Part shown: positions 1 through 64,000 of the stretch, in pieces
Position numbering within the stretch: position 1 is the first letter of the stretch
Layout: every line of letters begins with the position of its first letter
Source of the DNA: Deltaproteobacteria bacterium
Lineage (GTDB): Bacteria; Desulfobacterota; Desulfobulbia; Desulfobulbales; Desulfocapsaceae
NCBI GenBank assembly: GCA_026388715.1
Contig: JAPLJF010000001.1
Span: 1 to 64,000, forward strand
DNA: 64,000 bases
Reading direction: 5' to 3'
Position numbers and translations under genes: made by a program
The notes under the pieces: model-generated
Told to the model about the DNA's origin: nothing
The model's database searches: none
What the model saw: the letters and a program-made list of their open reading frames with translations, nothing else

Positions 1-28
1 GCCCGACAAATATGGTATTCTTTTTCAT
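1..28 (-). CDS. Start of a truncated gene, possibly an IS110-type transposase
   Basis: A minus-strand ATG at 28-26 is preceded by a good ribosome binding site (AAGGAGG read on the minus strand, around 35-41), and nine codons (MKKNTIFVG) run off the window edge. The short N-terminus resembles IS110/IS1111-family transposases, which often begin this way, but nine residues cannot prove it. It lies beside other mobile-element remains, which fits. Function is a guess; the existence of a start site is better supported. Confidence 0.35.
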
Positions 29-116
29 GACCTGCCTCCTTGGTTATGGCTCTGCGCCGTAGTGAATTGCTCATCTACAGCATAACCCATGTTTGCAAGG
101 GGCAGGTCTTTTGCTT

Positions 117-611
117 TTAACTGACAGCCATTATGTCTAACCTCAGCAACGAGAATTGATCTGAAAGATATCGTAAGAAGCTGGACTTTACAGCCTCCAT
201 TCTCCGAGCGCACAAATTCCTGCTTAAAATCAGCAGGTTCATCACCAGGAAGATGGTTCTGATCCATGCTTCGGCTGTCTTTACTGTCCTGGCACGGATA
301 TAATTGAGCCGATACCCGTTCTTGCCCTGACCGAACTTCCCTTCGATGGGAATACGATCCAGGGCATCTCGTTTTCGCTGTGCCTTTGCTCTCCGGAGCT
401 CTTCCACATTCAATTCAGTTTGTTTCTTGGGACGTCCCAGCGGTTTTCCCCCATACCTGATCCCTTTGCTTTTCAGGTAGTTTCTATTGTCTCTGGCGTC
501 AGCAAGAACAACCTCAGGGTAATAACCATATCGGGCTTTGTAGCTCTCAACCTGAGCTTTTAGATCCAGGCTTTCGTTGAATGCATCCCAATCCAGATGA
601 TCGATTCTGGC
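117..611 (-). pseudogene. C-terminal remnant of an IS5/IS1182-type transposase
   Basis: In-frame minus-strand codons from the IS21 edge (611) to a stop at 117 encode the C-terminal part of an IS5-superfamily DDE transposase: WDAFNE, then YKARYGYYPEVVLAD, GKPLGRPKK, the basic linker and the conserved end with IEGKFGQGKNGYRL and TAEAWI. Just after VVLAD a few residues usual in the family (an xIYxxR-like stretch) are missing, so it was decaying internally as well. The N-terminal half lies at 3124-3721 on the same strand, on the far side of the IS21 element. The central part, roughly 150 residues, is absent from both sides. Not functional. Confidence 0.8.
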
Positions 612-640
612 TGTCAATCGGCATTGAAAATTGACCCACC
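612..640. repeat. IS21 left terminal inverted repeat
   Basis: Begins TGTCAATCGGCATTG and pairs with 2972-3000 at 28 of 29 positions. It marks the left end of the element and directly abuts the IS5-type transposase fragment at 611. Confidence 0.88.
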
Positions 641-696
641 TCAGCTCATGCTCTATCCTCTCTGAAATCAACCAGAGGGAGGAGAATTAAAAGGAG

Positions 697-2209
697 ATGC
701 TGAACGTGGAAACTATCCGTAAAGTTCGTCAGGGCCATTTTAGAGACGGGAAAGGAATTCGTGAGATAAGCCGCGACCTGAACCTTTCCCGCAATATCGT
801 CAGAAATATCATCCGGAGTGGTATAACCGACCAGAAGTACGAACGTACCGCCCAACCTCATCCCAAGCTTGGCACCTTTATCGAACGCTTGTCTGACCTT
901 TTGCAGGAGGATAGCGATAAACCGATCCGTCACCGCCGGAGTGCTCAGCTCTTGTTTGAGCAACTGCAGCGAGAAGGATACGAAGGTGGCTACGATGCCG
1001 TCCGTCGCATTATGTGGGTATCAGGAAAAGAGCGCTCGGTACGGCTTTAGTCAAAGCCTACGTCCCTCTTGAATATGCCCCCGGTGACGCTTTCCAGTTC
1101 GACTGAAGTTATGAGCAGGTAGAATTGGGTGGGGTTCAGATGGTAGTTAAAATCGCCCAATTCCCCGCAAGCCATTCTGTATTGCCTATACTCGTGAGAC
1201 CCTGGAGATGGTGCTTGATGCCCATATTCGTGCCTTCGAGTTTTTTGGCGGCGTCTGCTACCGGGGTATTTACGACAACCTGAAAACGGTGGTCACCAAG
1301 GTGCTACTAGGCAAGGACAGGGTATTCAACCGCCGGTTCCAGAATCTGGCCTCCCACTATCTGTTTGATCTGGTTGCCTGTACTCCCGCAGCCGGTTGGG
1401 AGAAAGGCCAGGTGGAGAATCAGGTCGGTGTGGTCAGAAAGCGCTTCTTTGCCAAGCGCCGTCGTTTTGCCTCCCTGGAAGAACTAAATGAATGGTTGGC
1501 GCAGGAATGCCGTAATCATGCTGCCACCGCAAAACATCCCGAGCGCAAGGACCAAACCGTCGCCCAGGTCTTTGCCGAGGAGAAGGATAAACTGCTGGCC
1601 CTTCCGGCCTCACCGTTCGACGGCTACCATGAAAACGTCAGCCGTGTGTTACTGCAACTGTTGATCAGCTTTGATCGCAACCGCTACAGCGTAGATGCCA
1701 TGGCGGTCGGCAAGACGGTGTCGGTACGGGCATATGCAGACCGGATCGTCATGGTGATGGACGGCACTGTGGTTGGCAGCCACCGTCGTCATCTCGGTCG
1801 TGATAAGGTCATCTACGATCCATGGCATTATCTGGCCGTTCTGGAAAAGAAACCGGGGGCCTTGCGAGACGGCGCCCCTTTCAAGCAATGGGCTCTACCT
1901 GAAGCAATGGTCAAAGTCAGAAGAATCCTGGAAGATCGCACTGGTGGCGACCGCCAGTTTGTCAGCATCCTGTCTGTGGTAAGCCGCTATGGCTTGGAGT
2001 CGGTGGCCGCTGTCTGCGCCCAAGTTGTAGATGACAAAACCGTCAGCAGTGACGTCATCCTCAACATTTTGTCCCGGGCACACGACATGGAACCGTCGCC
2101 GGAACCGTTACCGCTATCATCACAATTACCACTGCTCAAGATAATCCCAGTGGTGGACTGTTGCCGCTACGACCAGCTGCTCTCCGGAGATTCTTATGGT
2201 ACTGCGTGA
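697..2209 (+). pseudogene. istA: Broken istA transposase (IS21 family)
   Basis: IstA is the DDE transposase of IS21 elements. The N-terminal part (697-1050) has the helix-turn-helix region (IREISRDLNLSRNIVRNIIR). A frameshift near 1040 then moves the reading frame; the middle (KAYVPLEYAPGDAFQFD) runs in a second frame and ends in TGA at 1104-1106 where the family has a tryptophan (FDWSYE). A second frameshift near 1165-1180 returns to the frame used from 1208 to the stop at 2209, which holds the GVCYRGIYDNLKT and GWEKGQVENQV core motifs and C-terminus. At least two frameshifts and one nonsense codon make it non-functional. It overlaps istB by 14 bp. Confidence 0.88.
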
Positions 2210-2933
2210 GCGAATGATGGAAGCAATCGGCAGCCTTGGACTGTATGGGATGAAGGCTTCTTTTGACGAGATTCTGGCCTCAGGCATCAAAAGCCGGTCG
2301 ACACCCGATAAGATTCTCTGTGATCTGCTGGAGGCGGAACTAGCAGAGCGGCAGGTCAGAAGTATCCGCTATCGAATGGGTCTGGCGAAGTTCCCGGCAG
2401 ACAAGGACTTGGACCGGTTTGACTTCATGGCCACGCCGGTCAGCGAGATGCAGGTACGCACTCTCTATGGGGGCAACTTTCTCGCTGATCACACCAACGT
2501 CATCATGGTTGGCGGCACCGGCACCGGCAAAACGCATCTGGCCATTGCCATCGCCAGACAAAGCATCAGAAATGGCAGGAAAGCCAGGTTTTACAACGTA
2601 CTCGACCTGGTGAACCAACTGGAACAGGAGAAGCTCAATAACCGGAGCGGACGATTGGTGGAACACTTGGGCAGACATGATCTGGTCATGCTCGATGAAC
2701 TGGGCTACCTGCCGTTCTCCAAGAGTGGCGGACAACTCCTGTTCCACCTTATCTCGAAGCTCTACGAGCGAACATCGCTGATCATCACGACCAACCTGAC
2801 CTTTGGGGAATGGCCGCAGGTGTTCGGCGATGGCAAAATGACCACTGCCCTTCTGGACAGGGTTACACATTACTGCGAAATAATCGAAACAGGCAACGAA
2901 AGCTGGAGAATTAGATCAAGAATCAATAACTGA
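2196..2933 (+). CDS. istB: IstB ATPase helper of transposition (IS21 family)
   Basis: A 245-residue AAA+ ATPase that assists IstA in target capture and transposition. Walker A GGTGTGKT lies near residues 106-113 and Walker [11 protein letters not shown] near 160-170; the C-terminal [17 protein letters not shown] is typical of the family. The start overlaps the end of istA by 14 bp, as in other IS21 elements, suggesting coupled translation. The reading frame is complete, in contrast to its partner istA, so it could only act in trans with another IstA if one exists elsewhere in the genome. Confidence 0.92.
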
Positions 2934-2971
2934 AAAACACTGCCTGAGGTGGGTCAATTTTGGACGCCGAT

Positions 2972-3000
2972 GGTGGGTCAATTTTCAATGCCGCTTGACA
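2972..3000. repeat. IS21 right terminal inverted repeat
   Basis: Ends CCGCTTGACA and is the inverse of 612-640 with one mismatch. It directly abuts the 123-bp duplicated fragment beginning at 3001. Confidence 0.88.
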
Positions 3001-3123
3001 CCCCTCATCAAAACATGTGAGCAGTTCTCCCGCCCACGGCTTTCCGATGTTCTTCACCGCGAGATAAACTGCTATTGTTGGCACTTTATACAGGTTATAC
3101 TTCTCATACAATGACCTGTTTGG
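3001..3123. repeat. 123-bp duplicated fragment, copy 1 (inverted relative to 16394-16516)
   Basis: By letter-by-letter comparison the reverse complement of 3001-3123 is identical to 16394-16516. On the minus strand it reads LYEKYNLYKVPTIAVYLAVK and onward, ending exactly at the IS21 terminus. Its other end is joined to the IS5-type transposase, whose frame it terminates. It is therefore a foreign fragment trapped between two mobile elements; copy 2 lies in a longer frame that looks like a group II intron maturase remnant. Confidence 0.9.
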
Positions 3124-3721
3124 CTACATTTGCATCAATGATAAGCTTCCCTTTGTGGTCAGCAGCAGGCTCAGTGGCCATATCGGACTCAGTCTTTGAC
3201 GTCTTCTCCAGAGCGCTTTGACAAGGTTTGTTGTTGCCATCCCTTCGATTTGATGAACCGGATTCAGCACCAGGATCAACAGGTGGTTTTTGGTTGGGAA
3301 CCTTCCTTTTACGCGACTCGTCAAGCCTGGCAAGGATCACCTGCTCAAAAGCATCAAAGACTTCACTGCCCATACGACGACGAATCTCAACAAAGAGGCT
3401 CGGAACAAACGGTGGCTTCTCCTGATAACGGGAAAACCCTACAAAATATTGAAGATACGGATTTTCCTGGATCTGTAGAACCGTTTCATCATCACTCAGA
3501 TTCAACTTATGCTTGATGATTACTGAGCCGATCACTAGCCGTCCATTCTTTGCAGGACGACACTGATCTGCATTCATCTTTTTATGGTAGCCTTTAACAA
3601 GGTCATCCCAAGGTATTGTACCGCTCAGCTTTACCCAGCGATTTGTCGGATTTAACTTTCCACCAAATGGCAGGATAAAACCGTCCAAGGATAACTGACG
3701 TTCACTCGTGTATCGAATCAT
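3124..3721 (-). pseudogene. N-terminal remnant of an IS5/IS1182-type transposase
   Basis: Starts at ATG 3721 (MIRYTSERQLSLDGF) and shows the N-terminal transposase domain typical of the IS1182 group: a basic N-terminus, VIGSVIIKHKLNLSDDETV, ENPYLQYFVGF and PSLFVEIRRRMG. The linker leads to GKLIIDANVA, where family members continue into the catalytic domain; here the sequence switches at 3123 into unrelated DNA and stops at 3104. The matching C-terminal remnant is at 117-611. Roughly 150 central residues carrying part of the DDE catalytic core are missing, so the gene is dead. Confidence 0.8.
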
Positions 3722-3842
3722 GTGCAAGCCTTTTATAGGGTTTGTTGGAAATTGCTTGCACATTATACACAAAATATTACTTCTTTTCTCTATTATTCCA
3801 TGATGTTGAAACTTCTTGAGGAAAATCTACTTAACAATAAAA

Positions 3843-3883
3843 AAAGCTCTGTATCTTATTCAAGATACAGAGCTTTTTTTATT
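3843..3883. terminator. Bidirectional intrinsic terminator
   Basis: A perfect 15-bp stem, AAAGCTCTGTATCTT / AAGATACAGAGCTTT, with a 4-nt loop, has a T-run on the plus side and an A-run before it, so it can stop transcription in both directions. On the minus strand it lies 35-70 bp after the stop codon of the 57-aa gene, ending the tusA-dsrE operon. Confidence 0.88.
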
Positions 3884-3911
3884 TAAAATCTGTAAAATAA
3901 TTATTCTAAAA

Positions 3912-4085
3912 TTACCACCAACAAACAGTCTTATCAGCAGCAAATATTTTAGAAACCAACATATCGTAGTCTGGATTTTCAACATTCAGATTGAATTCAT
4001 CTGCATCACGGTCTCTGTTTAATATTCCAACCAGTGTTTTTACATCGTTATTGGGTTCTGAACGATATACTTGTAAGATTTTCAT
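3912..4085 (-). CDS. Conserved-looking 57-aa protein of the sulfur-relay operon
   Basis: A minus-strand frame of 57 codons begins MKILQVYRSEPNNDVKTLV and ends DKTVCWW, with a clear ribosome binding site (AAGGAGC, 8 nt before ATG 4085). It is acidic, with no signal peptide or membrane segment, and has a single cysteine in the VCWW tail. It is the last gene of the operon after two DsrE-like genes and a TusA-like gene and ends just before a strong terminator, so it should be co-transcribed. I do not recognise a characterised family. By position it may act as a partner of the DsrE-like proteins in sulfur-atom transfer; this is inference from context only. Confidence 0.72.
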   Translation of the reverse strand: MKILQVYRSEPNNDVKTLVGILNRDRDADEFNLNVENPDYDMLVSKIFAADKTVCWW

Positions 4086-4099
4086 ATATAGCTCCTTAG

Positions 4100-4456
4100 T
4101 TATTCAGCACAGGCAGGTGGTGGCTCATTGGTTTGTTTAGACAGACCGTAGGGGATAATAAAATCAGCATCCCGCATAGCCTCTCCCAACTCTTCCAGAG
4201 TAAGTTCAGCGATCAGTTTGTCGCCCTCTTCATCCACACAAGCATCAGGAGCTGGAGCGCCGCAGGAATAAACCTGTCCTTCCATATCCTTCACCCAGGC
4301 AATATTCTCGCTCATGTAAGTGGAAAAAGAAGGAAACTCTCCGTTCATTATAACTGGAAAGGCGTAATGATTTTCAACAGCTAATCCCAGACCAGAGCGA
4401 ACACCGTCATTGTACATACGGTTAGCGATCAGAATATATACTTTTAATGATTCCAT
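4100..4456 (-). CDS. DsrE-like sulfur-relay protein (118 aa)
   Basis: Start chosen at ATG 4456 (MESLKVYILIANRMYNDG) because it has the ribosome binding site ATAAGGAG just upstream; a longer frame reaches 4513 but overlaps the preceding gene. The fold pattern (a beta strand VYILIAN, then an N-terminal helix; FIIPYGLSK near the end) is that of the DsrE/DsrF-like superfamily, cytoplasmic proteins that carry persulfide sulfur on a cysteine. Candidate carriers are the cysteines in SCGAPAPDAC. It is the third gene of a four-gene operon behind a TusA-like carrier. The exact acceptor is unknown. The DsrE assignment is by pattern and context and is less sure than that of TusA. Confidence 0.68.
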   Translation of the reverse strand: MESLKVYILIANRMYNDGVRSGLGLAVENHYAFPVIMNGEFPSFSTYMSENIAWVKDMEGQVYSCGAPAPDACVDEEGDKLIAELTLEELGEAMRDADFIIPYGLSKQTNEPPPACAE

Positions 4457-4469
4457 TCTTTTATACTCC

Positions 4470-4802
4470 TTATAAAACGATGTACTTGCCGCACTCGTCA
4501 AGCAGAGCGCCATGGAAAGCCTGGGTTCTCATTTGTTTACCCGATAATCCAGCCGGAATATCAGCGGCTGAATCATATCCTTCACAAGTATAACTATCAG
4601 CACAGATAGCTATGTTTTCTTCTCCGCACTTATCTGCCAAGACTTTAAAACGAGGGTCTTTGGTGAGATGAACAGATTTGTAGGTAAAGAAAATCATAGG
4701 TTTTTTTCCAGCTTTTTCAGCGGCATTGGCAAGACCTATGACGTGCCGCATATGTTGCGGTGAGGTTACAAAAATAGCAAGTTTGTTTGGATCAGCAGAC
4801 AT
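4470..4802 (-). CDS. DsrE/peroxiredoxin-like family protein (110 aa)
   Basis: Begins MSADPNKLAIFVTSPQHMRH after a good ribosome binding site (CGGAGGAT). A Rossmann-like start (KLAIFVTS), a helix with GLANAAEKAGKKP and the segment IAICADSYTCEGY are typical of DsrE-superfamily sulfur carriers; the cysteine in ICADS lies where active cysteines of the family commonly occur. Cytoplasmic, no signal peptide. It is second in the operon, 13 bp upstream of the next DsrE-like gene, suggesting that the two form a hetero-oligomer as in DsrEFH/TusBCD. That is inference; only the operon and fold signs are visible. Confidence 0.72.
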   Translation of the reverse strand: MSADPNKLAIFVTSPQHMRHVIGLANAAEKAGKKPMIFFTYKSVHLTKDPRFKVLADKCGEENIAICADSYTCEGYDSAADIPAGLSGKQMRTQAFHGALLDECGKYIVL

Positions 4803-4843
4803 TGGCTCTATCCTCCGTTAGGAAAAATGCGAAAATGGAAAAA

Positions 4844-5101
4844 TCACCCTTTTTTTACATAGAAGCTGATATAACCAGATTGTTCTTTCTCGCCCAGGTA
4901 TTCATGTCCTCCACGGGCACACCAGCCTGGAATATCATTACGGGAACCGGGATCAGTACCGTCAATTTGCAGGATTTCACCAGATTTAATTTTCCCAATC
5001 TCTTTTTTGGTACGGAGCAGGGGCATTGGACAACTCAATCCTTTTGTGTCAAGTGTAGCTGCTATTGCCAGTCCGTCTGGGGCAACCTTGATGTCACTCA
5101 T
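4844..5101 (-). CDS. TusA-family sulfur carrier protein
   Basis: An 85-residue member of the TusA/SirA/YedF family, which carries sulfur as a persulfide on a conserved cysteine. The signature LDTKGLSCPMPLLRTKKEI (Cys about residue 24, in the CPxP motif) is present, followed by the conserved second strand GEILQIDGTDPGS. Ribosome binding site AGGAGG lies upstream of ATG 5101. It is the first gene of the minus-strand operon and is divergent from a YeeE/YedE transporter, a pairing frequently seen where sulfur (or selenium) is imported and handed to TusA. Promoter elements are at 5220-5248. Confidence 0.92.
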   Translation of the reverse strand: MSDIKVAPDGLAIAATLDTKGLSCPMPLLRTKKEIGKIKSGEILQIDGTDPGSRNDIPGWCARGGHEYLGEKEQSGYISFYVKKG

Positions 5102-5132
5102 TCTATTTTCCTCCTAAAAAAATATTGAAAGT

Positions 5133-5154
5133 AGGTATGAAATTTTTCATACCT
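5133..5154. promoter_or_regulatory. Inverted repeat in the tusA operon leader
   Basis: AGGTATGAA-ATTT-TTCATACCT is a perfect 9-bp inverted repeat with a 4-nt spacer, 32 bp upstream of the tusA-like start codon and downstream of its predicted promoter. It may be a repressor operator or an RNA hairpin; it has no T-run on the minus strand, so it does not look like a terminator. Confidence 0.5.
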
Positions 5155-5219
5155 GAAATAAAAAATGCATATTCAGGGATCATTATTAACCTGAATAATC
5201 AATAAATCAATAAATGTGA

Positions 5220-5248
5220 CCTATACTTTAGCAAAGAGTATCTGTCAA
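5220..5248 (-). promoter_or_regulatory. Sigma-70-type promoter for the tusA-dsrE operon
   Basis: On the minus strand TTGACA (5248-5243) and TATAGG (5225-5220) are separated by 17 bp, a near-consensus -35/-10 pair. Transcription would start near 5212, giving a leader of about 110 nt that contains the inverted repeats at 5171-5196 and 5133-5154. Confidence 0.7.
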
Positions 5249-5359
5249 GGGCAAAATGAATGACTATTCAAGTCTTATTAAAGTTGGTAACAATATGTTT
5301 TTATAAAAAAAATAATCAATTCAATATATAAAAACCAGTTTCTTTACTCTCTTCAATAC

Positions 5360-5388
5360 TTGACAAAAGTTGTCTGCAAGGGTAAAGA
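5360..5388 (+). promoter_or_regulatory. Candidate promoter for the YeeE/YedE gene
   Basis: TTGACA at 5360-5365 is a perfect -35 box; 17 bp later TAAAGA (5383-5388) is a weak -10. It lies about 60 bp upstream of the start codon in the right direction. Moderate support only. Confidence 0.4.
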
Positions 5389-5449
5389 AATTTTTGTTTT
5401 AAGATCAATTGCGTTTTAAGTGATTTTTTTGATAAAAAAAGGGGGGGAC

Positions 5450-6694
5450 ATGAGTGAGGAGAATGTGATGGGGAGTAAAGTCAAAGAGCTTTACAAAACC
5501 CTGTGTCAGTCAGAGTGGAACGCCACGGTAACAGGTGTTTTAGTTGCCTTTTTCTCTGTCATGATTATGGCGTGGTGGAGGCCTTGGGGTGCCGTTGGGG
5601 CTGTTAGAAACTGGGGTGACTGGATTATGTACGGAATAACCAGTCTTTCAGGATCTAGTTCCGGCGTTTTTAGTTATTATGGACAGGCCCCCAAGTCGAT
5701 TTTGCAGGATTCCGGTTCAGTAATTGGTATTGGTTTTATAGCGGGTGCTTTTATTTCCGCTTGTCTTGGGAAAGATTTTGCTTTTCGGATTCCTCCTTAC
5801 CGGGAGATGGTTAAGGCTGTTATTGCCGGAACGTTTATGGGGGTTGGATCAGCATTGGCGGGTGGTTGTAATGTAGGTGGTATGTACAATGCCATTGGCA
5901 ATCTTGCGGCAAATGGTTTTACCATGTGGATAGGTCTGGTGGCAGGAGTTCTTGTAGGCCTGAAAATGCTGTATATGGAAATGGAGTATATTACGTGGGG
6001 TGATGGTGGTTCTGCAACAATTGAGTTGCCTGGCCCCCTTACTTATTTACTTGGTGTTGCTGGCATAGTAGGGATTTTCTGGGGGGCGTACAGTTTTGCC
6101 GGACATACTGAGAATGGGTATATGGCGACATTGAGTGGGGTTATTCTTATTGCTGCAGCATTGGGATATGCCATGCAGCGAGGTCGTTGGTGTATGGTCC
6201 AGGGGTTTCGTGAGCCGCATATGACTGGCGATTGTACCCTTGCAAAATCTGTGGCCCTTTCCATTCTTATTGTGGCCATTGGTGCAGCTGTTTTGAAATA
6301 CTCTGTTCCGCTGCGGTCTGGCGGTGTTGCAGTTCTTGATCCTGCTAATTATGTGCGTGGCACCTTTGGTTGGGGTTCGGTTGTTGGTGGTTTTATCTTT
6401 GGTCTGGGCGCTATGCTTGCCGGTGGATGTGGCTCTGGTACGTTGTGGCGTGTAGGGGAAGGACAGGTAAAATTAATGATGGTTGTTCCTTTCTTTGCTA
6501 TTTCCAATTCGATCATGACTGCCTGGTTTAAGGCCAATGATTTTGAGGGTAAAGGTGTTCTTGGTTCTAAAGTATATCTGCCAGATGTTATGGGGTATGG
6601 CGGCACCTTGTTTTTTATCGCTGCCATTATGATGATCTGGTATCTGGTGGTAACCTGGAATGAAGAAACCAATAAACTGATCGTGCCCATGTGA
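5450..6694 (+). CDS. YeeE/YedE-family sulfur-compound transporter
   Basis: A polytopic inner-membrane protein of about 415 residues with two sulf_transp (DUF395) repeats. Each repeat has the LAGGC signature: SALAGGCNVGGMYNAIGNL in the first half and AMLAGGCGSGTLWRVGEGQ in the second. In the YeeE family these loops place cysteines along the thiosulfate path. Many hydrophobic segments (about nine or ten) alternate with short loops, and there is no signal peptide. Start at 5450 follows a G-rich stretch; an alternative ATG at 5468 has a better-spaced GAGGAG. Divergent to the TusA/DsrE operon, so it likely feeds thiosulfate or a related sulfur (or selenium) compound to it. Substrate is inferred from family and context. 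A terminator follows at 6725. Confidence 0.88.
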   Translation: MSEENVMGSKVKELYKTLCQSEWNATVTGVLVAFFSVMIMAWWRPWGAVGAVRNWGDWIMYGITSLSGSSSGVFSYYGQAPKSILQDSGSVIGIGFIAGAFISACLGKDFAFRIPPYREMVKAVIAGTFMGVGSALAGGCNVGGMYNAIGNLAANGFTMWIGLVAGVLVGLKMLYMEMEYITWGDGGSATIELPGPLTYLLGVAGIVGIFWGAYSFAGHTENGYMATLSGVILIAAALGYAMQRGRWCMVQGFREPHMTGDCTLAKSVALSILIVAIGAAVLKYSVPLRSGGVAVLDPANYVRGTFGWGSVVGGFIFGLGAMLAGGCGSGTLWRVGEGQVKLMMVVPFFAISNSIMTAWFKANDFEGKGVLGSKVYLPDVMGYGGTLFFIAAIMMIWYLVVTWNEETNKLIVPM

Positions 6695-6724
6695 TGATGT
6701 TATTGTCATAAAACGATTTATTTT

Positions 6725-6768
6725 AATCGCAACTCCAGTGTGAATATGGGGTTGCGATTTTTTTTTTG
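6725..6768 (+). terminator. Intrinsic terminator after the YeeE/YedE gene
   Basis: The stem AATCGCAAC ... GTTGCGATT, extended by TCC/GGG pairing, has a loop of about 14 nt and a run of ten T residues, beginning about 30 bp after the stop codon. Confidence 0.85.
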
Positions 6769-6782
6769 AAAAAGGTATATTC

Positions 6783-7367
6783 TTGTACGACTCTTCTGTT
6801 CTACGAAAAAAGACTCTTGTTGCCCGTGATGGATTGCCTCTGCAGGATCGCCAGGCCATGAGTCGTGAGATTGCCCAAAAAATTCTTCTCCTTGACGAGA
6901 TTGCAACCAGGGAAATACTTTTTGTTTATGTTGATTTTCGCTCTGAGGTCGAGACCCATTTTCTTATTGCTGAGCTTCTCAAGAGAGACAAACGGGTTGT
7001 GGTTCCAGTCACTTTAGTCACTGAGAAGAGATTGCTGTCGGTGGAAATTACTGATTTGGAAAAAGATCTTGTGCCTGGTTATTGTTCCATTCCGGAGCCA
7101 CGAGTGGAGATCAGAAAGAGTCGCTTGATAGCCAGTAGCGACATAGAGACAATTATTCTGCCTGGATCTGTTTTTGATGAGAGAGGAGGCAGATTGGGTT
7201 ATGGCGGTGGGTATTATGACCGTTTCATGGCCTGTGATGCGCCAAATGCCATACGAATTGGTTTGGCATTTGATTTTCAGGTAGTTGACAGGTTGTCCTT
7301 ACAGGCTCATGATGAGCTTCTGGATCTGGTTGTTACTGAAAAAAGAATGATTCAAGTGATCCGATAG
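6783..7367 (+). CDS. 5-formyltetrahydrofolate cyclo-ligase
   Basis: Converts 5-formyl-THF to 5,10-methenyl-THF with ATP, recycling a folate storage form (YgfA/MTHFS family). 194 residues, the usual size. The N-terminal basic helix with SSVLRKKTLVARDGL binds ATP phosphate; the family signature GGRLGYGGGYYDRFM lies near residues 138-152; LPGSVFDERG precedes it. Start is TTG at 6783 with AAAAAGG about 8 nt upstream; no ATG fits. It is followed 24 bp later by a deacetylase-family gene. Soluble, cytoplasmic. Confidence 0.92.
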   Translation: MYDSSVLRKKTLVARDGLPLQDRQAMSREIAQKILLLDEIATREILFVYVDFRSEVETHFLIAELLKRDKRVVVPVTLVTEKRLLSVEITDLEKDLVPGYCSIPEPRVEIRKSRLIASSDIETIILPGSVFDERGGRLGYGGGYYDRFMACDAPNAIRIGLAFDFQVVDRLSLQAHDELLDLVVTEKRMIQVIR

Positions 7368-7391
7368 GAATTTTGTATCGGCAGGAGGGAT

Positions 7392-8456
7392 ATGCGAAAA
7401 ACAGCAGTATTCAGAGATCCTCTTTTTTTAGATCACGACCCTGGTTTTGATCATGTGGAGTCGCCGGAGCGATTAAAGGGTATTTATAAAATTCTTGATG
7501 GCAAGCCATTATCTGGCTGTTTTTTTGAACCAAAATTTAATCCGGCCTCCCATGCAATTATCGGTTTGAATCATTCAGAAGCCCTTATCGCAAGGGTTTC
7601 CGAGACCGCTGGTAAGATATTTGATGCTCTTGACTCTGACACGCATACCTCACCAGATTCCTATGCTGCCGCCTGTCTTGCGGTGGGTGCCCTAATTAAA
7701 GGGGTTGATCTGTTAATGGCTGGTGAGATTGATAATGGTTTTGCCCTTGTGCGTCCTCCTGGTCATCATGCGGAAAGAAACCAGTCCATGGGGTTTTGTC
7801 TGTTTAACAATGTGGCTATTGCCGCCCATTATGCCATACAGATTCTTGGTCTGGAAAGAGTGATGATCGTTGATTGGGATTTGCATCATGGAAATGGAAC
7901 CCAGCATTCGTTTTATGAGAGTGAAAAAGTTCTCTATCTCTCCACGCATCAGTATCCCTATTTTCCCGGGACTGGTTCACTGAAAGAAACCGGCAGGGGC
8001 AAGGGAGAGGGGTTTACGATTAATGTTCCTTTACCTGGATATCAGGGAGATGTGGATTATGCTACTATCTTTGATGATTTGGTGGTTCCCATTGGTCGTG
8101 AATATAAACCGCAACTCATTCTTGTCTCTGCCGGATTTGATATTTGTCGCGGTGATCCCCTGGGGACCATGGAGGTGACTGCACCAGGATTTGCCTATTT
8201 GACCAGAACCCTTATCCGGTTGGCCGAAGAGGTATGTGACGGGCGTTTGTTGCTTACCTTGGAGGGAGGATATAATCTTGACGGGCAGCGAGATGGTATC
8301 CTGGCTGTTCTGGGGGAATTGTATGGTCATATGCTTGAGACTGGTTACCCAACCAATTTGGATGATGATACTGCTACGTATCTGAGTCGGGAAAAATCAT
8401 CTCATCCGGCTATTCTCCAAGCATGGGAGGTTGCAAAAAAATATTGGAAAATGTAA
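7392..8456 (+). CDS. Histone deacetylase/acetylpolyamine amidohydrolase family enzyme
   Basis: A zinc-dependent amidohydrolase of the class II HDAC-like superfamily (354 residues). Visible motifs: RPPGHHAERNQSMGFCLFNN (tandem active-site histidines), VMIVDWDLHHGNGTQ (zinc-ligand Asp and His), LVSAGFDICRGDPLG (second zinc Asp) and LTLEGGYNLDG with the substrate loop. Bacterial members act on acetylated polyamines, acetoin-related proteins (AcuC) or unknown acyl-lysines, so the substrate cannot be set from sequence. Ribosome binding site CAGGAGGG precedes ATG 7392. Likely co-transcribed with the upstream folate gene. Confidence 0.92.
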   Translation: MRKTAVFRDPLFLDHDPGFDHVESPERLKGIYKILDGKPLSGCFFEPKFNPASHAIIGLNHSEALIARVSETAGKIFDALDSDTHTSPDSYAAACLAVGALIKGVDLLMAGEIDNGFALVRPPGHHAERNQSMGFCLFNNVAIAAHYAIQILGLERVMIVDWDLHHGNGTQHSFYESEKVLYLSTHQYPYFPGTGSLKETGRGKGEGFTINVPLPGYQGDVDYATIFDDLVVPIGREYKPQLILVSAGFDICRGDPLGTMEVTAPGFAYLTRTLIRLAEEVCDGRLLLTLEGGYNLDGQRDGILAVLGELYGHMLETGYPTNLDDDTATYLSREKSSHPAILQAWEVAKKYWKM

Positions 8457-8490
8457 GCTCTGCGACAATGTTTTTGTAGCTTGAATTTTA

Positions 8491-8540
8491 GGAACCGTTA
8501 CGAAACAGCCGTGACATTCTTGGCCATTTTGTTACGGCTT
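8491..8540. repeat. Intergenic palindrome family, copy A
   Basis: Arms GGAACCGTTACGAAA and TTTTGTTACGGCTT form an imperfect inverted repeat around a spacer of about 20 bp. Copies at 10152-10206 and 36334-36383 share the core GCCGT(A/T)ACGAAAT / ATTTCGT(A/T)ACGGC. This copy is the most diverged and lies between two convergent-free, same-strand genes. Confidence 0.65.
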
Positions 8541-8604
8541 ATTATGCCATTCTTGCCGTATAAAAGATACAGTTGTTTTAGTTAAACCTTCGAGAGGAAT
8601 TGGT

Positions 8605-9675
8605 TTGGAAGAAAAAAAGGCAAAAATATTACTTGCAGATGACGATGTCACGGTTCGGACTACTGTGTCTACGGTACTGGAGATGTTTGGTCATATAGTG
8701 AATACTGTTGTCGATGGCAGAGACGTTCTTGAACTGATTGATGATTCCTATGATGTGATCATTCTTGATATTAATATGCCGGACATGGGAGGTTTTGAAA
8801 CCATTAAGGTTTTGAACTCCCGTCAGTATGATATTCCAGTGTTGTTTTTGACTGGCGCTGGTTCCATGGAATATGTGGTGCAAGCGATTAATCTTGGAGG
8901 ATATGATTTTTTAACTAAACCTATTGAAGATCTTGATATGTTTAATGTCAAGATCCGGCGTGCCATAGAAAAAAGATCATTTATTCTTCGGGAAAGACAA
9001 TATAAGATTTCCTTGGAAGAGGAAGTTCGGAGCAAGACTAAGGAACTGGAAGAGACGAACAGGCTTTTGCTCACGTATAGTCATAGTCTGGAGAATGCAA
9101 CGGTCCAGTTGATGAGTAGTCTCCAGAACGCCATGGAGGAGAAGGATTTATATACTGCCGGTCATACCAAGCGAGTGACAGAGTATGCATTAATGCTTGG
9201 TATTGCTATGAATTTACCAGAAAAAGAACTGGTAGTATTGCGGCGGGCGGCGCAGTTTCACGATATTGGCAAACTGGTGATAGACCTCTCCTGTATTCAA
9301 AAGCCTGGGAAATTAACCGATGACGAGTGGATACTTATCAGAAAACATCCTGTTGTTGGTGCTAATATTATTCAACCATTGGGGTTCATGGAGCGGGAGC
9401 AGTTTATTATCCGACATCATCATGAGCGCATTGATGGTAAAGGATATCCAGATGGTTTGAAGGGTGAAAAACTGGATCAGTTGACCAAAATTCTTGTTGT
9501 GGTGGATAGTTATGATGCCATGACTTCAAGGCGAAATTATCGTCGAAATTTGAACATGGATGAAGCTCTCTGTGAACTGCAACTACATTCTGGTTCTCGG
9601 TTTGATAAAGAAACTGTTGATGTTTTCTCCCATGCTGTTCAAGATTTTGTGCTTACCTTCAATGTATCGTTATAA
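8605..9675 (+). CDS. Response regulator with HD-GYP domain (c-di-GMP phosphodiesterase)
   Basis: Receiver domain at about residues 5-120, with acidic pocket ADDD, phospho-acceptor Asp about residue 55 (VIILDINMPD), Thr in FLTGAG and Lys in LTKP. A coiled-coil linker (about 130-170) follows, then an HD-GYP domain with HDIGK and HHERIDGKGYPDG, the metal and c-di-GMP signature, implying hydrolysis of c-di-GMP to GMP. Start is TTG 8605 with GAGAGGAA upstream. No histidine kinase is adjacent, so its sensor is elsewhere. The gene is 25 bp before gatC, possibly read through together. Confidence 0.92.
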   Translation: MEEKKAKILLADDDVTVRTTVSTVLEMFGHIVNTVVDGRDVLELIDDSYDVIILDINMPDMGGFETIKVLNSRQYDIPVLFLTGAGSMEYVVQAINLGGYDFLTKPIEDLDMFNVKIRRAIEKRSFILRERQYKISLEEEVRSKTKELEETNRLLLTYSHSLENATVQLMSSLQNAMEEKDLYTAGHTKRVTEYALMLGIAMNLPEKELVVLRRAAQFHDIGKLVIDLSCIQKPGKLTDDEWILIRKHPVVGANIIQPLGFMEREQFIIRHHHERIDGKGYPDGLKGEKLDQLTKILVVVDSYDAMTSRRNYRRNLNMDEALCELQLHSGSRFDKETVDVFSHAVQDFVLTFNVSL

Positions 9676-9700
9676 TATCAAGGCTTCAGGTTGAAAGGAA

Positions 9701-9985
9701 ATGAAGATAACAAAAGAAGAAGTTGAGAGGGTGGCGCATTTGTCCCGGTTAAATCTGAGTGTACAGGAGGTGGAAACCATGACCGGTCAACTGGATACCA
9801 TTCTTTCCTATGTGGCCAAACTGGATGAGCTGGATACCACCGGGGTACCAGCAATGACTCATGCTTTTTCTGTGTCCAATGTCTTTCGTGAAGACAGGGT
9901 GACTGATTCGCTGACCAGGAAAGAAGCATTGGCTAATGGTCCTTGCCAGAATGGAGAGGCGTTTGTGGTACCGAGAATTATTTAG
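9701..9985 (+). CDS. gatC: Asp-tRNA(Asn)/Glu-tRNA(Gln) amidotransferase subunit C
   Basis: The small subunit (94 residues) of the GatCAB amidotransferase, which converts mischarged Glu-tRNA(Gln) and/or Asp-tRNA(Asn). The family start MKITKEEVERVAHLSRLNLS, the centre LDTILSYVAKLDELDTTGV and the ending EAFVVPRII are all present. Ribosome binding site GAAAGGAA precedes ATG 9701. gatA follows 260 bp downstream, an unusually long gap that contains two repeat structures. gatB is not in the window. Confidence 0.95.
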   Translation: MKITKEEVERVAHLSRLNLSVQEVETMTGQLDTILSYVAKLDELDTTGVPAMTHAFSVSNVFREDRVTDSLTRKEALANGPCQNGEAFVVPRII

Positions 9986-10095
9986 GGGTTGTTAGGGGAT
10001 GAGCGGTTCTTTTTAGATCATCACTGGACAGTCCCTATGCCGGCACGAATTTCCAATGTTATGGTTATTTGTGAACGACAGATTTAGGGGTTGTT
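9980..10095. repeat. 14-bp direct repeats bracketing about 88 bp after gatC
   Basis: ATTTAGGGGTTGTT occurs at 9980-9993 (covering the gatC stop codon) and again at 10082-10095. The following bases are also partly alike (GGGATGAGC versus GGAGATAAGC). This suggests an insertion or tandem duplication that copied the 3' end of gatC. No protein is encoded between the repeats. Confidence 0.55.
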
Positions 10096-10151
10096 CGGAG
10101 ATAAGCTGTTGTAAAGAAATAACATGGATATCTTAATGGCGAAAACGGCAT

Positions 10152-10206
10152 AAGGAGCCGTAACGAAATAGTCATAAAGAGACAAGTTATTTCGTAACGG
10201 CTCCTT
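10152..10206. repeat. Intergenic palindrome family, copy B
   Basis: Arms AAGGAGCCGTAACGAAATA (10152-10170) and TATTTCGTAACGGCTCCTT (10188-10206) are inverse with a single central mismatch, around a 17-bp spacer. It is the best-preserved of three copies in the window (also 8491, 36334). It lies 40 bp upstream of gatA and could form a stable hairpin between gatC and gatA. There is no T-run, so it is not a standard terminator. Confidence 0.8.
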
Positions 10207-10245
10207 AACTGTTTTTATTGAGAGCGATTATTTTTTGAGGTATTG

Positions 10246-11706
10246 ATGAATCCGTATGAATTGACCATTGCCCAAGCAAACAGGCAATTGGCCGCAGGAA
10301 ATCTCTCGTCCCGTGAATTAACCCAAAGTTGTCTTGAACGTATCGAGGCTGTTGATGATAAGGTTAAGGCCTTTCTGGTGGTTACTCCTGAACAGGCCTT
10401 AGTCCAAGCCGATGAGGCGGATACGATTAGGGCTCGTGGTGACGCACAACCCTTGTGTGGCATTCCACTCTCCGTAAAAGATTTGCTCTGCACCAAGGGG
10501 ATCGTTACCACCTGTGGCTCCCGGATGCTGGAACATTTTGTCCCTCCCTACGATGCAACTGTTATCGAAAAGCTGAAGGGACAAGGTGCCGTTATCCTTG
10601 GTAAGGTGGCCATGGATGAATTTGCCATGGGGTCAACCTCGGAGAATTGTGCCTTTCGGGTCCCTGAAAATCCGTGGAAACTGGGATTTGTGAGTGGGGG
10701 GTCTTCCGGTGGTTCTGCCGCATCGGTTGCGGCCCTGGAGTGTCCTGGTTCTCTTGGTTCTGATACTGGCGGCTCCATTCGCCAGCCAGCTTCTCTTTGT
10801 GGTATTGTGGGGATCAAACCAACCTATGGTCTGGTCTCCCGGTATGGTCTGGTGGCCTTTGCCTCTTCCCTTGATCAGATTGGCCCTCTCACCCGGGATG
10901 TCACTGATTGCGCCTTGATGATGAATGCCATTAGTGGGTATGATCCCAAGGATTCCACATCAGCCAGGCAGGAGGTGTCTGATTACAGCTCCTCCCTTAT
11001 TGGAGGTCTCCAAGGGATGCGGGTGGGGGTACCCCGGGAATATTTTGGCGAAGGGTTAGACCCGGAGGTTCGGGAGGTAGTGGCCCACGGCATTGACGTG
11101 CTGAGGGATGCAGGGGCGGAAATTACTGAAGTGTCGCTGCCGCGCACAGATTATTGTGTCGCAGTTTATTATCTTATTGCCACGGCTGAGGCAAGTTCCA
11201 ATCTGGCGCGATATGATGGCGTCTCCTATGGTTTTCGAGACCTGGAAGTGAAGACCCTCATGGAGATGTACAAGGAGACCCGTTCACAGGGGTTTGGCAC
11301 CGAAGTGAAACGGCGGATCCTGATTGGAACGTATGCCCTGTCTGCCGGGTATTATGATGCGTATTATAAAAAGGCCTCGCAGGTCCGCACTCTGATCCTG
11401 GGTGATTTTAATCGTGCCTTTGAGCAGTGTGATGTCCTGATTTCACCCGTTGTTCCTACTCCGGCCTGGAAGCTGGGAGAGAAGGCTGATAACCCCTTGG
11501 CCATGTATCTTTCGGATGTGTTGACCATCTCTGCTAATCTTGGGGGAATCCCAGGTATCTCGGTGCCTGGCGGCTTCAGTCGGGATGGATTGCCCATTGG
11601 AATTCAGCTCCAAGGGGCTCATTTCAGGGAAGATTCTTTGTTTAAGGTTGCTTATAATCTGGAACGAGGGTTGAATCTGCCGCCACAACGGCCTGGAATT
11701 GCGTAA
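10246..11706 (+). CDS. gatA: Asp-tRNA(Asn)/Glu-tRNA(Gln) amidotransferase subunit A
   Basis: The amidase subunit that releases ammonia from glutamine for tRNA-dependent amidation. 486 residues, normal length. The Ser-cisSer-Lys triad is visible: Lys in PLSVKDLL (about residue 78), the Ser-rich GGSSGGSAA and the catalytic Ser loop SDTGGSIRQPA. ATG 10246 is chosen because GAGG lies 6-9 nt upstream; one codon earlier a TTG is possible. It belongs with gatC upstream; gatB must be elsewhere in the genome. Confidence 0.96.
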   Translation: MNPYELTIAQANRQLAAGNLSSRELTQSCLERIEAVDDKVKAFLVVTPEQALVQADEADTIRARGDAQPLCGIPLSVKDLLCTKGIVTTCGSRMLEHFVPPYDATVIEKLKGQGAVILGKVAMDEFAMGSTSENCAFRVPENPWKLGFVSGGSSGGSAASVAALECPGSLGSDTGGSIRQPASLCGIVGIKPTYGLVSRYGLVAFASSLDQIGPLTRDVTDCALMMNAISGYDPKDSTSARQEVSDYSSSLIGGLQGMRVGVPREYFGEGLDPEVREVVAHGIDVLRDAGAEITEVSLPRTDYCVAVYYLIATAEASSNLARYDGVSYGFRDLEVKTLMEMYKETRSQGFGTEVKRRILIGTYALSAGYYDAYYKKASQVRTLILGDFNRAFEQCDVLISPVVPTPAWKLGEKADNPLAMYLSDVLTISANLGGIPGISVPGGFSRDGLPIGIQLQGAHFREDSLFKVAYNLERGLNLPPQRPGIA

Positions 11707-11737
11707 CAGTATTTAATTGAAGTGTGAAGAGGTTGGA

Positions 11738-12850
11738 ATGAAGATCCAGGTACCTGATAATATTGCATCAATAGTTCCCTATCCACCAGGTAAACCCTTG
11801 GAGGAACTGGAAAGGGAGTATGGAGTGAGTGGTTCCATCAAGATGGCCTCCAATGAAAATCCTTGGGGGCCATCCTCCAAGGCCATTCAGGCTATCCGTG
11901 GTGCACTTAACAATCTGCATCGTTATCCGGATGGGTGTGGGTATTATCTGGTCCATGCCTTGGCCGAAAAACTTGGATTTGCCCCCGAAGAGATTGTGCT
12001 AGGCAATGGTTCCAATGAGATTATTGAGATGCTGGTCAAGGCCTATGTCCAGACGGGGGATGAGGTTATTACCAGCCATCCATCGTTTCTCATGTATCAA
12101 AAGATTGTCGAGGTCCGGTGCGGGGTGAATATTGCTATCCCTTTGACCAGGATGCATCATGATCTGGTCACGATTCTGGCTGCCATCACCGACAGAACCC
12201 GGCTGATTTTTCTTGATAATCCCAACAATCCCACTGGTAACGCGATTAAACCTACGGACTTGTATGCCTTTCTTAGCGAGGTTCCGGAATCCGTGCTGGT
12301 CGTGCTTGATGAGGCCTATGTGGATTTTATGGACAGTGAACTGCAGGTTGATATCTTTTCTCTGGTCCGTAACACCAAAGGGCGGTGCGGGGTGGTGTCT
12401 CTGCGTACTTTTTCCAAGGCATACGGTCTGGCCGGGTTGCGCATCGGCTATGGTTTGATGCCGTCCTTGGTGGCAGGGAATCTGCATAAGGTACGGCAGC
12501 CTTTTAATGTGAATCAACTGGCTCAGATTGGCGCCCTTGCAGCTCTCCAGGATGAGGAATTTTATCAGCAAACCCTGCAGCGTACCCATGAGGGGTTGCA
12601 GTATCTGCAGGATGAAGTGGAAAAACTGGGGTGTACAAGCTATCCATCGCAGACCAATTTTTTTCTGATTGATGTTCAGGGTGATGCTACGGTCCTGTAT
12701 GAGGCCATGCTTCATAAAGGGGTTATTATCCGTTCCATGAAACCCTATGGCTATCCCGATATGGTGCGTGTTACCGTGGGCAGCGAAGAGGAAAACAATC
12801 GCTTTCTTGCCGCGTTGTCTGCGTGTCTGCTTGAGCTTTCTTATGTCTGA
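11738..12850 (+). CDS. hisC: Histidinol-phosphate aminotransferase
   Basis: A PLP-dependent class I/II aminotransferase of histidine biosynthesis (imidazole acetol phosphate to histidinol phosphate). 370 residues. Motifs: KMASNENPWGPS at the N-terminus, RYPDGCGYYL, GNGSNEII, LDNPNNPTGN (PLP pyridine contacts), VVLDEAYVDF and the Schiff-base lysine in TFSKAYGLAGLRIGYG. ATG 11738 follows AAGAGG; an in-frame upstream start would add seven residues without homology. It overlaps cmk by 8 bp, so the two are translationally coupled, an arrangement seen in related deltaproteobacteria. Confidence 0.95.
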   Translation: MKIQVPDNIASIVPYPPGKPLEELEREYGVSGSIKMASNENPWGPSSKAIQAIRGALNNLHRYPDGCGYYLVHALAEKLGFAPEEIVLGNGSNEIIEMLVKAYVQTGDEVITSHPSFLMYQKIVEVRCGVNIAIPLTRMHHDLVTILAAITDRTRLIFLDNPNNPTGNAIKPTDLYAFLSEVPESVLVVLDEAYVDFMDSELQVDIFSLVRNTKGRCGVVSLRTFSKAYGLAGLRIGYGLMPSLVAGNLHKVRQPFNVNQLAQIGALAALQDEEFYQQTLQRTHEGLQYLQDEVEKLGCTSYPSQTNFFLIDVQGDATVLYEAMLHKGVIIRSMKPYGYPDMVRVTVGSEEENNRFLAALSACLLELSYV

Positions 12851-13529
12851 GAAGCGTGAGATTGTTACCATTGATGGGCCGTCCGGCGTGGGAAAATCGA
12901 CACTGAGCCGGAAGGTGGCTGCCGCCCTTGGATATACCTATCTGGATACGGGTGCCATGTATCGGGCGGTAGCCTTGTTTCTCCAGCGGTTGCAGATAGA
13001 TCTGACCGATGAGCAGGCGGTGGGTTCCGTCCTTGCTGGCATGGATTTACAGTTGTTTCCGGCAGGACAGGAAGATGGTGATGTGGGGGTTGTGGTCAAC
13101 GGCCAGGATGTGAGCAGCGTCATTCGCACCCCTGAGGCAGGGATGTTGGCCTCGCTGGTGTCAGCAATTCCGGCGGTGAGAAAGAGGTTGACCGAGATGC
13201 AGCAGACTCTTGGCCAACAGGGAAAGATCGTTGCCGAAGGAAGAGATACTGGCACCGTGGTTTTTCCTGATGCCCGTTGGAAGTTTTACCTTGAGGCTGA
13301 TTTAGAAGAACGGGCTCGCAGACGAGTGGCGCAGCTTCGATCCGCTGGCCAGGAGGTTGATTCCCAGGAGTTGCTGGCCATGATTGCCAAGCGTGACCGT
13401 GATGATCAGGAGCGGACATTAGCCCCTTTGCAAAAGGCTGACGATGCTCTCAGTATTGATACCACCTCTCTTGATATTGACGAGGTGTGCACAAAGATGC
13501 TGGAGGTTATTCAGGCACAAAGAACCTGA
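12843..13529 (+). CDS. cmk: Cytidylate kinase
   Basis: Phosphorylates CMP/dCMP with ATP (228 residues). P-loop DGPSGVGKST at residues 11-20, the LDTGAMYRAVAL CMP-binding segment, VAEGRDTGTVVFPDA and a lid region rich in Arg (RRRVAQLR, RDRDDQERT). ATG 12843 lies inside the last codons of hisC, giving an 8-bp overlap. rpsA or ispH, which often follow cmk, are absent; a strong terminator follows at 13685. Confidence 0.95.
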   Translation: MSEKREIVTIDGPSGVGKSTLSRKVAAALGYTYLDTGAMYRAVALFLQRLQIDLTDEQAVGSVLAGMDLQLFPAGQEDGDVGVVVNGQDVSSVIRTPEAGMLASLVSAIPAVRKRLTEMQQTLGQQGKIVAEGRDTGTVVFPDARWKFYLEADLEERARRRVAQLRSAGQEVDSQELLAMIAKRDRDDQERTLAPLQKADDALSIDTTSLDIDEVCTKMLEVIQAQRT

Positions 13530-13539
13530 GCTTTGAGTA

Positions 13540-13662
13540 ATTCCATTTCTAAATCAAAACTATAATATTATAGAAGGGACTATTGATGATACACCAATAG
13601 CAATAAGGGGAAATGACATGAATATCTATGCAATAAGTGAATACTTGAAATAGAAATGGAAT
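13540..13662. repeat. 123-bp spacer bounded by 12-bp inverted repeats
   Basis: ATTCCATTTCTA (13540-13551) and TAGAAATGGAAT (13651-13662) are perfect inverse copies bounding an AT-rich stretch with no coding frame. This could be a small non-autonomous element or the ends of a structured RNA. It lies between cmk and its terminator. Confidence 0.5.
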
Positions 13663-13684
13663 AAGGTATAAAAATAAAAACAAT

Positions 13685-13728
13685 AAAAAAGGGGAACAAT
13701 ACCAAAAGTGGTATTGTTCCCCTTTTTT
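13685..13728. terminator. Strong bidirectional terminator between cmk and pal
   Basis: The stem AAAAAAGGGGAACAATACC / GGTATTGTTCCCCTTTTTT with a 6-nt loop is perfect over 19 bp and has A/T runs at both sides. It serves the convergent genes cmk (plus) and pal (minus). Confidence 0.93.
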
Positions 13729-13745
13729 ATCAAGAAGAGAAAAAA

Positions 13746-14330
13746 TTATTCAATAACAAAGTCATCGCGTCTGTTGTATTGATAACTTGTTTCATCTGAT
13801 CCTTCAAAGAGGGGTCTTTCTTCGCCATAGCTGACGGTGCGGATACGGGAGCCGTTAACGCCAAGATCAACCATGTATTTTTTGGCGTTGATGGCACGTC
13901 TTTCACCAAGGGCCAGGTTGTACTCATTAGTGCCCCGGGCATCGCAGTTGCCCTCAATAACGATGGACTCTGATGATGATTTCATGTAGGTGGCGTTGGC
14001 CACCAGATTCTGGGCCATATCCTTACGGATACTTGACTGGTCATAATCAAAATAGATGGGTTGAAACTGCGCAGAAGAGCGGCCATGTTGGCGTTTATAG
14101 TCATCGCTTTGCTCACCTTGACCAAAACTACCATTTTTTTTATTAGTGGAGTCATCCAGTGTACCCTCGGCACTGCCGCTCGTATCTGGATAGTTTACAT
14201 TGCTACCACTCGCGGCATCTGCTCCGGATGTAGGCGGCGTTACTTCTTTTTTACTACAACCTCCGGCAACAAAGGTGAGTGAGCCAATCAGAGTCAGAAA
14301 GAGAAGGGTGTGCAGGGTCTTTTTTTTCAT
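13746..14330 (-). CDS. pal: Peptidoglycan-associated lipoprotein Pal
   Basis: An outer-membrane lipoprotein that anchors the envelope to peptidoglycan within the Tol-Pal system. The signal peptide ends at a lipidated Cys (TFVAGGCSKK, about residue 25). A low-complexity linker rich in Ser, Gly and Asp follows, then a C-terminal OmpA-like domain (about 90-194) with IYFDYDQSSIR, VIEGNCDARGTNEYNLALGERRA and ADLGV-type spacing; these Asp/Arg residues bind diaminopimelate. ATG 14330 chosen; a GTG three codons earlier is possible. tolB and ybgF are not adjacent. A promoter and palindrome lie upstream. Confidence 0.95.
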   Translation of the reverse strand: MKKKTLHTLLFLTLIGSLTFVAGGCSKKEVTPPTSGADAASGSNVNYPDTSGSAEGTLDDSTNKKNGSFGQGEQSDDYKRQHGRSSAQFQPIYFDYDQSSIRKDMAQNLVANATYMKSSSESIVIEGNCDARGTNEYNLALGERRAINAKKYMVDLGVNGSRIRTVSYGEERPLFEGSDETSYQYNRRDDFVIE

Positions 14331-14365
14331 GATTTTCACTTTTAGGAAAGGGAGAAATTGTTGTT

Positions 14366-14391
14366 TTCAGTCCAGTTAAAACTGGACTGAA
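14366..14391. promoter_or_regulatory. Perfect 26-bp palindrome in the pal leader
   Basis: TTCAGTCCAGTT-AA-AACTGGACTGAA is a perfect 12-bp inverted repeat with a 2-bp centre, placed between the predicted pal promoter (14419-14446) and the pal start codon (14330). Either a repressor operator (size and symmetry fit a dimeric regulator) or a leader hairpin. No T-run follows on the minus strand. Confidence 0.6.
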
Positions 14392-14418
14392 TTGGAAGAT
14401 ATAATCTATGCTAACTTT

Positions 14419-14446
14419 ACTATACCCCTAATGGTGCGGACGTCAA
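14419..14446 (-). promoter_or_regulatory. Sigma-70-type promoter for pal
   Basis: On the minus strand TTGACG (14446-14441) and TATAGT (14424-14419) are 16 bp apart. The transcript would start near 14412, giving a leader of about 80 nt that includes the palindrome at 14366-14391. Confidence 0.6.
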
Positions 14447-14518
14447 GGAAATTGAGAGAACAAACTGTGTTCGTGATAAATTTCTTGCTTCCAGTCCTGA
14501 AATGCGGTAAGCGCTTGA

Positions 14519-14533
14519 TTATCTAATAGATAA
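14519..14533. promoter_or_regulatory. Short palindrome upstream of the DUF2721 gene
   Basis: TTATCTA-A-TAGATAA is a perfect 7-1-7 palindrome in the divergent region between pal and the DUF2721 gene. It could be an operator; nothing else supports it. The rest of 14340-14642 holds the pal promoter and palindrome and no gene. Confidence 0.3.
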
Positions 14534-14642
14534 AGTATTATCTATCTTAGTCAAACTGGGAGATAGCTGTTTACCACCACCACACCCCCCAACGTGCCCT
14601 GAATTTTATAAACAGACGGGACTCGCAAGAGAAAATTTTGCC

Positions 14643-15062
14643 ATGGATATCACCTTTACCACACCAGCCCTGCTTTTTCCGGCCGTGACCTTTCTTCTTA
14701 TCGCCTATACTAATCGCTTTCTGGCCCTTGGTTCTCGGATCCGCAACCTGCATGACCGGTATCAGAAAAATCCTGATGCTATCTTGTTCTCTCAGATCAA
14801 GAGTCTGCGTCGTCGGGTGATACTGATCAGGAATATGCAGGCCTGTGGGGTTGCAGGGCTTTTCTGTTGCGTGGTCTGCATGCTGCTTCTTTTTTTGGGT
14901 TGGCAGTTTGCTGGCAAGATCTTGTTTGCGATCAGTTTATTCCTGCTACTTGCCTCTCTTGGTATCTCGTTTCGGGAAATTTTGCTCTCTGTTGAGGCGC
15001 TTAATCTTGAGTTATGTTTCATGGAGAGTAAGGGGAGACTGGGCAAAGAGGATAATCTGTGA
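14643..15062 (+). CDS. DUF2721-type membrane protein
   Basis: 139 residues with the layout of the DUF2721 family: a first hydrophobic helix (TPALLFPAVTFLLIAYTNRFLAL), a cytoplasmic arginine-rich loop (SRIRNLHDRYQ, KSLRRRVILIRNMQ), then two membrane helices (GVAGLFCCVVCMLLLFLGW and ILFAISLFLLLASLGISF). The conserved LHDRY and RRRxxLI parts are visible. No function is known for the family. It stands alone between pal and an orphan secreted gene on the other strand. Confidence 0.75.
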   Translation: MDITFTTPALLFPAVTFLLIAYTNRFLALGSRIRNLHDRYQKNPDAILFSQIKSLRRRVILIRNMQACGVAGLFCCVVCMLLLFLGWQFAGKILFAISLFLLLASLGISFREILLSVEALNLELCFMESKGRLGKEDNL

Positions 15063-15188
15063 GGGGTCCTTACCCTGGCAAGACTGGCTCCTTTTTCTCT
15101 TAGCGGCGCGAACGATCAAAGAAATTTGAGTCCAGGACCGACATGGCAGGCCCAAAGCCGCTGCCAGTTAGTGGCACCCGGCGAGTAC

Positions 15189-16121
15189 TTATCGAAGAAA
15201 CGACTTCAATACTTCTTTTTCGAACGAGTTAAAGGCTGGATCGCTGTCGCTGTCCGATCGTTTGTCGAGCGACATACTCGGCTTCTGGTACTTGATTTCG
15301 CTTCCCGAATATGTTCGCGTAAACAGATTGTAACTTGGACGCCACAGAATACTGACTTTTGATGTCGAATTCGCCGCGGAAATCCAACTCGCCATCGAAC
15401 AATATCCTCCCGGTGCATCGATCAACGAAGATTTTGTCTCATACTTACTGAAAATCTTCGAATCTTGGTAAACCAGTCCACCATCATTGCTGATCACTTG
15501 GGCACTGCCACCATGGTCAATTCGATGAGCCTCTAATCTGGTCGAAGTAAAGGTGTAGCTCGTCCCGTTTTTTAACCGTGTGGTAATTGAAGAAGGAGGC
15601 ATGTTGGTTCCCATCATTTCTGAGCGCCGGAAATAGATCTTCGCGCCGCTATCAATTTGCCCCGCGATGGTATGAACGGCCTCCAGCCACATAGCTTCCG
15701 TCCACCGGTCTTCCAGCATCGGCACCAGAATGATCTTTGTGACCCTGTCCCGCACCTCATTGACATGGGTATTTACCTCTCGGGCACGGAGATTAAGCTT
15801 GTTCAACACATTTGGCCAGGTGTCTTTCATTACCGCCTCCTCGCGCCAGGAAAGGAAGATCGTTTCTACCTTGCTTACGTTGGGGATGTCAAGGAGCGTC
15901 CCGACGTTTTTAAACGGGTCGGTAGGGTTAAAAAACGGCATGAACGCAAATTCGAACTCGCGGCAGCCACTCTCCCTGATCGCAGCGGCACAGTTGATGG
16001 TACTCGTGTCAGACAGCTTGCTAAGACCAACTGCTTGAAGTCCTTTGCGCTCCGCAGCCAAAACATTTCCACAGAGCAGCATTCCAACAAGAGCATATTT
16101 AAAGCATGAAACGATCTTCAT
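15189..16121 (-). CDS. Orphan secreted/periplasmic protein
   Basis: 310 residues starting MKIVSCFKYALVGMLLCGNV with a probable Sec signal peptide cleaved after VLAA-E (about residue 22-24), and a clear ribosome binding site (GGAGGAAG). The mature part has alternating helix and strand segments, including FEFAFMPFFNPTDPFKN, VETIFLSWREEAVMKD, KIILVPMLEDRWTEAM and IYFRRSEMMG. These suggest a TIM-barrel or glycan-active-like fold but no family is recognised; repeated Cys are few (C near NC, SGC, GYC). It stands alone, in an accessory region next to a group II intron remnant, so may be laterally acquired. No function assigned. Confidence 0.72.
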   Translation of the reverse strand: MKIVSCFKYALVGMLLCGNVLAAERKGLQAVGLSKLSDTSTINCAAAIRESGCREFEFAFMPFFNPTDPFKNVGTLLDIPNVSKVETIFLSWREEAVMKDTWPNVLNKLNLRAREVNTHVNEVRDRVTKIILVPMLEDRWTEAMWLEAVHTIAGQIDSGAKIYFRRSEMMGTNMPPSSITTRLKNGTSYTFTSTRLEAHRIDHGGSAQVISNDGGLVYQDSKIFSKYETKSSLIDAPGGYCSMASWISAANSTSKVSILWRPSYNLFTRTYSGSEIKYQKPSMSLDKRSDSDSDPAFNSFEKEVLKSFLR

Positions 16122-16267
16122 TGTCTTCCTCCTTCAAAAGAATCAATTGATGCTCGCAAGACAATCGTGTGAGCGCAATCGGCCAGTTGATGCTGGTCTG
16201 TTATGTGATGATCTTACATCTTGAATTTCTGCGAATATCAAGATGTCAAGCCCGACCCTGTTTTCAT

Positions 16268-16543
16268 GCCCAGCCATCAAAGAAAGCCAGTCAAAAGATT
16301 AAAGACCGGATCGCCGAGCTTACGAAATGAGAACGGACGGTGCCTCTGGAATGGGTTGTGAAGGAAGTCAATTTCATGGTCAATGTCAGTTTTCCAAACA
16401 GGTCATTGTATGAGAAGTATAACCTGTATAAAGTGCCAACAATAGCAGTTTATCTCGCGGTGAAGAACATCGGAAAGCCGTGGGCGGGAGAACTGCTCAC
16501 ATGTTTTGATGAGGGGAGGTTGATGAATGAACAGGCCGGTTGA
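16268..16543 (+). pseudogene. Remnant of a group II intron reverse transcriptase/maturase
   Basis: The frame from 16268 reads PSKKASQKIKDRIAELTK, a TGA stop at 16328, then ERTVPLEWVVKEVNFMVN. This matches the pattern of the maturase (domain X) region of group II intron proteins, which typically read SKKAIKRxKxRIRELT followed by a xxxEVVKxLNxxxxGW block. The frame continues into LYEKYNLYKVPTIAV and a C-terminus ending at 16543; the part from 16394 to 16516 is the 123-bp segment duplicated at 3001-3123. Upstream sequence shows no remaining RT domain. A decayed, truncated fragment. Assignment by pattern only. Confidence 0.5.
16394..16516. repeat. 123-bp duplicated fragment, copy 2
   Basis: Identical over 123 bp to the reverse complement of 3001-3123. 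Here it is embedded in a longer open frame on both sides, so this is probably the parental copy. Two such inverted copies 13.3 kb apart could recombine and invert the segment between them. Confidence 0.9.
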
Positions 16544-16670
16544 CACATAGTAGCCGCGTGCCGCGAGGCGTTAAATAAAAGTCCTGGTCGGTGATCGCTA
16601 AATGAGCTTCCTGCTCTACCTTTCACCCGTTAGAATATACCATGGAGAGTACTTATAAAAAATCAGCTCT

Positions 16671-16703
16671 AAGCTAAGGGCGGCTTAGAGCCGTCCTTAG
16701 CTT
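16671..16703 (-). terminator. Terminator-like hairpin after the Roadblock gene
   Basis: AAGCTAAGGGCGGCT-TAG-AGCCGTCCTTAGCTT forms a 15-bp stem with one G:T pair just after the stop of the minus-strand gene at 16713; on that strand a T-rich stretch (ATTTTTTAT) follows about 8 nt later. The region 16122-16712 otherwise holds only the maturase remnant. Confidence 0.7.
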
Positions 16704-16712
16704 ACTATCCCT

Positions 16713-17915
16713 CTACATTCTAAAGTCAGGGGCCATCAACTCGATTCCCTTGTTTAGCTTCATCTTGGCCATACCTATACTACCTTCCTCTTTAAGTACC
16801 AGCACAAGGTGGATATGGGCCTTGCCCGGTTGGGACTTCAGCGGGTCTGTTCCCTCGTTGAGACAGCGCACCAATATCTGAGCGTGCTCAGCCTGAATAT
16901 GAACCTGTTCCCCTTTGCCCGTTCCCATATCCAACGACGCTTTCTGCGCGTTCATAAGAACGTTATTGGCAAGCACTCCGATTTCATTGAAGTTTATCTT
17001 GGCGTCGGCCGTCAGCATGGCGAGCGACTCACCGGCGGGGGTAAACAGCCCTACTCCTGCAAAACCGTCAAGTGTTGAAAATTCTTTTAATTGGTCCTGG
17101 ACTCCCATGGATAGTTCCTCCTTGTGGTGTGATAAAGCGTTTGTTTTCTGTTTCGTTCCGTGTAATTTAGGTTCCTTAAACATGACATCTAAATATTCTT
17201 CATCTTCGTTTAACGCATGCTGGTCTCTCCTTTTTTCATCATGGTTATCCTCATCTTGGCTCTGGGAAGACTCCATTAAGAGTTTGATTAGGGGTATGTT
17301 TATTTTTCTGGTTTTTTTTTCACATTTCCCGCTCATCTTTAACTCGACATCTCCCCAGGAAATTATCTTGTATGCCGCCTCCAGTCCGGACATGCTCCCT
17401 GTTTCTGCGTTCAAAAGATCGCCGTGACTAAAAAACATCCTGCCGGTCTTGTTTGCCGACGACTTTACGGTAAGGGTGCATGTCTTCTTCTCTAACGCAA
17501 GAAGTTGGAGAAACGACGGCAATGTTATCCCCTGCATATACCCTTGTGTGCCTTCATTGAGCGTGTTTTCTATCATTTCGAATAGAGTGTTAAATTCGAG
17601 CGGCTTTTCTACGTACTGGAAACTACCCATACGGTTCAGCTTTTCCTCTATTTCAGGTGTCCCGTATGCGGTCATGACTATTATGGGGATGGCGAGGTGT
17701 TTGGAGGCGATATATGCAAGAAGCTCAAAGCCGCTCATTACAGGCATATTCAGATCGGTAATAACAAGGTCAAGTTTGACCGATTCTATGACCTTAACAG
17801 CCTCCGCACCATTCAGCGCTTGATAGATCGTCAGGTTGTCAGTGTATGAATTGAGGCCGTCAGTCAGGCTCAGCAAAAATGGTGCTTCATCGTCCACTAT
17901 GAGAATATTTTTCAT
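16713..17915 (-). CDS. Response regulator with PATAN (DUF4388) and Roadblock/LC7 domains
   Basis: 400 residues in three parts. The receiver domain (about 3-120) has phospho-acceptor Asp about 54 in VITDLNMP, Thr in VMTAYG and Lys in VEKPLEF. A DUF4388/PATAN-type domain (about 130-205: LPSFLQLLALEKKTCTLTV, GRMFFSHGDLLNAETG) follows, then an acidic linker and a C-terminal Roadblock/LC7-like domain (about 270-400: DGFAGVGLFTPAGESLAML, NVLMNAQKASLDMG). Such proteins act in signalling to motility, polarity or GTPases, but no GTPase gene is adjacent. A near-consensus sigma-54 promoter 50 bp upstream and paired palindromes indicate control by the neighbouring NtrC-type regulator. Confidence 0.85.
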   Translation of the reverse strand: MKNILIVDDEAPFLLSLTDGLNSYTDNLTIYQALNGAEAVKVIESVKLDLVITDLNMPVMSGFELLAYIASKHLAIPIIVMTAYGTPEIEEKLNRMGSFQYVEKPLEFNTLFEMIENTLNEGTQGYMQGITLPSFLQLLALEKKTCTLTVKSSANKTGRMFFSHGDLLNAETGSMSGLEAAYKIISWGDVELKMSGKCEKKTRKINIPLIKLLMESSQSQDEDNHDEKRRDQHALNEDEEYLDVMFKEPKLHGTKQKTNALSHHKEELSMGVQDQLKEFSTLDGFAGVGLFTPAGESLAMLTADAKINFNEIGVLANNVLMNAQKASLDMGTGKGEQVHIQAEHAQILVRCLNEGTDPLKSQPGKAHIHLVLVLKEEGSIGMAKMKLNKGIELMAPDFRM

Positions 17916-17964
17916 TAATGCGCTTCCTGTAGAAAGAATATAACGTTATACTTAAAATAGATTA

Positions 17965-17980
17965 AGCAATAAGAGTGCCA
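17965..17980 (-). promoter_or_regulatory. Sigma-54 (-24/-12) promoter of the REC-PATAN-Roadblock gene
   Basis: On the minus strand TGGCAC (17980-17975), 5 bp, TTGC (17969-17966), then T: this matches the sigma-54 consensus TGGCAC-N5-TTGCW at every core base. The -12 GC lies 50 bp upstream of the start codon at 17915. The adjacent gene encodes a GAFTGA-containing sigma-54 activator. Confidence 0.85.
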
Positions 17981-18056
17981 ATTTTACTTTATTTGTTATT
18001 TCGATTAGTTAGGTATGGAGTGAGGCGGTTTTGTTGATTGGCTGGTCAGATTGGAC

Positions 18057-18089
18057 GGGTCATATTGACCCTGTGGCTCATTTTGAGCC
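18057..18089. promoter_or_regulatory. Paired palindromes, candidate enhancer sites (UAS) for the NtrC-type regulator
   Basis: GGGTCA-TAT-TGACCC (18057-18071) and GGCTCA-TTT-TGAGCC (18075-18089) are perfect 6-3-6 palindromes of similar sequence, 18 bp centre to centre. A degenerate third site (GGTCA-GAT-TGGAC) is near 18044. They sit about 75-125 bp upstream of the sigma-54 promoter, the usual distance for activator binding, directly after the activator gene. They lack T-runs, so are not terminators. Confidence 0.72.
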
Positions 18090-18094
18090 GGTAA

Positions 18095-19447
18095 TTATGG
18101 TTTGTAACTGTTAAGCCTTCTTTTCAAAGTAGATAACGATACGTCCAGCACCTCGGCTGTCCTTGTTATGTTACCGGATTGCATTTCCAGCACTTTGAAG
18201 ATATGGTTTTTTTCAACCTCTTCGAGGGTGAGGCTGTACCCATTGGCTGCTACTGCGACGCTGGCAAGGCAGCTTTCCGGCATTTCGACGGGCTGTAGAA
18301 GCTCAGACGGACGGACTTCCAGCCCTTTTTTCAGTATTACTGACCGCTCTATGATGTTTTTTAGTTCCCGGACGTTTCCCGGCCAGTGGTACTCCATCAG
18401 CCTTTCTAATTCGGAAGTCGCTAGGTTGATATCGGTCCTGTTTGTGGCTTTTTTGAGCATGAATTCGCAGAGAGCGGGAATATCCTGTTTTCTATGCCTG
18501 AGCGGCGGTATCTCGATGTTTATGACGTTCAACCGGTAATACAGGTCTTTTCTGAACGTTTTCTTGCTTACGGCATCATCAAGGCTCGCGTTCGTGGCCG
18601 CTATGACCCTCGCGTTGACGGTCTTTATGGAATTACCGCCAAGCCTCTTGACCTGTCCATCCTCGAGGACGCCAAGGAGTTTGGCCTGGAGGTGGACAGG
18701 TATCTCCGCTATTTCGTCAAGCAAGAGTGTGCTGTTCTCGGCCATCTCGAATACACCTTTTCTTGAGCAGGTCGCCCCGGTGAAGGCTCCTTTTTCATAG
18801 CCGAACAGTTCGGCTTCTATCAGGTTTTCCGGCAGTGCCGCGCAGTTCACGCTGATTAACGCGGATTTTCTGGAGGGCCCCCTGTAATGTATGGCTTTCG
18901 CAACGATATTCTTGCCGACCCCGGTCTCGCCGGTGAGGAGCACCGGTGCGTTGGATGCCGCCGCAAGGTTGATAAGCCTTGCCGTTTCAGCAAGTCCGCC
19001 AGTCTCGCCTATCAACATGGCCGTGGTGCTTTCCTTGCTGTTGTTGAAGTTCTGGATATTTTCCACCAGTTCGAGGTCAAGGGTCCTGAGAGCCCTTTCG
19101 ATGGCAAGTCTCAGCTCGTCGAGTTCCAAGGGCTTGGAGATGTAGTCATATGCCCCGAACTTGATCGCGTGTATAGCATTGTCGAAGCTGGGATAGGCGG
19201 TACTGAAAATAATCTTCGTACTGTCATTGTGTTTTAGTATGGCCGGGCAGATCTCCCTACCCTCACCGTCCGGCAGTTTCTGATCGAGCAGGACTACGTC
19301 GACCTCGGAACCTGCGCATATCCGGAGACCCTCCGCCCTGGTATGGGCATTGCTGATTTTGAGGTTTGGAATTACGAGGTGCTCCTTCACAAGTTCGCAA
19401 AAGTATTTGTCGTCATCGATCAAGAGAAGGTGTCTGTTTCTGGTCAC
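18095..19447 (-). CDS. Sigma-54-dependent response regulator (NtrC family)
   Basis: 450 residues. Receiver domain (about 5-120; phospho-acceptor Asp about 55 in VVLLDQKLPD, Lys in SKPLEL). AAA+ sigma-54 interaction domain (about 145-375) with Walker A GETGVGKN, the sigma-54-contacting GAFTGA loop, Walker B LLLDEIAEIP, and R-finger region FRKDLYYRLNV. A Fis-type helix-turn-helix at the C-terminus (EKNHIFKVLEMQSGNITRTAEVLDVSLSTLKRRL). GTG start at 19447, one base after the kinase stop, so tightly co-expressed with it. Likely activates the gene at 16713-17915 through the sites at 18057-18089. Confidence 0.94.
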   Translation of the reverse strand: MTRNRHLLLIDDDKYFCELVKEHLVIPNLKISNAHTRAEGLRICAGSEVDVVLLDQKLPDGEGREICPAILKHNDSTKIIFSTAYPSFDNAIHAIKFGAYDYISKPLELDELRLAIERALRTLDLELVENIQNFNNSKESTTAMLIGETGGLAETARLINLAAASNAPVLLTGETGVGKNIVAKAIHYRGPSRKSALISVNCAALPENLIEAELFGYEKGAFTGATCSRKGVFEMAENSTLLLDEIAEIPVHLQAKLLGVLEDGQVKRLGGNSIKTVNARVIAATNASLDDAVSKKTFRKDLYYRLNVINIEIPPLRHRKQDIPALCEFMLKKATNRTDINLATSELERLMEYHWPGNVRELKNIIERSVILKKGLEVRPSELLQPVEMPESCLASVAVAANGYSLTLEEVEKNHIFKVLEMQSGNITRTAEVLDVSLSTLKRRLNSYKP

Positions 19448-19448
19448 G

Positions 19449-20519
19449 TCAGCAGGTCCCTTCGGGTAATGAAATGGTTATGGTCGTGCCAATATTCTCG
19501 GCGCTTTTCACGTCTATGGTGCAGTTCATGTTGGCCAGCATTTTCCTCACTATCGGCAATCCAAGCCCTGTTCCCTGTTCTTTGGACGTATAAAACGGTT
19601 TGAATATCTCCTTCATCTGCTCCGGCGTTATTCCGCAGCCATTGTCCTTTATCTGCACCCATACAAGGCTTGAAGATCCGGTCACATTTATGGTTATCCT
19701 TCCATCTTCTCTCCCTTTGAGGGCATCGACCGCGTTGACCAGGATATTCAACATTACCTGCTGGAGCAGGCGCGGGTCGGTCATGACCCAGTTGACCCCC
19801 ATCTGGGCTTCATATGACAGCGTTACCCCTTTTTTCAAGAAGTCTTCTCCGATAAGCCGGAGAAGCTTGGCAAGGAGGTCGGATACGTCCACTTTCTCGA
19901 TTTCGGCCCTTTCGTACAGACTGAAGCTCTTTAGCGACTTAAGCAGGTATTCAACCCTTAATATCTCGTCAAGTGATCTTTCCACATACTGGCTTATGAC
20001 TTCCTGGCTGAACTTGCTTAGATTGTTTTGCAATACACTCAGCGTCATTTTTATCGAGTTGATCGGGTTGCCGATCTCATGCCTGATGCCGGAGAATATG
20101 TATCCAACATTGTCCATGATTTCCATTGACTCGGTTATGGATTCCAGTCTTTTTTGGTCGGTTATGTCGGTTAAGAAAATCCAGAGTAAATTGTTGTTAA
20201 GGAAGTAGGCCGTATAGCCACATATGATGCCGGAAGGGTTAATGGTAAACTGGCCGGTTTTTTTCTTCTTCAGCTCTGGGTCCAATGTGCCCAGCGATAG
20301 CAGAGAGTGGAAATAGCTATAACTATACGGGTTTTCCACATGCTTGAAGAACGACAATGCACATGGGTTTACAGAAATGATTTCCTCTTTCTTGATGTCC
20401 AGGATCATGACGCCCGAGTCGATGGTGTCGCATATCTGGGTGTAGGGGCATGTTGCGGGGCTTGTGCCCTTGATTAGCAGACAGTGCGGGCCTTCGGTCT
20501 GGTGAACGCATGTTGTCAT
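19449..20519 (-). CDS. Cytoplasmic PAS-type sensor histidine kinase with N-terminal cysteine cluster
   Basis: 356 residues, no membrane segment. The N-terminus has four cysteines and two histidines within 30 residues (C4, H6, H12, C13, C24, C30), reminiscent of a metal or redox centre. A PAS-like domain follows (about 33-125, DTIDSGVMILDIKKEEIISVN), then HisKA with phospho-acceptor His in SGIRHEIGNPINSIKM (about 150) and HATPase_c with QQVMLNILVNAVDAL, IKDNGCGITPEQ and GTGLGLPIVRKML. Cognate of the NtrC-type regulator directly downstream (1-bp gap). Signal unknown; the cysteines suggest redox, metal or sulfur sensing, which is inference. Confidence 0.92.
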   Translation of the reverse strand: MTTCVHQTEGPHCLLIKGTSPATCPYTQICDTIDSGVMILDIKKEEIISVNPCALSFFKHVENPYSYSYFHSLLSLGTLDPELKKKKTGQFTINPSGIICGYTAYFLNNNLLWIFLTDITDQKRLESITESMEIMDNVGYIFSGIRHEIGNPINSIKMTLSVLQNNLSKFSQEVISQYVERSLDEILRVEYLLKSLKSFSLYERAEIEKVDVSDLLAKLLRLIGEDFLKKGVTLSYEAQMGVNWVMTDPRLLQQVMLNILVNAVDALKGREDGRITINVTGSSSLVWVQIKDNGCGITPEQMKEIFKPFYTSKEQGTGLGLPIVRKMLANMNCTIDVKSAENIGTTITISLPEGTC

Positions 20520-20990
20520 TACAGGTTTATCTCCTTTGCGTTTGCTCGTACATGGTGGACATCAAGGAAAAAAAGGGGGACGTTCTTCATATTTAAAGTT
20601 TTGTGATATTTCTCACGAGAAATAAAGAGGGAATATTTTTGCTCTTGTCAAAATCCTCTCGTTCAATGTCCTGGACGATAACCTGTTTCAAGTTGTTGAA
20701 TTTGTAATTGCGTTATGAATAGATGGATTTTCTGGTTATTTGCCCATTGATTTTAAGATATGAGAAAATCAATCTTTTAGTCTATTCACGTATTGCATTT
20801 TCTCTGGTTGTTGTTTTCCGAATCTGACGATATTATGTGATGGGATATGGAAAGTCAAAATAAATAATAAACTGGAATTTCATTCGAATTCCAATCTCTG
20901 GTTCATGAATCTGTCATGTTATAGGTTTTTCCTCTATCTAGCGGCAGGCGATGAGCTTCCTGGTTTTTCTATTGAGTGGTGTATTGAATC
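20520..20990. other. 471-bp divergent intergenic region
   Basis: Between the kinase (minus) and PBP1b (plus). AT-rich with no supported gene. It holds a perfect palindrome, ATTTCTC-AC-GAGAAAT, at 20608-20623, about 90 bp upstream of the kinase start, which could be an operator for the kinase-regulator operon. No sigma-54 promoter was seen here on either strand. Confidence 0.5.
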
Positions 20991-23318
20991 TTGCTTAAGA
21001 AAAAAAAGATAATCCCGAAAAAGACGGGGCGCCGAAGCAGCAGGCTGCGGGGGTGGACGGTGTTCACGATTGCGATGTCGCTTGTGCTTTTTGTGTGCGT
21101 TGCTTTTGGCGTGTATGTCACCCATCTGGATAAGGTGATCCGTCAGAAGTTTGACGGCAAACGTTGGGCCTTGCCCGCCGTGGTATATGCACGTCCCCTG
21201 GAGTTGTATCCAGAGCTGCCTTTTACGCCTGGAATGTTGGAGGATGAATTGCAGCTGGCCGGCTATCGTCAGGATAAGGCGGCGAAAGATCCGGGCGGCT
21301 ACGACCTTACCGGTAATGTTATGCGTCTGGCGACCAGGGATTTTGCCTTTCCTGATGGTCTGGAAAAGTCGGCCAGGATTACGGTGGAGTTTGCCGGTTC
21401 GGTGATCAAGAAGATCACGCGCACCGATACCGGCGCAGACCTTGCCCTGGCGCGTATCGATCCGGCCCGGATTGGCAGTTTTCATCCCCTGGAAAATGAA
21501 GACCGGATTGTGTTTAAACGGGAGGAGCTTCCCGATCTGCTGGTCAAGACCCTTCTTGCCGTGGAAGATCAACGTTTTTATAGCCATCACGGTGTTGATC
21601 CGTTGGGAATCCTGCGGGCCATGTTTGCCAATATCCGCGCCGGCAAGACGGTACAGGGCGGCAGCACCCTGACCCAGCAACTGGTGAAGAATTTTTTCCT
21701 CAATAACGAACGCACCGTGCAGCGCAAGTTCAACGAGCTGATCATGGCCCTGTTGCTGGAGATCCATTACAGTAAGGACGAGATCCTGACCGCTTATGCC
21801 AATGAGATCTTTCTCGGACAGGACCGGGGGCGGGCAATTCATGGTTTTGGTCTGGCCAGTCAGTTTTATTTCCGGAGGGAGTTGAAGGACCTTTCTGCCG
21901 CCCAGATTGCCATGATGGTGGGGATGATCAAGGGGCCATCTTATTATGACCTGCGCCGGTTTCCGGAGCGCTGTCTGCTGCGCCGGCAGATGATACTCGA
22001 TTTGATGCATTCCGCAGGAGTGATCTCAGAGGAGGAATATACAACGGCCAAGGCTGCCAAACTGGAGAAGACCGGGACGGTGCAGAGTGGTTTTAACCGC
22101 TATCCCGCCTTTCTCGATCTGGTGCGCCGCCAGTTGAAGGAGGATTATCGTGAGGAGGATCTTACTTCCAATGGTCTGAAGATCCTGACCACACTCGATC
22201 CCCAGGTGCAGATGCGGGTGGAAAAGTATCTGGGAGAAACGGTATCCGCCCTGGAAAAACGTACTGGCACCAGCGGGCTTGAAGGAGCGGTGATTGTCAG
22301 CAGCAGAGAGGGTGGGGAGATTCTGGCTGTGGCTGGCGGCCGCGACGCCTCGCAGGCAGGGTTTAACCGGGCCCTTGACGCCCAGCGTCCGATTGGCTCG
22401 CTTATCAAACCGGTGGTTTATTTGACGGCCCTGGCCAATGGCTATACCCTGGCAACCCCGGTGCAGGATGTGTCCTTGATCCTTACCGCTGCCGGAACCA
22501 AGGATTGGCGGCCGGCCAATTATGATAAAAAAGAACATGGCCTGGTGCCCTTTCATGAGGCGCTGGCCCATTCTTATAACCTGGCCACGATCAGGATCGG
22601 GATGGATGTCGGGGTGGAGAAGGTGGTAGAGAATATCAAGCGGATGGGGATCAATCGGGACTTTCAGCCCTACCCTTCCTTTCTGCTGGGAACAGCGGCC
22701 TTGTCGCCCCTTGAGGTGGCCCAGATTTATCAGGTCTTTGCCACGGGTGGTTTCTACCAGCCGCAGCGGGTCATTCGCAGTGTGCTGACAGTGGATAACA
22801 AGGTTGTTCAGCGTTTTGGGCTGACAGTCGAGCAATGTTTTCCGCCTGAGAATGTTTTTCTGCTCAATACTGCCCTGAAGCGGGTGATAACGCATGGAAC
22901 AGCCAAGTCGCTTTTAAACTATATTCCGGAGACGGTGCAGGCTGCCGGGAAAACAGGAACCACCGATGAGCTGCGAGATAGCTGGTTTGCCGGTTTTACC
23001 GGCGATCTGCTGGCTGTTGTCTGGATTGGCCATGACGATAACAAGCCGACTGTGTTTACGGGTGCCAGTGGCGCCATGGTCGTGTGGGGAAAGATCATGC
23101 AGTCTCTGCATCCCCAACCGCTGGAGCTTGCGGAGCCGGAGGGGATTGAATGGGCCAGGATAGATGCAGGCATCTATGGTCCCCGTGGTGGTGAGTCCCG
23201 CGAGGATGTGATGTTGCCTTTTGTGGCTGGAACTGTGCCCGCAGAGGCCCAGCGTGACAGTCAGGAGAATCGTGTCCCTGACGTCTGGAACACGATTCGT
23301 GGCTGGTTTCACCGATGA
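20991..23318 (+). CDS. mrcB: Bifunctional penicillin-binding protein 1b-type peptidoglycan synthase
   Basis: 775-residue inner-membrane protein. Short basic cytoplasmic tail, one membrane helix (about 22-44), UB2H-like segment with PALPAVVYARPLELYP-type start, glycosyltransferase domain (family 51) with VEDQRFYSHHGVD and GGSTLTQQLVKNFFL, then transpeptidase domain with Ser nucleophile in PIGSLIKP, HSYNLA (SxN) and GKTGTTDELRDSWFAG (KTG). It polymerises and cross-links peptidoglycan and is a beta-lactam target. TTG start at 20991; no better start in frame. A TPR lipoprotein follows closely and may be its partner, as LpoB-like activators are elsewhere; that is inference. Confidence 0.93.
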   Translation: MLKKKKIIPKKTGRRSSRLRGWTVFTIAMSLVLFVCVAFGVYVTHLDKVIRQKFDGKRWALPAVVYARPLELYPELPFTPGMLEDELQLAGYRQDKAAKDPGGYDLTGNVMRLATRDFAFPDGLEKSARITVEFAGSVIKKITRTDTGADLALARIDPARIGSFHPLENEDRIVFKREELPDLLVKTLLAVEDQRFYSHHGVDPLGILRAMFANIRAGKTVQGGSTLTQQLVKNFFLNNERTVQRKFNELIMALLLEIHYSKDEILTAYANEIFLGQDRGRAIHGFGLASQFYFRRELKDLSAAQIAMMVGMIKGPSYYDLRRFPERCLLRRQMILDLMHSAGVISEEEYTTAKAAKLEKTGTVQSGFNRYPAFLDLVRRQLKEDYREEDLTSNGLKILTTLDPQVQMRVEKYLGETVSALEKRTGTSGLEGAVIVSSREGGEILAVAGGRDASQAGFNRALDAQRPIGSLIKPVVYLTALANGYTLATPVQDVSLILTAAGTKDWRPANYDKKEHGLVPFHEALAHSYNLATIRIGMDVGVEKVVENIKRMGINRDFQPYPSFLLGTAALSPLEVAQIYQVFATGGFYQPQRVIRSVLTVDNKVVQRFGLTVEQCFPPENVFLLNTALKRVITHGTAKSLLNYIPETVQAAGKTGTTDELRDSWFAGFTGDLLAVVWIGHDDNKPTVFTGASGAMVVWGKIMQSLHPQPLELAEPEGIEWARIDAGIYGPRGGESREDVMLPFVAGTVPAEAQRDSQENRVPDVWNTIRGWFHR

Positions 23319-23341
23319 TCAAGAAAGAAGGAAAAAAAGAG

Positions 23342-23896
23342 ATGAAGCAAACAGGCTATGGACGTTTCTGGCATACGGCCAGCACTGTTGGGTTGCTTAT
23401 GGTTTTGAATCTGTTTGTGCATGGATGCGCGGAAAAACATTCTATTGATCTGCCAACCAGACCAGTTCCTGCCCCGCTCCCTGTTCCGCATCCTCCCCCT
23501 CTTCCCCTTCCGGTTCCCGCTCCGGTGCCAGCTCCTGATTCAGGCTCCAGTTCCCGTCGAGAATCCGTGCCCGTGCCGGAAGAAGGAAAGGCTGCTGCTA
23601 CCTTGCTTGCCAGTGCCCGGCAAAATGTGCAGACGGGCCAGTTCAGTCAGGCCGAAATGATGCTTGAACGGGCCCTTCGCGTTGAACCCCGTAATGCCAG
23701 GCTTTGGCATGAGATGGCCCAGGTGAAGTACGGGCAGAAGGATTATGGTCAGGTGGTACAGTTCTGTATCAAGTCAAACAGCCTGGCTGGCAAGGATTAT
23801 GGCTTGATCCAGCAGAACTGGCTGTTGATGGAAAAGGCCTATCTGGAACTGGGAGAACCGGAGAAGGCACGGCAGGCCCGAATGAAATCAGGGTAA
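23342..23896 (+). CDS. TPR-containing lipoprotein downstream of PBP1b
   Basis: 184 residues from ATG 23342 (ribosome binding site AGAAGGAAAA); an upstream ATG at 23315 would overlap mrcB. Signal peptide ending at a lipidated Cys (LFVHGCAEKH), then a long proline-rich linker (about 30-65), and a C-terminal tetratricopeptide-like domain (about 80-180: TGQFSQAEMMLERALRVEPRNARLWHEMAQV). This proline linker plus TPR design resembles outer-membrane lipoprotein activators of class A PBPs (LpoA/LpoB type), and the gene directly follows one. Function inferred from architecture and position. Confidence 0.8.
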   Translation: MKQTGYGRFWHTASTVGLLMVLNLFVHGCAEKHSIDLPTRPVPAPLPVPHPPPLPLPVPAPVPAPDSGSSSRRESVPVPEEGKAAATLLASARQNVQTGQFSQAEMMLERALRVEPRNARLWHEMAQVKYGQKDYGQVVQFCIKSNSLAGKDYGLIQQNWLLMEKAYLELGEPEKARQARMKSG

Positions 23897-23996
23897 TGAT
23901 TGCTTCAACTGCCTTAATGTGTTGATGTGCTTGGTGTAAAGGTTTGATCGCCCGCAGGGCGAGCTCCTTGTGTTATGTATAAGGTAGGAAAAGATA

Positions 23997-24239
23997 ATGT
24001 TAAGTAATAATAAGGTGTTCTTGAGTGGTGTGGTAAGTTTTTGTGTTGGATTATTTTTTACTGCTCTGATTTGGTTCATCTGTATTACGAGAGGAATTAT
24101 AACTAAAGGAATTGTTTATTTATTTGCTTTTTCAATTGCAATAGCTCTTTCAGGATTATTAAAACTAATATTGACGATATCTATTTCCGTGTTCCTGTAT
24201 TTTGGTATTTTGATTACCGGGGTATTTCTTGTTAAATAA
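23997..24239 (+). CDS. Small hydrophobic protein, 80 aa
   Basis: Starts MLSNNKVFLSGVVSFCVGLF after AAGGTAGGAAAAG. About three hydrophobic segments (SGVVSFCVGLFFTALIWFI, IVYLFAFSIAIALSG, LTISISVFLYFGILITGVF) cover most of it. Base composition is distinctly AT-richer than the flanking dnaG and PBP genes, suggesting transfer or weak constraint. No family recognised. It sits 23 bp upstream of dnaG, so it is probably co-transcribed. Confidence 0.5.
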   Translation: MLSNNKVFLSGVVSFCVGLFFTALIWFICITRGIITKGIVYLFAFSIAIALSGLLKLILTISISVFLYFGILITGVFLVK

Positions 24240-24262
24240 TATATTATAAACATCAAGTTAGT

Positions 24263-26128
24263 ATGGGATATTCGGAAACACGCGACTCAGTAACAGCCCT
24301 TGTCAAGGAACAGGCTGACATCGTCCAGATCATAGGAGAGTGTGTTGATCTGAAGAGAGCGGGGGCGCGATTTTTGGGGCGCTGTCCGTTTCATGGCGAG
24401 AAGACACCCTCCTTTTCTGTTCATCCGGGACAGCAGTTTTATCACTGTTTTGGCTGTGGCGAGTCGGGTGATGTCTTCTCATTCATGATGAAATATCATA
24501 ATCTTGATTTCCCCGCCGCCCTTCAGGCCCTGGCCAGACGTTATCAGATTGAGCTGCCGGAAAAGCACTATTCGCAGGCAGAACAGGAGAAGGAACGGCA
24601 ACGCAAGGCCATGTATGCCATCAATGAAAAGGCGGCTCGTCTGTTCAGGGACTATCTGCTGCAGGGTAAAGGCGCGGCTTCAGCGCGAGCGTATTTGGAA
24701 CGACGCGGCATCCCGTCAGATATTCAAGAGAAATTTCAATTAGGATACGCGCCTGCTGTCGAAACCGTCGGCTGGAATTTCCTTGGCGCCGGGTTGCAGG
24801 GTGAGGAGAGCGTAGCGGCCGAGGCGGTGGGGCTCCTGGTGAAAAATGACAAAGGCGGCACCTATGATCGTTTCCGTGACCGGATCCTGTTTCCCATTTT
24901 TGACCCTAAAGGGAGGATTAGCGGTTTTGGCGGACGCATTGTCGGGGATGGTCAGCCCAAGTATATGAACTCCCCTGAGAGTCCGGTCTTTGACAAGAGC
25001 CGCCTGTTGCTGGGGCTTTTTCAGCAGGCGGCCGAGATCCGTTCCCGGCAGCGGGTGGTGCTGGTTGAAGGAAACTTTGACCTGGTCTCGCTGGTGGTTC
25101 ATGGCTGTCCCAATGTAGTCGCACCGTTAGGGACTGCCCTGACCCGGCCCCAGTTGAAGCTATTGCGCCATTATGCAGAAAACGCGGTCCTTCTTTTTGA
25201 TGGGGATGCGGCTGGGGTCAAGGCTGCGGTCCGGGCTGTTCCCCTTTTTCTGGCCGAGCAGATTAGTGCCAAGGTGGCCTTGCTGCCTTCAGGGCATGAC
25301 CCTGACACCTTTGTCCGCGAAAAGGGTCTGGAACAGTTGGAACGATTGCTGGATGCCGCGACCCCGCTTGCTGAGTTCGCGCTTGCAAAACTGATCGAAG
25401 AGCATGGTCTTACCCTAGATGGAAAAAGGAAAATCGTGGAAGAGTTGCGGCCCCTGGTACAGGCGGCGGCATCCCCGTTGCAGCGTTCGGTGGTGATTGC
25501 TCATTTCAGTGAAAAATTGGGGATACCTGCCCAGCAGTTGAGCGAGCTTCTCGTGGATCATTTCACTGTAGTTTCATCTGAGGGTACTCTTCCGTCTGGG
25601 CGATCTCTGGAGCGCCAAGATCCTGCGGGCACTCAAACAAGAAAACCCAACTGTTTTGCTCGGGAAAGAAAAGATGCTGTTAGGCTCAATGGTGCCCAGA
25701 AACGTCTGGTCGCCCATATGGTGCTCTATCCAGCCCATTTTTTGAGACTGGAACAGGCGGGCTTGAGACAAAGGCTAGCTTTCGGTATAGGGGAGGTCTT
25801 GTTTCTGCAGCTTGCGGCCCTGCATGCCAAGGGCCGGGAGTTTGAACCAGAGGAGTTACTTGCTGCCTTGCCCGAAGGGGAAGAACGGGCACTGGTGGTG
25901 GAGATCTTGTTGGCCGCCTCTCCTGCTGCTTCTGAGAGCGGGCATTATTCAGGGACTGAAGAAGAGCTGGCCGAGTTGTTGCTCTGGTTGAAAAGGGAGG
26001 AGTTGAAAGAGAGGGACCGTAAATTGACTGCGGAGATAGAAAACGTGCCACGGGACGAGCATGAATCAGTGGTGCAATTGCTTCAGGAAAAGCAGAAGAT
26101 TGATAAAGAGTTACGAGCCCTGGAATAG
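24263..26128 (+). CDS. dnaG: DNA primase
   Basis: Makes RNA primers for replication. 621 residues. N-terminal CHC2 zinc-binding domain with C41, H44, C62 and C65 (RCPFHGEKTPSF ... YHCFGCGESGDVF), catalytic core with TOPRIM motifs VVLVEGNFDLVSL and AVLLFDGDAAGVKAA, C-terminal DnaB-interaction region (about 430-621) that is Gln/Glu-rich and diverged, as usual. It precedes rpoD by 166 bp, the conserved dnaG-rpoD part of the macromolecular synthesis operon. Confidence 0.97.
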   Translation: MGYSETRDSVTALVKEQADIVQIIGECVDLKRAGARFLGRCPFHGEKTPSFSVHPGQQFYHCFGCGESGDVFSFMMKYHNLDFPAALQALARRYQIELPEKHYSQAEQEKERQRKAMYAINEKAARLFRDYLLQGKGAASARAYLERRGIPSDIQEKFQLGYAPAVETVGWNFLGAGLQGEESVAAEAVGLLVKNDKGGTYDRFRDRILFPIFDPKGRISGFGGRIVGDGQPKYMNSPESPVFDKSRLLLGLFQQAAEIRSRQRVVLVEGNFDLVSLVVHGCPNVVAPLGTALTRPQLKLLRHYAENAVLLFDGDAAGVKAAVRAVPLFLAEQISAKVALLPSGHDPDTFVREKGLEQLERLLDAATPLAEFALAKLIEEHGLTLDGKRKIVEELRPLVQAAASPLQRSVVIAHFSEKLGIPAQQLSELLVDHFTVVSSEGTLPSGRSLERQDPAGTQTRKPNCFARERKDAVRLNGAQKRLVAHMVLYPAHFLRLEQAGLRQRLAFGIGEVLFLQLAALHAKGREFEPEELLAALPEGEERALVVEILLAASPAASESGHYSGTEEELAELLLWLKREELKERDRKLTAEIENVPRDEHESVVQLLQEKQKIDKELRALE

Positions 26129-26294
26129 AATAAGAAAAGAGAAATGAAGAGGTCTCAGTTTTTTCAATAACTTATTGATTTATAATTTTTTCTTGCTATA
26201 GTGCGTTAGCTGAGAAGTATCTGATTTTGTTGCAAGAGAGGGGGCTTTCTGTTTTTTTTTGGCATGAAGACGTGGAATCTCGGGGGGGAGATCT

Positions 26295-27950
26295 ATGGCA
26301 GGGGATGAAGATTTTGATAAGAATGGGCCAGGGGCAATAAATGGTGATAATCTGCCTGAAGATGAGGCCTTTGATCTTACAGAAATCACCGGTGGTTTTG
26401 TTCTGGAAAAACATTCGCTTTCTGTCGAATGGGTGGATGGTGCTGTGGCCGGGCCGCAAGGGATTACGGAGAACGATGATGGTAATGATGATTTCTTCGT
26501 TGATCTGGATGAAGATGATGGGTGTCATCTTGCCGGGGGCTCTTCTGGGCAGGGTTGTCATACTGTTGATCCCATGAATATCTATTTGCGGGAGATGGGT
26601 ACCATGACCCTGCTCAGTCATGAAGAGGAGCTGGAGCTGGCACGGATGATGGAGGAGGGGTTGTATCGTATCCAGCGGGCGGTTCTGGCAACTCCTTTGG
26701 CGATTACAGCCTTGCAGGCAGTGGCGAAGGAGCTTCAGGCAGGTCGGGTAAAGATTTTTCAGGCATTAAAGGGGATTCCTGATGATCAGAGTGATCTTAT
26801 TGCCCAGGTACATGACGAGTTTATCAGTCGGGTCGCACGGGCCACAGAGATTGAACAGGAAAGAGAGAGTTTGCGGCAGCGTTTTCTTGGTTGTGCTGAT
26901 GGTTCTGATGAGGATAGAGAGATCTATCAGCAGATTCTTGATAGAGGGACAAAAATAACAGAGATCTTTCAGGACAAGCTTATTTGTACTCGCTGCATCA
27001 ATGGTATTGCCGCTGGTTTGGAAGATCTAGCAAAACGGTTCCGCCTGGTTCGGGCGCAGGTGATGCAGGAGTACAAGCTGGAAGCGGCAGGTAGGGAAGA
27101 GCCGGAGCTTAGCCCTTTGGAGCTTGAGAAAAAAGTAGGACGACAGATGTGTGAAGGGCTTGGTTTTGGTTATCGGGCCTTGCATGCGACCTTGCATGAG
27201 ATAGAATCGGCGCGGGAGACCGTCAAATACGCAAAAGAATCGTTGGTGCGTGCAAATTTACGTCTTGTGGTCTCGGTTGCCAAGAAATTTTTCAATCGTG
27301 GGCTGCAGTTTCCTGATCTTATTCAAGAGGGGAATATTGGTCTGATGAAGGCCGTTGAGAAATTTGATTACCACCGGGGGTACAAGTTCAGCACCTATGC
27401 CACCTGGTGGATTCGTCAGGCCATTACCCGTGGCATTGCGGATCAAGGGCGGACTATCCGTCTGCCGGTGCACATGATTGAGACGATCAACCGCTTGTTT
27501 CGCGTGACCAGAGATTTTATACGTATTGAAAACAGGGAGCCAAGCCCTGAGGAGATGGCGGAACAGCTTGGTGTTGATGTTGCAAAAATCAAGGCAGCAC
27601 TGAAAACAGCCAAGGATGCCATTTCACTGGATACGCCGGTGGGAGCCGATGAAGAATCATATCTTTCAGATTTTATTGAAGATTGTGGCAGCATTGGTCC
27701 CGATCAGTCTTCCATGGTTGATTCTCTTAAAGAATGTCTCTGCCGGGTGATGTCGTCCCTTTCTGCGCGCGAGGCCAAGGTTCTTCAGATGCGCTACGGT
27801 ATTGATGTGAGTTGTGATCATACCCTGGAAGAGGTGGGGAAATGTTTTGCGGTTACAAGGGAGAGGATTCGTCAGATTGAGGCCCAGGCAATACAAAAAT
27901 TGAAACATCCTTCGCGCCTGGATGAGTTGCGGGTGTTTATGACCGATTAA
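26295..27950 (+). CDS. rpoD: RNA polymerase primary sigma factor RpoD
   Basis: The housekeeping sigma-70 factor, 551 residues. Region 1.2 begins at [21 protein letters not shown] (about 95). A non-conserved region follows, then region 2 with [35 protein letters not shown] and [16 protein letters not shown], region 3, and region 4 with [32 protein letters not shown]. The first 90 residues are short, very acidic and Gly/Asp-rich, and I cannot see the usual folded region 1.1. Ribosome binding site GGGGGGGAG precedes ATG 26295. Confidence 0.96.
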
Positions 27951-28046
27951 CAAGCGGTCATGTGTCTCAGGGAACGTTTCTCTTCCTTGTTTTTCCTGTT
28001 TTTACCAAGAAGTTTGAGCCTTTTTTCACTGTTACAAGGGGTGAGT

Positions 28047-29168
28047 ATGGCTGATATCCTTGATTGGGTGAGTTTGAGCCTGGTTCCGGGGTTGGGGGTA
28101 ACAGGATTGAGGCGTCTTGTGGACTGTTTTGATGGTCCCGAAGGCGTACTGATGGCCTCGGCCAAAGAACGATCCAAGGTTGCCGGGATTCGGTCGGAAG
28201 CTCTTTTGAGTTTGTCAGATGGAGAAGAGGTGCGGGCTAGGGGAAAAAAAGAGTTGGAGCGACTTGACGGGCTTGGAGCGCGAGCCATCTGTCTTGAGGA
28301 CCAGCGATATCCCTCCTTGCTGCGTCAGACGAATTCCCCACCCCCGGTTCTCTATGTTCTGGGCAAAATAGAGCTTCTTGGAACGTGTTGTGTGGCGATT
28401 GTCGGTTCTCGGGCGGCAACCAGTTATGGCCGTCGGATTGCCTCTAGCTTGGCCCGAGATCTGGCGGGCCGGGGAGTGACTGTGGTTTCTGGTCTGGCAC
28501 TCGGGATTGATGCAGAGGCCCATGCGGGAGCGCTATCAGCGTCCGGGGCCACCATCGCGGTACTGGGTTGTGGACTGGATGTGATCTATCCCCAGCAGAA
28601 TTGCCGATTGCATGAACAGATTCACGACTCAGGTCTTCTGGTGACTGAATATCCCTTGGGAACCACCCCGGAAGGCTTTCGTTTTCCGGCTCGAAATCGT
28701 ATTATTGCCGGAATGAGTTATGGGGTGGTGGTGGTTGAGGCAGCCAGAAGGTCCGGCTCTCTTATTACGGCCGAGATTGCTCTTGATGAAGGGAGGGATG
28801 TCTTTGCAGTGCCCGGGCAGGTTGATTCTTTTAAAAGCGCCGGGGCGCACTGGCTGTTGCAACAAGGAGCCAAGCTGGTCATTTCAGCTGAGGATATTCT
28901 TGATGAACTCCCTCTTTGTCATGTGCTGCAAGGCGCGTATAAGGAAGAGTTGGGGGTGGAGCATAAAACCGCAAGTCTTGATTCTGCACCCATGGCTTTG
29001 CTGGATAAGATCGATCCGTATGCCATGAAACGTGACACGCTTATTGCGGGGTCTGGTTTGAGTCCAGGGCGGGTGGCCGAGTTCCTGCTCCTTTTGGAGT
29101 TGGAGGGTTTGGTGGAGATGCTGCCAGGTGATGAGGTCCGACGGGTTGTCAGGGAGAAGAAAGAGTGA
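28047..29168 (+). CDS. dprA: DNA processing protein DprA (Smf)
   Basis: Loads RecA on incoming single-stranded DNA during natural transformation. 373 residues from ATG 28047 (ribosome binding site AAGGGGTGAG). N-terminal SAM-like region (LVPGLGVTGLRRLVDCF), Rossmann fold with IVGSRAATSYGRRIA, VVSGLALGIDAEAHAGAL, AVLGCGLDVIYPQQN and RFPARNRIIAGMS, and a C-terminal winged-helix part. An in-frame start at 27960 would add an atypical hydrophobic leader. It overlaps or closely precedes rpe. Confidence 0.94.
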   Translation: MADILDWVSLSLVPGLGVTGLRRLVDCFDGPEGVLMASAKERSKVAGIRSEALLSLSDGEEVRARGKKELERLDGLGARAICLEDQRYPSLLRQTNSPPPVLYVLGKIELLGTCCVAIVGSRAATSYGRRIASSLARDLAGRGVTVVSGLALGIDAEAHAGALSASGATIAVLGCGLDVIYPQQNCRLHEQIHDSGLLVTEYPLGTTPEGFRFPARNRIIAGMSYGVVVVEAARRSGSLITAEIALDEGRDVFAVPGQVDSFKSAGAHWLLQQGAKLVISAEDILDELPLCHVLQGAYKEELGVEHKTASLDSAPMALLDKIDPYAMKRDTLIAGSGLSPGRVAEFLLLLELEGLVEMLPGDEVRRVVREKKE

Positions 29169-29200
29169 AAAGAGAAGCAGAATACACAGAAGAGAAAGGT

Positions 29201-29902
29201 ATGCAGAAAATTCAATTTGCGCCATCCATATTGTCAGCTGATTTTTCCCGTCTCGGAGATGAGATCCGTGCGGTGGATCAGGCTGGGGCTGAGGTGATCC
29301 ATGTGGATGTCATGGATGGCCATTTTGTTCCCAATATCACTATCGGTCCACTCGTGGTCAAGGCGGTACGTCAGGTAACGGCCAGGGTTGTTGATGTGCA
29401 TTTGATGATCGAAAATGCGGATCGCTATCTTGAATCGTTTGCGGAAGCAGGCGCCGACTGGATTACTGTGCATGTGGAGGCTTGTCCTCATCTGCACCGG
29501 ACTGTGTCTCGTATTCGGGAGCTGGGGAAGAAGGCAGGTGTGGTTTTGAATCCAGCCACACCCCTGGAGACGCTTGATTTTATTTTGGAAGAGGTGGATC
29601 TGGTGATGCTCATGAGTGTGAATCCCGGATTTGGCGGACAGTCTTTTATCCGGTCAACCCTTCGCAAGATCAGTCGGTTGAAAAAACGTATTGACGAACT
29701 GGGGCTTGTGGTTGGTATAGAGATTGATGGCGGGATCAGTCCGGCGACTATCGGTGAAGTGGCTGAGGCTGGGGCCAATATCTTCGTTGCAGGTTCAGCG
29801 ATCTATGGTAGAGCGGATTACCAGACAGTAATCAAGGAAATGCGTGAGCTGGCCGAGGCAGGCCGTAAAAGAAGAACAAGAGGCGAAAACAACCTCGATT
29901 AG
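29201..29902 (+). CDS. rpe: Ribulose-phosphate 3-epimerase
   Basis: Interconverts D-ribulose 5-phosphate and D-xylulose 5-phosphate in the pentose phosphate pathway. 233 residues from ATG 29201 (GAGAAAGG upstream), matching the family start MQKIQFAPSILSADFSRLG. Motifs: EVIHVDVMDGHFVPNITIG (metal His/Asp), VDVHLMIENAD, LVMLMSVNPGFGGQSF and GIEIDGGISPATI. A GTG at 29165 overlapping the dprA stop (GTGA) would add 12 residues and cannot be excluded. It precedes the remains of pgi. Confidence 0.95.
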   Translation: MQKIQFAPSILSADFSRLGDEIRAVDQAGAEVIHVDVMDGHFVPNITIGPLVVKAVRQVTARVVDVHLMIENADRYLESFAEAGADWITVHVEACPHLHRTVSRIRELGKKAGVVLNPATPLETLDFILEEVDLVMLMSVNPGFGGQSFIRSTLRKISRLKKRIDELGLVVGIEIDGGISPATIGEVAEAGANIFVAGSAIYGRADYQTVIKEMRELAEAGRKRRTRGENNLD

Positions 29903-29939
29903 GGAGTTGGCACTATATCCCGTGTTTTGGAGGTGAGCG

Positions 29940-31546
29940 ATGGATAGATGGCAGGCGTTGACAGATGTACCCGTGTATCAGCATCTTGTAGGCTGGCACA
30001 ACAGCCTTTTGACTTGCGTCCCCTGAGGCCTTGAACTCCGCAAGGATATGGCAATATAACTGTTCTGTGGCAGGGATCGATCTGCTCTATGCCACGCAGC
30101 GGGTGAATGATGTGGTTCTGGTTGGGCTGCAGGAATTGGCCAGTCAGTGTAAACTGATTGAGCAGTTTCGGCAGATGCGCAGGGGCGCGGTCATGAATCG
30201 TATTTATGGCTTTCCCTCTGAGGAACGACAGGTCCTGCACACCACCTGTCGAGATCAGTTTACCGAGAATCCGGTAGAGCCAATTGCGTCTGGGCAGGCC
30301 AGAAGAGAGATTGCCAGGCTGAAGGTCTTTCTCGATGATCTGGACAATGGCACTCTGGTTAACGCGCAAGGGCATCCCTTTGACACCATGATCCATGTGG
30401 GTATCGGGTTGGCTCAGATCTTGGTCCGCGTTCAGTTTATGAGGCCTTGCGCGCTTATGGGAGGCCGGGGCGGCAGCTCTTTTTTGTTTCCAATGTTGAT
30501 CCTGATGACGCGGCGGCCATGCTGAGCCGGGTCAATCTGGCCACAACCCTTGTCAATGCGGTGTCCAAGAGCGGCACCACTCTGGAGACCTTGACCAATG
30601 GGACTCTGATCAGAAAGGCCTATGAAGCACAGGGGTTTGATTCGGCTCGGCACTGTATCGCGGTGACCGGTGGGGGGTGTCCCATGGATAATCCGGCCAA
30701 GTATATCCGCTCTTTTTATATGTTTGATTCTATCGGCGGCAGATACAGCTCAACCTCAATGGTTGGAGTGGTCATGCTCGGTTTCGCCCTGGGATTTGAG
30801 CTGGTGCTGGAGTTCCTTGCTGGCGCTTCCTCAATGGATGAAGCAGCTGAGGAGCGCCGGCCTGTACTGCGGCAGAATCTGCCTCTCTTGCTGGCCATGC
30901 TAGGGGTCTGGAACCATAGCTTTCTCGGGGTTTCGACTGTTGCTGTCCTTTCTTACAGTCAGGGCCTGCATAGATTTGCCGCCCATCTTCAGCAGTGCGA
31001 TATGGAATCCAATGGCAAGTCGGTATCGCGATATGGAGAGTCGGTGCATCTTAAGACCGGGCCGATCATCTGGGGTGAGCCGGGGACAAACGGGCAGCAC
31101 GCATTTTATCAGTTGCTGCATCAGGGCACGGAGATTGTACCGGTTGAGTTCATTGGCTTCCGCCATAGTCAGTACGAGGAAGATCTTGAAATCCAAGGAA
31201 GTACCTCCCAGCAGAAATTGATGGCCAATCTCCTGGCCCAATCCCTAGCAATGGCCGGGGGCATGAGAACGAGAATCCCAACAAGAGATTTCCAGGGAAT
31301 CGTCCAAACGTGATTCTTCTTGCCGACAGGTTGACTCCAAAGATCATGGGGGCCCTTTATTAGGCTAAGATTTTTTTTCAGGGATTCTGTTGGAATATCA
31401 ACTTGTTTGATCAGGAAGGAGTGCAACTTGGGAAGGTGCTTACAAGTCGAGTGCTTGCTCTCATGCAGGAGGGGCAGGAAGACGGCGGAGGAGATTTTTC
31501 TGCAGAAATGGCCTTGATGCGAATATCAAAAATGAGGGTTAAATAG
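29940..31546 (+). pseudogene. pgi: Decayed glucose-6-phosphate isomerase
   Basis: Starts ATG 29940 with a good ribosome binding site (TTGGAGG) but stops at TGA 30024 after 28 codons. Recognisable pgi sequence continues in other frames: GIDLLYATQRVNDVVL and FDTMIHVGIG in one frame up to about 30405, then, after two extra bases, GSDLGPRSVYEALRAYG and FVSNVDPDDAAAMLS, through VSKSGTTLETLTN and GTNGQHAFYQLLHQGT to about 31262. A third shift leads to FPGNRPNVILLADRLTPKIMGALY, TAG at 31361 where Glu is usual, then FFQGFCWNINLFDQEGVQLGKVL. At least three frameshifts and two nonsense codons: not functional. Confidence 0.92.
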
Positions 31547-31646
31547 ATTTTTCTTAAAAATTTTATTTAACAATATGATTTTATAGATTAAAATTATACG
31601 GCAGAGATTTTCTATGTAATGAGTTTCAAGTAATACTTTCAAAAAG

Positions 31647-31679
31647 ATTTGCATGGGATATAAATTTTTCCATGCAAAT
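31647..31679. repeat. Inverted repeat after pgi remains
   Basis: ATTTGCATGG (31647-31656) and CCATGCAAAT (31670-31679) are perfect inverse copies with a 13-bp AT-rich spacer. It could be the old pgi transcript end or an operator. Confidence 0.4.
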
Positions 31680-31935
31680 GTCCGTTTTCTCCGAAAGGTT
31701 TCTGCTGTTGTTTGGTGGAGGCCTCAATTCGAAAAATCGTTGAGTGAAGAGAAATCAGCCTAGAGTCCATTGTTGGTGATTGGCCAGAGTAAAGAGCAAA
31801 TTAAACGACTCATGATAGGGTTGATAGCCTGAAGTTGTCCTGTATGAGGTAATTTATGTCACCAGGAAGACGAAGACCTTTTGGGCTGTTAAGTTTGGAT
31901 TAGCACTGTTCGTCCTATGCCGATCAGGCAATAAT

Positions 31936-31951
31936 AGTTTCACGTGAAACA
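31936..31951. promoter_or_regulatory. parS centromere-like site
   Basis: AGTTTCACGTGAAACA matches the widely conserved chromosomal parS (TGTTTCACGTGAAACA) at 15 of 16 positions, including the perfect 14-bp palindrome GTTTCACGTGAAAC. It lies 0.8 kb upstream of parA-parB, whose ParB would nucleate here. Confidence 0.9.
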
Positions 31952-32736
31952 TTCAAGGTAAGAGAAAATTAGCAGGAATGGCCGTCGTTGACATTCAACG
32001 GTAAAAAATTGAGAAATGACACAAAAAATATCAACCTAGCAAAAATGGCTGCTGTCGGTTGTTCCTTGACGAAAGATCATATAGGTTCTGGGAGCGGCAC
32101 AGTTTTGTGTCCGCTGTTATTCGGCCGCAATATAAACAAGAGCGGGGTTCAATTGTGTTGCTGGCGGTAACATTTGTATGCTATTTATGAAAAATTCAAC
32201 GCCGGTAATGCCCCATCTGTCGTTCTTTATTTCCTTGTTCTCTGTCATGATTGCTGGGGCAAGTCTATTAATTCCACCTCTCTAGTGCGATCAGGTTGTA
32301 ATTTTAGAGCATTGGGTTTAATGTAAGTTTGTCTTTTAGTTGTCTTGATGGATGTAAAACCGTGGCTGGACGCATCTGGTTGTTTGGTCACTATACTCCC
32401 TTTGGGCGATCATCTCGTAAGTCCTCTGTGAAGTCTGGCTTTTTGATCGATGTTTTCCATAAATGCAACGAGTTGTTTTTGCTTTTTTGTAAGCGAATCG
32501 AGGTTTTTGCAAGTAGAGGAAGAAAGACTGGTTGTATGGTGTGCGGGATGATGCTATCATCCTGCAATGAGCGAGGATCGTGCTAATCTCATATGTATGG
32601 GTGGGGTCTCAAGTGGAAGTAAGACTGTGCATGGCCTCTGTTTTTTGGAATTTTTTCAGTATATTATGCATAAAAAACATCACAACGTTAGCAGAAGTTC
32701 ATAATAACAGGAGGTCGTACTGGCCTCGGAGGAAAA

Positions 32737-33519
32737 ATGAAACAAAAAAACAAGGCTAAAATAATTGCGATTGCCAATCAAAAAGGAGGGGTAGGGAAAA
32801 CAACTTCGGCGGTAAATTTAGCGGCGGCGTTGGCCAAAAAGAAAAAAAGGGTACTTCTTGTTGATTCTGACCCCCAAGGTAACGCCTCGAGCGGCCTTGG
32901 GGTTCATGCAAGGTCTCCTGAGCAGCACCTCTATCACAGCTATACCGGAGGAGTCCCTCTATCTGATATTCTTGTAAAAACAAAGGTAGATAATCTCTCT
33001 CTTGCCCCTTCAAATATAGACCTTGTGGCTGCCGAGATAGAGCTTATTTCCATGGAGAAGAGAGAGTTTAACTTACAAAAACTGCTCAAGACAGTCAGCG
33101 ATGATTTTGACTACATCTTGATTGACTGCCCACCATCGCTTGGCTTGCTTACCGTTAATGGCTTGACCGCAGCACATTCAGTGCTCATTCCATTGCAATG
33201 CGAATACTATGCCCTTGAGGGCCTTGATCAACTGGTCAAAACCATCCGTTCTGTCAAAAAAGTCTTCAATGAAGAGCTTTTTATTGAAGGTCTTTTACTT
33301 ACTATGTACGATAAACGCAATAAGCTGACTTATCAGGTTGCAGACGAGGTCACTAAACACTTTGGCAACCAGGTTTTCAAGACAGTGATTCCTCGAAATG
33401 TCCGGCTCAGTGAATGTCCAAGTCATGGTCAAACTATTCTCGAATACGATATTCGCTCAAGTGGAGCAACGGCTTATATGGACCTGGCCAGTGAATTTCT
33501 TAAACAGCAGAGGTCGTAA
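32737..33519 (+). CDS. parA: Chromosome partitioning ATPase ParA (Soj)
   Basis: 260 residues. Deviant Walker A KGGVGKTT (about 16-23), IDCPPSLGLLTVN (Walker B region), and C-terminal VPRNVRLSE-type motif (IPRNVRLSECPSHGQ) that is typical of chromosomal Soj proteins. It binds DNA nonspecifically as an ATP dimer and is stimulated by ParB to move origin regions apart. Ribosome binding site CGGAGGAAAA. parB starts 2 bp after its stop. The gene is AT-richer than those at 36-48 kb. Confidence 0.96.
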   Translation: MKQKNKAKIIAIANQKGGVGKTTSAVNLAAALAKKKKRVLLVDSDPQGNASSGLGVHARSPEQHLYHSYTGGVPLSDILVKTKVDNLSLAPSNIDLVAAEIELISMEKREFNLQKLLKTVSDDFDYILIDCPPSLGLLTVNGLTAAHSVLIPLQCEYYALEGLDQLVKTIRSVKKVFNEELFIEGLLLTMYDKRNKLTYQVADEVTKHFGNQVFKTVIPRNVRLSECPSHGQTILEYDIRSSGATAYMDLASEFLKQQRS

Positions 33520-33521
33520 TT

Positions 33522-34403
33522 ATGTCAGTAAAGAAAACTGGTTTAGGACAGGGTGTCGGACTTCTTTTTGCAAATGAAGAAGATGAAAAGTATTTTGAGT
33601 GCGATATTGAAAAAATCATCCCTAATAAACACCAACCAAGACGCTATTTTGCCGAGGAAGGGCTGGATGAACTCACGCAATCAATCACGGAACATGGGGT
33701 TATCCAGCCCCTTATAGTAACCACGCAACCAGATGGCTCATATCAACTCATTGCTGGTGAAAGAAGACTGAGGGCATCGCAACGGGCAGGGTTGAAAAAG
33801 GTTCCGGTTGTTATTCGTACCGTTGATAACGATGACACTCTGTTAGAGTTGGCTCTTATTGAAAACATTCAACGAAAAGACCTGAATGTTATTGAAGAAG
33901 CAGAAGCCTATAACAAACTCATAGAAAAATTTAATTACACTCAGGAGCAAGCGGCACAAAGGGTTGGGAAAAAACGTTCAACAATAACGAATATATTGAG
34001 ATTACTCCAACTTCCTCCGTACATTAAAAATGACTTGGAACAAGGAAGTCTAACCGAGGGACATGCCAGAGTTCTCTTACGGATTGTCGACAACCCGTCA
34101 GAACTGCAAGAGCTGCGGAATCAAATCATCCAAAAAAATCTCTCTGTACGACAAACAGAGAAGAGTATCCGCAAAACAACAGGGACAGGAAAGGCATCTA
34201 TAACAGCTAAACAAGAAGCTCATCTTGCTGAAATTCCTCAATCTTATTGCACAACATTGACAAATAAACTCACCAACGTCTTGCAGTCAAAGGTTGTCAT
34301 CTCTCAAAGTGGAAGTCGCGGCAAGATTGAAATTGACTATTATTCATTGGATGATCTGGAAAGGGTTATCGATTTAATTATCTCCAGACAAACAGCTGTT
34401 TGA
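33522..34403 (+). CDS. parB: Chromosome partitioning protein ParB (Spo0J), CTP-dependent clamp
   Basis: 293 residues. N-terminal ParB/Srx domain with KIIPNKHQPRRYF, the nucleotide-binding GERRLRASQRAG (CTP site) and LALIENIQRKDLNVIEEAEAY, then a helix-turn-helix (YTQEQAAQRVGKKRSTITNILRLL) that reads parS, then a C-terminal dimerisation part. N-terminus has the ParA-stimulating GLGQGVG stretch. Site of action: parS at 31936-31951. Overlap with the next gene's possible start is short. Confidence 0.95.
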   Translation: MSVKKTGLGQGVGLLFANEEDEKYFECDIEKIIPNKHQPRRYFAEEGLDELTQSITEHGVIQPLIVTTQPDGSYQLIAGERRLRASQRAGLKKVPVVIRTVDNDDTLLELALIENIQRKDLNVIEEAEAYNKLIEKFNYTQEQAAQRVGKKRSTITNILRLLQLPPYIKNDLEQGSLTEGHARVLLRIVDNPSELQELRNQIIQKNLSVRQTEKSIRKTTGTGKASITAKQEAHLAEIPQSYCTTLTNKLTNVLQSKVVISQSGSRGKIEIDYYSLDDLERVIDLIISRQTAV

Positions 34404-34417
34404 AAAAATACAGAATA

Positions 34418-34744
34418 ATGGCTATATTACAACTTACTATTATACCAATAGGCACTTCAACGCCAAATCTCGGCGACTATATTTTAAGCATCCAGAAACG
34501 CCTGTCGTCTATGGGTGTTACCTTTGCGCTTAACGATATGGGCACGTTAATTGAAGGAGAGGTGACAGAACTGCTTCAACTGGTTATGGCTCTCTATGAA
34601 ACTCCGTTTGAAGAAGGAGCTGTAAGGGTCGTAACCCAGATCACTATCGATGATCGCAGAGATAAAAAAATAAAAATTGGTGATAAGATTCAATCCGTTA
34701 TTAGCAGATCAGTCTCGCCGGAATTAATAACAAACCATGACTAA
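34418..34744 (+). CDS. UPF0045/MTH1187-type thiamine-binding family protein
   Basis: 108 residues from ATG 34418; a TTG at 34400 overlapping the parB stop would give 114. The pattern LQLTIIPIGTSTPNLGDYILSIQKRL ... LNDMGTLIEGEVTELLQLV is that of the UPF0045 (MTH1187/YqgV) family, small ferredoxin-like-fold proteins, some of which bind thiamine. Biological role is unknown. It is the first gene of a run leading to a tiny CXXC membrane protein and a polyferredoxin. Confidence 0.8.
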   Translation: MAILQLTIIPIGTSTPNLGDYILSIQKRLSSMGVTFALNDMGTLIEGEVTELLQLVMALYETPFEEGAVRVVTQITIDDRRDKKIKIGDKIQSVISRSVSPELITNHD

Positions 34745-34886
34745 AAAAAAATCCAGAATATTGTATCGCTTTATCCCTCTCACGTTTTTTCTCATTCTCT
34801 TCATGGTCGGAATTGCCACGAATGAACCACAAAGGGTTTTGGAGCAAGCTTGGAATATCTGCTTGGATTGCATAGGAATAGGTTAA
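34737..34886 (+). CDS. Small CD1871A-like CXXC membrane protein, 49 aa
   Basis: A frame too short for ordinary calling. ATG at 34737 lies inside the end of the UPF0045 gene (8-bp overlap), then a basic start, one membrane helix (FIPLTFFLILFMVGIA) and a conserved-looking tail, QRVLEQAWNICLDCIGIG, with CLDC. This resembles the CD1871A family of CXXC-motif small proteins, which end xxICLxCIGIG. It directly precedes a 4Fe-4S membrane protein, a pairing that suggests a joint redox role (inference). Confidence 0.72.
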   Translation: MTKKKSRILYRFIPLTFFLILFMVGIATNEPQRVLEQAWNICLDCIGIG

Positions 34887-34956
34887 TCGTTGATGGTCTT
34901 GCATGATATAAAAACTCTTCACCATTTTTTGCAACGTCTCAAGTTGTAATAATTGT

Positions 34957-35859
34957 ATGGAAACTATCAGAAAATTTCTACAACTCATTTTTGCCTTTAT
35001 CAGCAATGGATATATCCTCTTTCCATGGACTAAAAATATATATCAGGGGCCTTTAAAAACAGTCTGTTCACCAGGTTTAAATTGTTACTCCTGTCCCGCA
35101 TCAACCACCTACTGCCCCATTGGTGCCATTCAGCAGTTGTTGCTAGGAATCCGCTTCTCGATTGAAACAGGCTCTTATTATTTTGGCTCGTATGTATTTG
35201 GAAGTATAGGTATAATTGCAGCCTTAACAGGAAGGTTTTCCTGTGGCTGGCTTTGTCCATTTGGTTTTTTACAAGAGCTGCTCTATAAAATCCCTTCCCG
35301 GAGAAAATTTCAAATACCACAAGCTTTAAGGTATATTAAGTATTTCATATTAGTTTTTTTTGTTATCCTCTTCCCACTGATACTCACAGACCAGTGGGGA
35401 ATGGGCAAACCTTGGTTCTGTAAATTTGTCTGTCCTGCAGGCACGATGGAAGCAGGCATTCCCATGATCTTGCTTCAACCAGATCTCAGGGTCACACTGG
35501 GATATCTTTTCTATAATAAACTTTTTTGGATGTTTTGGTTTCTCATGTGGAGTATTTTTTCCAGCCGTCCATTCTGTAAAACAACCTGCCCCTTGGGCGC
35601 TTTTTACGGAATGTTTAATAAAATCAGCTTATTCCAGCTCCATCTCAATAAACAGCATTGTACTGACTGTGGAGTCTGCCTGCAGGTATGCCCCATGGAT
35701 ATTCAATTTAATAAAAACGTGAACAGCGCTGAGTGTATTCTTTGTATGCGTTGTATGACAGAAGCCTGTAGGTTTGAGGCCATCTCTCTTCAATGCGCAG
35801 GCCTGCCACTCTCGCTACCTCCCAAAAAAACAAGGAGTCACAAGGTAGAGGAATGTTAA
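34957..35859 (+). CDS. Membrane-bound 4Fe-4S polyferredoxin (NapH/CcoG-like)
   Basis: 300 residues with about four or five membrane helices and many cysteine motifs: CYSCPASTTYCPIGA near 43-57, SCGWLCPFGFLQELLY, FCKFVCPAGTMEAG and FCKTTCPLGAFYG (NapH/PceC type CxxxCP), then two ferredoxin motifs CTDCGVCLQVCP and CILCMRCMTEAC near the C-terminus. Expected to transfer electrons across or at the inner membrane. The electron donor and acceptor are unknown; the preceding tiny CXXC protein and following SH3 protein overlap or abut it. Start at ATG 34957 has a weak ribosome binding site. Confidence 0.85.
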   Translation: METIRKFLQLIFAFISNGYILFPWTKNIYQGPLKTVCSPGLNCYSCPASTTYCPIGAIQQLLLGIRFSIETGSYYFGSYVFGSIGIIAALTGRFSCGWLCPFGFLQELLYKIPSRRKFQIPQALRYIKYFILVFFVILFPLILTDQWGMGKPWFCKFVCPAGTMEAGIPMILLQPDLRVTLGYLFYNKLFWMFWFLMWSIFSSRPFCKTTCPLGAFYGMFNKISLFQLHLNKQHCTDCGVCLQVCPMDIQFNKNVNSAECILCMRCMTEACRFEAISLQCAGLPLSLPPKKTRSHKVEEC

Positions 35860-36317
35860 TAAAAATAAAATCTATAATTTTAGTGACAACCATCCTCCTT
35901 CTCTTTGTCTGTACATCTTCATTTGCAGAAATGAGAAGCACAAGCGGTGAAAAAGTTGATCTGCGGACCGGCCCAGGCGAAAACTATAGTGTAAAGTGGG
36001 AGTATGGGAATGGCTTTCCGGTAAGGATTGTCACCAAAAAAGGGAAATGGGTCAAAATTCAAGATTTTGAGAATGACAGTGGGTGGATAAACTCTTCAAA
36101 GCTGAATAAGGAACCCCATACAATTGTAAAAGTGAATAAAGGGAAAAACAAAAAAATCAGCATACGTCGTGGCCCTGGAGCTAAATATGATGTCATCGGT
36201 CAAGCATATTACGGTGTGGTCTTTGAAAAAAAGAAACAAGAGAAAGGGTGGGTCAAGGTAAAACACGAATCAGGACTGGAGGGATGGATCGAGTCGTCAT
36301 TGCTGTGGGGTTTTTAA
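35853..36317 (+). CDS. Exported protein with two bacterial SH3 domains
   Basis: 154 residues from ATG 35853, which overlaps the previous stop by 7 bp; GTAGAGG lies just upstream. Signal peptide (IKSIILVTTILLLFVCTSSFAE, cleavage after FA). Two SH3b repeats: about 25-80 (VDLRTGPGENYSVKWEYGNG, WVKIQDFENDSGWINSSKL) and about 88-154 (SIRRGPGAKYDVIGQAYYG, WVKVKHESGLEGWIESSLL). Such domains bind cell wall peptides or proteins in the periplasm. In operon with the polyferredoxin gene. Confidence 0.85.
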   Translation: MLIKIKSIILVTTILLLFVCTSSFAEMRSTSGEKVDLRTGPGENYSVKWEYGNGFPVRIVTKKGKWVKIQDFENDSGWINSSKLNKEPHTIVKVNKGKNKKISIRRGPGAKYDVIGQAYYGVVFEKKKQEKGWVKVKHESGLEGWIESSLLWGF

Positions 36318-36333
36318 GTTAAAAAAACAGTTA

Positions 36334-36383
36334 GGGGCCGTTACGAAATAACCATTATATTTTTATCCATTTCGTTACGGCTC
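36334..36383. repeat. Intergenic palindrome family, copy C
   Basis: Arms GGGGCCGTTACGAAATA (36334-36350) and ATTTCGTTACGGCTC (36369-36383) around an AT-rich spacer. Same core as copies at 8491 and 10152. It separates the parAB-redox block from argB. Confidence 0.78.
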
Positions 36384-36487
36384 ATTTGCTGTTCACGATA
36401 TTTCAATGTTGTAGATATTTTTTGACAACGGCTTAATGGTATATTGACAATAGCTGGAGCATTTTCACAAATACAGGATGGACAAGA

Positions 36488-37378
36488 ATGAAAGAAAGCA
36501 TTGAACGGGCCAAGGTGCTCATCGAGTCTTTACCTTATATGCAGACGTTTCGTCATAAGACGGTGGTAATCAAGTATGGCGGTCATGCCATGGTTGATGA
36601 AAATCTGAAGAAGCAGTTTGCCCTCGATGTGATCCTGATGAAACATATCGGCATCAATCCGGTCATCGTTCATGGCGGAGGGCCGCAGATCAACCTCCTG
36701 CTGGATCGTCTGCAGATCAAGCCCAGTTATGTCCAGGGGATGCGGGTGACCGATGGCGAGACGATGGATGTGGTGGAGATGGTTCTGGTGGGCAAGGTCA
36801 ATAAGGAGATTGTTGGCAATATCAATCATTGCGGAGGCAGGGCAGTTGGTCTTTCCGGACGGGATGGCGATCTGGTGTGCGCCGAAAAGCTCCAGGTCAG
36901 TAAGAAAGCTGATGCCGCGGTCATGGAAAACGCGCCCCCCGAACTCATTGATCTGGGCCGGGTGGGCCGGGTGACCCGCATCAATGCCGAGGTTCTCAAG
37001 ACCCTTGAGCGTGATGACTTTATCCCGGTGATCGCCCCGGTGGGTGTTGGTGCGGATGGGGCCGCCTTTAATATTAACGCCGATCTAGTGGCCGGGGCAA
37101 TCGCTGCCGAATTGAAGGCGGCCAAGCTGATCCTGCTCACCGATGTGGCGGGAGTTAAGGATCGTCAAGGGGAGTTGATTCATTCACTGCTCAGGGCTGA
37201 GATTGAGTCTTTGATCGATAACGAGACCATTGTCGGCGGTATGATCCCCAAGGTGCGCTGTTGTGGAGATGCGCTGGCGAATGGAGTTACCAAGGCCCAT
37301 ATCATTGATGGCCGCGTTGAGCATGCCATTTTGCTGGAGATGTTTACCCATGAGGGTGTTGGTACGGAGATTGTGTGA
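36488..37378 (+). CDS. argB: Acetylglutamate kinase
   Basis: Second step of arginine biosynthesis: phosphorylates N-acetylglutamate. 296 residues. Motifs: [10 protein letters not shown] (about 27-36), [14 protein letters not shown] (substrate loop), [23 protein letters not shown] and [13 protein letters not shown]. The N-terminal helix [17 protein letters not shown] is typical of arginine-sensitive hexameric enzymes, suggesting feedback inhibition. First gene of the argBDFGH run; argD starts inside its stop. Confidence 0.96.
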
Positions 37379-38577
37379 TGGGAAGTGCAAATAAGGAATT
37401 GGCGGCAAGGAGTGATCAGGTGTTCATAGGAACCTATACCCGGTATCCGGCAGCCATGGTCAAGGGTGTTGGTTGCCGATTGACCGATGCTGAAGGCAAG
37501 GAATATCTTGATTTTTTGGCAGGTATTGCCGTCTGTGGTCTTGGTCATTGCCATCCGGCAGTAACTGCGGCCATTTGCAGGCAGGCAGGCGAGCTTACGC
37601 ATGTGTCCAATCTCTATTATACGGAACCGCAGACCGAGCTTGCCGAGTTGCTGACGGCCCACTCCTTTGCCGATCGGGTCTTTCTTGCCAACAGCGGGGC
37701 AGAGGCTAATGAGGCGGCCATCAAATTGGCCCGGATCTGGGCTGGAGAGAACCGGTACGAAATTATTTCTCTGACGGGTTCATTCCATGGCCGGACTCTG
37801 GCCACGGTTGCTGCCACTGGTCAGGCCAAATTTCAAAAAGGGTTTGAACCTATGCCCGAGGGGTTTGCTCATGCCCCTTTTGGCAATCTGGTCGTGCTTG
37901 AGGCCATGATCACCGATCAGACCTGCGCCATTCTCTGTGAGCCTCTGCAGGGAGAAGGCGGGGTGCGGCCTCTTGATCGCGAGTACTTGCAAGGTCTGCG
38001 GCGTCTCTGTGATAAATATAACTTGCTGCTGATCTTTGATGAGATCCAGACGGGTATGGGGCGTACTGGAACCCTGTTTGCCTATGAGCAACTGGGTATA
38101 GTGCCAGATATCATGACTCTCGCCAAGGCTCTGGGTAACGGCCTGCCCATTGGGGCCATGGTAACTACAAAAAGAATAGCTGCCGCTTTTACCCCAGGTA
38201 GCCATGCCTCCACCTTTGGCGGCAATCCGGTGGCCTCGGCAGCGGCGGTGGCCACCATGAAGGTGATGCTTGCCGATGGTTTTCTGGCCGAGGTACACGC
38301 AAAGGGGCAATATCTCCAGGAACAGTTACAGGACCTGGCTGCCCGTTTTCCAGCTCTGGCGACCGAGGTTCGTGGTCTTGGGCTCATTCAAGGTCTGGTG
38401 CTGACTGAGGATGGGGTAGAGAAAGGCGGGGCTATTGTCACCAAAATGTTTGAAAAGGGCTGTCTGATCAATTTTGCCGGTAATGTGGCCTTGCGTTTCT
38501 TGCCGCCATTGATTGTCAGCCGAGAAGAAATCGACCAGATGATTCAACTCCTGGCAGAGGTTTTTGGTGAGATATAA
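37378..38577 (+). CDS. argD: Acetylornithine aminotransferase
   Basis: PLP-dependent class III aminotransferase (399 residues) that converts N-acetylglutamate semialdehyde to N-acetylornithine; often also acts on succinyldiaminopimelate. Motifs: GVGCRLTDAEGKEYLDFLAGIAVCGLGH split across 35-60, FLANSGAEANEAAIKLAR, SFHGRTLATVAATGQ, LLIFDEIQTGMGRTG and the PLP lysine in TLAKALGNGLPIGA. ATG 37378 shares one base with the argB stop (TGATG), so the two are coupled. Confidence 0.95.
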   Translation: MGSANKELAARSDQVFIGTYTRYPAAMVKGVGCRLTDAEGKEYLDFLAGIAVCGLGHCHPAVTAAICRQAGELTHVSNLYYTEPQTELAELLTAHSFADRVFLANSGAEANEAAIKLARIWAGENRYEIISLTGSFHGRTLATVAATGQAKFQKGFEPMPEGFAHAPFGNLVVLEAMITDQTCAILCEPLQGEGGVRPLDREYLQGLRRLCDKYNLLLIFDEIQTGMGRTGTLFAYEQLGIVPDIMTLAKALGNGLPIGAMVTTKRIAAAFTPGSHASTFGGNPVASAAAVATMKVMLADGFLAEVHAKGQYLQEQLQDLAARFPALATEVRGLGLIQGLVLTEDGVEKGGAIVTKMFEKGCLINFAGNVALRFLPPLIVSREEIDQMIQLLAEVFGEI

Positions 38578-38687
38578 GAGCTCAATTTGCTGAGAGTGGG
38601 AAATTTCTTTGCAAATCATCTTTTTTTTTTGTAGATATTGTCTTTTCCCCAGATAAATAAGCATTGGGCTTGGGGGTAGAGCAAATT

Positions 38688-38711
38688 AGGCAGGAAACTG
38701 TTTTCCTGCCT
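38688..38711. promoter_or_regulatory. Hairpin 20 bp upstream of argF
   Basis: AGGCAGGAAA-CTGT-TTTCCTGCCT is a perfect 10-bp stem in the argD-argF gap (38578-38730). It ends 19 bp before the argF start codon and has no T-run, so it could affect argF translation or be an operator rather than a terminator. Confidence 0.4.
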
Positions 38712-38730
38712 GGCATAGAGATGGATTTTC

Positions 38731-39645
38731 ATGTTAAGGCATCTGCGGTCATTACAGGATTGTACAAAGGAAGAGCTGGGCTATTTTATTGAACGGGCCC
38801 TGGAACTGAAAAAAGAACGTCAGGCCGGCTTGCGGCATCGTCAGCTGGCCGGAAAGACCATTGGCCTGATCTTTGAGAAACCGTCCACTCGGACCAGGGT
38901 TTCTTTTGAGGCCGCCATGAATGGTCTGGGCGGGCAGGTGATCTTCCTCTCTGGTCGGGATACCCAACTTGCCCGCTCTGAGCCCCTGAAGGATATGGCC
39001 CGGGTCATGGCCCGTTATGTCGATGGCATGGTGGTGCGGACCTTCGGCCAGGATGTGGTGGACGAGCTCGCCCGGTATTCATCGGTGCCGGTTATCAACG
39101 CCCTCACTGACCTGCATCATCCCTGTCAGATCCTTAGTGACGTCATGACCGTTATTGAGAAGCAAGGCCCTATTGAGAATCTCAAGATTGCCTGGGTGGG
39201 AGATGGCAACAATGTCGCTAATTCCTGGATCCAGGCCGCCGAACTCCTTGGTTTTGAACTGATTCTTGCCTGTCCTCCGGGCTATGGTCCTGATCCCGAG
39301 ATCCTGCAAAAGGGGCGCCGCAATGCGCTGAAACCCATTGTCCTGGTTCACAGCCCGGAACAGGCCGTGGCCGAGGCCGATGCGATTAATGTCGATGTCT
39401 GGACTTCCATGGGTCAGGAGGGAGAAGAGGAGGCACGTCTGGCGGCGTTCCGTGGCTATCAGATCAATGCTGCCCTCTTGGCCAAGGCCCCGAGCCATGC
39501 CATTGTCCTGCATTGTCTGCCGGCGCATCGTGGCGAAGAGATAACGGAAGAGGTTCTGGAGTCAGAGCGTTGTGTGGCCTTTGACCAGGCAGAAAATAAG
39601 ATGCACATGCATAAGGCGATTCTTGAGAAATTGATCGGAGGATGA
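38731..39645 (+). CDS. argF: Ornithine carbamoyltransferase
   Basis: Forms citrulline from ornithine and carbamoyl phosphate (304 residues). Carbamoyl-phosphate motif STRTR at residues 52-56, HHPCQ (about 129-133), ornithine-binding DVWTSMGQE and the catalytic [10 protein letters not shown] (about 262-271). Complete at both ends. Coupled to argG, whose start lies 2 bp after its stop. Confidence 0.96.
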
Positions 39646-39647
39646 AG

Positions 39648-40847
39648 ATGGCGGATGTGAAGAAGATTGTGCTGGCATACTCCGGCGGGCTTGATACCTC
39701 GGTGATATTGAAATGGCTGTCCGAGGAATATCAATGCCCTATTGTGGCCTATGCCGCGGACGTGGGTCAGGAAGAAGACTGGGATGCGGTGCGCGCCAAA
39801 GGGCTGGCCACTGGCGCCGAAAAGGTCATTATCTCTGATCTGAAAAAAGAATTTGTTGAAGACTATATCTTTCCCGCCTTCCGCTCCAATGCCATCTATG
39901 AGGGCTCGTATCTTCTGGGCACTTCTCTGGCCAGGCCGATTATTGCCAAGGAGCAGGTGCGGATTGCCCATGCCGAGGGTGCTGATGCGGTAAGTCACGG
40001 CGCGACCGGCAAGGGAAATGATCAGGTGCGCTTTGAACTGGCCTATCTTGGGATTGATCCCAGCCTGACCATTATTGCTCCTTGGCGGATCTGGGATCTC
40101 AATTCCCGGAAAAAACTGGTGGAGTATGCCAAAGAACATACTATTCCGGTGCCGGTGACCAAGGAAAAACCCTACAGCTCAGATGAGAATCTTCTTCATA
40201 TCAGCTTTGAGGGTGGAATCCTGGAAGATCCGTGGAATGAGCCGGATGAGACCATGTTCAAACTGACGGTTTCCCCGGAAAAGGCACCGGATGTACCCAC
40301 CTATCTTGAGATTGATTTTGCAAACGGTGATCCGGTGGCACTCGACGGGGTGAAGATGGATCCCCTACCCCTTTTCTTGAGGCTCAACGCCCTGGGCGGG
40401 GCCAATGGTATTGGCCGTCTCGATCTGGTGGAGAATCGTTTTGTGGGGATGAAGTCTCATGGCGTCTATGAAACCCCGGGCGGTACCATTCTGCGGGCGG
40501 CGCACCGCGATTTGGAGACTATCACCATGGATCGGGAGGTGATGCGGATCAGGGATTCCCTGGTGGCGCGCTATGCCGAGCTGGTTTATAATGGCTTCTG
40601 GTTCTCGCCCGAGCGTGAACTGTTGCAGACCACCATGGATGCCACCCAGAAAACGGTGAATGGCACTGTGCGTCTGAAGTTGTACAAGGGCAACTGTATT
40701 CCGGTTGGCCGCAAGTCTGGCCAGTCGTTATACCAGGAGAGTTTTGCCACCTTTGAAGAAGATCAGGTCTATAATCAGGCCGATGCCGGCGGGTTTATCC
40801 GTCTCAATGGTCTGCGGCTGCGAATTCAGGCCATGCAGAAAAGATAG
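39648..40847 (+). CDS. argG: Argininosuccinate synthase
   Basis: ATP-dependent condensation of citrulline and aspartate. 399 residues. ATP-PP loop [16 protein letters not shown] (near residue 10-25), [27 protein letters not shown] and [24 protein letters not shown] split over the tetramer region. ATG 39648 is chosen because CGGAGG is 6 nt upstream; an ATG at 39642 would have no spacing. Between argF and argH. Confidence 0.96.
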
Positions 40848-40861
40848 AAAAAGGGTTTTCC

Positions 40862-42247
40862 ATGTCAAAGAAACTCTGGGGTGGGCGTTTTGAAGGGGCT
40901 ACGGCTGCCTCGGTAGAGGCCTTTACCGCTTCTATCCATTACGATTCCCGGTTGTATAAATACGATATTGCCGGAAGCCGCGCCCATGCCACCATGCTGG
41001 CCTCTCATGGGCTGTTGTCCCGTGAAGAGCTTGCGGACATCATCTCAGGGCTTACGGCCATTGAGGCCGAGATTGATGCCGGCACCTTTGAATTCAGGCA
41101 GGATCTGGAAGATATTCATATGAATATTGAAAAGGCCCTGATGGATCGCATTGGTGCGGCCGGTGCCAGGCTGCATAGTGCCCGAAGCCGTAATGATCAG
41201 ATTGCCCTTGACCTGCGCCTCTATTTGCGGGACGAGTGCGATCGTCTCATGGAACTGCTTGACGCCACGCGGCGGGCCTTTGTGGTCCTGGCCCGAAAGT
41301 ACATGGGGCAGGTGATGCCCGGCTACACCCATCTGCAGCGGGCGCAACCGGTGCTGATCTCGCATCATCTGCTGGCCTATTATGAGATGTTTGGCCGCGA
41401 TCGGGAACGTCTGGTTGATTGTCGGAAGCGGATCAATATCATGCCCCTGGGCGCTGCTGCCCTGGCTGGAACCGGTCTGCCCATTGATCGGCAGCAGGTG
41501 GCGGATATCCTTGGATTTGCCGCTATTACCGCCAACTCCATGGATACCACTGGAGATAGGGATTTTGCCATTGAGTTTGTCAGTTGTTGTACTTTGATTC
41601 AGATCCATCTTTCCCGGCTCTCTGAGGAGCTGGTGCTGTGGTCCACTCAGGAATTTTCCTTTGTCGATATTGCGGATCGATTCTGTACCGGCTCCTCTAT
41701 CATGCCGCAGAAAAAAAACCCGGATATTCCGGAGCTTATTCGTGGCAAGACCGGGAGGGTAGTTGGCAGCCTCATGGCCCTTTGTACCCTGTTGAAAGGC
41801 CTGCCTCTCACCTATAACCGTGATCTGCAGGAAGACAAAGAGCCGGTTTTTGATGTGGTGGATACGGTGTCGGCATCGCTTGCCATTATGGCTGAGCTGT
41901 TGGCCAATCTTGTTTTCAACACCGGGCGCATGGAAGAGGCGACCAGAACTGGTTTCATGACGGCTACAGATCTTGCTGATTATCTGGTTTTGAAGAATGT
42001 TCCTTTTCGGGAGGCCCATGGCATTGTGGGCCGGATAGTGGCGTTTTGTCTTGATAGGGGATGTGAGCTTGTCGATCTGACAGTGAAAGACTTGGGACAG
42101 TTTTCTTCGGTGATCGAAAAAGATGTGTTTGAGGTATTGAGCGTGAATGGTTCTGTCAATAGCCGTATCTCAGCCGGCGGGACAGCTATACAGCGTGTGG
42201 AAGAAGCTCTTAGTCTGGCTGAACATAACATGGGGATAAAATCATGA
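40862..42247 (+). CDS. argH: Argininosuccinate lyase
   Basis: Final arginine step, releasing fumarate (461 residues). Motifs: KLWGGRFEGATAASVEAFTAS at the N-terminus, IGAAGARLHSARSRNDQIALDLRLY, VMPGYTHLQRAQPVL and the fumarase-superfamily signature GSSIMPQKKNPDIPELIRGK. It overlaps the next gene by 4 bp (ATGA), tying a lipoprotein gene to the arginine operon. Confidence 0.96.
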   Translation: MSKKLWGGRFEGATAASVEAFTASIHYDSRLYKYDIAGSRAHATMLASHGLLSREELADIISGLTAIEAEIDAGTFEFRQDLEDIHMNIEKALMDRIGAAGARLHSARSRNDQIALDLRLYLRDECDRLMELLDATRRAFVVLARKYMGQVMPGYTHLQRAQPVLISHHLLAYYEMFGRDRERLVDCRKRINIMPLGAAALAGTGLPIDRQQVADILGFAAITANSMDTTGDRDFAIEFVSCCTLIQIHLSRLSEELVLWSTQEFSFVDIADRFCTGSSIMPQKKNPDIPELIRGKTGRVVGSLMALCTLLKGLPLTYNRDLQEDKEPVFDVVDTVSASLAIMAELLANLVFNTGRMEEATRTGFMTATDLADYLVLKNVPFREAHGIVGRIVAFCLDRGCELVDLTVKDLGQFSSVIEKDVFEVLSVNGSVNSRISAGGTAIQRVEEALSLAEHNMGIKS

Positions 42248-43308
42248 AAATTGCTTTTTTGGCAAATCGAGCACATTACGCCTGGACATTGTTGCTTGTT
42301 GGGGCATTGTTTTTTGGGGGCTGTGGGTATAAAACCCTGCCAGTGCCTCCTGAAAATATTGTGCCCAAGGCCATTGAGGACCTGCGTTATTCTGTGGATG
42401 AAAAGGGTGTCGTCCTGACCTGGTCGTATCCGGTTGAGACCATCAAAGAGACGGATCTTACCGGTATCGCTTCGTTTGAGGTATATCGGGCAGTCGTCTC
42501 TCTTGACAGTTATTGCGCCACTTGTCCCATTCCTTTCGGGGAGCCCATTGTCGTTCCAGGTGGGATGATTAGTAAGGATGGCAGACGGAAAGGGACTTAT
42601 GAGAGCGCGCTCTTGCGTTCGGGTGAAAAGTATTTCTTCAAGGTGCGTTCGCGTACCAGTTGGTGGGCGGCAAGCGCTGATTCCAATATCATTACTTTTG
42701 TCTGGCATATGCCGGCCAAGGCGCCGGCGGGTTTACAGGCGACCGGAGGAGATCGCTCTGTTCGTCTGCAATGGCAACCGGCGACCCAGTTGATGGATGG
42801 CCAGCAGCTTGATCTGCCGGTACAGTACCAGGTATTAAGAAGTCTTGACGGAAAGGCCTTTGCAGAGCTTGGAGCCGCTGGTAAGGAGACAAACTATACC
42901 GATACTTCAGCGCAGAATGACCAGAAGTATTTTTACAAGATCCAGTCTGTCCTTCAGGTTGATGGCAATGGAGTTGGCGGCGGCATGAGCGAGGTTGCAA
43001 CGGCGGTGCCCGTTGATTTGACTCCGCCCGAGGCGCCAACAGGGGTGACTGTTGTTGCCACCAGCAACGGGTTCAAGGTCTTCTGGGAAAATTCCCCGGC
43101 AAATGACCTCCAGGGCTATCATGTCTATCGTCGTGCTGCTGATCAGAAGAAGAAAGAGCTTATTGGCGATGTTGAGGCGATTTATACAATTTATGAGGAC
43201 AAGACTGTCTCAGCCGATGGGCAGTTTTATTATTCTGTTACGGCCTATGACAAGATGGAGCCAGCCAACGAGAGCAAGGCTTCGGCTGAGGCAACAGTTC
43301 GCCACTGA
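42244..43308 (+). CDS. Lipoprotein with three fibronectin type III-like domains
   Basis: 354 residues. Signal peptide with lipidated Cys (LFFGGCGYK, about residue 27), then three FN3-like repeats beginning near 40 (IEDLRYSVDEKGVVLTWSYP), 160 (APAGLQATGGDRSVRLQWQP) and 260 (APTGVTVVATSNGFKVFWENS). It overlaps argH by 4 bp and is followed by lysA, a position shared by similar lipoprotein genes in deltaproteobacterial arg-lys clusters. Function unknown; probably periplasmic face or outer membrane. Confidence 0.85.
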   Translation: MKIAFLANRAHYAWTLLLVGALFFGGCGYKTLPVPPENIVPKAIEDLRYSVDEKGVVLTWSYPVETIKETDLTGIASFEVYRAVVSLDSYCATCPIPFGEPIVVPGGMISKDGRRKGTYESALLRSGEKYFFKVRSRTSWWAASADSNIITFVWHMPAKAPAGLQATGGDRSVRLQWQPATQLMDGQQLDLPVQYQVLRSLDGKAFAELGAAGKETNYTDTSAQNDQKYFYKIQSVLQVDGNGVGGGMSEVATAVPVDLTPPEAPTGVTVVATSNGFKVFWENSPANDLQGYHVYRRAADQKKKELIGDVEAIYTIYEDKTVSADGQFYYSVTAYDKMEPANESKASAEATVRH

Positions 43309-43352
43309 GCAAACAGCTTTACCACTTTTTCTTTCAATTTTTCGAGGTTGTT

Positions 43353-44621
43353 TTGAATCATTTTGTGTCAAAAAACGGGGAACTTTTCTGTGAGCAGCTG
43401 GCGGTGGCAGATATTGCCAGGGAAGTGGGAACCCCTTTTTATCTCTATTCCAAAGCGACCTTGGCCCGTCATTTTCAGGCCTTTGATTCCGCCTTTGCCG
43501 GTATTGATCATCTGACCTGCTTTGCGGTCAAGGCCTGTTCCAATATTGCCATCCTCAATCTTTTTGCAGGCCTTGGTGGTGGTGCCGATATTGTTTCAGG
43601 TGGCGAACTGTACCGGGCCCTGAAGGCCGGGGTTGACCCCACACGGATCATCTATTCAGGCGTGGGCAAGACCGAACAGGAGTTGCGTTATGCCCTGGAG
43701 GCGGGAATCCTGCTTTTTAATGTGGAATCCGCCCAGGAGCTTGAACGTCTGCAACGGGTAGCGGCTGCCATGGGGGTTAAGGCCCCGGTCTCCTTCCGCG
43801 TCAATCCTGATGTTGATCCCAAGACTCATGCCTATATCTCTACAGGTATGGCCAAGAATAAATTTGGCATTCCCATTGACGAAGCCTTTGACCTATATGT
43901 ACGGGCAATGGCCATGGAGAATATCGTGGTCAAAGGGGTGAGTTGCCATATCGGGTCGCAGTTGACCCTGATTTCACCTTTTATTGAGTCGTTGCGGAAG
44001 GTGAAACATTTGGTGGAAAGACTCGCGGCCAAGGGTATTACTATCGAATTTATTGATCTGGGCGGTGGTGTCGGTATTACCTATGATGAGGAACAACCGC
44101 CCCATCCACGGGATTATGCTGCGGCGATCAAGAAAGAGTTGCAGGGGATGCGTGCCACCCTGATTCTTGAACCGGGCCGGGTCCTTGTCGGGAATGCTGC
44201 CATTCTGGTGACCGAGGTGCAATATACCAAGAGCAACCGCGGCACAGACCAGGTGAAGAAATTTGTGGTGGTGGATGCGGCCATGAATGACCTGACCCGG
44301 CCAAGTTTGTATGGCGCCTATCATGCAATTGTGCCTGTTCAGGAGAAAGGTGCGGAGCGAGAGGTGGTGGATATTGTCGGCCCGATCTGTGAGACGGGAG
44401 ATTTTCTGGCCAAAGACCGGGAACTGCCCCGGGTGGAGCAGGGTGATCTCCTGGCGGTGATGAGCGCGGGGGCCTATGGATTCAGCATGTCCTCCAACTA
44501 CAACTCACGGCCTAGGGTGGCCGAGGTCCTGGTGGATGGCGGGAGTTACGCATTGATCCGTCAGCGGGAGACCTTTGCCTCTCTTGTTCAGGGTGAGACT
44601 ATTCCAGGTGGTGCGGAGTAG
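43353..44621 (+). CDS. lysA: Diaminopimelate decarboxylase
   Basis: PLP enzyme of the alanine-racemase fold that makes lysine from meso-diaminopimelate. 422 residues. PLP lysine at K60 in CFAVKACSNIAIL; GGGADIVSGGELYRAL, SCHIGSQLT (His), DLGGGVGITY, EPGRVLVGNA and GPICETGDFLAK are present. TTG start at 43353 with CGAGG 8 nt upstream. It leads directly into dapF (3-bp gap). Confidence 0.95.
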   Translation: MNHFVSKNGELFCEQLAVADIAREVGTPFYLYSKATLARHFQAFDSAFAGIDHLTCFAVKACSNIAILNLFAGLGGGADIVSGGELYRALKAGVDPTRIIYSGVGKTEQELRYALEAGILLFNVESAQELERLQRVAAAMGVKAPVSFRVNPDVDPKTHAYISTGMAKNKFGIPIDEAFDLYVRAMAMENIVVKGVSCHIGSQLTLISPFIESLRKVKHLVERLAAKGITIEFIDLGGGVGITYDEEQPPHPRDYAAAIKKELQGMRATLILEPGRVLVGNAAILVTEVQYTKSNRGTDQVKKFVVVDAAMNDLTRPSLYGAYHAIVPVQEKGAEREVVDIVGPICETGDFLAKDRELPRVEQGDLLAVMSAGAYGFSMSSNYNSRPRVAEVLVDGGSYALIRQRETFASLVQGETIPGGAE

Positions 44622-44624
44622 AAT

Positions 44625-45488
44625 ATGGCCATTGATTTTCCGATTTCCTTTACCAAGATGAGCGGCGCGGGCAATGATTTTATTGTCATTGATCATCGGG
44701 TTGAACTGATTCCCGAGGCAGAACAGCCGGGGTTTGCGAAGCGAGTTTGCCGGCGGATGTTTGCCGTGGGGGCCGACGGGCTGATCCTTATTGAAAACTC
44801 AGCTGTGGCTGATTTTCGCTGGCGTTTTTATAATGGTGACGGTTCTGTGGCCGAGATGTGCGGTAACGGGGCCCGTTGCGCGGCCCGTTTTGCCTATAGC
44901 AAAGGGATCGCCGGTGCTCGCATGTCTTTTGAGACCCTGGCGGGTATCATTGAGGCTGAGATCTGCAGTGATGACACAGGTGATGATAAAACCGTGCGTC
45001 TGCGGATGACGGCTCCCTGTGATTTCAGGACAAATCTATCGGTCATCCTGGATGGCCAGGAAAAAAACCTGTCCTTTGTGAACAGCGGCGTGCCCCATGC
45101 CGTGCTTTTTATGGAGGAAGGAGAGAACATTCCCGTTCAAGAGTGGGGAAAGATCGTTCGTTTTCATCCCCTGTTCCAGCCTGCCGGCACCAATGTGAAT
45201 TTTGTGCAGAAAATTGGTGAGAATACCATTCGGGTTCGCACCTATGAGCGCGGGGTGGAGGATGAAACCATGGCTTGCGGCACCGGTGCGGTGGCATCCG
45301 CACTCTTTGCCGTCAATTACGGATTAGCCTCTTCACCAGTGACAGTGATCACCTCAGGTGGTGAGCGGTTGACTGTTTTGTTTGATCTAAGGGTTGGGCT
45401 GCATGGGCCGCAGGTGGAAAATGTCTTTCTCCAGGGTCCGGCTCGCATTATCTATGAAGGAAAATTGACGGCGGAAGTATTGCTCTGA
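44625..45488 (+). CDS. dapF: Diaminopimelate epimerase
   Basis: Converts LL- to meso-diaminopimelate without cofactor, for lysine and peptidoglycan. 287 residues. The two catalytic cysteines are visible in EMCGNGARCAARF and in ETMACGTGAVAS; N-terminal FTKMSGAGNDFIVID is typical. Between lysA and dapA in the lysine block. Confidence 0.96.
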   Translation: MAIDFPISFTKMSGAGNDFIVIDHRVELIPEAEQPGFAKRVCRRMFAVGADGLILIENSAVADFRWRFYNGDGSVAEMCGNGARCAARFAYSKGIAGARMSFETLAGIIEAEICSDDTGDDKTVRLRMTAPCDFRTNLSVILDGQEKNLSFVNSGVPHAVLFMEEGENIPVQEWGKIVRFHPLFQPAGTNVNFVQKIGENTIRVRTYERGVEDETMACGTGAVASALFAVNYGLASSPVTVITSGGERLTVLFDLRVGLHGPQVENVFLQGPARIIYEGKLTAEVLL

Positions 45489-45539
45489 ACCGTTGGGAAA
45501 ATATATCTCGGTTACAAAAGTCATATCAGGAGAGGAATT

Positions 45540-46421
45540 ATGAAAAAGTATTACGGCGCCATCGTTGCCATTGTCACCCCGTTTATCGATGGGAAGATTG
45601 ATGAGCAGGGTTTAGTGGATCTTATTGAATTTCAGATAGCCAATGGTACGCATGGTATTGTTCCCTGCGGAACAACGGGTGAATCGGCAACGCTGGATTT
45701 TGATGAGCATAAGCGGGTTATTGAGCTGACAGTCAAGACCGTTCGTGGTCGGGTCCCGGTTATCGCCGGAACCGGCGCCAATAACACCAAGGAAGCGATT
45801 GAGCTGACCGAGAGCGCCAGGAATAGCGGCGCCGATGCGGTTCTCTCTGTAACTCCTTATTACAACAAACCCAGCCAGGAAGGGTTGTATCTGCACTTCA
45901 AGGCTATAGCAGAGAGTGTGAAGATCCCGATGTTCCTGTATAACGTTCCTGGACGGACAGCCATTAATATGCTTCCGGAAACAGTGGCGCGTCTTGCTAA
46001 GGTTAAAAATATTATCGGGATTAAAGAGGCCTGCGGCAGTCTGCAGCAGATCAGTGAGATAATCCGTCTCTGTCCTTCCAAGTTTATTGTGCTCTCTGGT
46101 GATGATTTTACCTCTATGCCCACGGTCTTTATTGGTGGCAAGGGGGTTATTTCTGTGACCTCTAATGTCGATCCCAAAGGGATGGCCGATCTGATGGAGG
46201 CCTCTTTGGCTGGAGACCTGAAAAAGGCCAACAAGATTCATTATCGTCTCTTCCCGCTCATGAATGCGATGTTCTGTGCACCAAACCCTGTGCCAGCCAA
46301 AAAAGGTGTTGAGTTGATGGGCAAGATAAAAGATGGACTGCCCCGGCTGCCAATGTCAGCCATTGATGATGCGGCCCTTGCTAAATTGACCACGGCAATG
46401 AAAGATGCGGGATTGGTGTAA
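45540..46421 (+). CDS. dapA: 4-hydroxy-tetrahydrodipicolinate synthase
   Basis: First committed lysine step, from pyruvate and aspartate semialdehyde. 293 residues. TIM barrel with GTTGES (44-49), catalytic Tyr134 in FLYNVPGRT and Schiff-base Lys162 in GIKEACGS. Ribosome binding site AGGAGAGG. dapB follows 66 bp later. Confidence 0.96.
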   Translation: MKKYYGAIVAIVTPFIDGKIDEQGLVDLIEFQIANGTHGIVPCGTTGESATLDFDEHKRVIELTVKTVRGRVPVIAGTGANNTKEAIELTESARNSGADAVLSVTPYYNKPSQEGLYLHFKAIAESVKIPMFLYNVPGRTAINMLPETVARLAKVKNIIGIKEACGSLQQISEIIRLCPSKFIVLSGDDFTSMPTVFIGGKGVISVTSNVDPKGMADLMEASLAGDLKKANKIHYRLFPLMNAMFCAPNPVPAKKGVELMGKIKDGLPRLPMSAIDDAALAKLTTAMKDAGLV

Positions 46422-46487
46422 GGAGTCATTGCCCGCAAGGTAGACTGCCGTAATGAGCGTGTTTTATTCAGAGAAAAGGAAAAAATA

Positions 46488-47297
46488 ATGATCAATGTTA
46501 TTATCGCCGGGGCCTCCGGTCGTATGGGGCAACGGGTAGGATATATGGTGCAGGAGCACCCTGGTTTACATTATGCCGCAGCCTTTGAGGCTGCCGGCAG
46601 TCCAGTCATTGGCCGTGATCCAGGAGAGCTTGCCGGCTGGGGACGGGCTGGTGTTTCTATTGAGGAGGGTCTGGAGGCGGTAATTGAGCGGGGTGATGTC
46701 CTGATTGATTTCACCTTTCATAAGGCCACCATGGAATTTGCCCGTCTGGCTGCACGGTATAACAAGGCGATGGTTATAGGTACAACCGGATTGACAGCGG
46801 AAGAGCTGGAAGAGTTGGGCAGTTTGAGTCAGCATTTTCCCTGTGTCCAGGCCCCGAACATGGCCGTTGGCGTCAATGTCCTGTTTAAACTGGCAGCAAA
46901 AACTGCCGCAATTCTTGGTGATGACTATGATATCGAGATTATCGAAGCCCATCACAACAAGAAAAAAGATGCCCCAAGCGGTACGGCCCTGAAGCTTGCT
47001 GAAATGGCCGCATCAGGTGTGCATCGTAATCTTGCCGAAGTCGGTGTCTATACGCGTCATGGGATGATTGGGGAGCGGACTAAAAAAGAGATTGGCATCC
47101 AGACGATCCGGGCCGGAGATATTGTTGGCGAGCATACCATCTATTTTGCCGGCCCAGGTGAGCGCATTGAGATTACCCATCGCGCCCATAGTCGGGATAA
47201 TTTTGCCAAGGGAGCTGCCACTGCCGCGGCCTGGGTTGTTGGTAAAAAACCCGGACTGTACTCGATGTTTGATGTCCTGGGGTTACAGGATCTGTAG
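46488..47297 (+). CDS. dapB: 4-hydroxy-tetrahydrodipicolinate reductase
   Basis: NAD(P)H-dependent reductase (269 residues). N-terminal nucleotide motif VIIAGASGRMGQRV (about 4-17), GTTGLT, the signature EAHHNKKKDAPSGTA and RAGDIVGEHTIYFAG. Closes the lysA-dapF-dapA-dapB block; dapL, often next in deltaproteobacteria, is not here, and folK follows. Confidence 0.96.
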   Translation: MINVIIAGASGRMGQRVGYMVQEHPGLHYAAAFEAAGSPVIGRDPGELAGWGRAGVSIEEGLEAVIERGDVLIDFTFHKATMEFARLAARYNKAMVIGTTGLTAEELEELGSLSQHFPCVQAPNMAVGVNVLFKLAAKTAAILGDDYDIEIIEAHHNKKKDAPSGTALKLAEMAASGVHRNLAEVGVYTRHGMIGERTKKEIGIQTIRAGDIVGEHTIYFAGPGERIEITHRAHSRDNFAKGAATAAAWVVGKKPGLYSMFDVLGLQDL

Positions 47298-47300
47298 GAT

Positions 47301-47843
47301 GTGAGGGCGGGAAAAACGACCCAGGCCTTTATCGGTTTTGGCTCAAATCTCGGTAATGGCCGGCAGCTTGTTTTGAGCGCCTGGAATCAACTGGCCGTTG
47401 AGGAAACGGTTTTGCTGCGCAAGCTTTCATCATTGTATGTGACCGAGGCTGTGGGCATGGCCAGCCGGTCACTTTTTACCAATGGTGTGGGCATGGTCGA
47501 GACGGAATTTGGGCCATCAGAGCTTTTGCATCTGTTGTTGCAGGTCGAGACAGAGCATGGACGTCTGCGCGACGTTCACGCCTCAGGTTATCAGGATCGT
47601 TTTCTCGATCTGGATTTGCTTTATTTTGGCGATACAGTGTGCAGTTTGCCTGAACTGATCCTGCCGCATCCCCATATCGCCAGTCGTCTTTTTGTCCTTG
47701 CCCCGCTGGTTGAGATTGCGCCCTGGTTCCAGGATCCTCTGACCGGACAGACGGTGGAGATACTCTATCAGCAGCTTCTCTCGCAAATTCAGCAGGGAAA
47801 AGTCCCTGCGCAGGGTATTTCCCGGATTGAACGGGTAGGGTGA
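47301..47843 (+). CDS. folK: 2-amino-4-hydroxy-6-hydroxymethyldihydropteridine pyrophosphokinase
   Basis: Folate biosynthesis (HPPK), 180 residues. GFGSNLGNG near the start, the SLYVTEAVG segment, the signature DRFLDLDLLYFGD and LPHPHIASRLFVLAPLVEIAP are diagnostic. GTG start at 47301, 3 bp after the dapB stop, so probably co-translated with it. No other folate gene is adjacent. Confidence 0.94.
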   Translation: MRAGKTTQAFIGFGSNLGNGRQLVLSAWNQLAVEETVLLRKLSSLYVTEAVGMASRSLFTNGVGMVETEFGPSELLHLLLQVETEHGRLRDVHASGYQDRFLDLDLLYFGDTVCSLPELILPHPHIASRLFVLAPLVEIAPWFQDPLTGQTVEILYQQLLSQIQQGKVPAQGISRIERVG

Positions 47844-47982
47844 TTGCAATCCTGTCATATCATCCGGAACGGGGCCGTATTTTTTTATAGAAAAGAATTA
47901 TTAGACATTTATCGGTGGACGACTATAATAAATATATGAATTTTTCTTTTCACAGAATGATGAGTGAAATTGGGGGTGTGGC

Positions 47983-48252
47983 GTGAGTCCTCTACGTTTG
48001 GTGATTCTGGCCATTCTCTTCTATATTGGGTATCGTTTGCTTGTCGGAATTGGCAAGAAAAAATCTGTCAACAAACAGTCTGATGAAAAATATTCACCCC
48101 CGGTGTCCGATGCGCTCGTAGAAGATCCTGTTTGTCATACCCTTGTTCCCAAAGGACAGGCAATACGGTTGCAGCATGAAAATCAGATCTATTATTTCTG
48201 CAGCGAGTCATGTTGCAGTCGGTTTATCAGCGAAAAAGGAGAGAAACAATGA
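47983..48252 (+). CDS. Small membrane-anchored YHS/TRASH-like protein
   Basis: 89 residues. An N-terminal membrane helix ([21 protein letters not shown]) and a C-terminal domain, [16 protein letters not shown] ... [13 protein letters not shown], with the cysteine layout of YHS/TRASH metal-binding domains. GTG start with GGGGGTG upstream. Overlaps the aldolase gene by 4 bp (ATGA). Likely binds a metal ion such as Zn or Cu at the membrane; the role is unknown. Confidence 0.8.
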
Positions 48253-48893
48253 AGTTTTTTATAGATACCGCCAATATTGATGAGATCAAAAAAGGCGTTG
48301 CCATGGGTATGGTCGATGGTGTGACGACCAATCCTTCACTGATTGCCAGAGAAAACAAGCAATTTGAGGAGATCCTGAAAGAGATATGTCAAGTGGTGGA
48401 TGGTCCGGTCAGCGCTGAGGTGATTAGTCTTGAGGCGGATGGCATGGTCAAAGAGGCCAAAGTCCTTGCGGCCCTGAGTGACAATATTGTGATCAAGATT
48501 CCCATGATCATGGAGGGAATGAAGGCGGTTAAACAACTTACATCTATAGGAATTAAAACCAATGTAACGTTGGTGTTTTCAGCAGCCCAGGCGCTTCTGG
48601 CCGCCAAGGCCGGCGCTACCTATGTCAGCCCTTTTGTTGGAAGGCTTGACGATATTGGCCAGCATGGGATGGAGCTGATCAGTGAGATCATGACGGTGTA
48701 CCGTAACTACGATTACCAGAGCGAGGTGATTGTGGCCAGCGTCAGAAGCCCGCTTCATGTGATGGATGCGGCGATGATAGGTGCTGATATCGCCACGATC
48801 CCGCTCAAGGTGATTGAACAGTTGGCAAAACATCCCTTAACCACTCTTGGCGTGGAACAGTTTCTGGCTGATTGGGAAAAAAGAAAAAAGTGA
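48249..48893 (+). CDS. fsa: Transaldolase / fructose-6-phosphate aldolase family protein
   Basis: 214 residues, the short TalC/FSA type. [16 protein letters not shown] start, [14 protein letters not shown], Schiff-base Lys83 in [41 protein letters not shown] split over two strands, and [12 protein letters not shown]. These enzymes work as transaldolases or fructose-6-phosphate aldolases; sequence alone does not decide. ATG 48249 overlaps the previous gene. With rpe it is part of the non-oxidative pentose phosphate pathway, of note because pgi is dead. Confidence 0.93.
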
Positions 48894-49014
48894 TTCATTT
48901 GTAAGGTATTCAACTCGTCACATTAGCCTTGCGCCCAACAATGAGTTGCAAAAGATGATGGTAAGATAGCGGCAGGCCAGGGGTTATAAAAATTTCGAGA
49001 CAAAAAGGTAAAAC

Positions 49015-49710
49015 ATGGGAACAGCCGGTAGAATGTTGTTAGTGGCAGCGATGGCAATCCTGTTTTATGGGCAGTCCATGGCCAGGGCTGATATGTACAC
49101 CTATGTGGATAGCAAGGGGACGCGTTATTATACTAATGTCCCTGCCTCTTCTTCTAACCAGTGTCGCCTCTATCAGCATGATGAAGTGGATATCAACAAG
49201 CCGTCTGGTCGGGATTGGCCGGAGGTCCGCGTTGGTGGACGCCGTGATTTTCTCACAAATAGTGCTGTTTATGATCAGCATATTAAACAGTGCGGTTACC
49301 GTTACAATGTTGATCCTCAACTCATAAAAGCAATTATTAAGGCAGAGTCTGGTTTTGATTGCTATGCCAGGTCGCAAAAGGGCGCCCAAGGGCTTATGCA
49401 GCTCATGCCGGGAACGGCCAAAGATCTCAACGTGTCCAATTCCTTTGATCCACGGGCAAATATTGACGGGGGGACACGCTATTTTCGCACTATGCTTGAT
49501 ACTTTTAACGGGAATATCCCTTTGAGTCTTGCTGCCTATAATGCCGGTCCGAATCTGGTCAAACGCACAAATAAGATGCCGCAGATTCCTGAGACGGTGG
49601 AATATGTCCAGCGCGTACTTCAACACTATAAAGACTATAAGGGCGTTGGGCGGCAACCCGTTGCTGCAACCTCGGCAATCAGGGTGGGTGCTCTGGTGAC
49701 AGTGAAATAA
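49015..49710 (+). CDS. Periplasmic lytic transglycosylase (SLT domain)
   Basis: 231 residues. Signal peptide (LLVAAMAILFYGQSMARA), a DUF4124-like start (DMYTYVDSKGTRYYTNVP), then a lysozyme-like SLT domain (about 85-205) with catalytic Glu111 in IIKAESGFDCYARSQKGAQ, GLMQLMPGTA and AAYNAGPNLV. It cleaves peptidoglycan glycan strands with 1,6-anhydro ends. Followed 34 bp later by pgsA. Confidence 0.93.
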   Translation: MGTAGRMLLVAAMAILFYGQSMARADMYTYVDSKGTRYYTNVPASSSNQCRLYQHDEVDINKPSGRDWPEVRVGGRRDFLTNSAVYDQHIKQCGYRYNVDPQLIKAIIKAESGFDCYARSQKGAQGLMQLMPGTAKDLNVSNSFDPRANIDGGTRYFRTMLDTFNGNIPLSLAAYNAGPNLVKRTNKMPQIPETVEYVQRVLQHYKDYKGVGRQPVAATSAIRVGALVTVK

Positions 49711-49744
49711 AAACCAAGATGACTGCTGCATTTGGGAGTAAGAA

Positions 49745-50311
49745 ATGGATCAACTGGTAACGTTGCCAAACATATTCACCGGCCTTCGTTTTGCCATGAT
49801 TCCCGTGCTCATTGTATTGTTTTCAGTGGAACAGACAATTGCCATTGGCTTGGTGACTTTTTTTGCTTTTGTCTTTGCCGCGCTTACGGACTTTGTTGAT
49901 GGCTATTTTGCCAGAAAATACAACAGTGAGACGACTCTTGGCAAGCTGATGGATCCCCTTGCTGACAAGGTGCTTGTCGCAACCGCCCTGATCATGCTTA
50001 TTCCCATGGGACGGGTCCCGGCCTGGGTTTGTTTGCTGATTATCTGTCGTGAGATCATTATTACTGGGCTCAGGGGACTTGCCGCATCGACCGGGGTGGT
50101 GGTGTCTGCCGGACAAATGGGAAAGGTCAAGAGTAGTTTTCAGTATTTCGGGATTGGCTTCCTGGTTTTTCCTCTTGGCGTTCTGCCAGTGCCCTATCTC
50201 TATCAGATAGGGCAGATCCTGTTGTATATCAGCTTGGTCATGGCCATCTGGTCAGGAATAGATTATTTTTATAGTTTACGAAATATATTTCAGGAAACAG
50301 TCAAGCAATAA
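49745..50311 (+). CDS. pgsA: CDP-diacylglycerol-glycerol-3-phosphate 3-phosphatidyltransferase
   Basis: Inner-membrane CDP-alcohol phosphotransferase that makes phosphatidylglycerol phosphate. 188 residues with about five membrane helices. N-terminal LPNIFTGLRFAMIPVLI and the signature DFVDGYFARKYN ... GKLMDPLADK (DG-x2-AR-x8/9-G-x3-D-x3-D) are intact. Ribosome binding site GGGAG. A tRNA-Leu follows 64 bp downstream. Confidence 0.95.
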   Translation: MDQLVTLPNIFTGLRFAMIPVLIVLFSVEQTIAIGLVTFFAFVFAALTDFVDGYFARKYNSETTLGKLMDPLADKVLVATALIMLIPMGRVPAWVCLLIICREIIITGLRGLAASTGVVVSAGQMGKVKSSFQYFGIGFLVFPLGVLPVPYLYQIGQILLYISLVMAIWSGIDYFYSLRNIFQETVKQ

Positions 50312-50374
50312 GGGAGAAAACCCATTTTTCTTGACAGACACAGCCAAGGACAGTATTAACTTTTAGCTTTCATT

Positions 50375-50461
50375 GCCGAAGTGGTGAAACTGGTAGACGC
50401 ACGGGACTCAAAATCCCGCGGGAGCAATCCCATGTCGGTTCGATTCCGACCTTCGGCACCA
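50375..50461 (+). tRNA. tRNA-Leu (anticodon CAA), CCA encoded
   Basis: Class II tRNA: acceptor GCCGAAG / CTTCGGC, D-arm GTGGTGAAACTGGTAGACGC, anticodon stem CGGGA/TCCCG around loop CTCAAAA (anticodon CAA, reads UUG), a long variable arm (GGGAGCAATCCC), T-arm with GGTTCGATTCC, discriminator A and 3' CCA. Ends with a terminator at 50472. Confidence 0.97.
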
Positions 50462-50471
50462 AGGAAATTCA

Positions 50472-50505
50472 AGGGGTTACAGCAAATTAGCTGTAACCCC
50501 TTTTT
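50472..50505 (+). terminator. Intrinsic terminator after tRNA-Leu
   Basis: AGGGGTTACAGC-AAATTA-GCTGTAACCCCT followed by TTTT; perfect 12-bp stem, 10 bp after the tRNA 3' end. Confidence 0.93.
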
Positions 50506-50583
50506 CTTTATTTCCTTAGTGTCTCACGTCCTGCATAAAGATAAGGTCAAAACATCTCGCAAAGTTGTCGCAAAAGGATCAAG

Positions 50584-50685
50584 ATGGAGAAAATTATTTG
50601 GTTTTCTGTTATTGGAAGCGCTGCGTGGCTGGAAATCATTGGTATTCAGGCACCATTTGACGGTATAAAGGTACAGGCTCTGTGA
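50584..50685 (+). CDS. Possible 33-aa peptide
   Basis: A short frame beginning MEKIIWFSVIGSAAWLEIIG with AAAGGA 5-6 nt upstream and one hydrophobic segment. Too short to be sure; no family is recognised and nearby sequence is otherwise non-coding. Confidence 0.25.
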   Translation: MEKIIWFSVIGSAAWLEIIGIQAPFDGIKVQAL

Positions 50686-50777
50686 ACGGGGCCGGTTTTG
50701 GGAGAGGATAGGGGATTGCTCTGTCCTGTATTTCTTTTGCAATGAATTTATTACAGTAAGAATGATAGGAGGGAATA

Positions 50778-50984
50778 ATGAGCGAAAAAGATGTTGGAGA
50801 GGCACTCGTACAGGTGATCCGGGATCCACAGGGATCGGCTAGTCAGGAGAGTTTTGCCAGGGCCATGGAGTTGACAAAGGCATACGCCGGTTCAGGTTCG
50901 GCGCCTCATTTCAGCGCGGTTGCCCGGCTCTTTTATGACCTGTTTGAAATGTTCGAGACGGGCGCGGATCCTCGGAAGAAATAG
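50778..50984 (+). CDS. Small hypothetical protein, 68 aa
   Basis: Begins MSEKDVGEALVQVIRDPQGS after a strong ribosome binding site (ATAGGAGGG). Helical, acidic, no signal peptide or membrane segment; SFARAMELTKAYAG and HFSAVARLFYDLFEMFE are probably helices. No family recognised. Stands between a tRNA and a small membrane protein gene on the same strand. Confidence 0.6.
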   Translation: MSEKDVGEALVQVIRDPQGSASQESFARAMELTKAYAGSGSAPHFSAVARLFYDLFEMFETGADPRKK

Positions 50985-51099
50985 ATGCAGCACTCCAATT
51001 CACTTTATTTGAGAAATTGAATGGGTTGATCTTCATGCTCTCTGACCCCCTATCCTCATACGTTAACCGGGCGATACCCAGCCTGGGATTAAGGGAAAA

Positions 51100-51507
51100 A
51101 TGGATATCAATATCACCCAAGACCCTCCTGCCGATGTCTTCCAGACCAAGAGAAAATATGGGCGCATCATCCCGTTTCTTCTGGCCCTGATATTCTGCGC
51201 CATCCTGCTTGCGGTTTTCCAGGTTGTTTTTGGCTCGGCCCATGGAGACCTCCTTGAAAACATCGCCCTTGTTCTCTTTGTGGGTCCGGCCTTGGTATTT
51301 TTCTATTGCGTCGAAAAACTCCATGACTATAAAATGCTTTCACCGGAGCAGGAAAGGGAGATGGAGGAATTCTGCCGGCAGGATCAGGATGTCGCCGCCT
51401 ATTGCGCCAAGGTATCGATGATGGCCAGAAAGCTTGTCAAGGCGGAATATGATGCCTGTAAAGAGCAGGTTAAAGAGCGGTTGGCGAATAAAAAAAAGTT
51501 CTCTTGA
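51100..51507 (+). CDS. Hypothetical protein with two membrane helices, 135 aa
   Basis: MDINITQDPPADVFQTKRKYG, then two membrane helices (IIPFLLALIFCAILLAVFQVVFG and NIALVLFVGPALVFFYCVE) and a charged C-terminal helix (about 85-135: LSPEQEREMEEFCRQDQD and ACKEQVKERLANKKK). Ribosome binding site TAAGGGAA. Four cysteines in the C-terminal half. No family recognised; it faces truA convergently. Confidence 0.6.
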   Translation: MDINITQDPPADVFQTKRKYGRIIPFLLALIFCAILLAVFQVVFGSAHGDLLENIALVLFVGPALVFFYCVEKLHDYKMLSPEQEREMEEFCRQDQDVAAYCAKVSMMARKLVKAEYDACKEQVKERLANKKKFS

Positions 51508-51670
51508 GAAAGAAATGTCTTCAAGAGAACCTCTTTAATAGAAATGATTTTCGCCCTATGATGGACGCCCCGAAGGAATTACTCTTGGGGTATGAAGGAA
51601 GAGCGACTGCCGGTCGCAGCATTTCAATGTTATGGTTGTTTTCGGATGCTTCGCTTACCTGAACGACGGC

Positions 51671-52471
51671 CTATCGAAAAAGTCCGGGCCGCAATTTATC
51701 CCCAACTAGAAAGGCGTCCAGCTCTTCCTGATCATAAAAGGCACGTTCAAAGAAAAGCCCTTGGGCTGGGGCCGTATGCTGTTGGAGAACAACCGGCGCC
51801 TGCAGAAAATGCTGCACCTCCGCCACAGCAAGCTGCCCTTTGCCAACCGCCACCAACACCCCGACAATCCGGCGCACCATCTTCCACAGAAAATGCGACC
51901 CCACGATCCGAAACAGGATCAAATCCTCTGTGGCCACTATTTGACATGTATTGACCATGACCAGGGGCGATTTTTTCTTCACCACCTGCCGGTCGGTGAA
52001 GGATGTAAAATCATGCTGTCCTACCAGTACTGAGGCCGCTTCCTGCATCCGTTTCTCATCCAGTGGATCGAGAACCTGCCAGACATAGTCCCGGCCAAGG
52101 GCCGTCTTATGCCGGGCTATCTGATAGCAATAGCTCCGGCCAATACAGTTATGCCGGGCGTGGAAACGAGGCCCTGCCCGTTTGCATTCGAGGATAACAA
52201 TATCCCCAGGCAATAATTCATTCAATCTCTGCCTGATCTCCTGGGGAGGCAAGTCGGTCTGGGCCTCCAGATGGGCAGTAAAATGCAGGGCATGTACCCC
52301 GGCATCGGTGCGGCCACTGCCCTGCACGTCCACCTGAGCGCCAAAGAGAGCTGTGGCAGCCTTGAGCAGGCTGCCCTGAATGGTTTTGGCATCATCCTGT
52401 TTCTGCCAACCGCTGTATCGGCTGCCGTCAAACTCCAGGATCAGCTTGAATCGTTTTGCATGGATGTTCAT
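51671..52471 (-). CDS. truA: tRNA pseudouridine synthase A
   Basis: Makes pseudouridine at positions 38-40 of tRNA anticodon stems. 266 residues from ATG 52471 (ribosome binding site AGGAGATAA); upstream in-frame codons belong to the sulP end region. Start KRFKLILEFDGSRYSGWQKQ, catalytic Asp56 in GSGRTDAGVHA, RFHARHNCIGRSYCYQI and SHFLWKMVRRIVGVL are diagnostic. Last gene of the minus-strand trhP-sulP-truA run. Confidence 0.95.
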   Translation of the reverse strand: MNIHAKRFKLILEFDGSRYSGWQKQDDAKTIQGSLLKAATALFGAQVDVQGSGRTDAGVHALHFTAHLEAQTDLPPQEIRQRLNELLPGDIVILECKRAGPRFHARHNCIGRSYCYQIARHKTALGRDYVWQVLDPLDEKRMQEAASVLVGQHDFTSFTDRQVVKKKSPLVMVNTCQIVATEDLILFRIVGSHFLWKMVRRIVGVLVAVGKGQLAVAEVQHFLQAPVVLQQHTAPAQGLFFERAFYDQEELDAFLVGDKLRPGLFR

Positions 52472-52496
52472 CGTGATTATCTCCTTGATTTTACGT

Positions 52497-54704
52497 CTAA
52501 GTCTGCAGCAATGTTCGTTCGCCATTGGCATGGCGCAGACGATGGGCAAGAGTACGGGAAAGGGCAGTGATCAATACAAAAGCCAGTCGTTTATGCTCAT
52601 CGGCCAGTTGATTAAAATGCTCCAGGGTCAGCATGTACAGATCGGTATCCGTGTGGGCGATGGCATTATCACTGCGGGGGCGGCCATCGAGAAAGGCCAG
52701 GCCGCCAAAAAAATCTCCCCGGCCTATGGTGGCCACATGATGCAGTTGCCTGCTGCCACCAACTGGCGCCATGATCCTGACTTCACCGCGCCGGATCAGA
52801 TAAATTTCATGACCCTGATCACCAATGGAGTAAATAGTCTCTCCGGCCTTGAAAGATCGTTGTTCCAGACGCTCCTCAAGGTCGATCAGGGTCTCATCCT
52901 TGCGCCCCTGAAAGAGCTCCATCTCCTGTAATCGCAAAAGCACCTCTTTATCCACCGGCGACTTTACATCCCCGATTAGACGATCCTCCACCCATTCAAT
53001 GGCGGTCTCAAGAATCGGAAAAATCTTCACCGTGTCACTTCCATCCGTCAGACCAGTCTGCTCAAAAAATTCGCGCAGATTATGGCCATTCGGGAGCTTC
53101 TCACGCACATTGCTGAGCAGCAGAAAGGCGCCGCGTTCTGAGAGCATATCCCTCACCTGGATGAGCATGTGGACCGCCGTGATATCCACCGACTGCACCA
53201 GGCGCAGATCGAGGAGGATATAATCACGGTTCTTGATCTCTGGCTCCAGGGTAGAATAGAGTTCATAGGTGGTGCCGAAAAAAAGGCTGCCCTGTAATTC
53301 AAAAATAATAGCCTTTTCACCATTCTGCTCGATCATGCGCCTCTCAGCCTCTGATCGCGACCAGGTCGATGAGCGCTGATGGACAAAGGACTTGTGCCGC
53401 ACCACGGATCCGCCCACCTGTTCACGGACAAAAAGCAGGATGGACATGGCAACACCGGCGCCGGAGGCGGCAATCAGCCCCACAGTCAGGGCAATGGTGA
53501 CCACCGCAAGCACCACCGCAAAATCAAGCACCGTTCCCCGCGACTCCAGGAATCGAAGGGGTTCGGTGTCGATCATGTGCAGACCGATAACAATGAGGAT
53601 CCCGGCCAGGGTGGCAAAGGGAATCCAGGCAATAACACTATTCAAGGCCAGTGCCGCCACCAGCACCAGAATGCCTTCCATGATCCCGGAAACGCGGGTC
53701 TGCGCACCACTGTTCAGGTTCACCATGGACGCGCCCATGGTACCGGAGCCAGGCAGGCCGCCGATCATGGACGAGGTGATATTGGCCAGCCCCTGGGCGC
53801 ATAATTCACGATTGGGTTCATGACGGGTCCGCGTTTTCTGGTCGATAACAACGCAGGTCTTCAAGGTGTCAATGGAGAGCAGGGCGGCCAGAGTCAGCGC
53901 GCTGCCGAGAAGAGACCCGATCTGGGCAAGCGTCAAATCACCCAGATCATGCCAGCGAGTGACAAGCGTACTGAGATACCCTCCTTCCGCCGTACCAATG
54001 GTTCCCAGTACCAGCTTGTTATCAGCAAGGGTCATCATTGACGGATCGGCAACGGCCAGCCCGAAATAGGTTAACAACCCGGCACAGATGCCAAGGATCG
54101 TGCCGGGAACAGTCTTGGTCACTTTAGGTCCGAGCAGGGCGACGATCACGGTTGCCGAGCCCACCCCGATACTGCGCAGATCCCACAACCCTGGATTCAC
54201 AACAACCTGCCACCACGACGTATCAGTGGCAGTACCCAGAAACGTCTTGATCTGACTGGTGATAATGATGATGCCAACTCCGCTTAAATAGCCACTGACC
54301 ACGGTATAGGGGATGTATCTAATCATCCGGCCAATCCCGAGAAGGCCAAGCAGGATCTGCACCAGACCCGTTAAGAGACCCAGCACGGTCAGCAGCAGAA
54401 CAATGCTCACCGGGGCAATACCTTGTTTTACGAGTTCAATGGCAAAGGCTGATAATACTGCCGCTGCCGGGGCGCAAGGCGCACTGATCAGGCGATCGGT
54501 GCCGCCAAAAACAGGGGCAATCAGGCCGAGGGCAGCCGCGCCCAGAATCCCTGCCATGGCACCAAATGCTGCATAGTGCGGACTGATCGCCGAATAGACA
54601 GTGACCCCAAAGGCTACCGCCGCCGGTAAGGCCACCAGCATGGATGATAATCCGCCCCAGAAATCCCCGGGGGCACGCAATTTATTCAAGAGTACGGATG
54701 CCAT
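52497..54704 (-). CDS. SulP-family anion transporter with STAS and cyclic-nucleotide-binding domains
   Basis: 735 residues from ATG 54704 (AAGGAAGATG upstream). N-terminal SulP transporter (about 10-410) with GDFWGGLSSMLVALPAAVAFG, TDRLISAPCAPAAAVLS and GLPGSGTMGASMVNLNSGAQTR split over helices; STAS domain (about 445-560) with AIIFELQGSLFFGTT and YILLDLRLVQSVDITAVHML; then a CRP-type cNMP-binding domain (about 600-720) with FKAGETIYSIGDQGHEIYLI and GRGDFFGGLAFLDGRPRSD. The last domain suggests gating by a nucleotide or similar ligand. Substrate (sulfate, bicarbonate or another anion) cannot be set. 26 bp upstream of truA. Confidence 0.92.
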   Translation of the reverse strand: MASVLLNKLRAPGDFWGGLSSMLVALPAAVAFGVTVYSAISPHYAAFGAMAGILGAAALGLIAPVFGGTDRLISAPCAPAAAVLSAFAIELVKQGIAPVSIVLLLTVLGLLTGLVQILLGLLGIGRMIRYIPYTVVSGYLSGVGIIIITSQIKTFLGTATDTSWWQVVVNPGLWDLRSIGVGSATVIVALLGPKVTKTVPGTILGICAGLLTYFGLAVADPSMMTLADNKLVLGTIGTAEGGYLSTLVTRWHDLGDLTLAQIGSLLGSALTLAALLSIDTLKTCVVIDQKTRTRHEPNRELCAQGLANITSSMIGGLPGSGTMGASMVNLNSGAQTRVSGIMEGILVLVAALALNSVIAWIPFATLAGILIVIGLHMIDTEPLRFLESRGTVLDFAVVLAVVTIALTVGLIAASGAGVAMSILLFVREQVGGSVVRHKSFVHQRSSTWSRSEAERRMIEQNGEKAIIFELQGSLFFGTTYELYSTLEPEIKNRDYILLDLRLVQSVDITAVHMLIQVRDMLSERGAFLLLSNVREKLPNGHNLREFFEQTGLTDGSDTVKIFPILETAIEWVEDRLIGDVKSPVDKEVLLRLQEMELFQGRKDETLIDLEERLEQRSFKAGETIYSIGDQGHEIYLIRRGEVRIMAPVGGSRQLHHVATIGRGDFFGGLAFLDGRPRSDNAIAHTDTDLYMLTLEHFNQLADEHKRLAFVLITALSRTLAHRLRHANGERTLLQT

Positions 54705-54790
54705 GACATCTTCCTTTATGGATACCTGAATGAGTCTGATTGTAATTGATGAGACGCGTGTGTCCAATCAATTACAACCAGAGAGATAGC

Positions 54791-56068
54791 TTATTCCGTC
54801 CCTTCTTGCCGGCGCAGGATTCCATTTTGTGTTCCACAGGACAATAACGGTTCGGTGGTCAAGAAAACCCTGTTACCTGGATTGGCGCGGTTTATCTGTT
54901 CCCCCTTTTCGGTGCGCATGGCCATGACTTTAAGCTGTATCACCTCAATGCCGGGCAACATATATTCGATCACATCCCCCGTCTCGAGAACGTTCCGGGC
55001 TTCGACCAGCGGGTGCTCGCCCTCTTCTCTGATCACTGCCACCGGCACCACCGTCTGTTCCTCACGGGAGGTATGATAGACCATCTCGCCGCTGCCGGGA
55101 CGTTGATCCATAAAGTTCTCGGTGGTGCCGCGGGTGCCGGTTTTGGCGATTTCATCCCTGAAAACCGCCGGCAGGGTAATGGCGGCAGGATCACGCCAGG
55201 CCTCAGCCGGGAGGGCGGCCAGAAAATCGAGCGCCGCCCGATAGATGCGGACGACTCCGCCCACATAGAAGATGGATTTCATCCGCCCTTCAACCTTCAA
55301 AGAGTTGGCGCCTGCAGCTATCAGCTCAGGCAGCCGCTCCAGGAGGCAGAGATCCTTGGAGTTGAAGATATAGGTGCCCCGTTCGTCTTCTTCCACCGGA
55401 AAATACTGACCGGGCCGTTTCTCTTCCGTGAGCGCGTAGCTATAGCGGCAGGGATGGGCGCAATTGCCCTGATTGGCGTCCCGCCCGGTCATATAGTTGG
55501 ACAACATGCAGCGGCCGGAATAGGAGATACAGAGGGCGCCATGGACAAAGATCTCCAACTCGCCCTGCACCTGCTTTCTGATCTCGTCGATCTCCACCAG
55601 GGACAGCTCCCGGGCAAGATTCAGTCGGGAGACCCCCTGGGAGAGCCAGAAGGTGGCCGCTGCGTAATTGGTCACATTGGCCTGGGTGGAAAGATGGAAG
55701 GGAAGGTGCGGCACCACTGTGCGTGCCCGCATGAGAATACCGGGATCGGCAATAATCAGGGCATCGACTGCGATCTGCTGCAAAAAGAGCAGATACTGAT
55801 CAAGGCCGGCAAGGTCCTGATTATGGGCCAGGATATTGATGGTCACATAGACCTTGACGCCCCGGGCATGGGCATAGTGGACCGCCTCGGCCATGGCCTC
55901 GGGGTTGAAATTTCCCGCCTTGGCCCGCAGGCTGAACTGCCTGCCGCCAAGGTAGACGGCATCGGCGCCATAATGAATGGCGGTCACCAGTTTTTCAAAG
56001 GTTCCAGCCGGGGCCAACAGCTCCGGCATGACCGGAACAGCCCCATTGCCGCTTTCTTTTTTATCCAT
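54791..56068 (-). CDS. trhP: U32-family tRNA hydroxylation protein (TrhP/YegQ type)
   Basis: 425 residues. Collagenase-like U32 family, now known to add the hydroxyl of 5-hydroxyuridine in tRNA (TrhP). PELLAPAGTFEKLVTAIHYGADAVYLGG start, the family signature ELEIFVHGALCISYSGRCMLS and the Fe-S ligand segment NQGNCAHPCRYSY. Cytoplasmic. First gene of the run trhP-sulP-truA; divergent to the tRNA-modifying mnmA-mtaB pair, a cluster of tRNA-modification genes. Confidence 0.92.
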   Translation of the reverse strand: MDKKESGNGAVPVMPELLAPAGTFEKLVTAIHYGADAVYLGGRQFSLRAKAGNFNPEAMAEAVHYAHARGVKVYVTINILAHNQDLAGLDQYLLFLQQIAVDALIIADPGILMRARTVVPHLPFHLSTQANVTNYAAATFWLSQGVSRLNLARELSLVEIDEIRKQVQGELEIFVHGALCISYSGRCMLSNYMTGRDANQGNCAHPCRYSYALTEEKRPGQYFPVEEDERGTYIFNSKDLCLLERLPELIAAGANSLKVEGRMKSIFYVGGVVRIYRAALDFLAALPAEAWRDPAAITLPAVFRDEIAKTGTRGTTENFMDQRPGSGEMVYHTSREEQTVVPVAVIREEGEHPLVEARNVLETGDVIEYMLPGIEVIQLKVMAMRTEKGEQINRANPGNRVFLTTEPLLSCGTQNGILRRQEGTE

Positions 56069-56195
56069 GGTAAGGTATATATGAGAGGTCAGAATATCAG
56101 GGAACAGAGGACTGGAGAATCAGGCGCAACGCGCAAAAAATCATACTGTATGATTCTTTGATTACCGTAAGCAACGCCGGAATGCAAGGAGTTCG

Positions 56196-57230
56196 GTGAA
56201 GAGAAAACAGATTGGCATTGCCATGAGCGGCGGGGTGGATTCCACTGCCTGTGCCCTGCTTCTTCAAAAACACTATGACGTCCACGGATTTTTCATGCGC
56301 CTCGCTGGTCCCGATCTGGCCGGACAGGAACAGCGGGTGTGCGTCATTGCCGAAAAACTTGCAATCGATCTGCAGGTGATCGACCTCAGCCATGAATTTA
56401 CGGCAACCATCCTCCGCTACTTCACGACGACCTATCAACACGGGCTGACCCCCAATCCCTGCATGATCTGCAACCATACCATAAAATTCGGCCGCTTCAT
56501 GGATGCCATCCTGGCGCAAGGCATGGACGCCATGGCCACCGGACATTATGCGCGGATCGAGAAGGATAGCGACATGTACCAGCTGTGCAAGGGCAGCGAT
56601 GAGGCCAAAGATCAATCCTATTTCCTGGCTCAGTTGGATCAGCGCCAATTGAGCCGGGTCCTTTTCCCTTTGGGCGAGAGCAAAAAAGAAGAAGCGTATC
56701 AGCTTGTTGAAGATAACGGATTTATCGATTTCAGAGGGCAGGAGAGCCAGGATATCTGCTTTCTGGGCCCGACCCCGGTGGGGCAGTTCCTGAGCGAACG
56801 CATCCCTCAGGCTGAGCAGCCCGGCCGAATTGTCACCAGAGAGGGGCTGGCGCTGGGCGCGCACCAGGGCCTTTTTCATTACACCATTGGCCAGCGCCGG
56901 GGCTTGGGCATTGCCGACAGCAGCCCCTGGTATGTCACCGCCCTTGACCCACAGACCAATACTGTCATCGTCGGCAAAGAGGAAGAGCTGTACCGCGACA
57001 GGCTGCTGATCCATCATCCTCATTGGCTGGCTGATCAGGCTCCAGAGGAAGGACAGAAGTACCAGGTCAGAATCCGCTACCGGCATCAGGGCGTGGATGC
57101 CAGAATCAAAAAGATCGATGACCAGCGCTGGGAAGTCCAGTTTGACAGCCCGCAACGGGCCATCACCCCCGGCCAGTTTGCCGTAATCTACGAAAGAGAC
57201 AGGGTGCTCGGCTGCGGTGAGATCGAATGA
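56196..57230 (+). CDS. mnmA: tRNA-specific 2-thiouridylase MnmA
   Basis: Introduces sulfur at U34 of Lys, Glu and Gln tRNAs. 344 residues. PP-loop SGGVDS (11-16), catalytic Cys89 in NPCMICN and second Cys188 in QDICFLGP (positions estimated by counting), GHYARI and DQSYFLAQLDQ are present. GTG start at 56196 with GCAAGGAG upstream. It depends on a sulfur relay that may include TusA-like proteins such as the one at 4844. Overlaps mtaB by 4 bp if that gene starts at 57227. Confidence 0.95.
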   Translation: MKRKQIGIAMSGGVDSTACALLLQKHYDVHGFFMRLAGPDLAGQEQRVCVIAEKLAIDLQVIDLSHEFTATILRYFTTTYQHGLTPNPCMICNHTIKFGRFMDAILAQGMDAMATGHYARIEKDSDMYQLCKGSDEAKDQSYFLAQLDQRQLSRVLFPLGESKKEEAYQLVEDNGFIDFRGQESQDICFLGPTPVGQFLSERIPQAEQPGRIVTREGLALGAHQGLFHYTIGQRRGLGIADSSPWYVTALDPQTNTVIVGKEEELYRDRLLIHHPHWLADQAPEEGQKYQVRIRYRHQGVDARIKKIDDQRWEVQFDSPQRAITPGQFAVIYERDRVLGCGEIE

Positions 57231-58585
57231 TACGCTCATCAGCCATAACTGAGCATCAACGAAAAATGAAAAAAATAGCAATAACCACGCTTGGCTGCAA
57301 GGTCAACCAGTATGAGTCCGCAGCCTTCCAGACCGGTTTTGAGGCGGCGGGTTGTGTCATGGTCCAGGCCAAAGAGGCGGCGGATATTATCGTCATCAAC
57401 ACCTGCGCCGTGACGGCCAAGGCCGGAACCCAGTCCCGGCAGGCGGTGCGTCAACTCATGCGCAGACATCCGGATGCCAAAATCGTGATCACCGGCTGCT
57501 ACGTCCAGATGGCCGCCCAGGAACTGGTGAAGATGGTGAACAAGCCCGTCTGCATTGTGGGCAATGGCAATAAGGATCGTCTGGTGCAGGCCGCGCTTTG
57601 TGACACCCCTTGCGACCTGACCATGCTCATGGGCCGGATCTCCCAGAAAAAAGAGATCTGCCGGCTGCCCGTGCGCCATTTTGGTAATCGTACCCGTGCC
57701 GGCCTCCGCGTCCAGGATGGCTGTCACAATTTCTGCACCTACTGCATTGTCCCCTATACTCGCGGTCCCAGCCGCAGCCTGCCCCTGGAGGAAGTCCTTG
57801 ATCAGGCCGCCATCTTTGTCTCGGAAGGGCACAGGGAGATGGTAGTCACGGGCATCCATGTGGGGCAGTATGGTAAAGATCTTCAGGACGGAACTGATTG
57901 TGTGGATCTGATCCGCAGGCTCTGTCTTGTCCATCCGGACATCCGCTTTCGCCTCAGCTCCATCGAGCCCATGGAGATAAACGATGAGCTGCTTATCCTT
58001 ATGGCCGGGCAGAAAAATTTCATGCCCCATCTCCATATCCCGCTGCAAAGCGGTGATGACACCATCCTCGCCCGCATGAACCGTGGCTACACTACCAAAG
58101 AATTCAGGGAAACCGTTGCCTTGTGCCGAAAAAGGCTGCCGGATGCCGCCATCGGCATTGATGTCCTGGTCGGCTTTCCCGGGGAGACGGACCAGCACTT
58201 TGCCAATACCCGCGCCCTGCTCCAGGAGCTTGACTGCACCTACCTCCATGTCTTCCCCTATTCCCAGCGACCGGGCACCCTCGCGGCCACCTTTGACCAG
58301 CAGATTCCGCAAGCGGTCAAGGAAGAACGGGTGGCGTATTTGAGACAGTTGGATGCCGAAAAAAAGGGACTGTTTTATCAAAGGTATCTGGGCGCTGCCC
58401 GGCCGGTGCTGGTTGAATACAAACGTGATCCCGATGGCAACCTCAAGGGCTTTACTGACAATTATATTCCGGTCAGTTTCCCTGGTCACCGTTCTCTCAT
58501 GAACACCATCACCGCGGTCACCCTCACGACCGTTTCCGCAACCCAGGTAAGTGGCAGAATCGCAGAGGACTACCATGCAGGGTGA
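57227..58585 (+). CDS. mtaB: tRNA t6A37 methylthiotransferase MtaB
   Basis: Radical SAM methylthiotransferase that turns t6A37 into ms2t6A37. MTTase N-terminal domain with TLGCKVNQYE and INTCAVTAKA and ITGCYVQ (three Cys for the auxiliary cluster), radical SAM CHNFCTYCIVPYTRG (CxxxCxxC), RLSSIEPMEI, LHIPLQSGDD and a C-terminal TRAM-like part. Start 57227 overlaps the mnmA stop as ATGA with GGTGAG upstream; the family N-terminus (MKKIAITTLG) begins at 57266, which lacks a ribosome binding site. Confidence 0.94.
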   Translation: MIRSSAITEHQRKMKKIAITTLGCKVNQYESAAFQTGFEAAGCVMVQAKEAADIIVINTCAVTAKAGTQSRQAVRQLMRRHPDAKIVITGCYVQMAAQELVKMVNKPVCIVGNGNKDRLVQAALCDTPCDLTMLMGRISQKKEICRLPVRHFGNRTRAGLRVQDGCHNFCTYCIVPYTRGPSRSLPLEEVLDQAAIFVSEGHREMVVTGIHVGQYGKDLQDGTDCVDLIRRLCLVHPDIRFRLSSIEPMEINDELLILMAGQKNFMPHLHIPLQSGDDTILARMNRGYTTKEFRETVALCRKRLPDAAIGIDVLVGFPGETDQHFANTRALLQELDCTYLHVFPYSQRPGTLAATFDQQIPQAVKEERVAYLRQLDAEKKGLFYQRYLGAARPVLVEYKRDPDGNLKGFTDNYIPVSFPGHRSLMNTITAVTLTTVSATQVSGRIAEDYHAG

Positions 58586-59831
58586 GATAATAGCCATCGG
58601 CAATGAGTTGATCTCAGGCCGGATCGTCAACACCACGAGCGGATTTGCGGCCCAGCACCTCTTTGCGGCCGGATACGAGATCTATGCCATGCACACCATC
58701 GGCGATTCCCCGGCCTTGATTGGCAAGGCCTTGAAACGTGCCATCAGCCGGGTTGACTTCGTCCTCGTCACGGGCGGATTGGGCTCAACTGACGACGATC
58801 TGACTACCGAGGCGGTAGCAGAGGCCCTCGATAGACCTACCGTTCCCAATCTGGAGCTTCTCTCCCAGATTCGCAATCATCTTGATGCCATCTCTGCCTG
58901 CCCCATGAATCCCCTGGAGAAACTGGCATGGTTGCCACAAGGGGCAGAGGCCCTGACCGTCCACTCCAAGATGTCCGGCTACCTATTGATACACGACAAC
59001 AAGCCGATCTTCTTCCTCCCCGGCGTGCCATTTCAGATGCAGACCCTGCTCCTGGAACAGGTCCTCCCCCGACTTGCCCTCTGGAATCATGACAGGCATC
59101 TTGTAACCTGTCAGCGGCTATACAAGATCTTTGGCATGGCTGAGGCCGAGATCAACCAGCGTGTCGTCGAACTGAACCTGGATAAAAAGATCCATATCGG
59201 CTACTACCCGGTTTTCCCGGAAGTGCATTTGAGCCTAACCATGCGCACCCCTGTGGAGAAGTCAGGCAATTACCCTGTTCCCCTCTTTGAGGCTGCATGC
59301 ACGGCGATAGAAAAGAGCCTGGGAGATGCCATTTATGGCAGCGACCAAGACAGCATGGCCTCGGTCATCGGCCACCTCCTCAATGGTGCGAACTTGCGCC
59401 TGGCGGTGGCAGAATCATGCACTGGGGGCATGATTGCTCAGCTGGTGACCAGCATCTCCGGCAGCTCCCGCTATTTTCTGGGGGGAGTCATTGCCTACGC
59501 CAACAGTATGAAAACTGCATATCTGGAGGTGAGCGAACACCTGCTGGCAAGCCATGGCGCTGTCAGCAGGGAGGTGGCAGAGGCAATGGTCATTGGGATT
59601 CGGAACCGAAGTCACGCCGATGTCACCCTTGCCGTGACCGGCATTGCCGGTCCTGACGGGGGGACGATAGCAAAACCGGTTGGCACCGTTTACATCAGCA
59701 TGGCCACAAAAAAGAATATTCAGACCAAGCTCTTTCATTTTGCCGGCAACAGGCAACAAATTCAGGAGATTGCTGCCAAAACAGCCCTTGACCTTGTCAG
59801 GAAATATCTGCTACAACAGAACAGTAATTAA
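58575..59831 (+). CDS. cinA: CinA-family nicotinamide-nucleotide amidase / competence-damage protein
   Basis: 418 residues from ATG 58575 (AGAGGA upstream), overlapping mtaB by 11 bp. N-terminal MoCF-like domain (GEIIAIGNELISGRIVNTTS, VLVTGGLGSTDDDLT) and C-terminal CinA domain (about 265-415; LAVAESCTGGMIAQLVTSISGSS, VTGIAGPDGGTIAKPVGTVYI), which deamidates nicotinamide mononucleotide in many bacteria. recA follows 66 bp later, the widely conserved cinA-recA order. Confidence 0.94.
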   Translation: MQGEIIAIGNELISGRIVNTTSGFAAQHLFAAGYEIYAMHTIGDSPALIGKALKRAISRVDFVLVTGGLGSTDDDLTTEAVAEALDRPTVPNLELLSQIRNHLDAISACPMNPLEKLAWLPQGAEALTVHSKMSGYLLIHDNKPIFFLPGVPFQMQTLLLEQVLPRLALWNHDRHLVTCQRLYKIFGMAEAEINQRVVELNLDKKIHIGYYPVFPEVHLSLTMRTPVEKSGNYPVPLFEAACTAIEKSLGDAIYGSDQDSMASVIGHLLNGANLRLAVAESCTGGMIAQLVTSISGSSRYFLGGVIAYANSMKTAYLEVSEHLLASHGAVSREVAEAMVIGIRNRSHADVTLAVTGIAGPDGGTIAKPVGTVYISMATKKNIQTKLFHFAGNRQQIQEIAAKTALDLVRKYLLQQNSN

Positions 59832-59897
59832 AAAACTCCACTTACTCTTTATATCCTTTGTCCACTTCCAATAAAACAGATTCCAGGGAGAATATTC

Positions 59898-60944
59898 ATG
59901 GCGGCACCAGATATCGTAAAAAACAAAGCAGACAGCGTTGATAACGCCATCAGCCAGATTCAACGTCAATTTGGCAAGGGCTCTATCATGCGGCTTGGAG
60001 CCCATGAGACCGAACCTATTCCGGTGATCCCCACCGGAGTTCTGAGTCTCGATATCGCCCTTGGGGTTGGTGGTTTTCCCAAAGGAAGAATTTCGGAGAT
60101 CTATGGCCCTGAATCTTCCGGCAAAACGACCCTGGCCCTGCATGTTGTCGCCGAGGCCCAGAAACGGGGAGGGAACGCCGCCTTCATTGATGCGGAGCAC
60201 GCGCTTGATACTGCTTACGCCGCCCGTCTGGGAGTGGATATTGACAACCTGCTGGTGTCCCAGCCAGATTTCGGGGAGCAGGCCCTGGACATCGCCGAGA
60301 TCCTGATCCGTTCCGGCGGCATTGATGTCATTGTCATTGATTCAGTGGCTGCCCTGGTGCCCAAGGCCGAGATTGATGGCAATGTGGGCGATTCTCATAT
60401 GGGTCTGCAGGCGCGGCTCATGTCCCAGGCCATGCGCAAATTTACCGCAGTGATCAATCGCAGCAACACCATTCTTATCTTCATCAATCAGATCAGGATG
60501 AAAATAGGGGTCATGTTCGGCAACCCGGAGACCACCACTGGTGGTAATGCCCTGAAGTTTTACTCTTCTCTGCGTCTTGATATCAGGAAAATTGCCACCA
60601 TTAAAGAAGGGACGGATAACATCATCGGCAATCGCACCAGGGTGAAAGTGGTGAAGAACAAGGTTGCCCCTCCCTTCAAGACCGCGGAATTTGATATTAT
60701 CTATGGCGAAGGGATCTCCAAGACCGGAGATCTCCTCGACCTGGCAGTTGAAGAGGAAATTGTCAATAAAAGTGGTTCCTGGTACTCTTATCAGGATGAG
60801 CGGATTGGCCAGGGCCGGGAAAATGCCAAAAAATTCCTTGCCGATCACCCGGAGATGTATGCCGATATCGACAAGAAAGTGCGAATGGGTTATGGCTTGG
60901 CCTCTGAAACTATCCAGAAACCAGAAGGACAGGAACAGCAATAA
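59898..60944 (+). CDS. recA: Recombinase RecA
   Basis: 348 residues. Walker [10 protein letters not shown] (70-78), the MAW region [13 protein letters not shown], loop L1 [24 protein letters not shown] split over 155-180, loop L2 with [20 protein letters not shown], and a C-terminus ending in an acidic/Gln-rich tail. Drives strand exchange and SOS. Ribosome binding site CAGGGAG. No clear LexA box was seen in the 66-bp gap, so SOS control is not shown. DprA (28047) is a potential partner. Confidence 0.97.
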
Positions 60945-61247
60945 TCCGCTCACGTGAGAGCTATAGAATCGCGGCTGAGTCATTCCGACAGCCGCTCCTC
61001 CGGCTATACCAAGCACTGTTACAAGCTCAGGGCGAATGGGGTAATGTGGATTATCCTAATTTAGGAGCCATTATTTATGAAAACGGTGGGAAGGGAAGAT
61101 GATCTCGCGCAGAGGCGCGGAGTCGCAGAGAACAGTTTTTTTGTCCTTCTCTGTGTCTTCGCATCTCAGCGCAAGAAGGAATTGTCGTAAAATAAATAGT
61201 TATGCTCGATAGTTGCCAACTTGCTCAGGGGATAGGGGAGGTTTATC
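60945..61247. other. 303-bp convergent intergenic region
   Basis: Between recA (plus) and the nitrilase-RfaE2 gene (minus). No gene seen. Holds an imperfect 29-bp inverted repeat at 61104-61175 that includes the tract CGCAGAGGCGCGGAG. recX is not present. Confidence 0.6.
61104..61175. repeat. Imperfect 29-bp inverted repeat
   Basis: CTCGCGCAGAGGCGCGGAG (from 61104) pairs with the segment ending CATCTCAGCGCAAG at 61175, around a 14-bp T-rich loop. About seven mismatches. Similar GCAGAG-rich intergenic repeats are common in environmental bacterial genomes. It may also serve as a hairpin between the two convergent genes. Confidence 0.6.
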
Positions 61248-62540
61248 TTATTTCCTGATTCTGGCAATGATTCTGGTGGTGGAGGTCTCTGTTGTGAATG
61301 GAATCCTCACCACTTTGCCGCCATTGGCCTTTACCTCTCTGGCGCCGACAATGGCATCTTCCTGCCAGTCTGCTCCTTTCACCATAATCTGGGGCAGAAG
61401 AGCAGTGATCAAGTGGAGCGGGGTGTCATCGCTAAACAGAACAACGGCATCCACGCAGCCCAGCGCCGCCAAAACCCGCGCCCGTCGGGACTCCTCATTG
61501 ATCGGTCGATTCTCACCTTTGATGGAGCGGATAGAGCGATCACTGTTCAAACCAACCACCAGAAAATCACCCTGCTTCCTGGCCTGCTGCAGATACTCCA
61601 CATGCCCCGCATGCAGGATATCAAAACAGCCATTGGTAAAGACAATCCGCTGTCCCTGCTTTTTCCTCAGCTCCACAATGCGAGTACACTCGGCAAGGGA
61701 GATGATCTTTTCCTGATCATCAAAAGGATACCAGGCCGGGGCCACGGTATTAAAACGCTCCCGTAACTGCTGTTGTCTCTGGGGGTCAAAGGAGATCGTG
61801 GCCAACTGCTCTTCTTCACCTGCTTCCAGCAGAATTTCTCCACTCGGGTCAATAATCAGGGAATGGCCACCTAATTTAAGGTCATTGCTCATGCCGCATC
61901 CGTTGCCGGCAATCACAAAGGTCTGATTCTCTATGGCCCTCGCCTGGAGCAGGGTGCGCCACTGTTCAATCCGCGCCAAAGGCCATTGCGCAGAGACAAC
62001 CAGAAGAGTCGCGCCCTGCTGACATTGAACCTTGGCTGTTTCTGGAAAACGCAGGTCATAACAAACCAGTCCGCCCACGAGTCCCGATGCCGTCGCCACC
62101 GGTCGCGGCGAATCTCCTGGGGTCAGCCACTCATCTTCGCGCCAAAATGAAAAAAGGTGTTGTTTGCGTATCTTGCCTTGCACTCCATCACTGCCACTGA
62201 AAAACAGGGTATTATAAAGCAGAACGCCCCGTTCATCATCAACCCTTTCCACCAGGGTTCCCGCAAGGACAATATGATGCAGGGCTGCAAGCTCCCTCAA
62301 TTGCTCAAGAAGCCAAGGGGTTTTGCGGCTGAGTTCGTCCAGTTGTTTATAAACGAAGCCGGTTGCCCACAGTTCAGGCAAAACCAGGATCGTTCCGGGA
62401 GGAGATGGATTTTTTTGCAATGCGGCCCGCAGCCGGTAAAGGTTGACAGCAGGGGCGGCAGGAACGATTGCAGACTGGAAAAAACCTGCAGAAAGAAAGG
62501 AGGGGGATTCAGAAAGCAAAGGAGATTCCTCAAGAGTCAC
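61248..62540 (-). CDS. Fusion of a nitrilase/omega-amidase domain with RfaE2 (heptose-1-phosphate adenylyltransferase)
   Basis: 430 residues from GTG 62540, overlapping the HEAT gene stop by 4 bp. Residues about 20-265: carbon-nitrogen hydrolase, YafV/omega-amidase-like, with E56 (VLPELWATGF), K126 (RKQHLFSFWREDE) and C160 (GLVCYDLRFPE), so the Glu-Lys-Cys triad is complete. Residues about 275-430: nucleotidyltransferase RfaE2 with TNGCFDILHAGHVEYLQ and VVGLNSDRSIRSIKG and TSTTRIIARI; this transfers AMP to D-glycero-beta-D-manno-heptose 1-phosphate for lipopolysaccharide core. The fusion is unusual; the two activities are not known to be linked. Confidence 0.92.
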   Translation of the reverse strand: MTLEESPLLSESPSFLSAGFFQSAIVPAAPAVNLYRLRAALQKNPSPPGTILVLPELWATGFVYKQLDELSRKTPWLLEQLRELAALHHIVLAGTLVERVDDERGVLLYNTLFFSGSDGVQGKIRKQHLFSFWREDEWLTPGDSPRPVATASGLVGGLVCYDLRFPETAKVQCQQGATLLVVSAQWPLARIEQWRTLLQARAIENQTFVIAGNGCGMSNDLKLGGHSLIIDPSGEILLEAGEEEQLATISFDPQRQQQLRERFNTVAPAWYPFDDQEKIISLAECTRIVELRKKQGQRIVFTNGCFDILHAGHVEYLQQARKQGDFLVVGLNSDRSIRSIKGENRPINEESRRARVLAALGCVDAVVLFSDDTPLHLITALLPQIMVKGADWQEDAIVGAREVKANGGKVVRIPFTTETSTTRIIARIRK

Positions 62541-63247
62541 ATGGGGGGAGTTATCTGGAGCAGGGCATTTTTCACAAGATCGGCCACGGAAAAGATCTGT
62601 ACGTGTCCCTGCTGATACAGTCGAACTTGACCGGTGTCCGTTGCCAGTGGCAGCAATGTGTCTCGGCCGACAACCGCCCGCAGGCGACCAAGCGACCATA
62701 CCGCTAGGCCACGCACCCCCACGTCTTCTGATTGTAGATACGGGAGCAGATCGGCAACCACGCCACGCGCGATCAGCACCGCCGTCCTTCGCTCTGCCAG
62801 GCGGCCAATTCCCCAAAGCAGACCATGCTGCAATGATGGCAGCTCCAGGAAATTTCCATCCTGATGTTCGAGGGGGCCATCGGGCTTAAGATAGGACAGA
62901 AGCATATGGAGATACTCATCTGTTAAACGATCATGATGAAGCATGATCTCGGCCATCGCCTCAGGCGCCCCCCAGCCAATGCCTCCGGATTCGTCATTGA
63001 GACTCCAGAGAAAACGCCGCATCACAATCCTGGCGGCCTCCATATCCTGATCAGCCAGACGCGGCACGACTTGACCAAAGGCACTAATGGCATGCCAGCG
63101 TACCATCTCTTCAGGACGAGACAAGGCGGAAAAAAGAGGACTCACCAGATCTTTTTCCGCATACTGCCGCACTTCACGACAGATATGATCAAGATCTGCT
63201 GAAGCCAGAAGGGCAAGCACCTCCTGTTTGATTTTTCTGCTGCTCAT
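62537..63247 (-). CDS. HEAT-repeat protein, DVU0298-type
   Basis: 236 residues without signal peptide. Alpha-helical repeats: LVSPLFSALSRPEEMVRWHAISAFG, MRRFLWSLNDESGGIGWGAPEAMAE, LEHQDGNFLELPSLQHGLLWGIGRLAE and LLPYLQSEDVGVRGLAVWSLGRL. The WSLNDESGGIGWGAPEAMAEI segment is typical of DVU0298-family proteins of sulfate-reducing bacteria. Probably a protein-binding scaffold; function unknown. Middle gene of the minus-strand ferritin-HEAT-fusion run. Confidence 0.85.
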   Translation of the reverse strand: MSSRKIKQEVLALLASADLDHICREVRQYAEKDLVSPLFSALSRPEEMVRWHAISAFGQVVPRLADQDMEAARIVMRRFLWSLNDESGGIGWGAPEAMAEIMLHHDRLTDEYLHMLLSYLKPDGPLEHQDGNFLELPSLQHGLLWGIGRLAERRTAVLIARGVVADLLPYLQSEDVGVRGLAVWSLGRLRAVVGRDTLLPLATDTGQVRLYQQGHVQIFSVADLVKNALLQITPPM

Positions 63248-63256
63248 TGAAACGTG

Positions 63257-63763
63257 TTATTGTTTGATCGGCATGACAAATACTCGTTTGGCAAGCTCGG
63301 TATCAAGGAGAAACAGGCCGCTGGAGTCCTTGCCGATAAGACGCAAACGATCAACAATCTGTCCCGCTGTTGCCTCTTCCTCGACCTGTTCGGTGATAAA
63401 CCAGTCCAGGAAGGCCTTGGCGGCATGATCCCGGACATCAAGGGCCACATCAATGAGATTATTGATCAACCCGGTTACATGCTGCTCATGCGCCAGGACC
63501 TGTTCAAAGGCAGCCAGGGGGGTCTCCCATTTTTCTTCCGGTTTGGCAATGGCCTCAAGCCTTGCCTTCCCTCCACGCTCATGGATATAATCATACATCT
63601 TTATTCCATGAAACAGCTCCTCCTGGACTTGAATACGCATCCAGGAAGCAAAACCGGACAGACTGATTGATTGAAAATAGGATTCCATGGCCAGATAGAG
63701 ATAACTGGAGTACAGTTCAGCGTTAACTTGCTTGTTAAAAGCTTTTTCCATTTCTTTTTTCAT
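63257..63763 (-). CDS. ftn: Bacterial non-heme ferritin
   Basis: 168-residue four-helix-bundle iron store that oxidises Fe(II) and stores Fe(III). Ferroxidase ligands are visible: E16 (QVNAELYSSYLYL), E49 and H52 (EELFHGIKMY), E93 (HEQHVTG), Q126 and E129 (FITEQVEEEA). Complete. First gene of the minus-strand run with the HEAT gene 9 bp downstream. Divergent to a nucleoside deaminase gene. Confidence 0.95.
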   Translation of the reverse strand: MKKEMEKAFNKQVNAELYSSYLYLAMESYFQSISLSGFASWMRIQVQEELFHGIKMYDYIHERGGKARLEAIAKPEEKWETPLAAFEQVLAHEQHVTGLINNLIDVALDVRDHAAKAFLDWFITEQVEEEATAGQIVDRLRLIGKDSSGLFLLDTELAKRVFVMPIKQ

Positions 63764-63891
63764 TGCGTGGTCTCCTTGAAAACTATGATACTTTATGGGT
63801 GCCCCTTCTTTTTACTTGATGGGGATTTAACTTATTTGTCAGAGAATAATACCGGTTCAGGCAATGGCAACGACGTGGGAGCAAGAAAAAA

Positions 63892-64000
63892 ATGACAGAC
63901 CAGGAATTAATGAGAGCGGCAATTCACCTGGCAAGAGAGAAAATGCTGGCTGGTGCAGGTGGTCCTTTTGGCGCGATCATTGCATTGGACGGTGTTGTTG
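63892..64000 (+). CDS. Nucleoside deaminase family protein (5' part only)
   Basis: Starts MTDQELMRAAIHLAREKM with GGGAGC upstream and reads GAGGPFGAIIALDGVV before the window ends. The PFGAII block is the substrate loop of cytidine-deaminase-superfamily enzymes such as guanine deaminase or tRNA adenosine deaminase (TadA). The zinc motif HAE and PCxxC lie beyond the edge, so the exact substrate is open. Confidence 0.75.
   Translation, partial: MTDQELMRAAIHLAREKMLAGAGGPFGAIIALDGVV

Follow-up and report, generated by a model that had tools for sequence, protein, structure and literature searches.

A sigma-54 two-component module predicted to supply a receiver-PATAN protein with a Roadblock-like C-terminal fold

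Going by the passages cited, several described systems lie close to the locus reported here. In the phototaxis model of Synechocystis UirS/UirR/LsiR, the gene for a PATAN-CheY response regulator, which serves as the behavioral effector, is switched on by a histidine kinase together with a response regulator that binds DNA, and conflicting mutant data have also been reported (PMC5812497). Conservons (AGPS, CvnA-D) of the Actinobacteria link a histidine kinase-like protein to a Ras-like GTPase and a Roadblock protein of the MglB type (PMC13343842, PMC4316618), and gene links between PATAN and MglB have been noted earlier (PMC4316618). The MglA/MglB/RomR polarity module of Myxococcus has a receiver protein and a Roadblock protein that act on MglA (PMC4316618). 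Also in Myxococcus, the NtrC-like regulator of NmpRSTU works with two enhancer sites and a sigma-54 site; the NmpR operator is GCGCA-N5-TGCGC, its regulon concerns oxygen use, and it binds at pilR (PMC11841059).

We analyzed a window of 64,000 nucleotides from a Desulfocapsaceae assembly (GCA_026388715.1, contig JAPLJF010000001.1) that holds genes for a sensor kinase (HK), an activator (ACT) and an output protein (OUT). The locus resembles UirS/UirR/LsiR in that a PATAN response regulator would be made under a kinase-regulator pair; the architecture and promoter evidence agree with such a layout, and we do not claim membership. The excerpt of PMC5812497 describes neither an NtrC-type activator nor a sigma-54 site, mentions no Roadblock domain for LsiR and calls LsiR non-phosphorylatable, whereas OUT keeps its phospho-site. 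As in the conservons, a histidine kinase-like protein is coupled to a Roadblock protein. In the excerpted accounts, conservons carry the GTPase in the operon and no response regulator, whereas OUT combines its Roadblock part with a receiver and PATAN in one protein, with the GTPase elsewhere. The C terminus of OUT matches MglB structures in a predicted model. The MglA/MglB/RomR components are separate proteins, in contrast to the single fused OUT, and the excerpt of PMC4316618 mentions no dedicated sigma-54 supply circuit.

Among AtoSC/ZraSR/NtrC-type systems, HK and ACT best match the AtoS and AtoC models, and the locus shares the enhancer dyads and -24/-12 site. Both proteins score far below the NCBIfam cut-offs (184.8 of 646 bits for AtoS and 370 of 714 for AtoC), and, unlike in those systems, the sole conserved target found here is a further receiver protein. 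The hybrid kinase NmpS, as excerpted, has a layout resembling the REC-PAS-kinases of several family loci. The first-pass annotation had called the design not known as described. Precedents do exist in the UirS/UirR/LsiR transcription layer, the PATAN-MglB links and the conservons, while a report of the exact HK-ACT-OUT gene set was not found in the literature searched, which covered few subscription papers.

The three genes and their products

The three same-strand ORFs proposed in the first-pass annotation were all confirmed (Table 1). One nucleotide separates the HK stop from the ACT start, and 179 nt lie between ACT and OUT. Because a strong terminator-like stem follows OUT, the gene is probably a single-gene transcript. 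The assembly (2.97 Mb, 94% complete) contains an rpoN gene. The gene set recurs in loci labeled Thermodesulfobacteriota, Nitrospirota and Myxococcota, and we conclude that the HK/ACT/OUT observation is real and found across phyla.

Table 1. Features of the HK-ACT-OUT module, numbered by position in the window or by residue
Feature	Position	Strand	Basis
HK-ACT-OUT gene set	16713-20519	minus	three ORFs
HK: HisKA-HATPase kinase, weak PAS match, short cysteine-bearing N terminus	19449..20519	minus	Pfam
ACT: REC-AAA+(GAFTGA)-HTH_8, NtrC-type; recognition helix LSTLKRR	18095..19447	minus	Pfam, alignment
OUT: REC, DUF4388/PATAN, linker, Roadblock/LC7-fold domain	16713..17915	minus	Pfam, AF2, Foldseek
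OUT receiver	residues 4-116		Pfam
OUT DUF4388/PATAN	residues 124-223		
OUT low-confidence linker	residues about 236-265		AF2, Foldseek
OUT Roadblock/LC7-fold domain (predicted)	residues about 266-400		AF2, Foldseek
Sigma-54 -24/-12 promoter TGGCACTCTTATTGC, 65 nt from OUT start	17966..17980	minus	sequence
Promoter-proximal operator dyad GGGTCA-TAT-TGACCC	18057..18071		sequence, perfect palindrome
Promoter-distal operator dyad GGCTCA-TTT-TGAGCC	18075..18089		sequence, perfect palindrome
Strong terminator-like stem downstream of OUT	16664..16704	minus	

HK matched HisKA and HATPase_c in Pfam, with PAS_8 under the cut-off (E 0.0012), and its HEIGNP motif begins at residue 147; a HisKA/HATPase-type kinase gene adjoins ACT, as in NtrC-family sigma-54 two-component systems. 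The kinase had been described as Cys-rich. It does carry cysteines (C4, C13, C24 and C30), of which C24 alone is invariant in six aligned kinases, and the richness is modest. No membrane segment was seen when the HK sequence was read by eye. ACT matched Response_reg, Sigma54_activat and HTH_8, has an intact GAFTGA motif beginning at residue 220, and keeps its phospho-site (D11, D12, D55, T83 and K105) in 5/5 aligned sequences, an organization that places it in the NtrC family.

OUT matched Response_reg (4.5e-22) and DUF4388 (9.6e-13). Its phospho-site residues D8, D9, D54 and K104 are present in 16/16 aligned homologues, and position 82 is T or S. The proposed Roadblock/LC7 domain holds as a predicted fold and not as a Pfam match, since Robl_LC7 gave no match over the cut-off in the window protein; two of the 16 homologues reach E 0.1 or better, and a free-standing copy reaches E 0.06. 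The C-terminal model (pLDDT 91.8, pTM 0.86) has the alpha-beta-beta-alpha-beta-beta-beta-alpha order of MglB/Roadblock proteins, although its alignment includes canonical-looking Roadblock homologues, on which the prediction depends in part. Of the 50 Foldseek matches listed, 30 were MglB and every one was a chain of the Roadblock, MglB/MglC or Ragulator/LAMTOR type, with query TM-scores up to 0.77. We therefore assign the C terminus to the Roadblock/LC7 superfamily by predicted fold. ORF and Pfam analysis found no small GTPase gene inside the three-gene module, which separates it from conservons/AGPS; a Ras-family GTPase, the candidate partner of OUT, is encoded in the same genome on contig C30 (L171:7163-7768), beside a Roadblock protein and unlinked to the module.

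Promoter, operators and their conservation

The full-consensus TGGCAC-N5-TTGC element claimed at 17965-17980 was found one nucleotide shorter (Table 1). It scores 17.7 with a sigma-54 matrix hand-set from the consensus (site threshold, 10 or more), a value that none of 400 shuffled versions of the 200-nt region preceding OUT attained. Both palindromes lie exactly where they had been placed, just past the ACT stop (18095), and their centers precede the -24 element by ~84 and ~102 nt; 2 YCA-WWW-TGR dyads were observed versus 0.03 expected. A search of the 2.97-Mb assembly with the strict tandem pattern gave this single instance, although a second operator could be missed because the genome is 94% complete.

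Conservation of promoter and operator in orthologous loci had been named beforehand as a point on which the circuit should be judged, and it held: a sigma-54-like site (score of at least 10) precedes OUT in 24/25 ACT-bearing loci versus 0/28 ACT-less loci, all picked by OUT similarity and non-independent, with 10 of the 28 ACT-less rows (L027 and L036-L044) being one set of genus loci. Of the 23 loci with ACT upstream, 22 have the site no more than 200 nt from OUT, as do both loci where ACT comes later (L222 and L223). The sole ACT-bearing miss, L215, has TGGCACATCCCCTGC 234 nt upstream of OUT, and three ACT-less loci (L036, L038 and L040) fall just under the threshold (score, 9.2; shuffle p, 0.04-0.05). 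These 53 rows include all 21 matches with at least 400 bits from one of the searches for OUT-like proteins. L227 was counted as ACT-less, with a sigma-54 activator-like ORF 4 kb away and under threshold, and L230 and L231 were counted as ACT-bearing with a distant activator (36-38% identity). Omitted from the count were L161 (HK-ACT present, OUT broken; also absent from the 25 dyad rows), the duplicates L048 (on L153's contig), L052 and L055 (equal to L216 and L217), the loci L053, L054 and L056-L125, and many weaker OUT-like matches. The short loci L001-L025 were unscored; several coincide with scored places and several do not.

The operators point in the same direction. TCA-WWW-TGA-type dyads occur with 8/8 activators of the TLKR/TMKR helix type versus 1/17 with another helix (Fisher p 8e-6, kinship of the loci ignored). 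Scoring spanned 170 nt; in L046, of the other helix type, CCAAAATGA precedes the -24 site by ~250 nt, and including it gives 2/17. Each of L222-L225, located and fetched after the motif was fixed, has a strict TCA-WWW-TGA. Operator type thus follows the recognition helix of ACT. For the loci with another helix, a class-A dyad (about TGTC-N9-GWCR) was picked out by eye in hindsight, and we give it no weight as evidence.

The pairing of helix and operator argues against the idea that the promoter and dyads arose by chance or are remnants and that OUT is read through from HK-ACT, as the same strand and the 179-nt gap would allow; the promoter split between ACT-bearing and ACT-less loci speaks against it as well, and we regard it as very improbable. 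Judged from sequence, a conserved -24/-12 promoter with upstream enhancer dyads stands at the target gene, as in NtrC-family systems. Transcriptional control running from HK through ACT to OUT is well supported by these sequence comparisons because promoter and operator are conserved, helix matches operator, and the tandem operator is single. The same evidence upholds the earlier proposal of a sigma-54 circuit with OUT as its dedicated target. ACT might instead be a wider regulator for which OUT is merely the nearest target, with weaker single operators elsewhere forming a regulon. NtrC-type activators can have regulons (the excerpt on NmpR gives several operons), yet the strict tandem pattern has no second match in this assembly, and we consider this reading somewhat unlikely.

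Beyond the module itself, the most widely shared genes reach at most 5/23 loci; five ORF clusters are each present in 3 to 5 of these loci. Conserved neighbors as a clue to function were pursued with ten neighbor proteins against Pfam, which gave no lead. In the genus, 8 stretches of 2.6-10 kb preceding the PBP1b gene all lack the cassette; L250 is the sole stretch anchored on both sides (PBP1b by coordinates), and other genes lie in between.

Possible phosphorylation of OUT and the proposed role of the module

The first-pass annotation had suggested a two-layer design in which HK controls production and perhaps also activity of OUT. The transcription layer is well supported by comparison. The kinase-facing residues did not support phosphorylation of OUT by HK: a kinase common to ACT and OUT found no backing there, with ACT ranking 7th of 31 receivers in likeness to OUT, not above background, and 5th among 27 distinct receiver strings (30 loci used of 57 receiver matches; L265/L280/L286, L267/L268 and L264/L266 are identical). 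The alpha1 and beta5-alpha5 residues of OUT are instead closest, among the 31 receivers, to those of the resident paralogue OUT' (57 versus 20 for the next), and the gene for a resident paralogous kinase, HK' (G000, contig C2), lies directly upstream of OUT' (L027). HK' rather than HK may phosphorylate OUT, so that the module would set the supply of OUT and couple two pathways. The two receivers are 50% identical, and their match may reflect shared ancestry; HK shares 48% identity with HK' across residues 118-352, so the data do not separate the kinases. We hold this reading as tentative, rather on the unlikely side. Phosphorylation of OUT by HK is plausible because kinases of this family are paired with OUT-like receivers in loci without ACT (L047, L226 and L228; L027 and L036-L045).

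Those pairs, together with the intact phospho-site of the OUT receiver, would also suit OUT as mainly a phosphate sink, which drains HK and turns ACT off in a self-limiting pulse generator, while the Roadblock end merely dimerizes or localizes the protein. A sink needs no PATAN and Roadblock parts, yet the full-length protein is retained in 13/93 family genomes, and we judge a sink to be unlikely.

In the mechanism that we prefer, HK would sense a signal, probably cytoplasmic, and phosphorylate ACT, which would assemble on the two TCA-WWW-TGA dyads that immediately follow the ACT gene and drive sigma-54 polymerase at the -24/-12 site, and OUT would be made. OUT may be a receiver-gated adaptor that alters a Ras-like (MglA-type) GTPase or a type IV pilus or motility motor, with phosphorylation by HK or the resident paralogous kinase tuning its activity once made. 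A closed two-component module with OUT as its one dedicated target, together with this adaptor role, is the reading that we find likely. That it is an apparently mobile two-layer switch, in which one kinase sets both amount and activity of a receiver-gated Roadblock protein with an MglA-type GTPase as its target, kept as a unit across Desulfobacterota, Nitrospirota and Myxococcota with operator and helix changing together, is possible, if doubtful.

The locus appears to be a complete portable regulatory unit, and since a further response regulator is the one conserved target that we found for it, signal supply and use are packed into ~4 kb. Its relatives, with two operator classes and two recognition-helix classes, offer a natural series for activator specificity. 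If OUT acts on MglA-type GTPases, the module would connect gene control by sigma-54 directly with the Ras-like switch of bacteria.

Gene set, promoter and operator conservation

The genes for a histidine kinase (HK), an NtrC-type sigma-54 activator (ACT) and a REC-DUF4388/PATAN protein with a predicted Roadblock-fold C terminus (OUT) lie consecutively on the minus strand, with 1 nt between the HK stop and the ACT start and a 179-nt gap between ACT and OUT. Rechecking the sequence showed that the first-pass annotation had placed the sigma-54 promoter and the two palindromes correctly to 1 nt. In genus mate G008 (locus L250), other genes occupy the interval that in the window runs from the OmpA/DUF2721 genes to the PBP1b gene (13746-20990).

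Features of the gene set and its surroundings in the window
Feature	Position	Strand	Content
HK	19449-20519	minus	HisKA and HATPase_c, PAS sub-threshold (Pfam)
ACT	18095-19447	minus	complete REC-AAA+-HTH_8 set (Pfam)
OUT	16713-17915	minus	receiver and DUF4388 (Pfam)
Terminator-like stem, strong	16664-16704		just past the OUT end
310-aa protein	15189-16121	minus	start signal-peptide-like by eye; no match in Pfam or NCBIfam

To score promoters, we ran a -24/-12 matrix, set by hand from the known consensus, over the 200-nt stretch preceding OUT at 53 loci; these included all 21 OUT matches of 400 bits or more. The sigma-54 score was 10 or more in 22 of 23 loci with ACT upstream of OUT and in both loci with ACT later, versus 0 of 28 without ACT, where the highest score (9.2, in three kin loci) had a shuffle p of 0.04 to 0.05. 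The sole miss among the 23 has its site at 234 nt. In total, the promoter accompanies ACT in 24/25 loci versus 0/28 without it. In the two loci with OUT at the front and HK and ACT downstream (L222 in genome G348 and L223 in G313), ACT may therefore regulate its own operon.

Activators with a TLKR or TMKR recognition helix (window, L049 to L051, and L222 to L225) are accompanied by one to three YCA-WWW-TGR dyads per locus, 61 to 141 nt upstream of the -24 element (expected, 0.01 to 0.07), versus 1 of 17 loci with other helices. Another of these 17 loci, L046, has a dyad match about 250 nt upstream, beyond the scored stretch. The motif was first written from the window, L050, L051, and partly L046 and L049; L222 to L225 were found and fetched afterwards, and each of these four has the strict TCA-WWW-TGA at least once. 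Because the YCA/TGR widening was made after L222 to L225 were seen, we also give the strict form from the same output, which occurs in 7 of 8 TLKR/TMKR loci versus 1 of 17 others. The helix-operator association (p = 8 × 10−6) was computed without correction for common descent, and two of these loci (L224 and L225) are closely related. Palindromes of the window's type are kept in the related TLKR/TMKR loci, with the dyad type tracking the ACT helix. Loss of promoter and palindromes from orthologous loci, set beforehand as counting against the circuit, was not what we found, and the observation stands.

The strict tandem operator, with dyads 3 to 17 nt apart, occurs once in the 2.97-Mb assembly, and genes outside the module each recur in at most 5 of the 23 loci. 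This pattern fits OUT as the one dedicated target of the circuit; ACT may also reach further targets via single or weaker operators.

Distribution of the module

Full-length OUT was found in 13 of 93 family genomes (566 bits or more; next best match, 304) and, among 17 genus genomes searched, some only 55 to 76% complete, in the window's own only. The HK-ACT-OUT set is also present in metagenome bins named Nitrospirota, Desulfosudis, and Deltaproteobacteria; one bin titled Desulfosudis or Deltaproteobacteria falls in Myxococcota by tree labels. The window HK and ACT score best against Nitrospirota and family f25 loci, and the tree leaves the window's position unsettled. Because this distribution is patchy, movement of the module between lineages is suggested. 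Locus L161 (G090) has HK and ACT, with OUT apparently in pieces across frames, through decay or assembly error.

The C-terminal domain of OUT

The Roadblock domain claimed for OUT held up as a predicted fold and not as a Pfam match in the window protein. Robl_LC7 was matched in 2 of 16 aligned homologues (best, 3e-16; by eye, L050 and L051). The C-terminal domain was confident in the full-length AF2 model and, folded alone with the 16 homologues as input, reached a pLDDT of 91.8 and a pTM of 0.86, with the order helix-strand-strand-helix-strand-strand-strand-helix. All 50 Foldseek matches listed were Roadblock proteins, MglB/MglC, or Ragulator/LAMTOR-type complex chains (MglB, 30/50); we take the Ragulator/LAMTOR-type chains to be Roadblock-fold. 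A profile from the C-terminal alignment matched Roadblock chains by sequence (4.5e-9), although profile and fold are not fully independent because the alignment behind both includes canonical-looking Roadblock members. We consider the Roadblock fold established by prediction.

The C-terminal domains of the L050 and L051 homologues (Nitrospirota) are just 22% identical to the window's and seem closer to a canonical Roadblock; this region may have been swapped and REC-PATAN retained. L223 has a separate 135-aa ORF, 57% identical to the OUT C terminus, without a Pfam Roadblock match. L221 (G381) has one 740-aa frame, in which 354 residues without a Pfam domain precede an OUT-like REC-DUF4388 region. 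A free-standing copy of the OUT linker and Roadblock end lies on contig C30 of the window's own genome (L026:7549-8091, against window about 16653-17161). Its DNA is 88% identical over 520 nt and extends about 60 nt beyond the OUT stop, a pattern suggestive of a recent partial duplication. Just upstream is a frame resembling, by eye, an IS3-type transposase remnant.

Signaling to OUT and its possible partners

The OUT receiver keeps D8, D9, D54, and K104 in 16/16 homologues, with T or S at 82. At loci lacking ACT (L027, L036 to L045, L047, L226, and L228), same-family kinases directly adjoin OUT-like receivers, and this adjacency suggests kinase-to-OUT signaling. The kinase directly upstream of the OUT paralogue is larger (545 to 792 aa) in L027 and L036 to L044 (genus) and L045 (same family), with PAS and GAF domains in L027; these loci lack ACT and an over-threshold sigma-54 site before the paralogue. 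Comparison of kinase-facing residues did not pick out ACT as the twin of OUT but picked out OUT', its paralogue elsewhere in the genome, so the proposed two-layer control, one kinase setting OUT supply via ACT and OUT activity via the receiver, is something we infer.

Contig C30 encodes a Roadblock protein at the Pfam cutoff followed by a Ras-family GTPase (L171:6672-7768). The GTPase is presumably MglA-like, and the two are likely an MglB-MglA pair, so a candidate partner for OUT exists in its own genome. In Synechocystis, binding of PATAN domains to the pilus motor PilB has been reported (PMC10519157), which makes a pilus target an equal candidate.

A related plan appears in a model described in a FEMS review, where UirR, once phosphorylated by UirS, drives LsiR, and this PATAN-CheY regulator in turn sets phototaxis; the same review describes conflicting mutant data (PMC5812497). 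Some mglA genes have PATAN genes close by, according to Wuichet and Sogaard-Andersen, who also cite a previously noted PATAN link to MglB homologues (PMC4316618). The main texts of the Desulfovibrio papers on the sigma-54 regulome and on response regulators contain neither DUF4388 nor Roadblock as a word, and the listed results of our literature search included no report of a sigma-54 circuit with a REC-PATAN-Roadblock protein as its target. The module varies known two-component plans and is not a new category. Judged by sequence comparison, it is a conserved, portable-looking regulatory unit, and its most interesting candidate aspect is a GTPase that would be controlled through both supply and phosphorylation.
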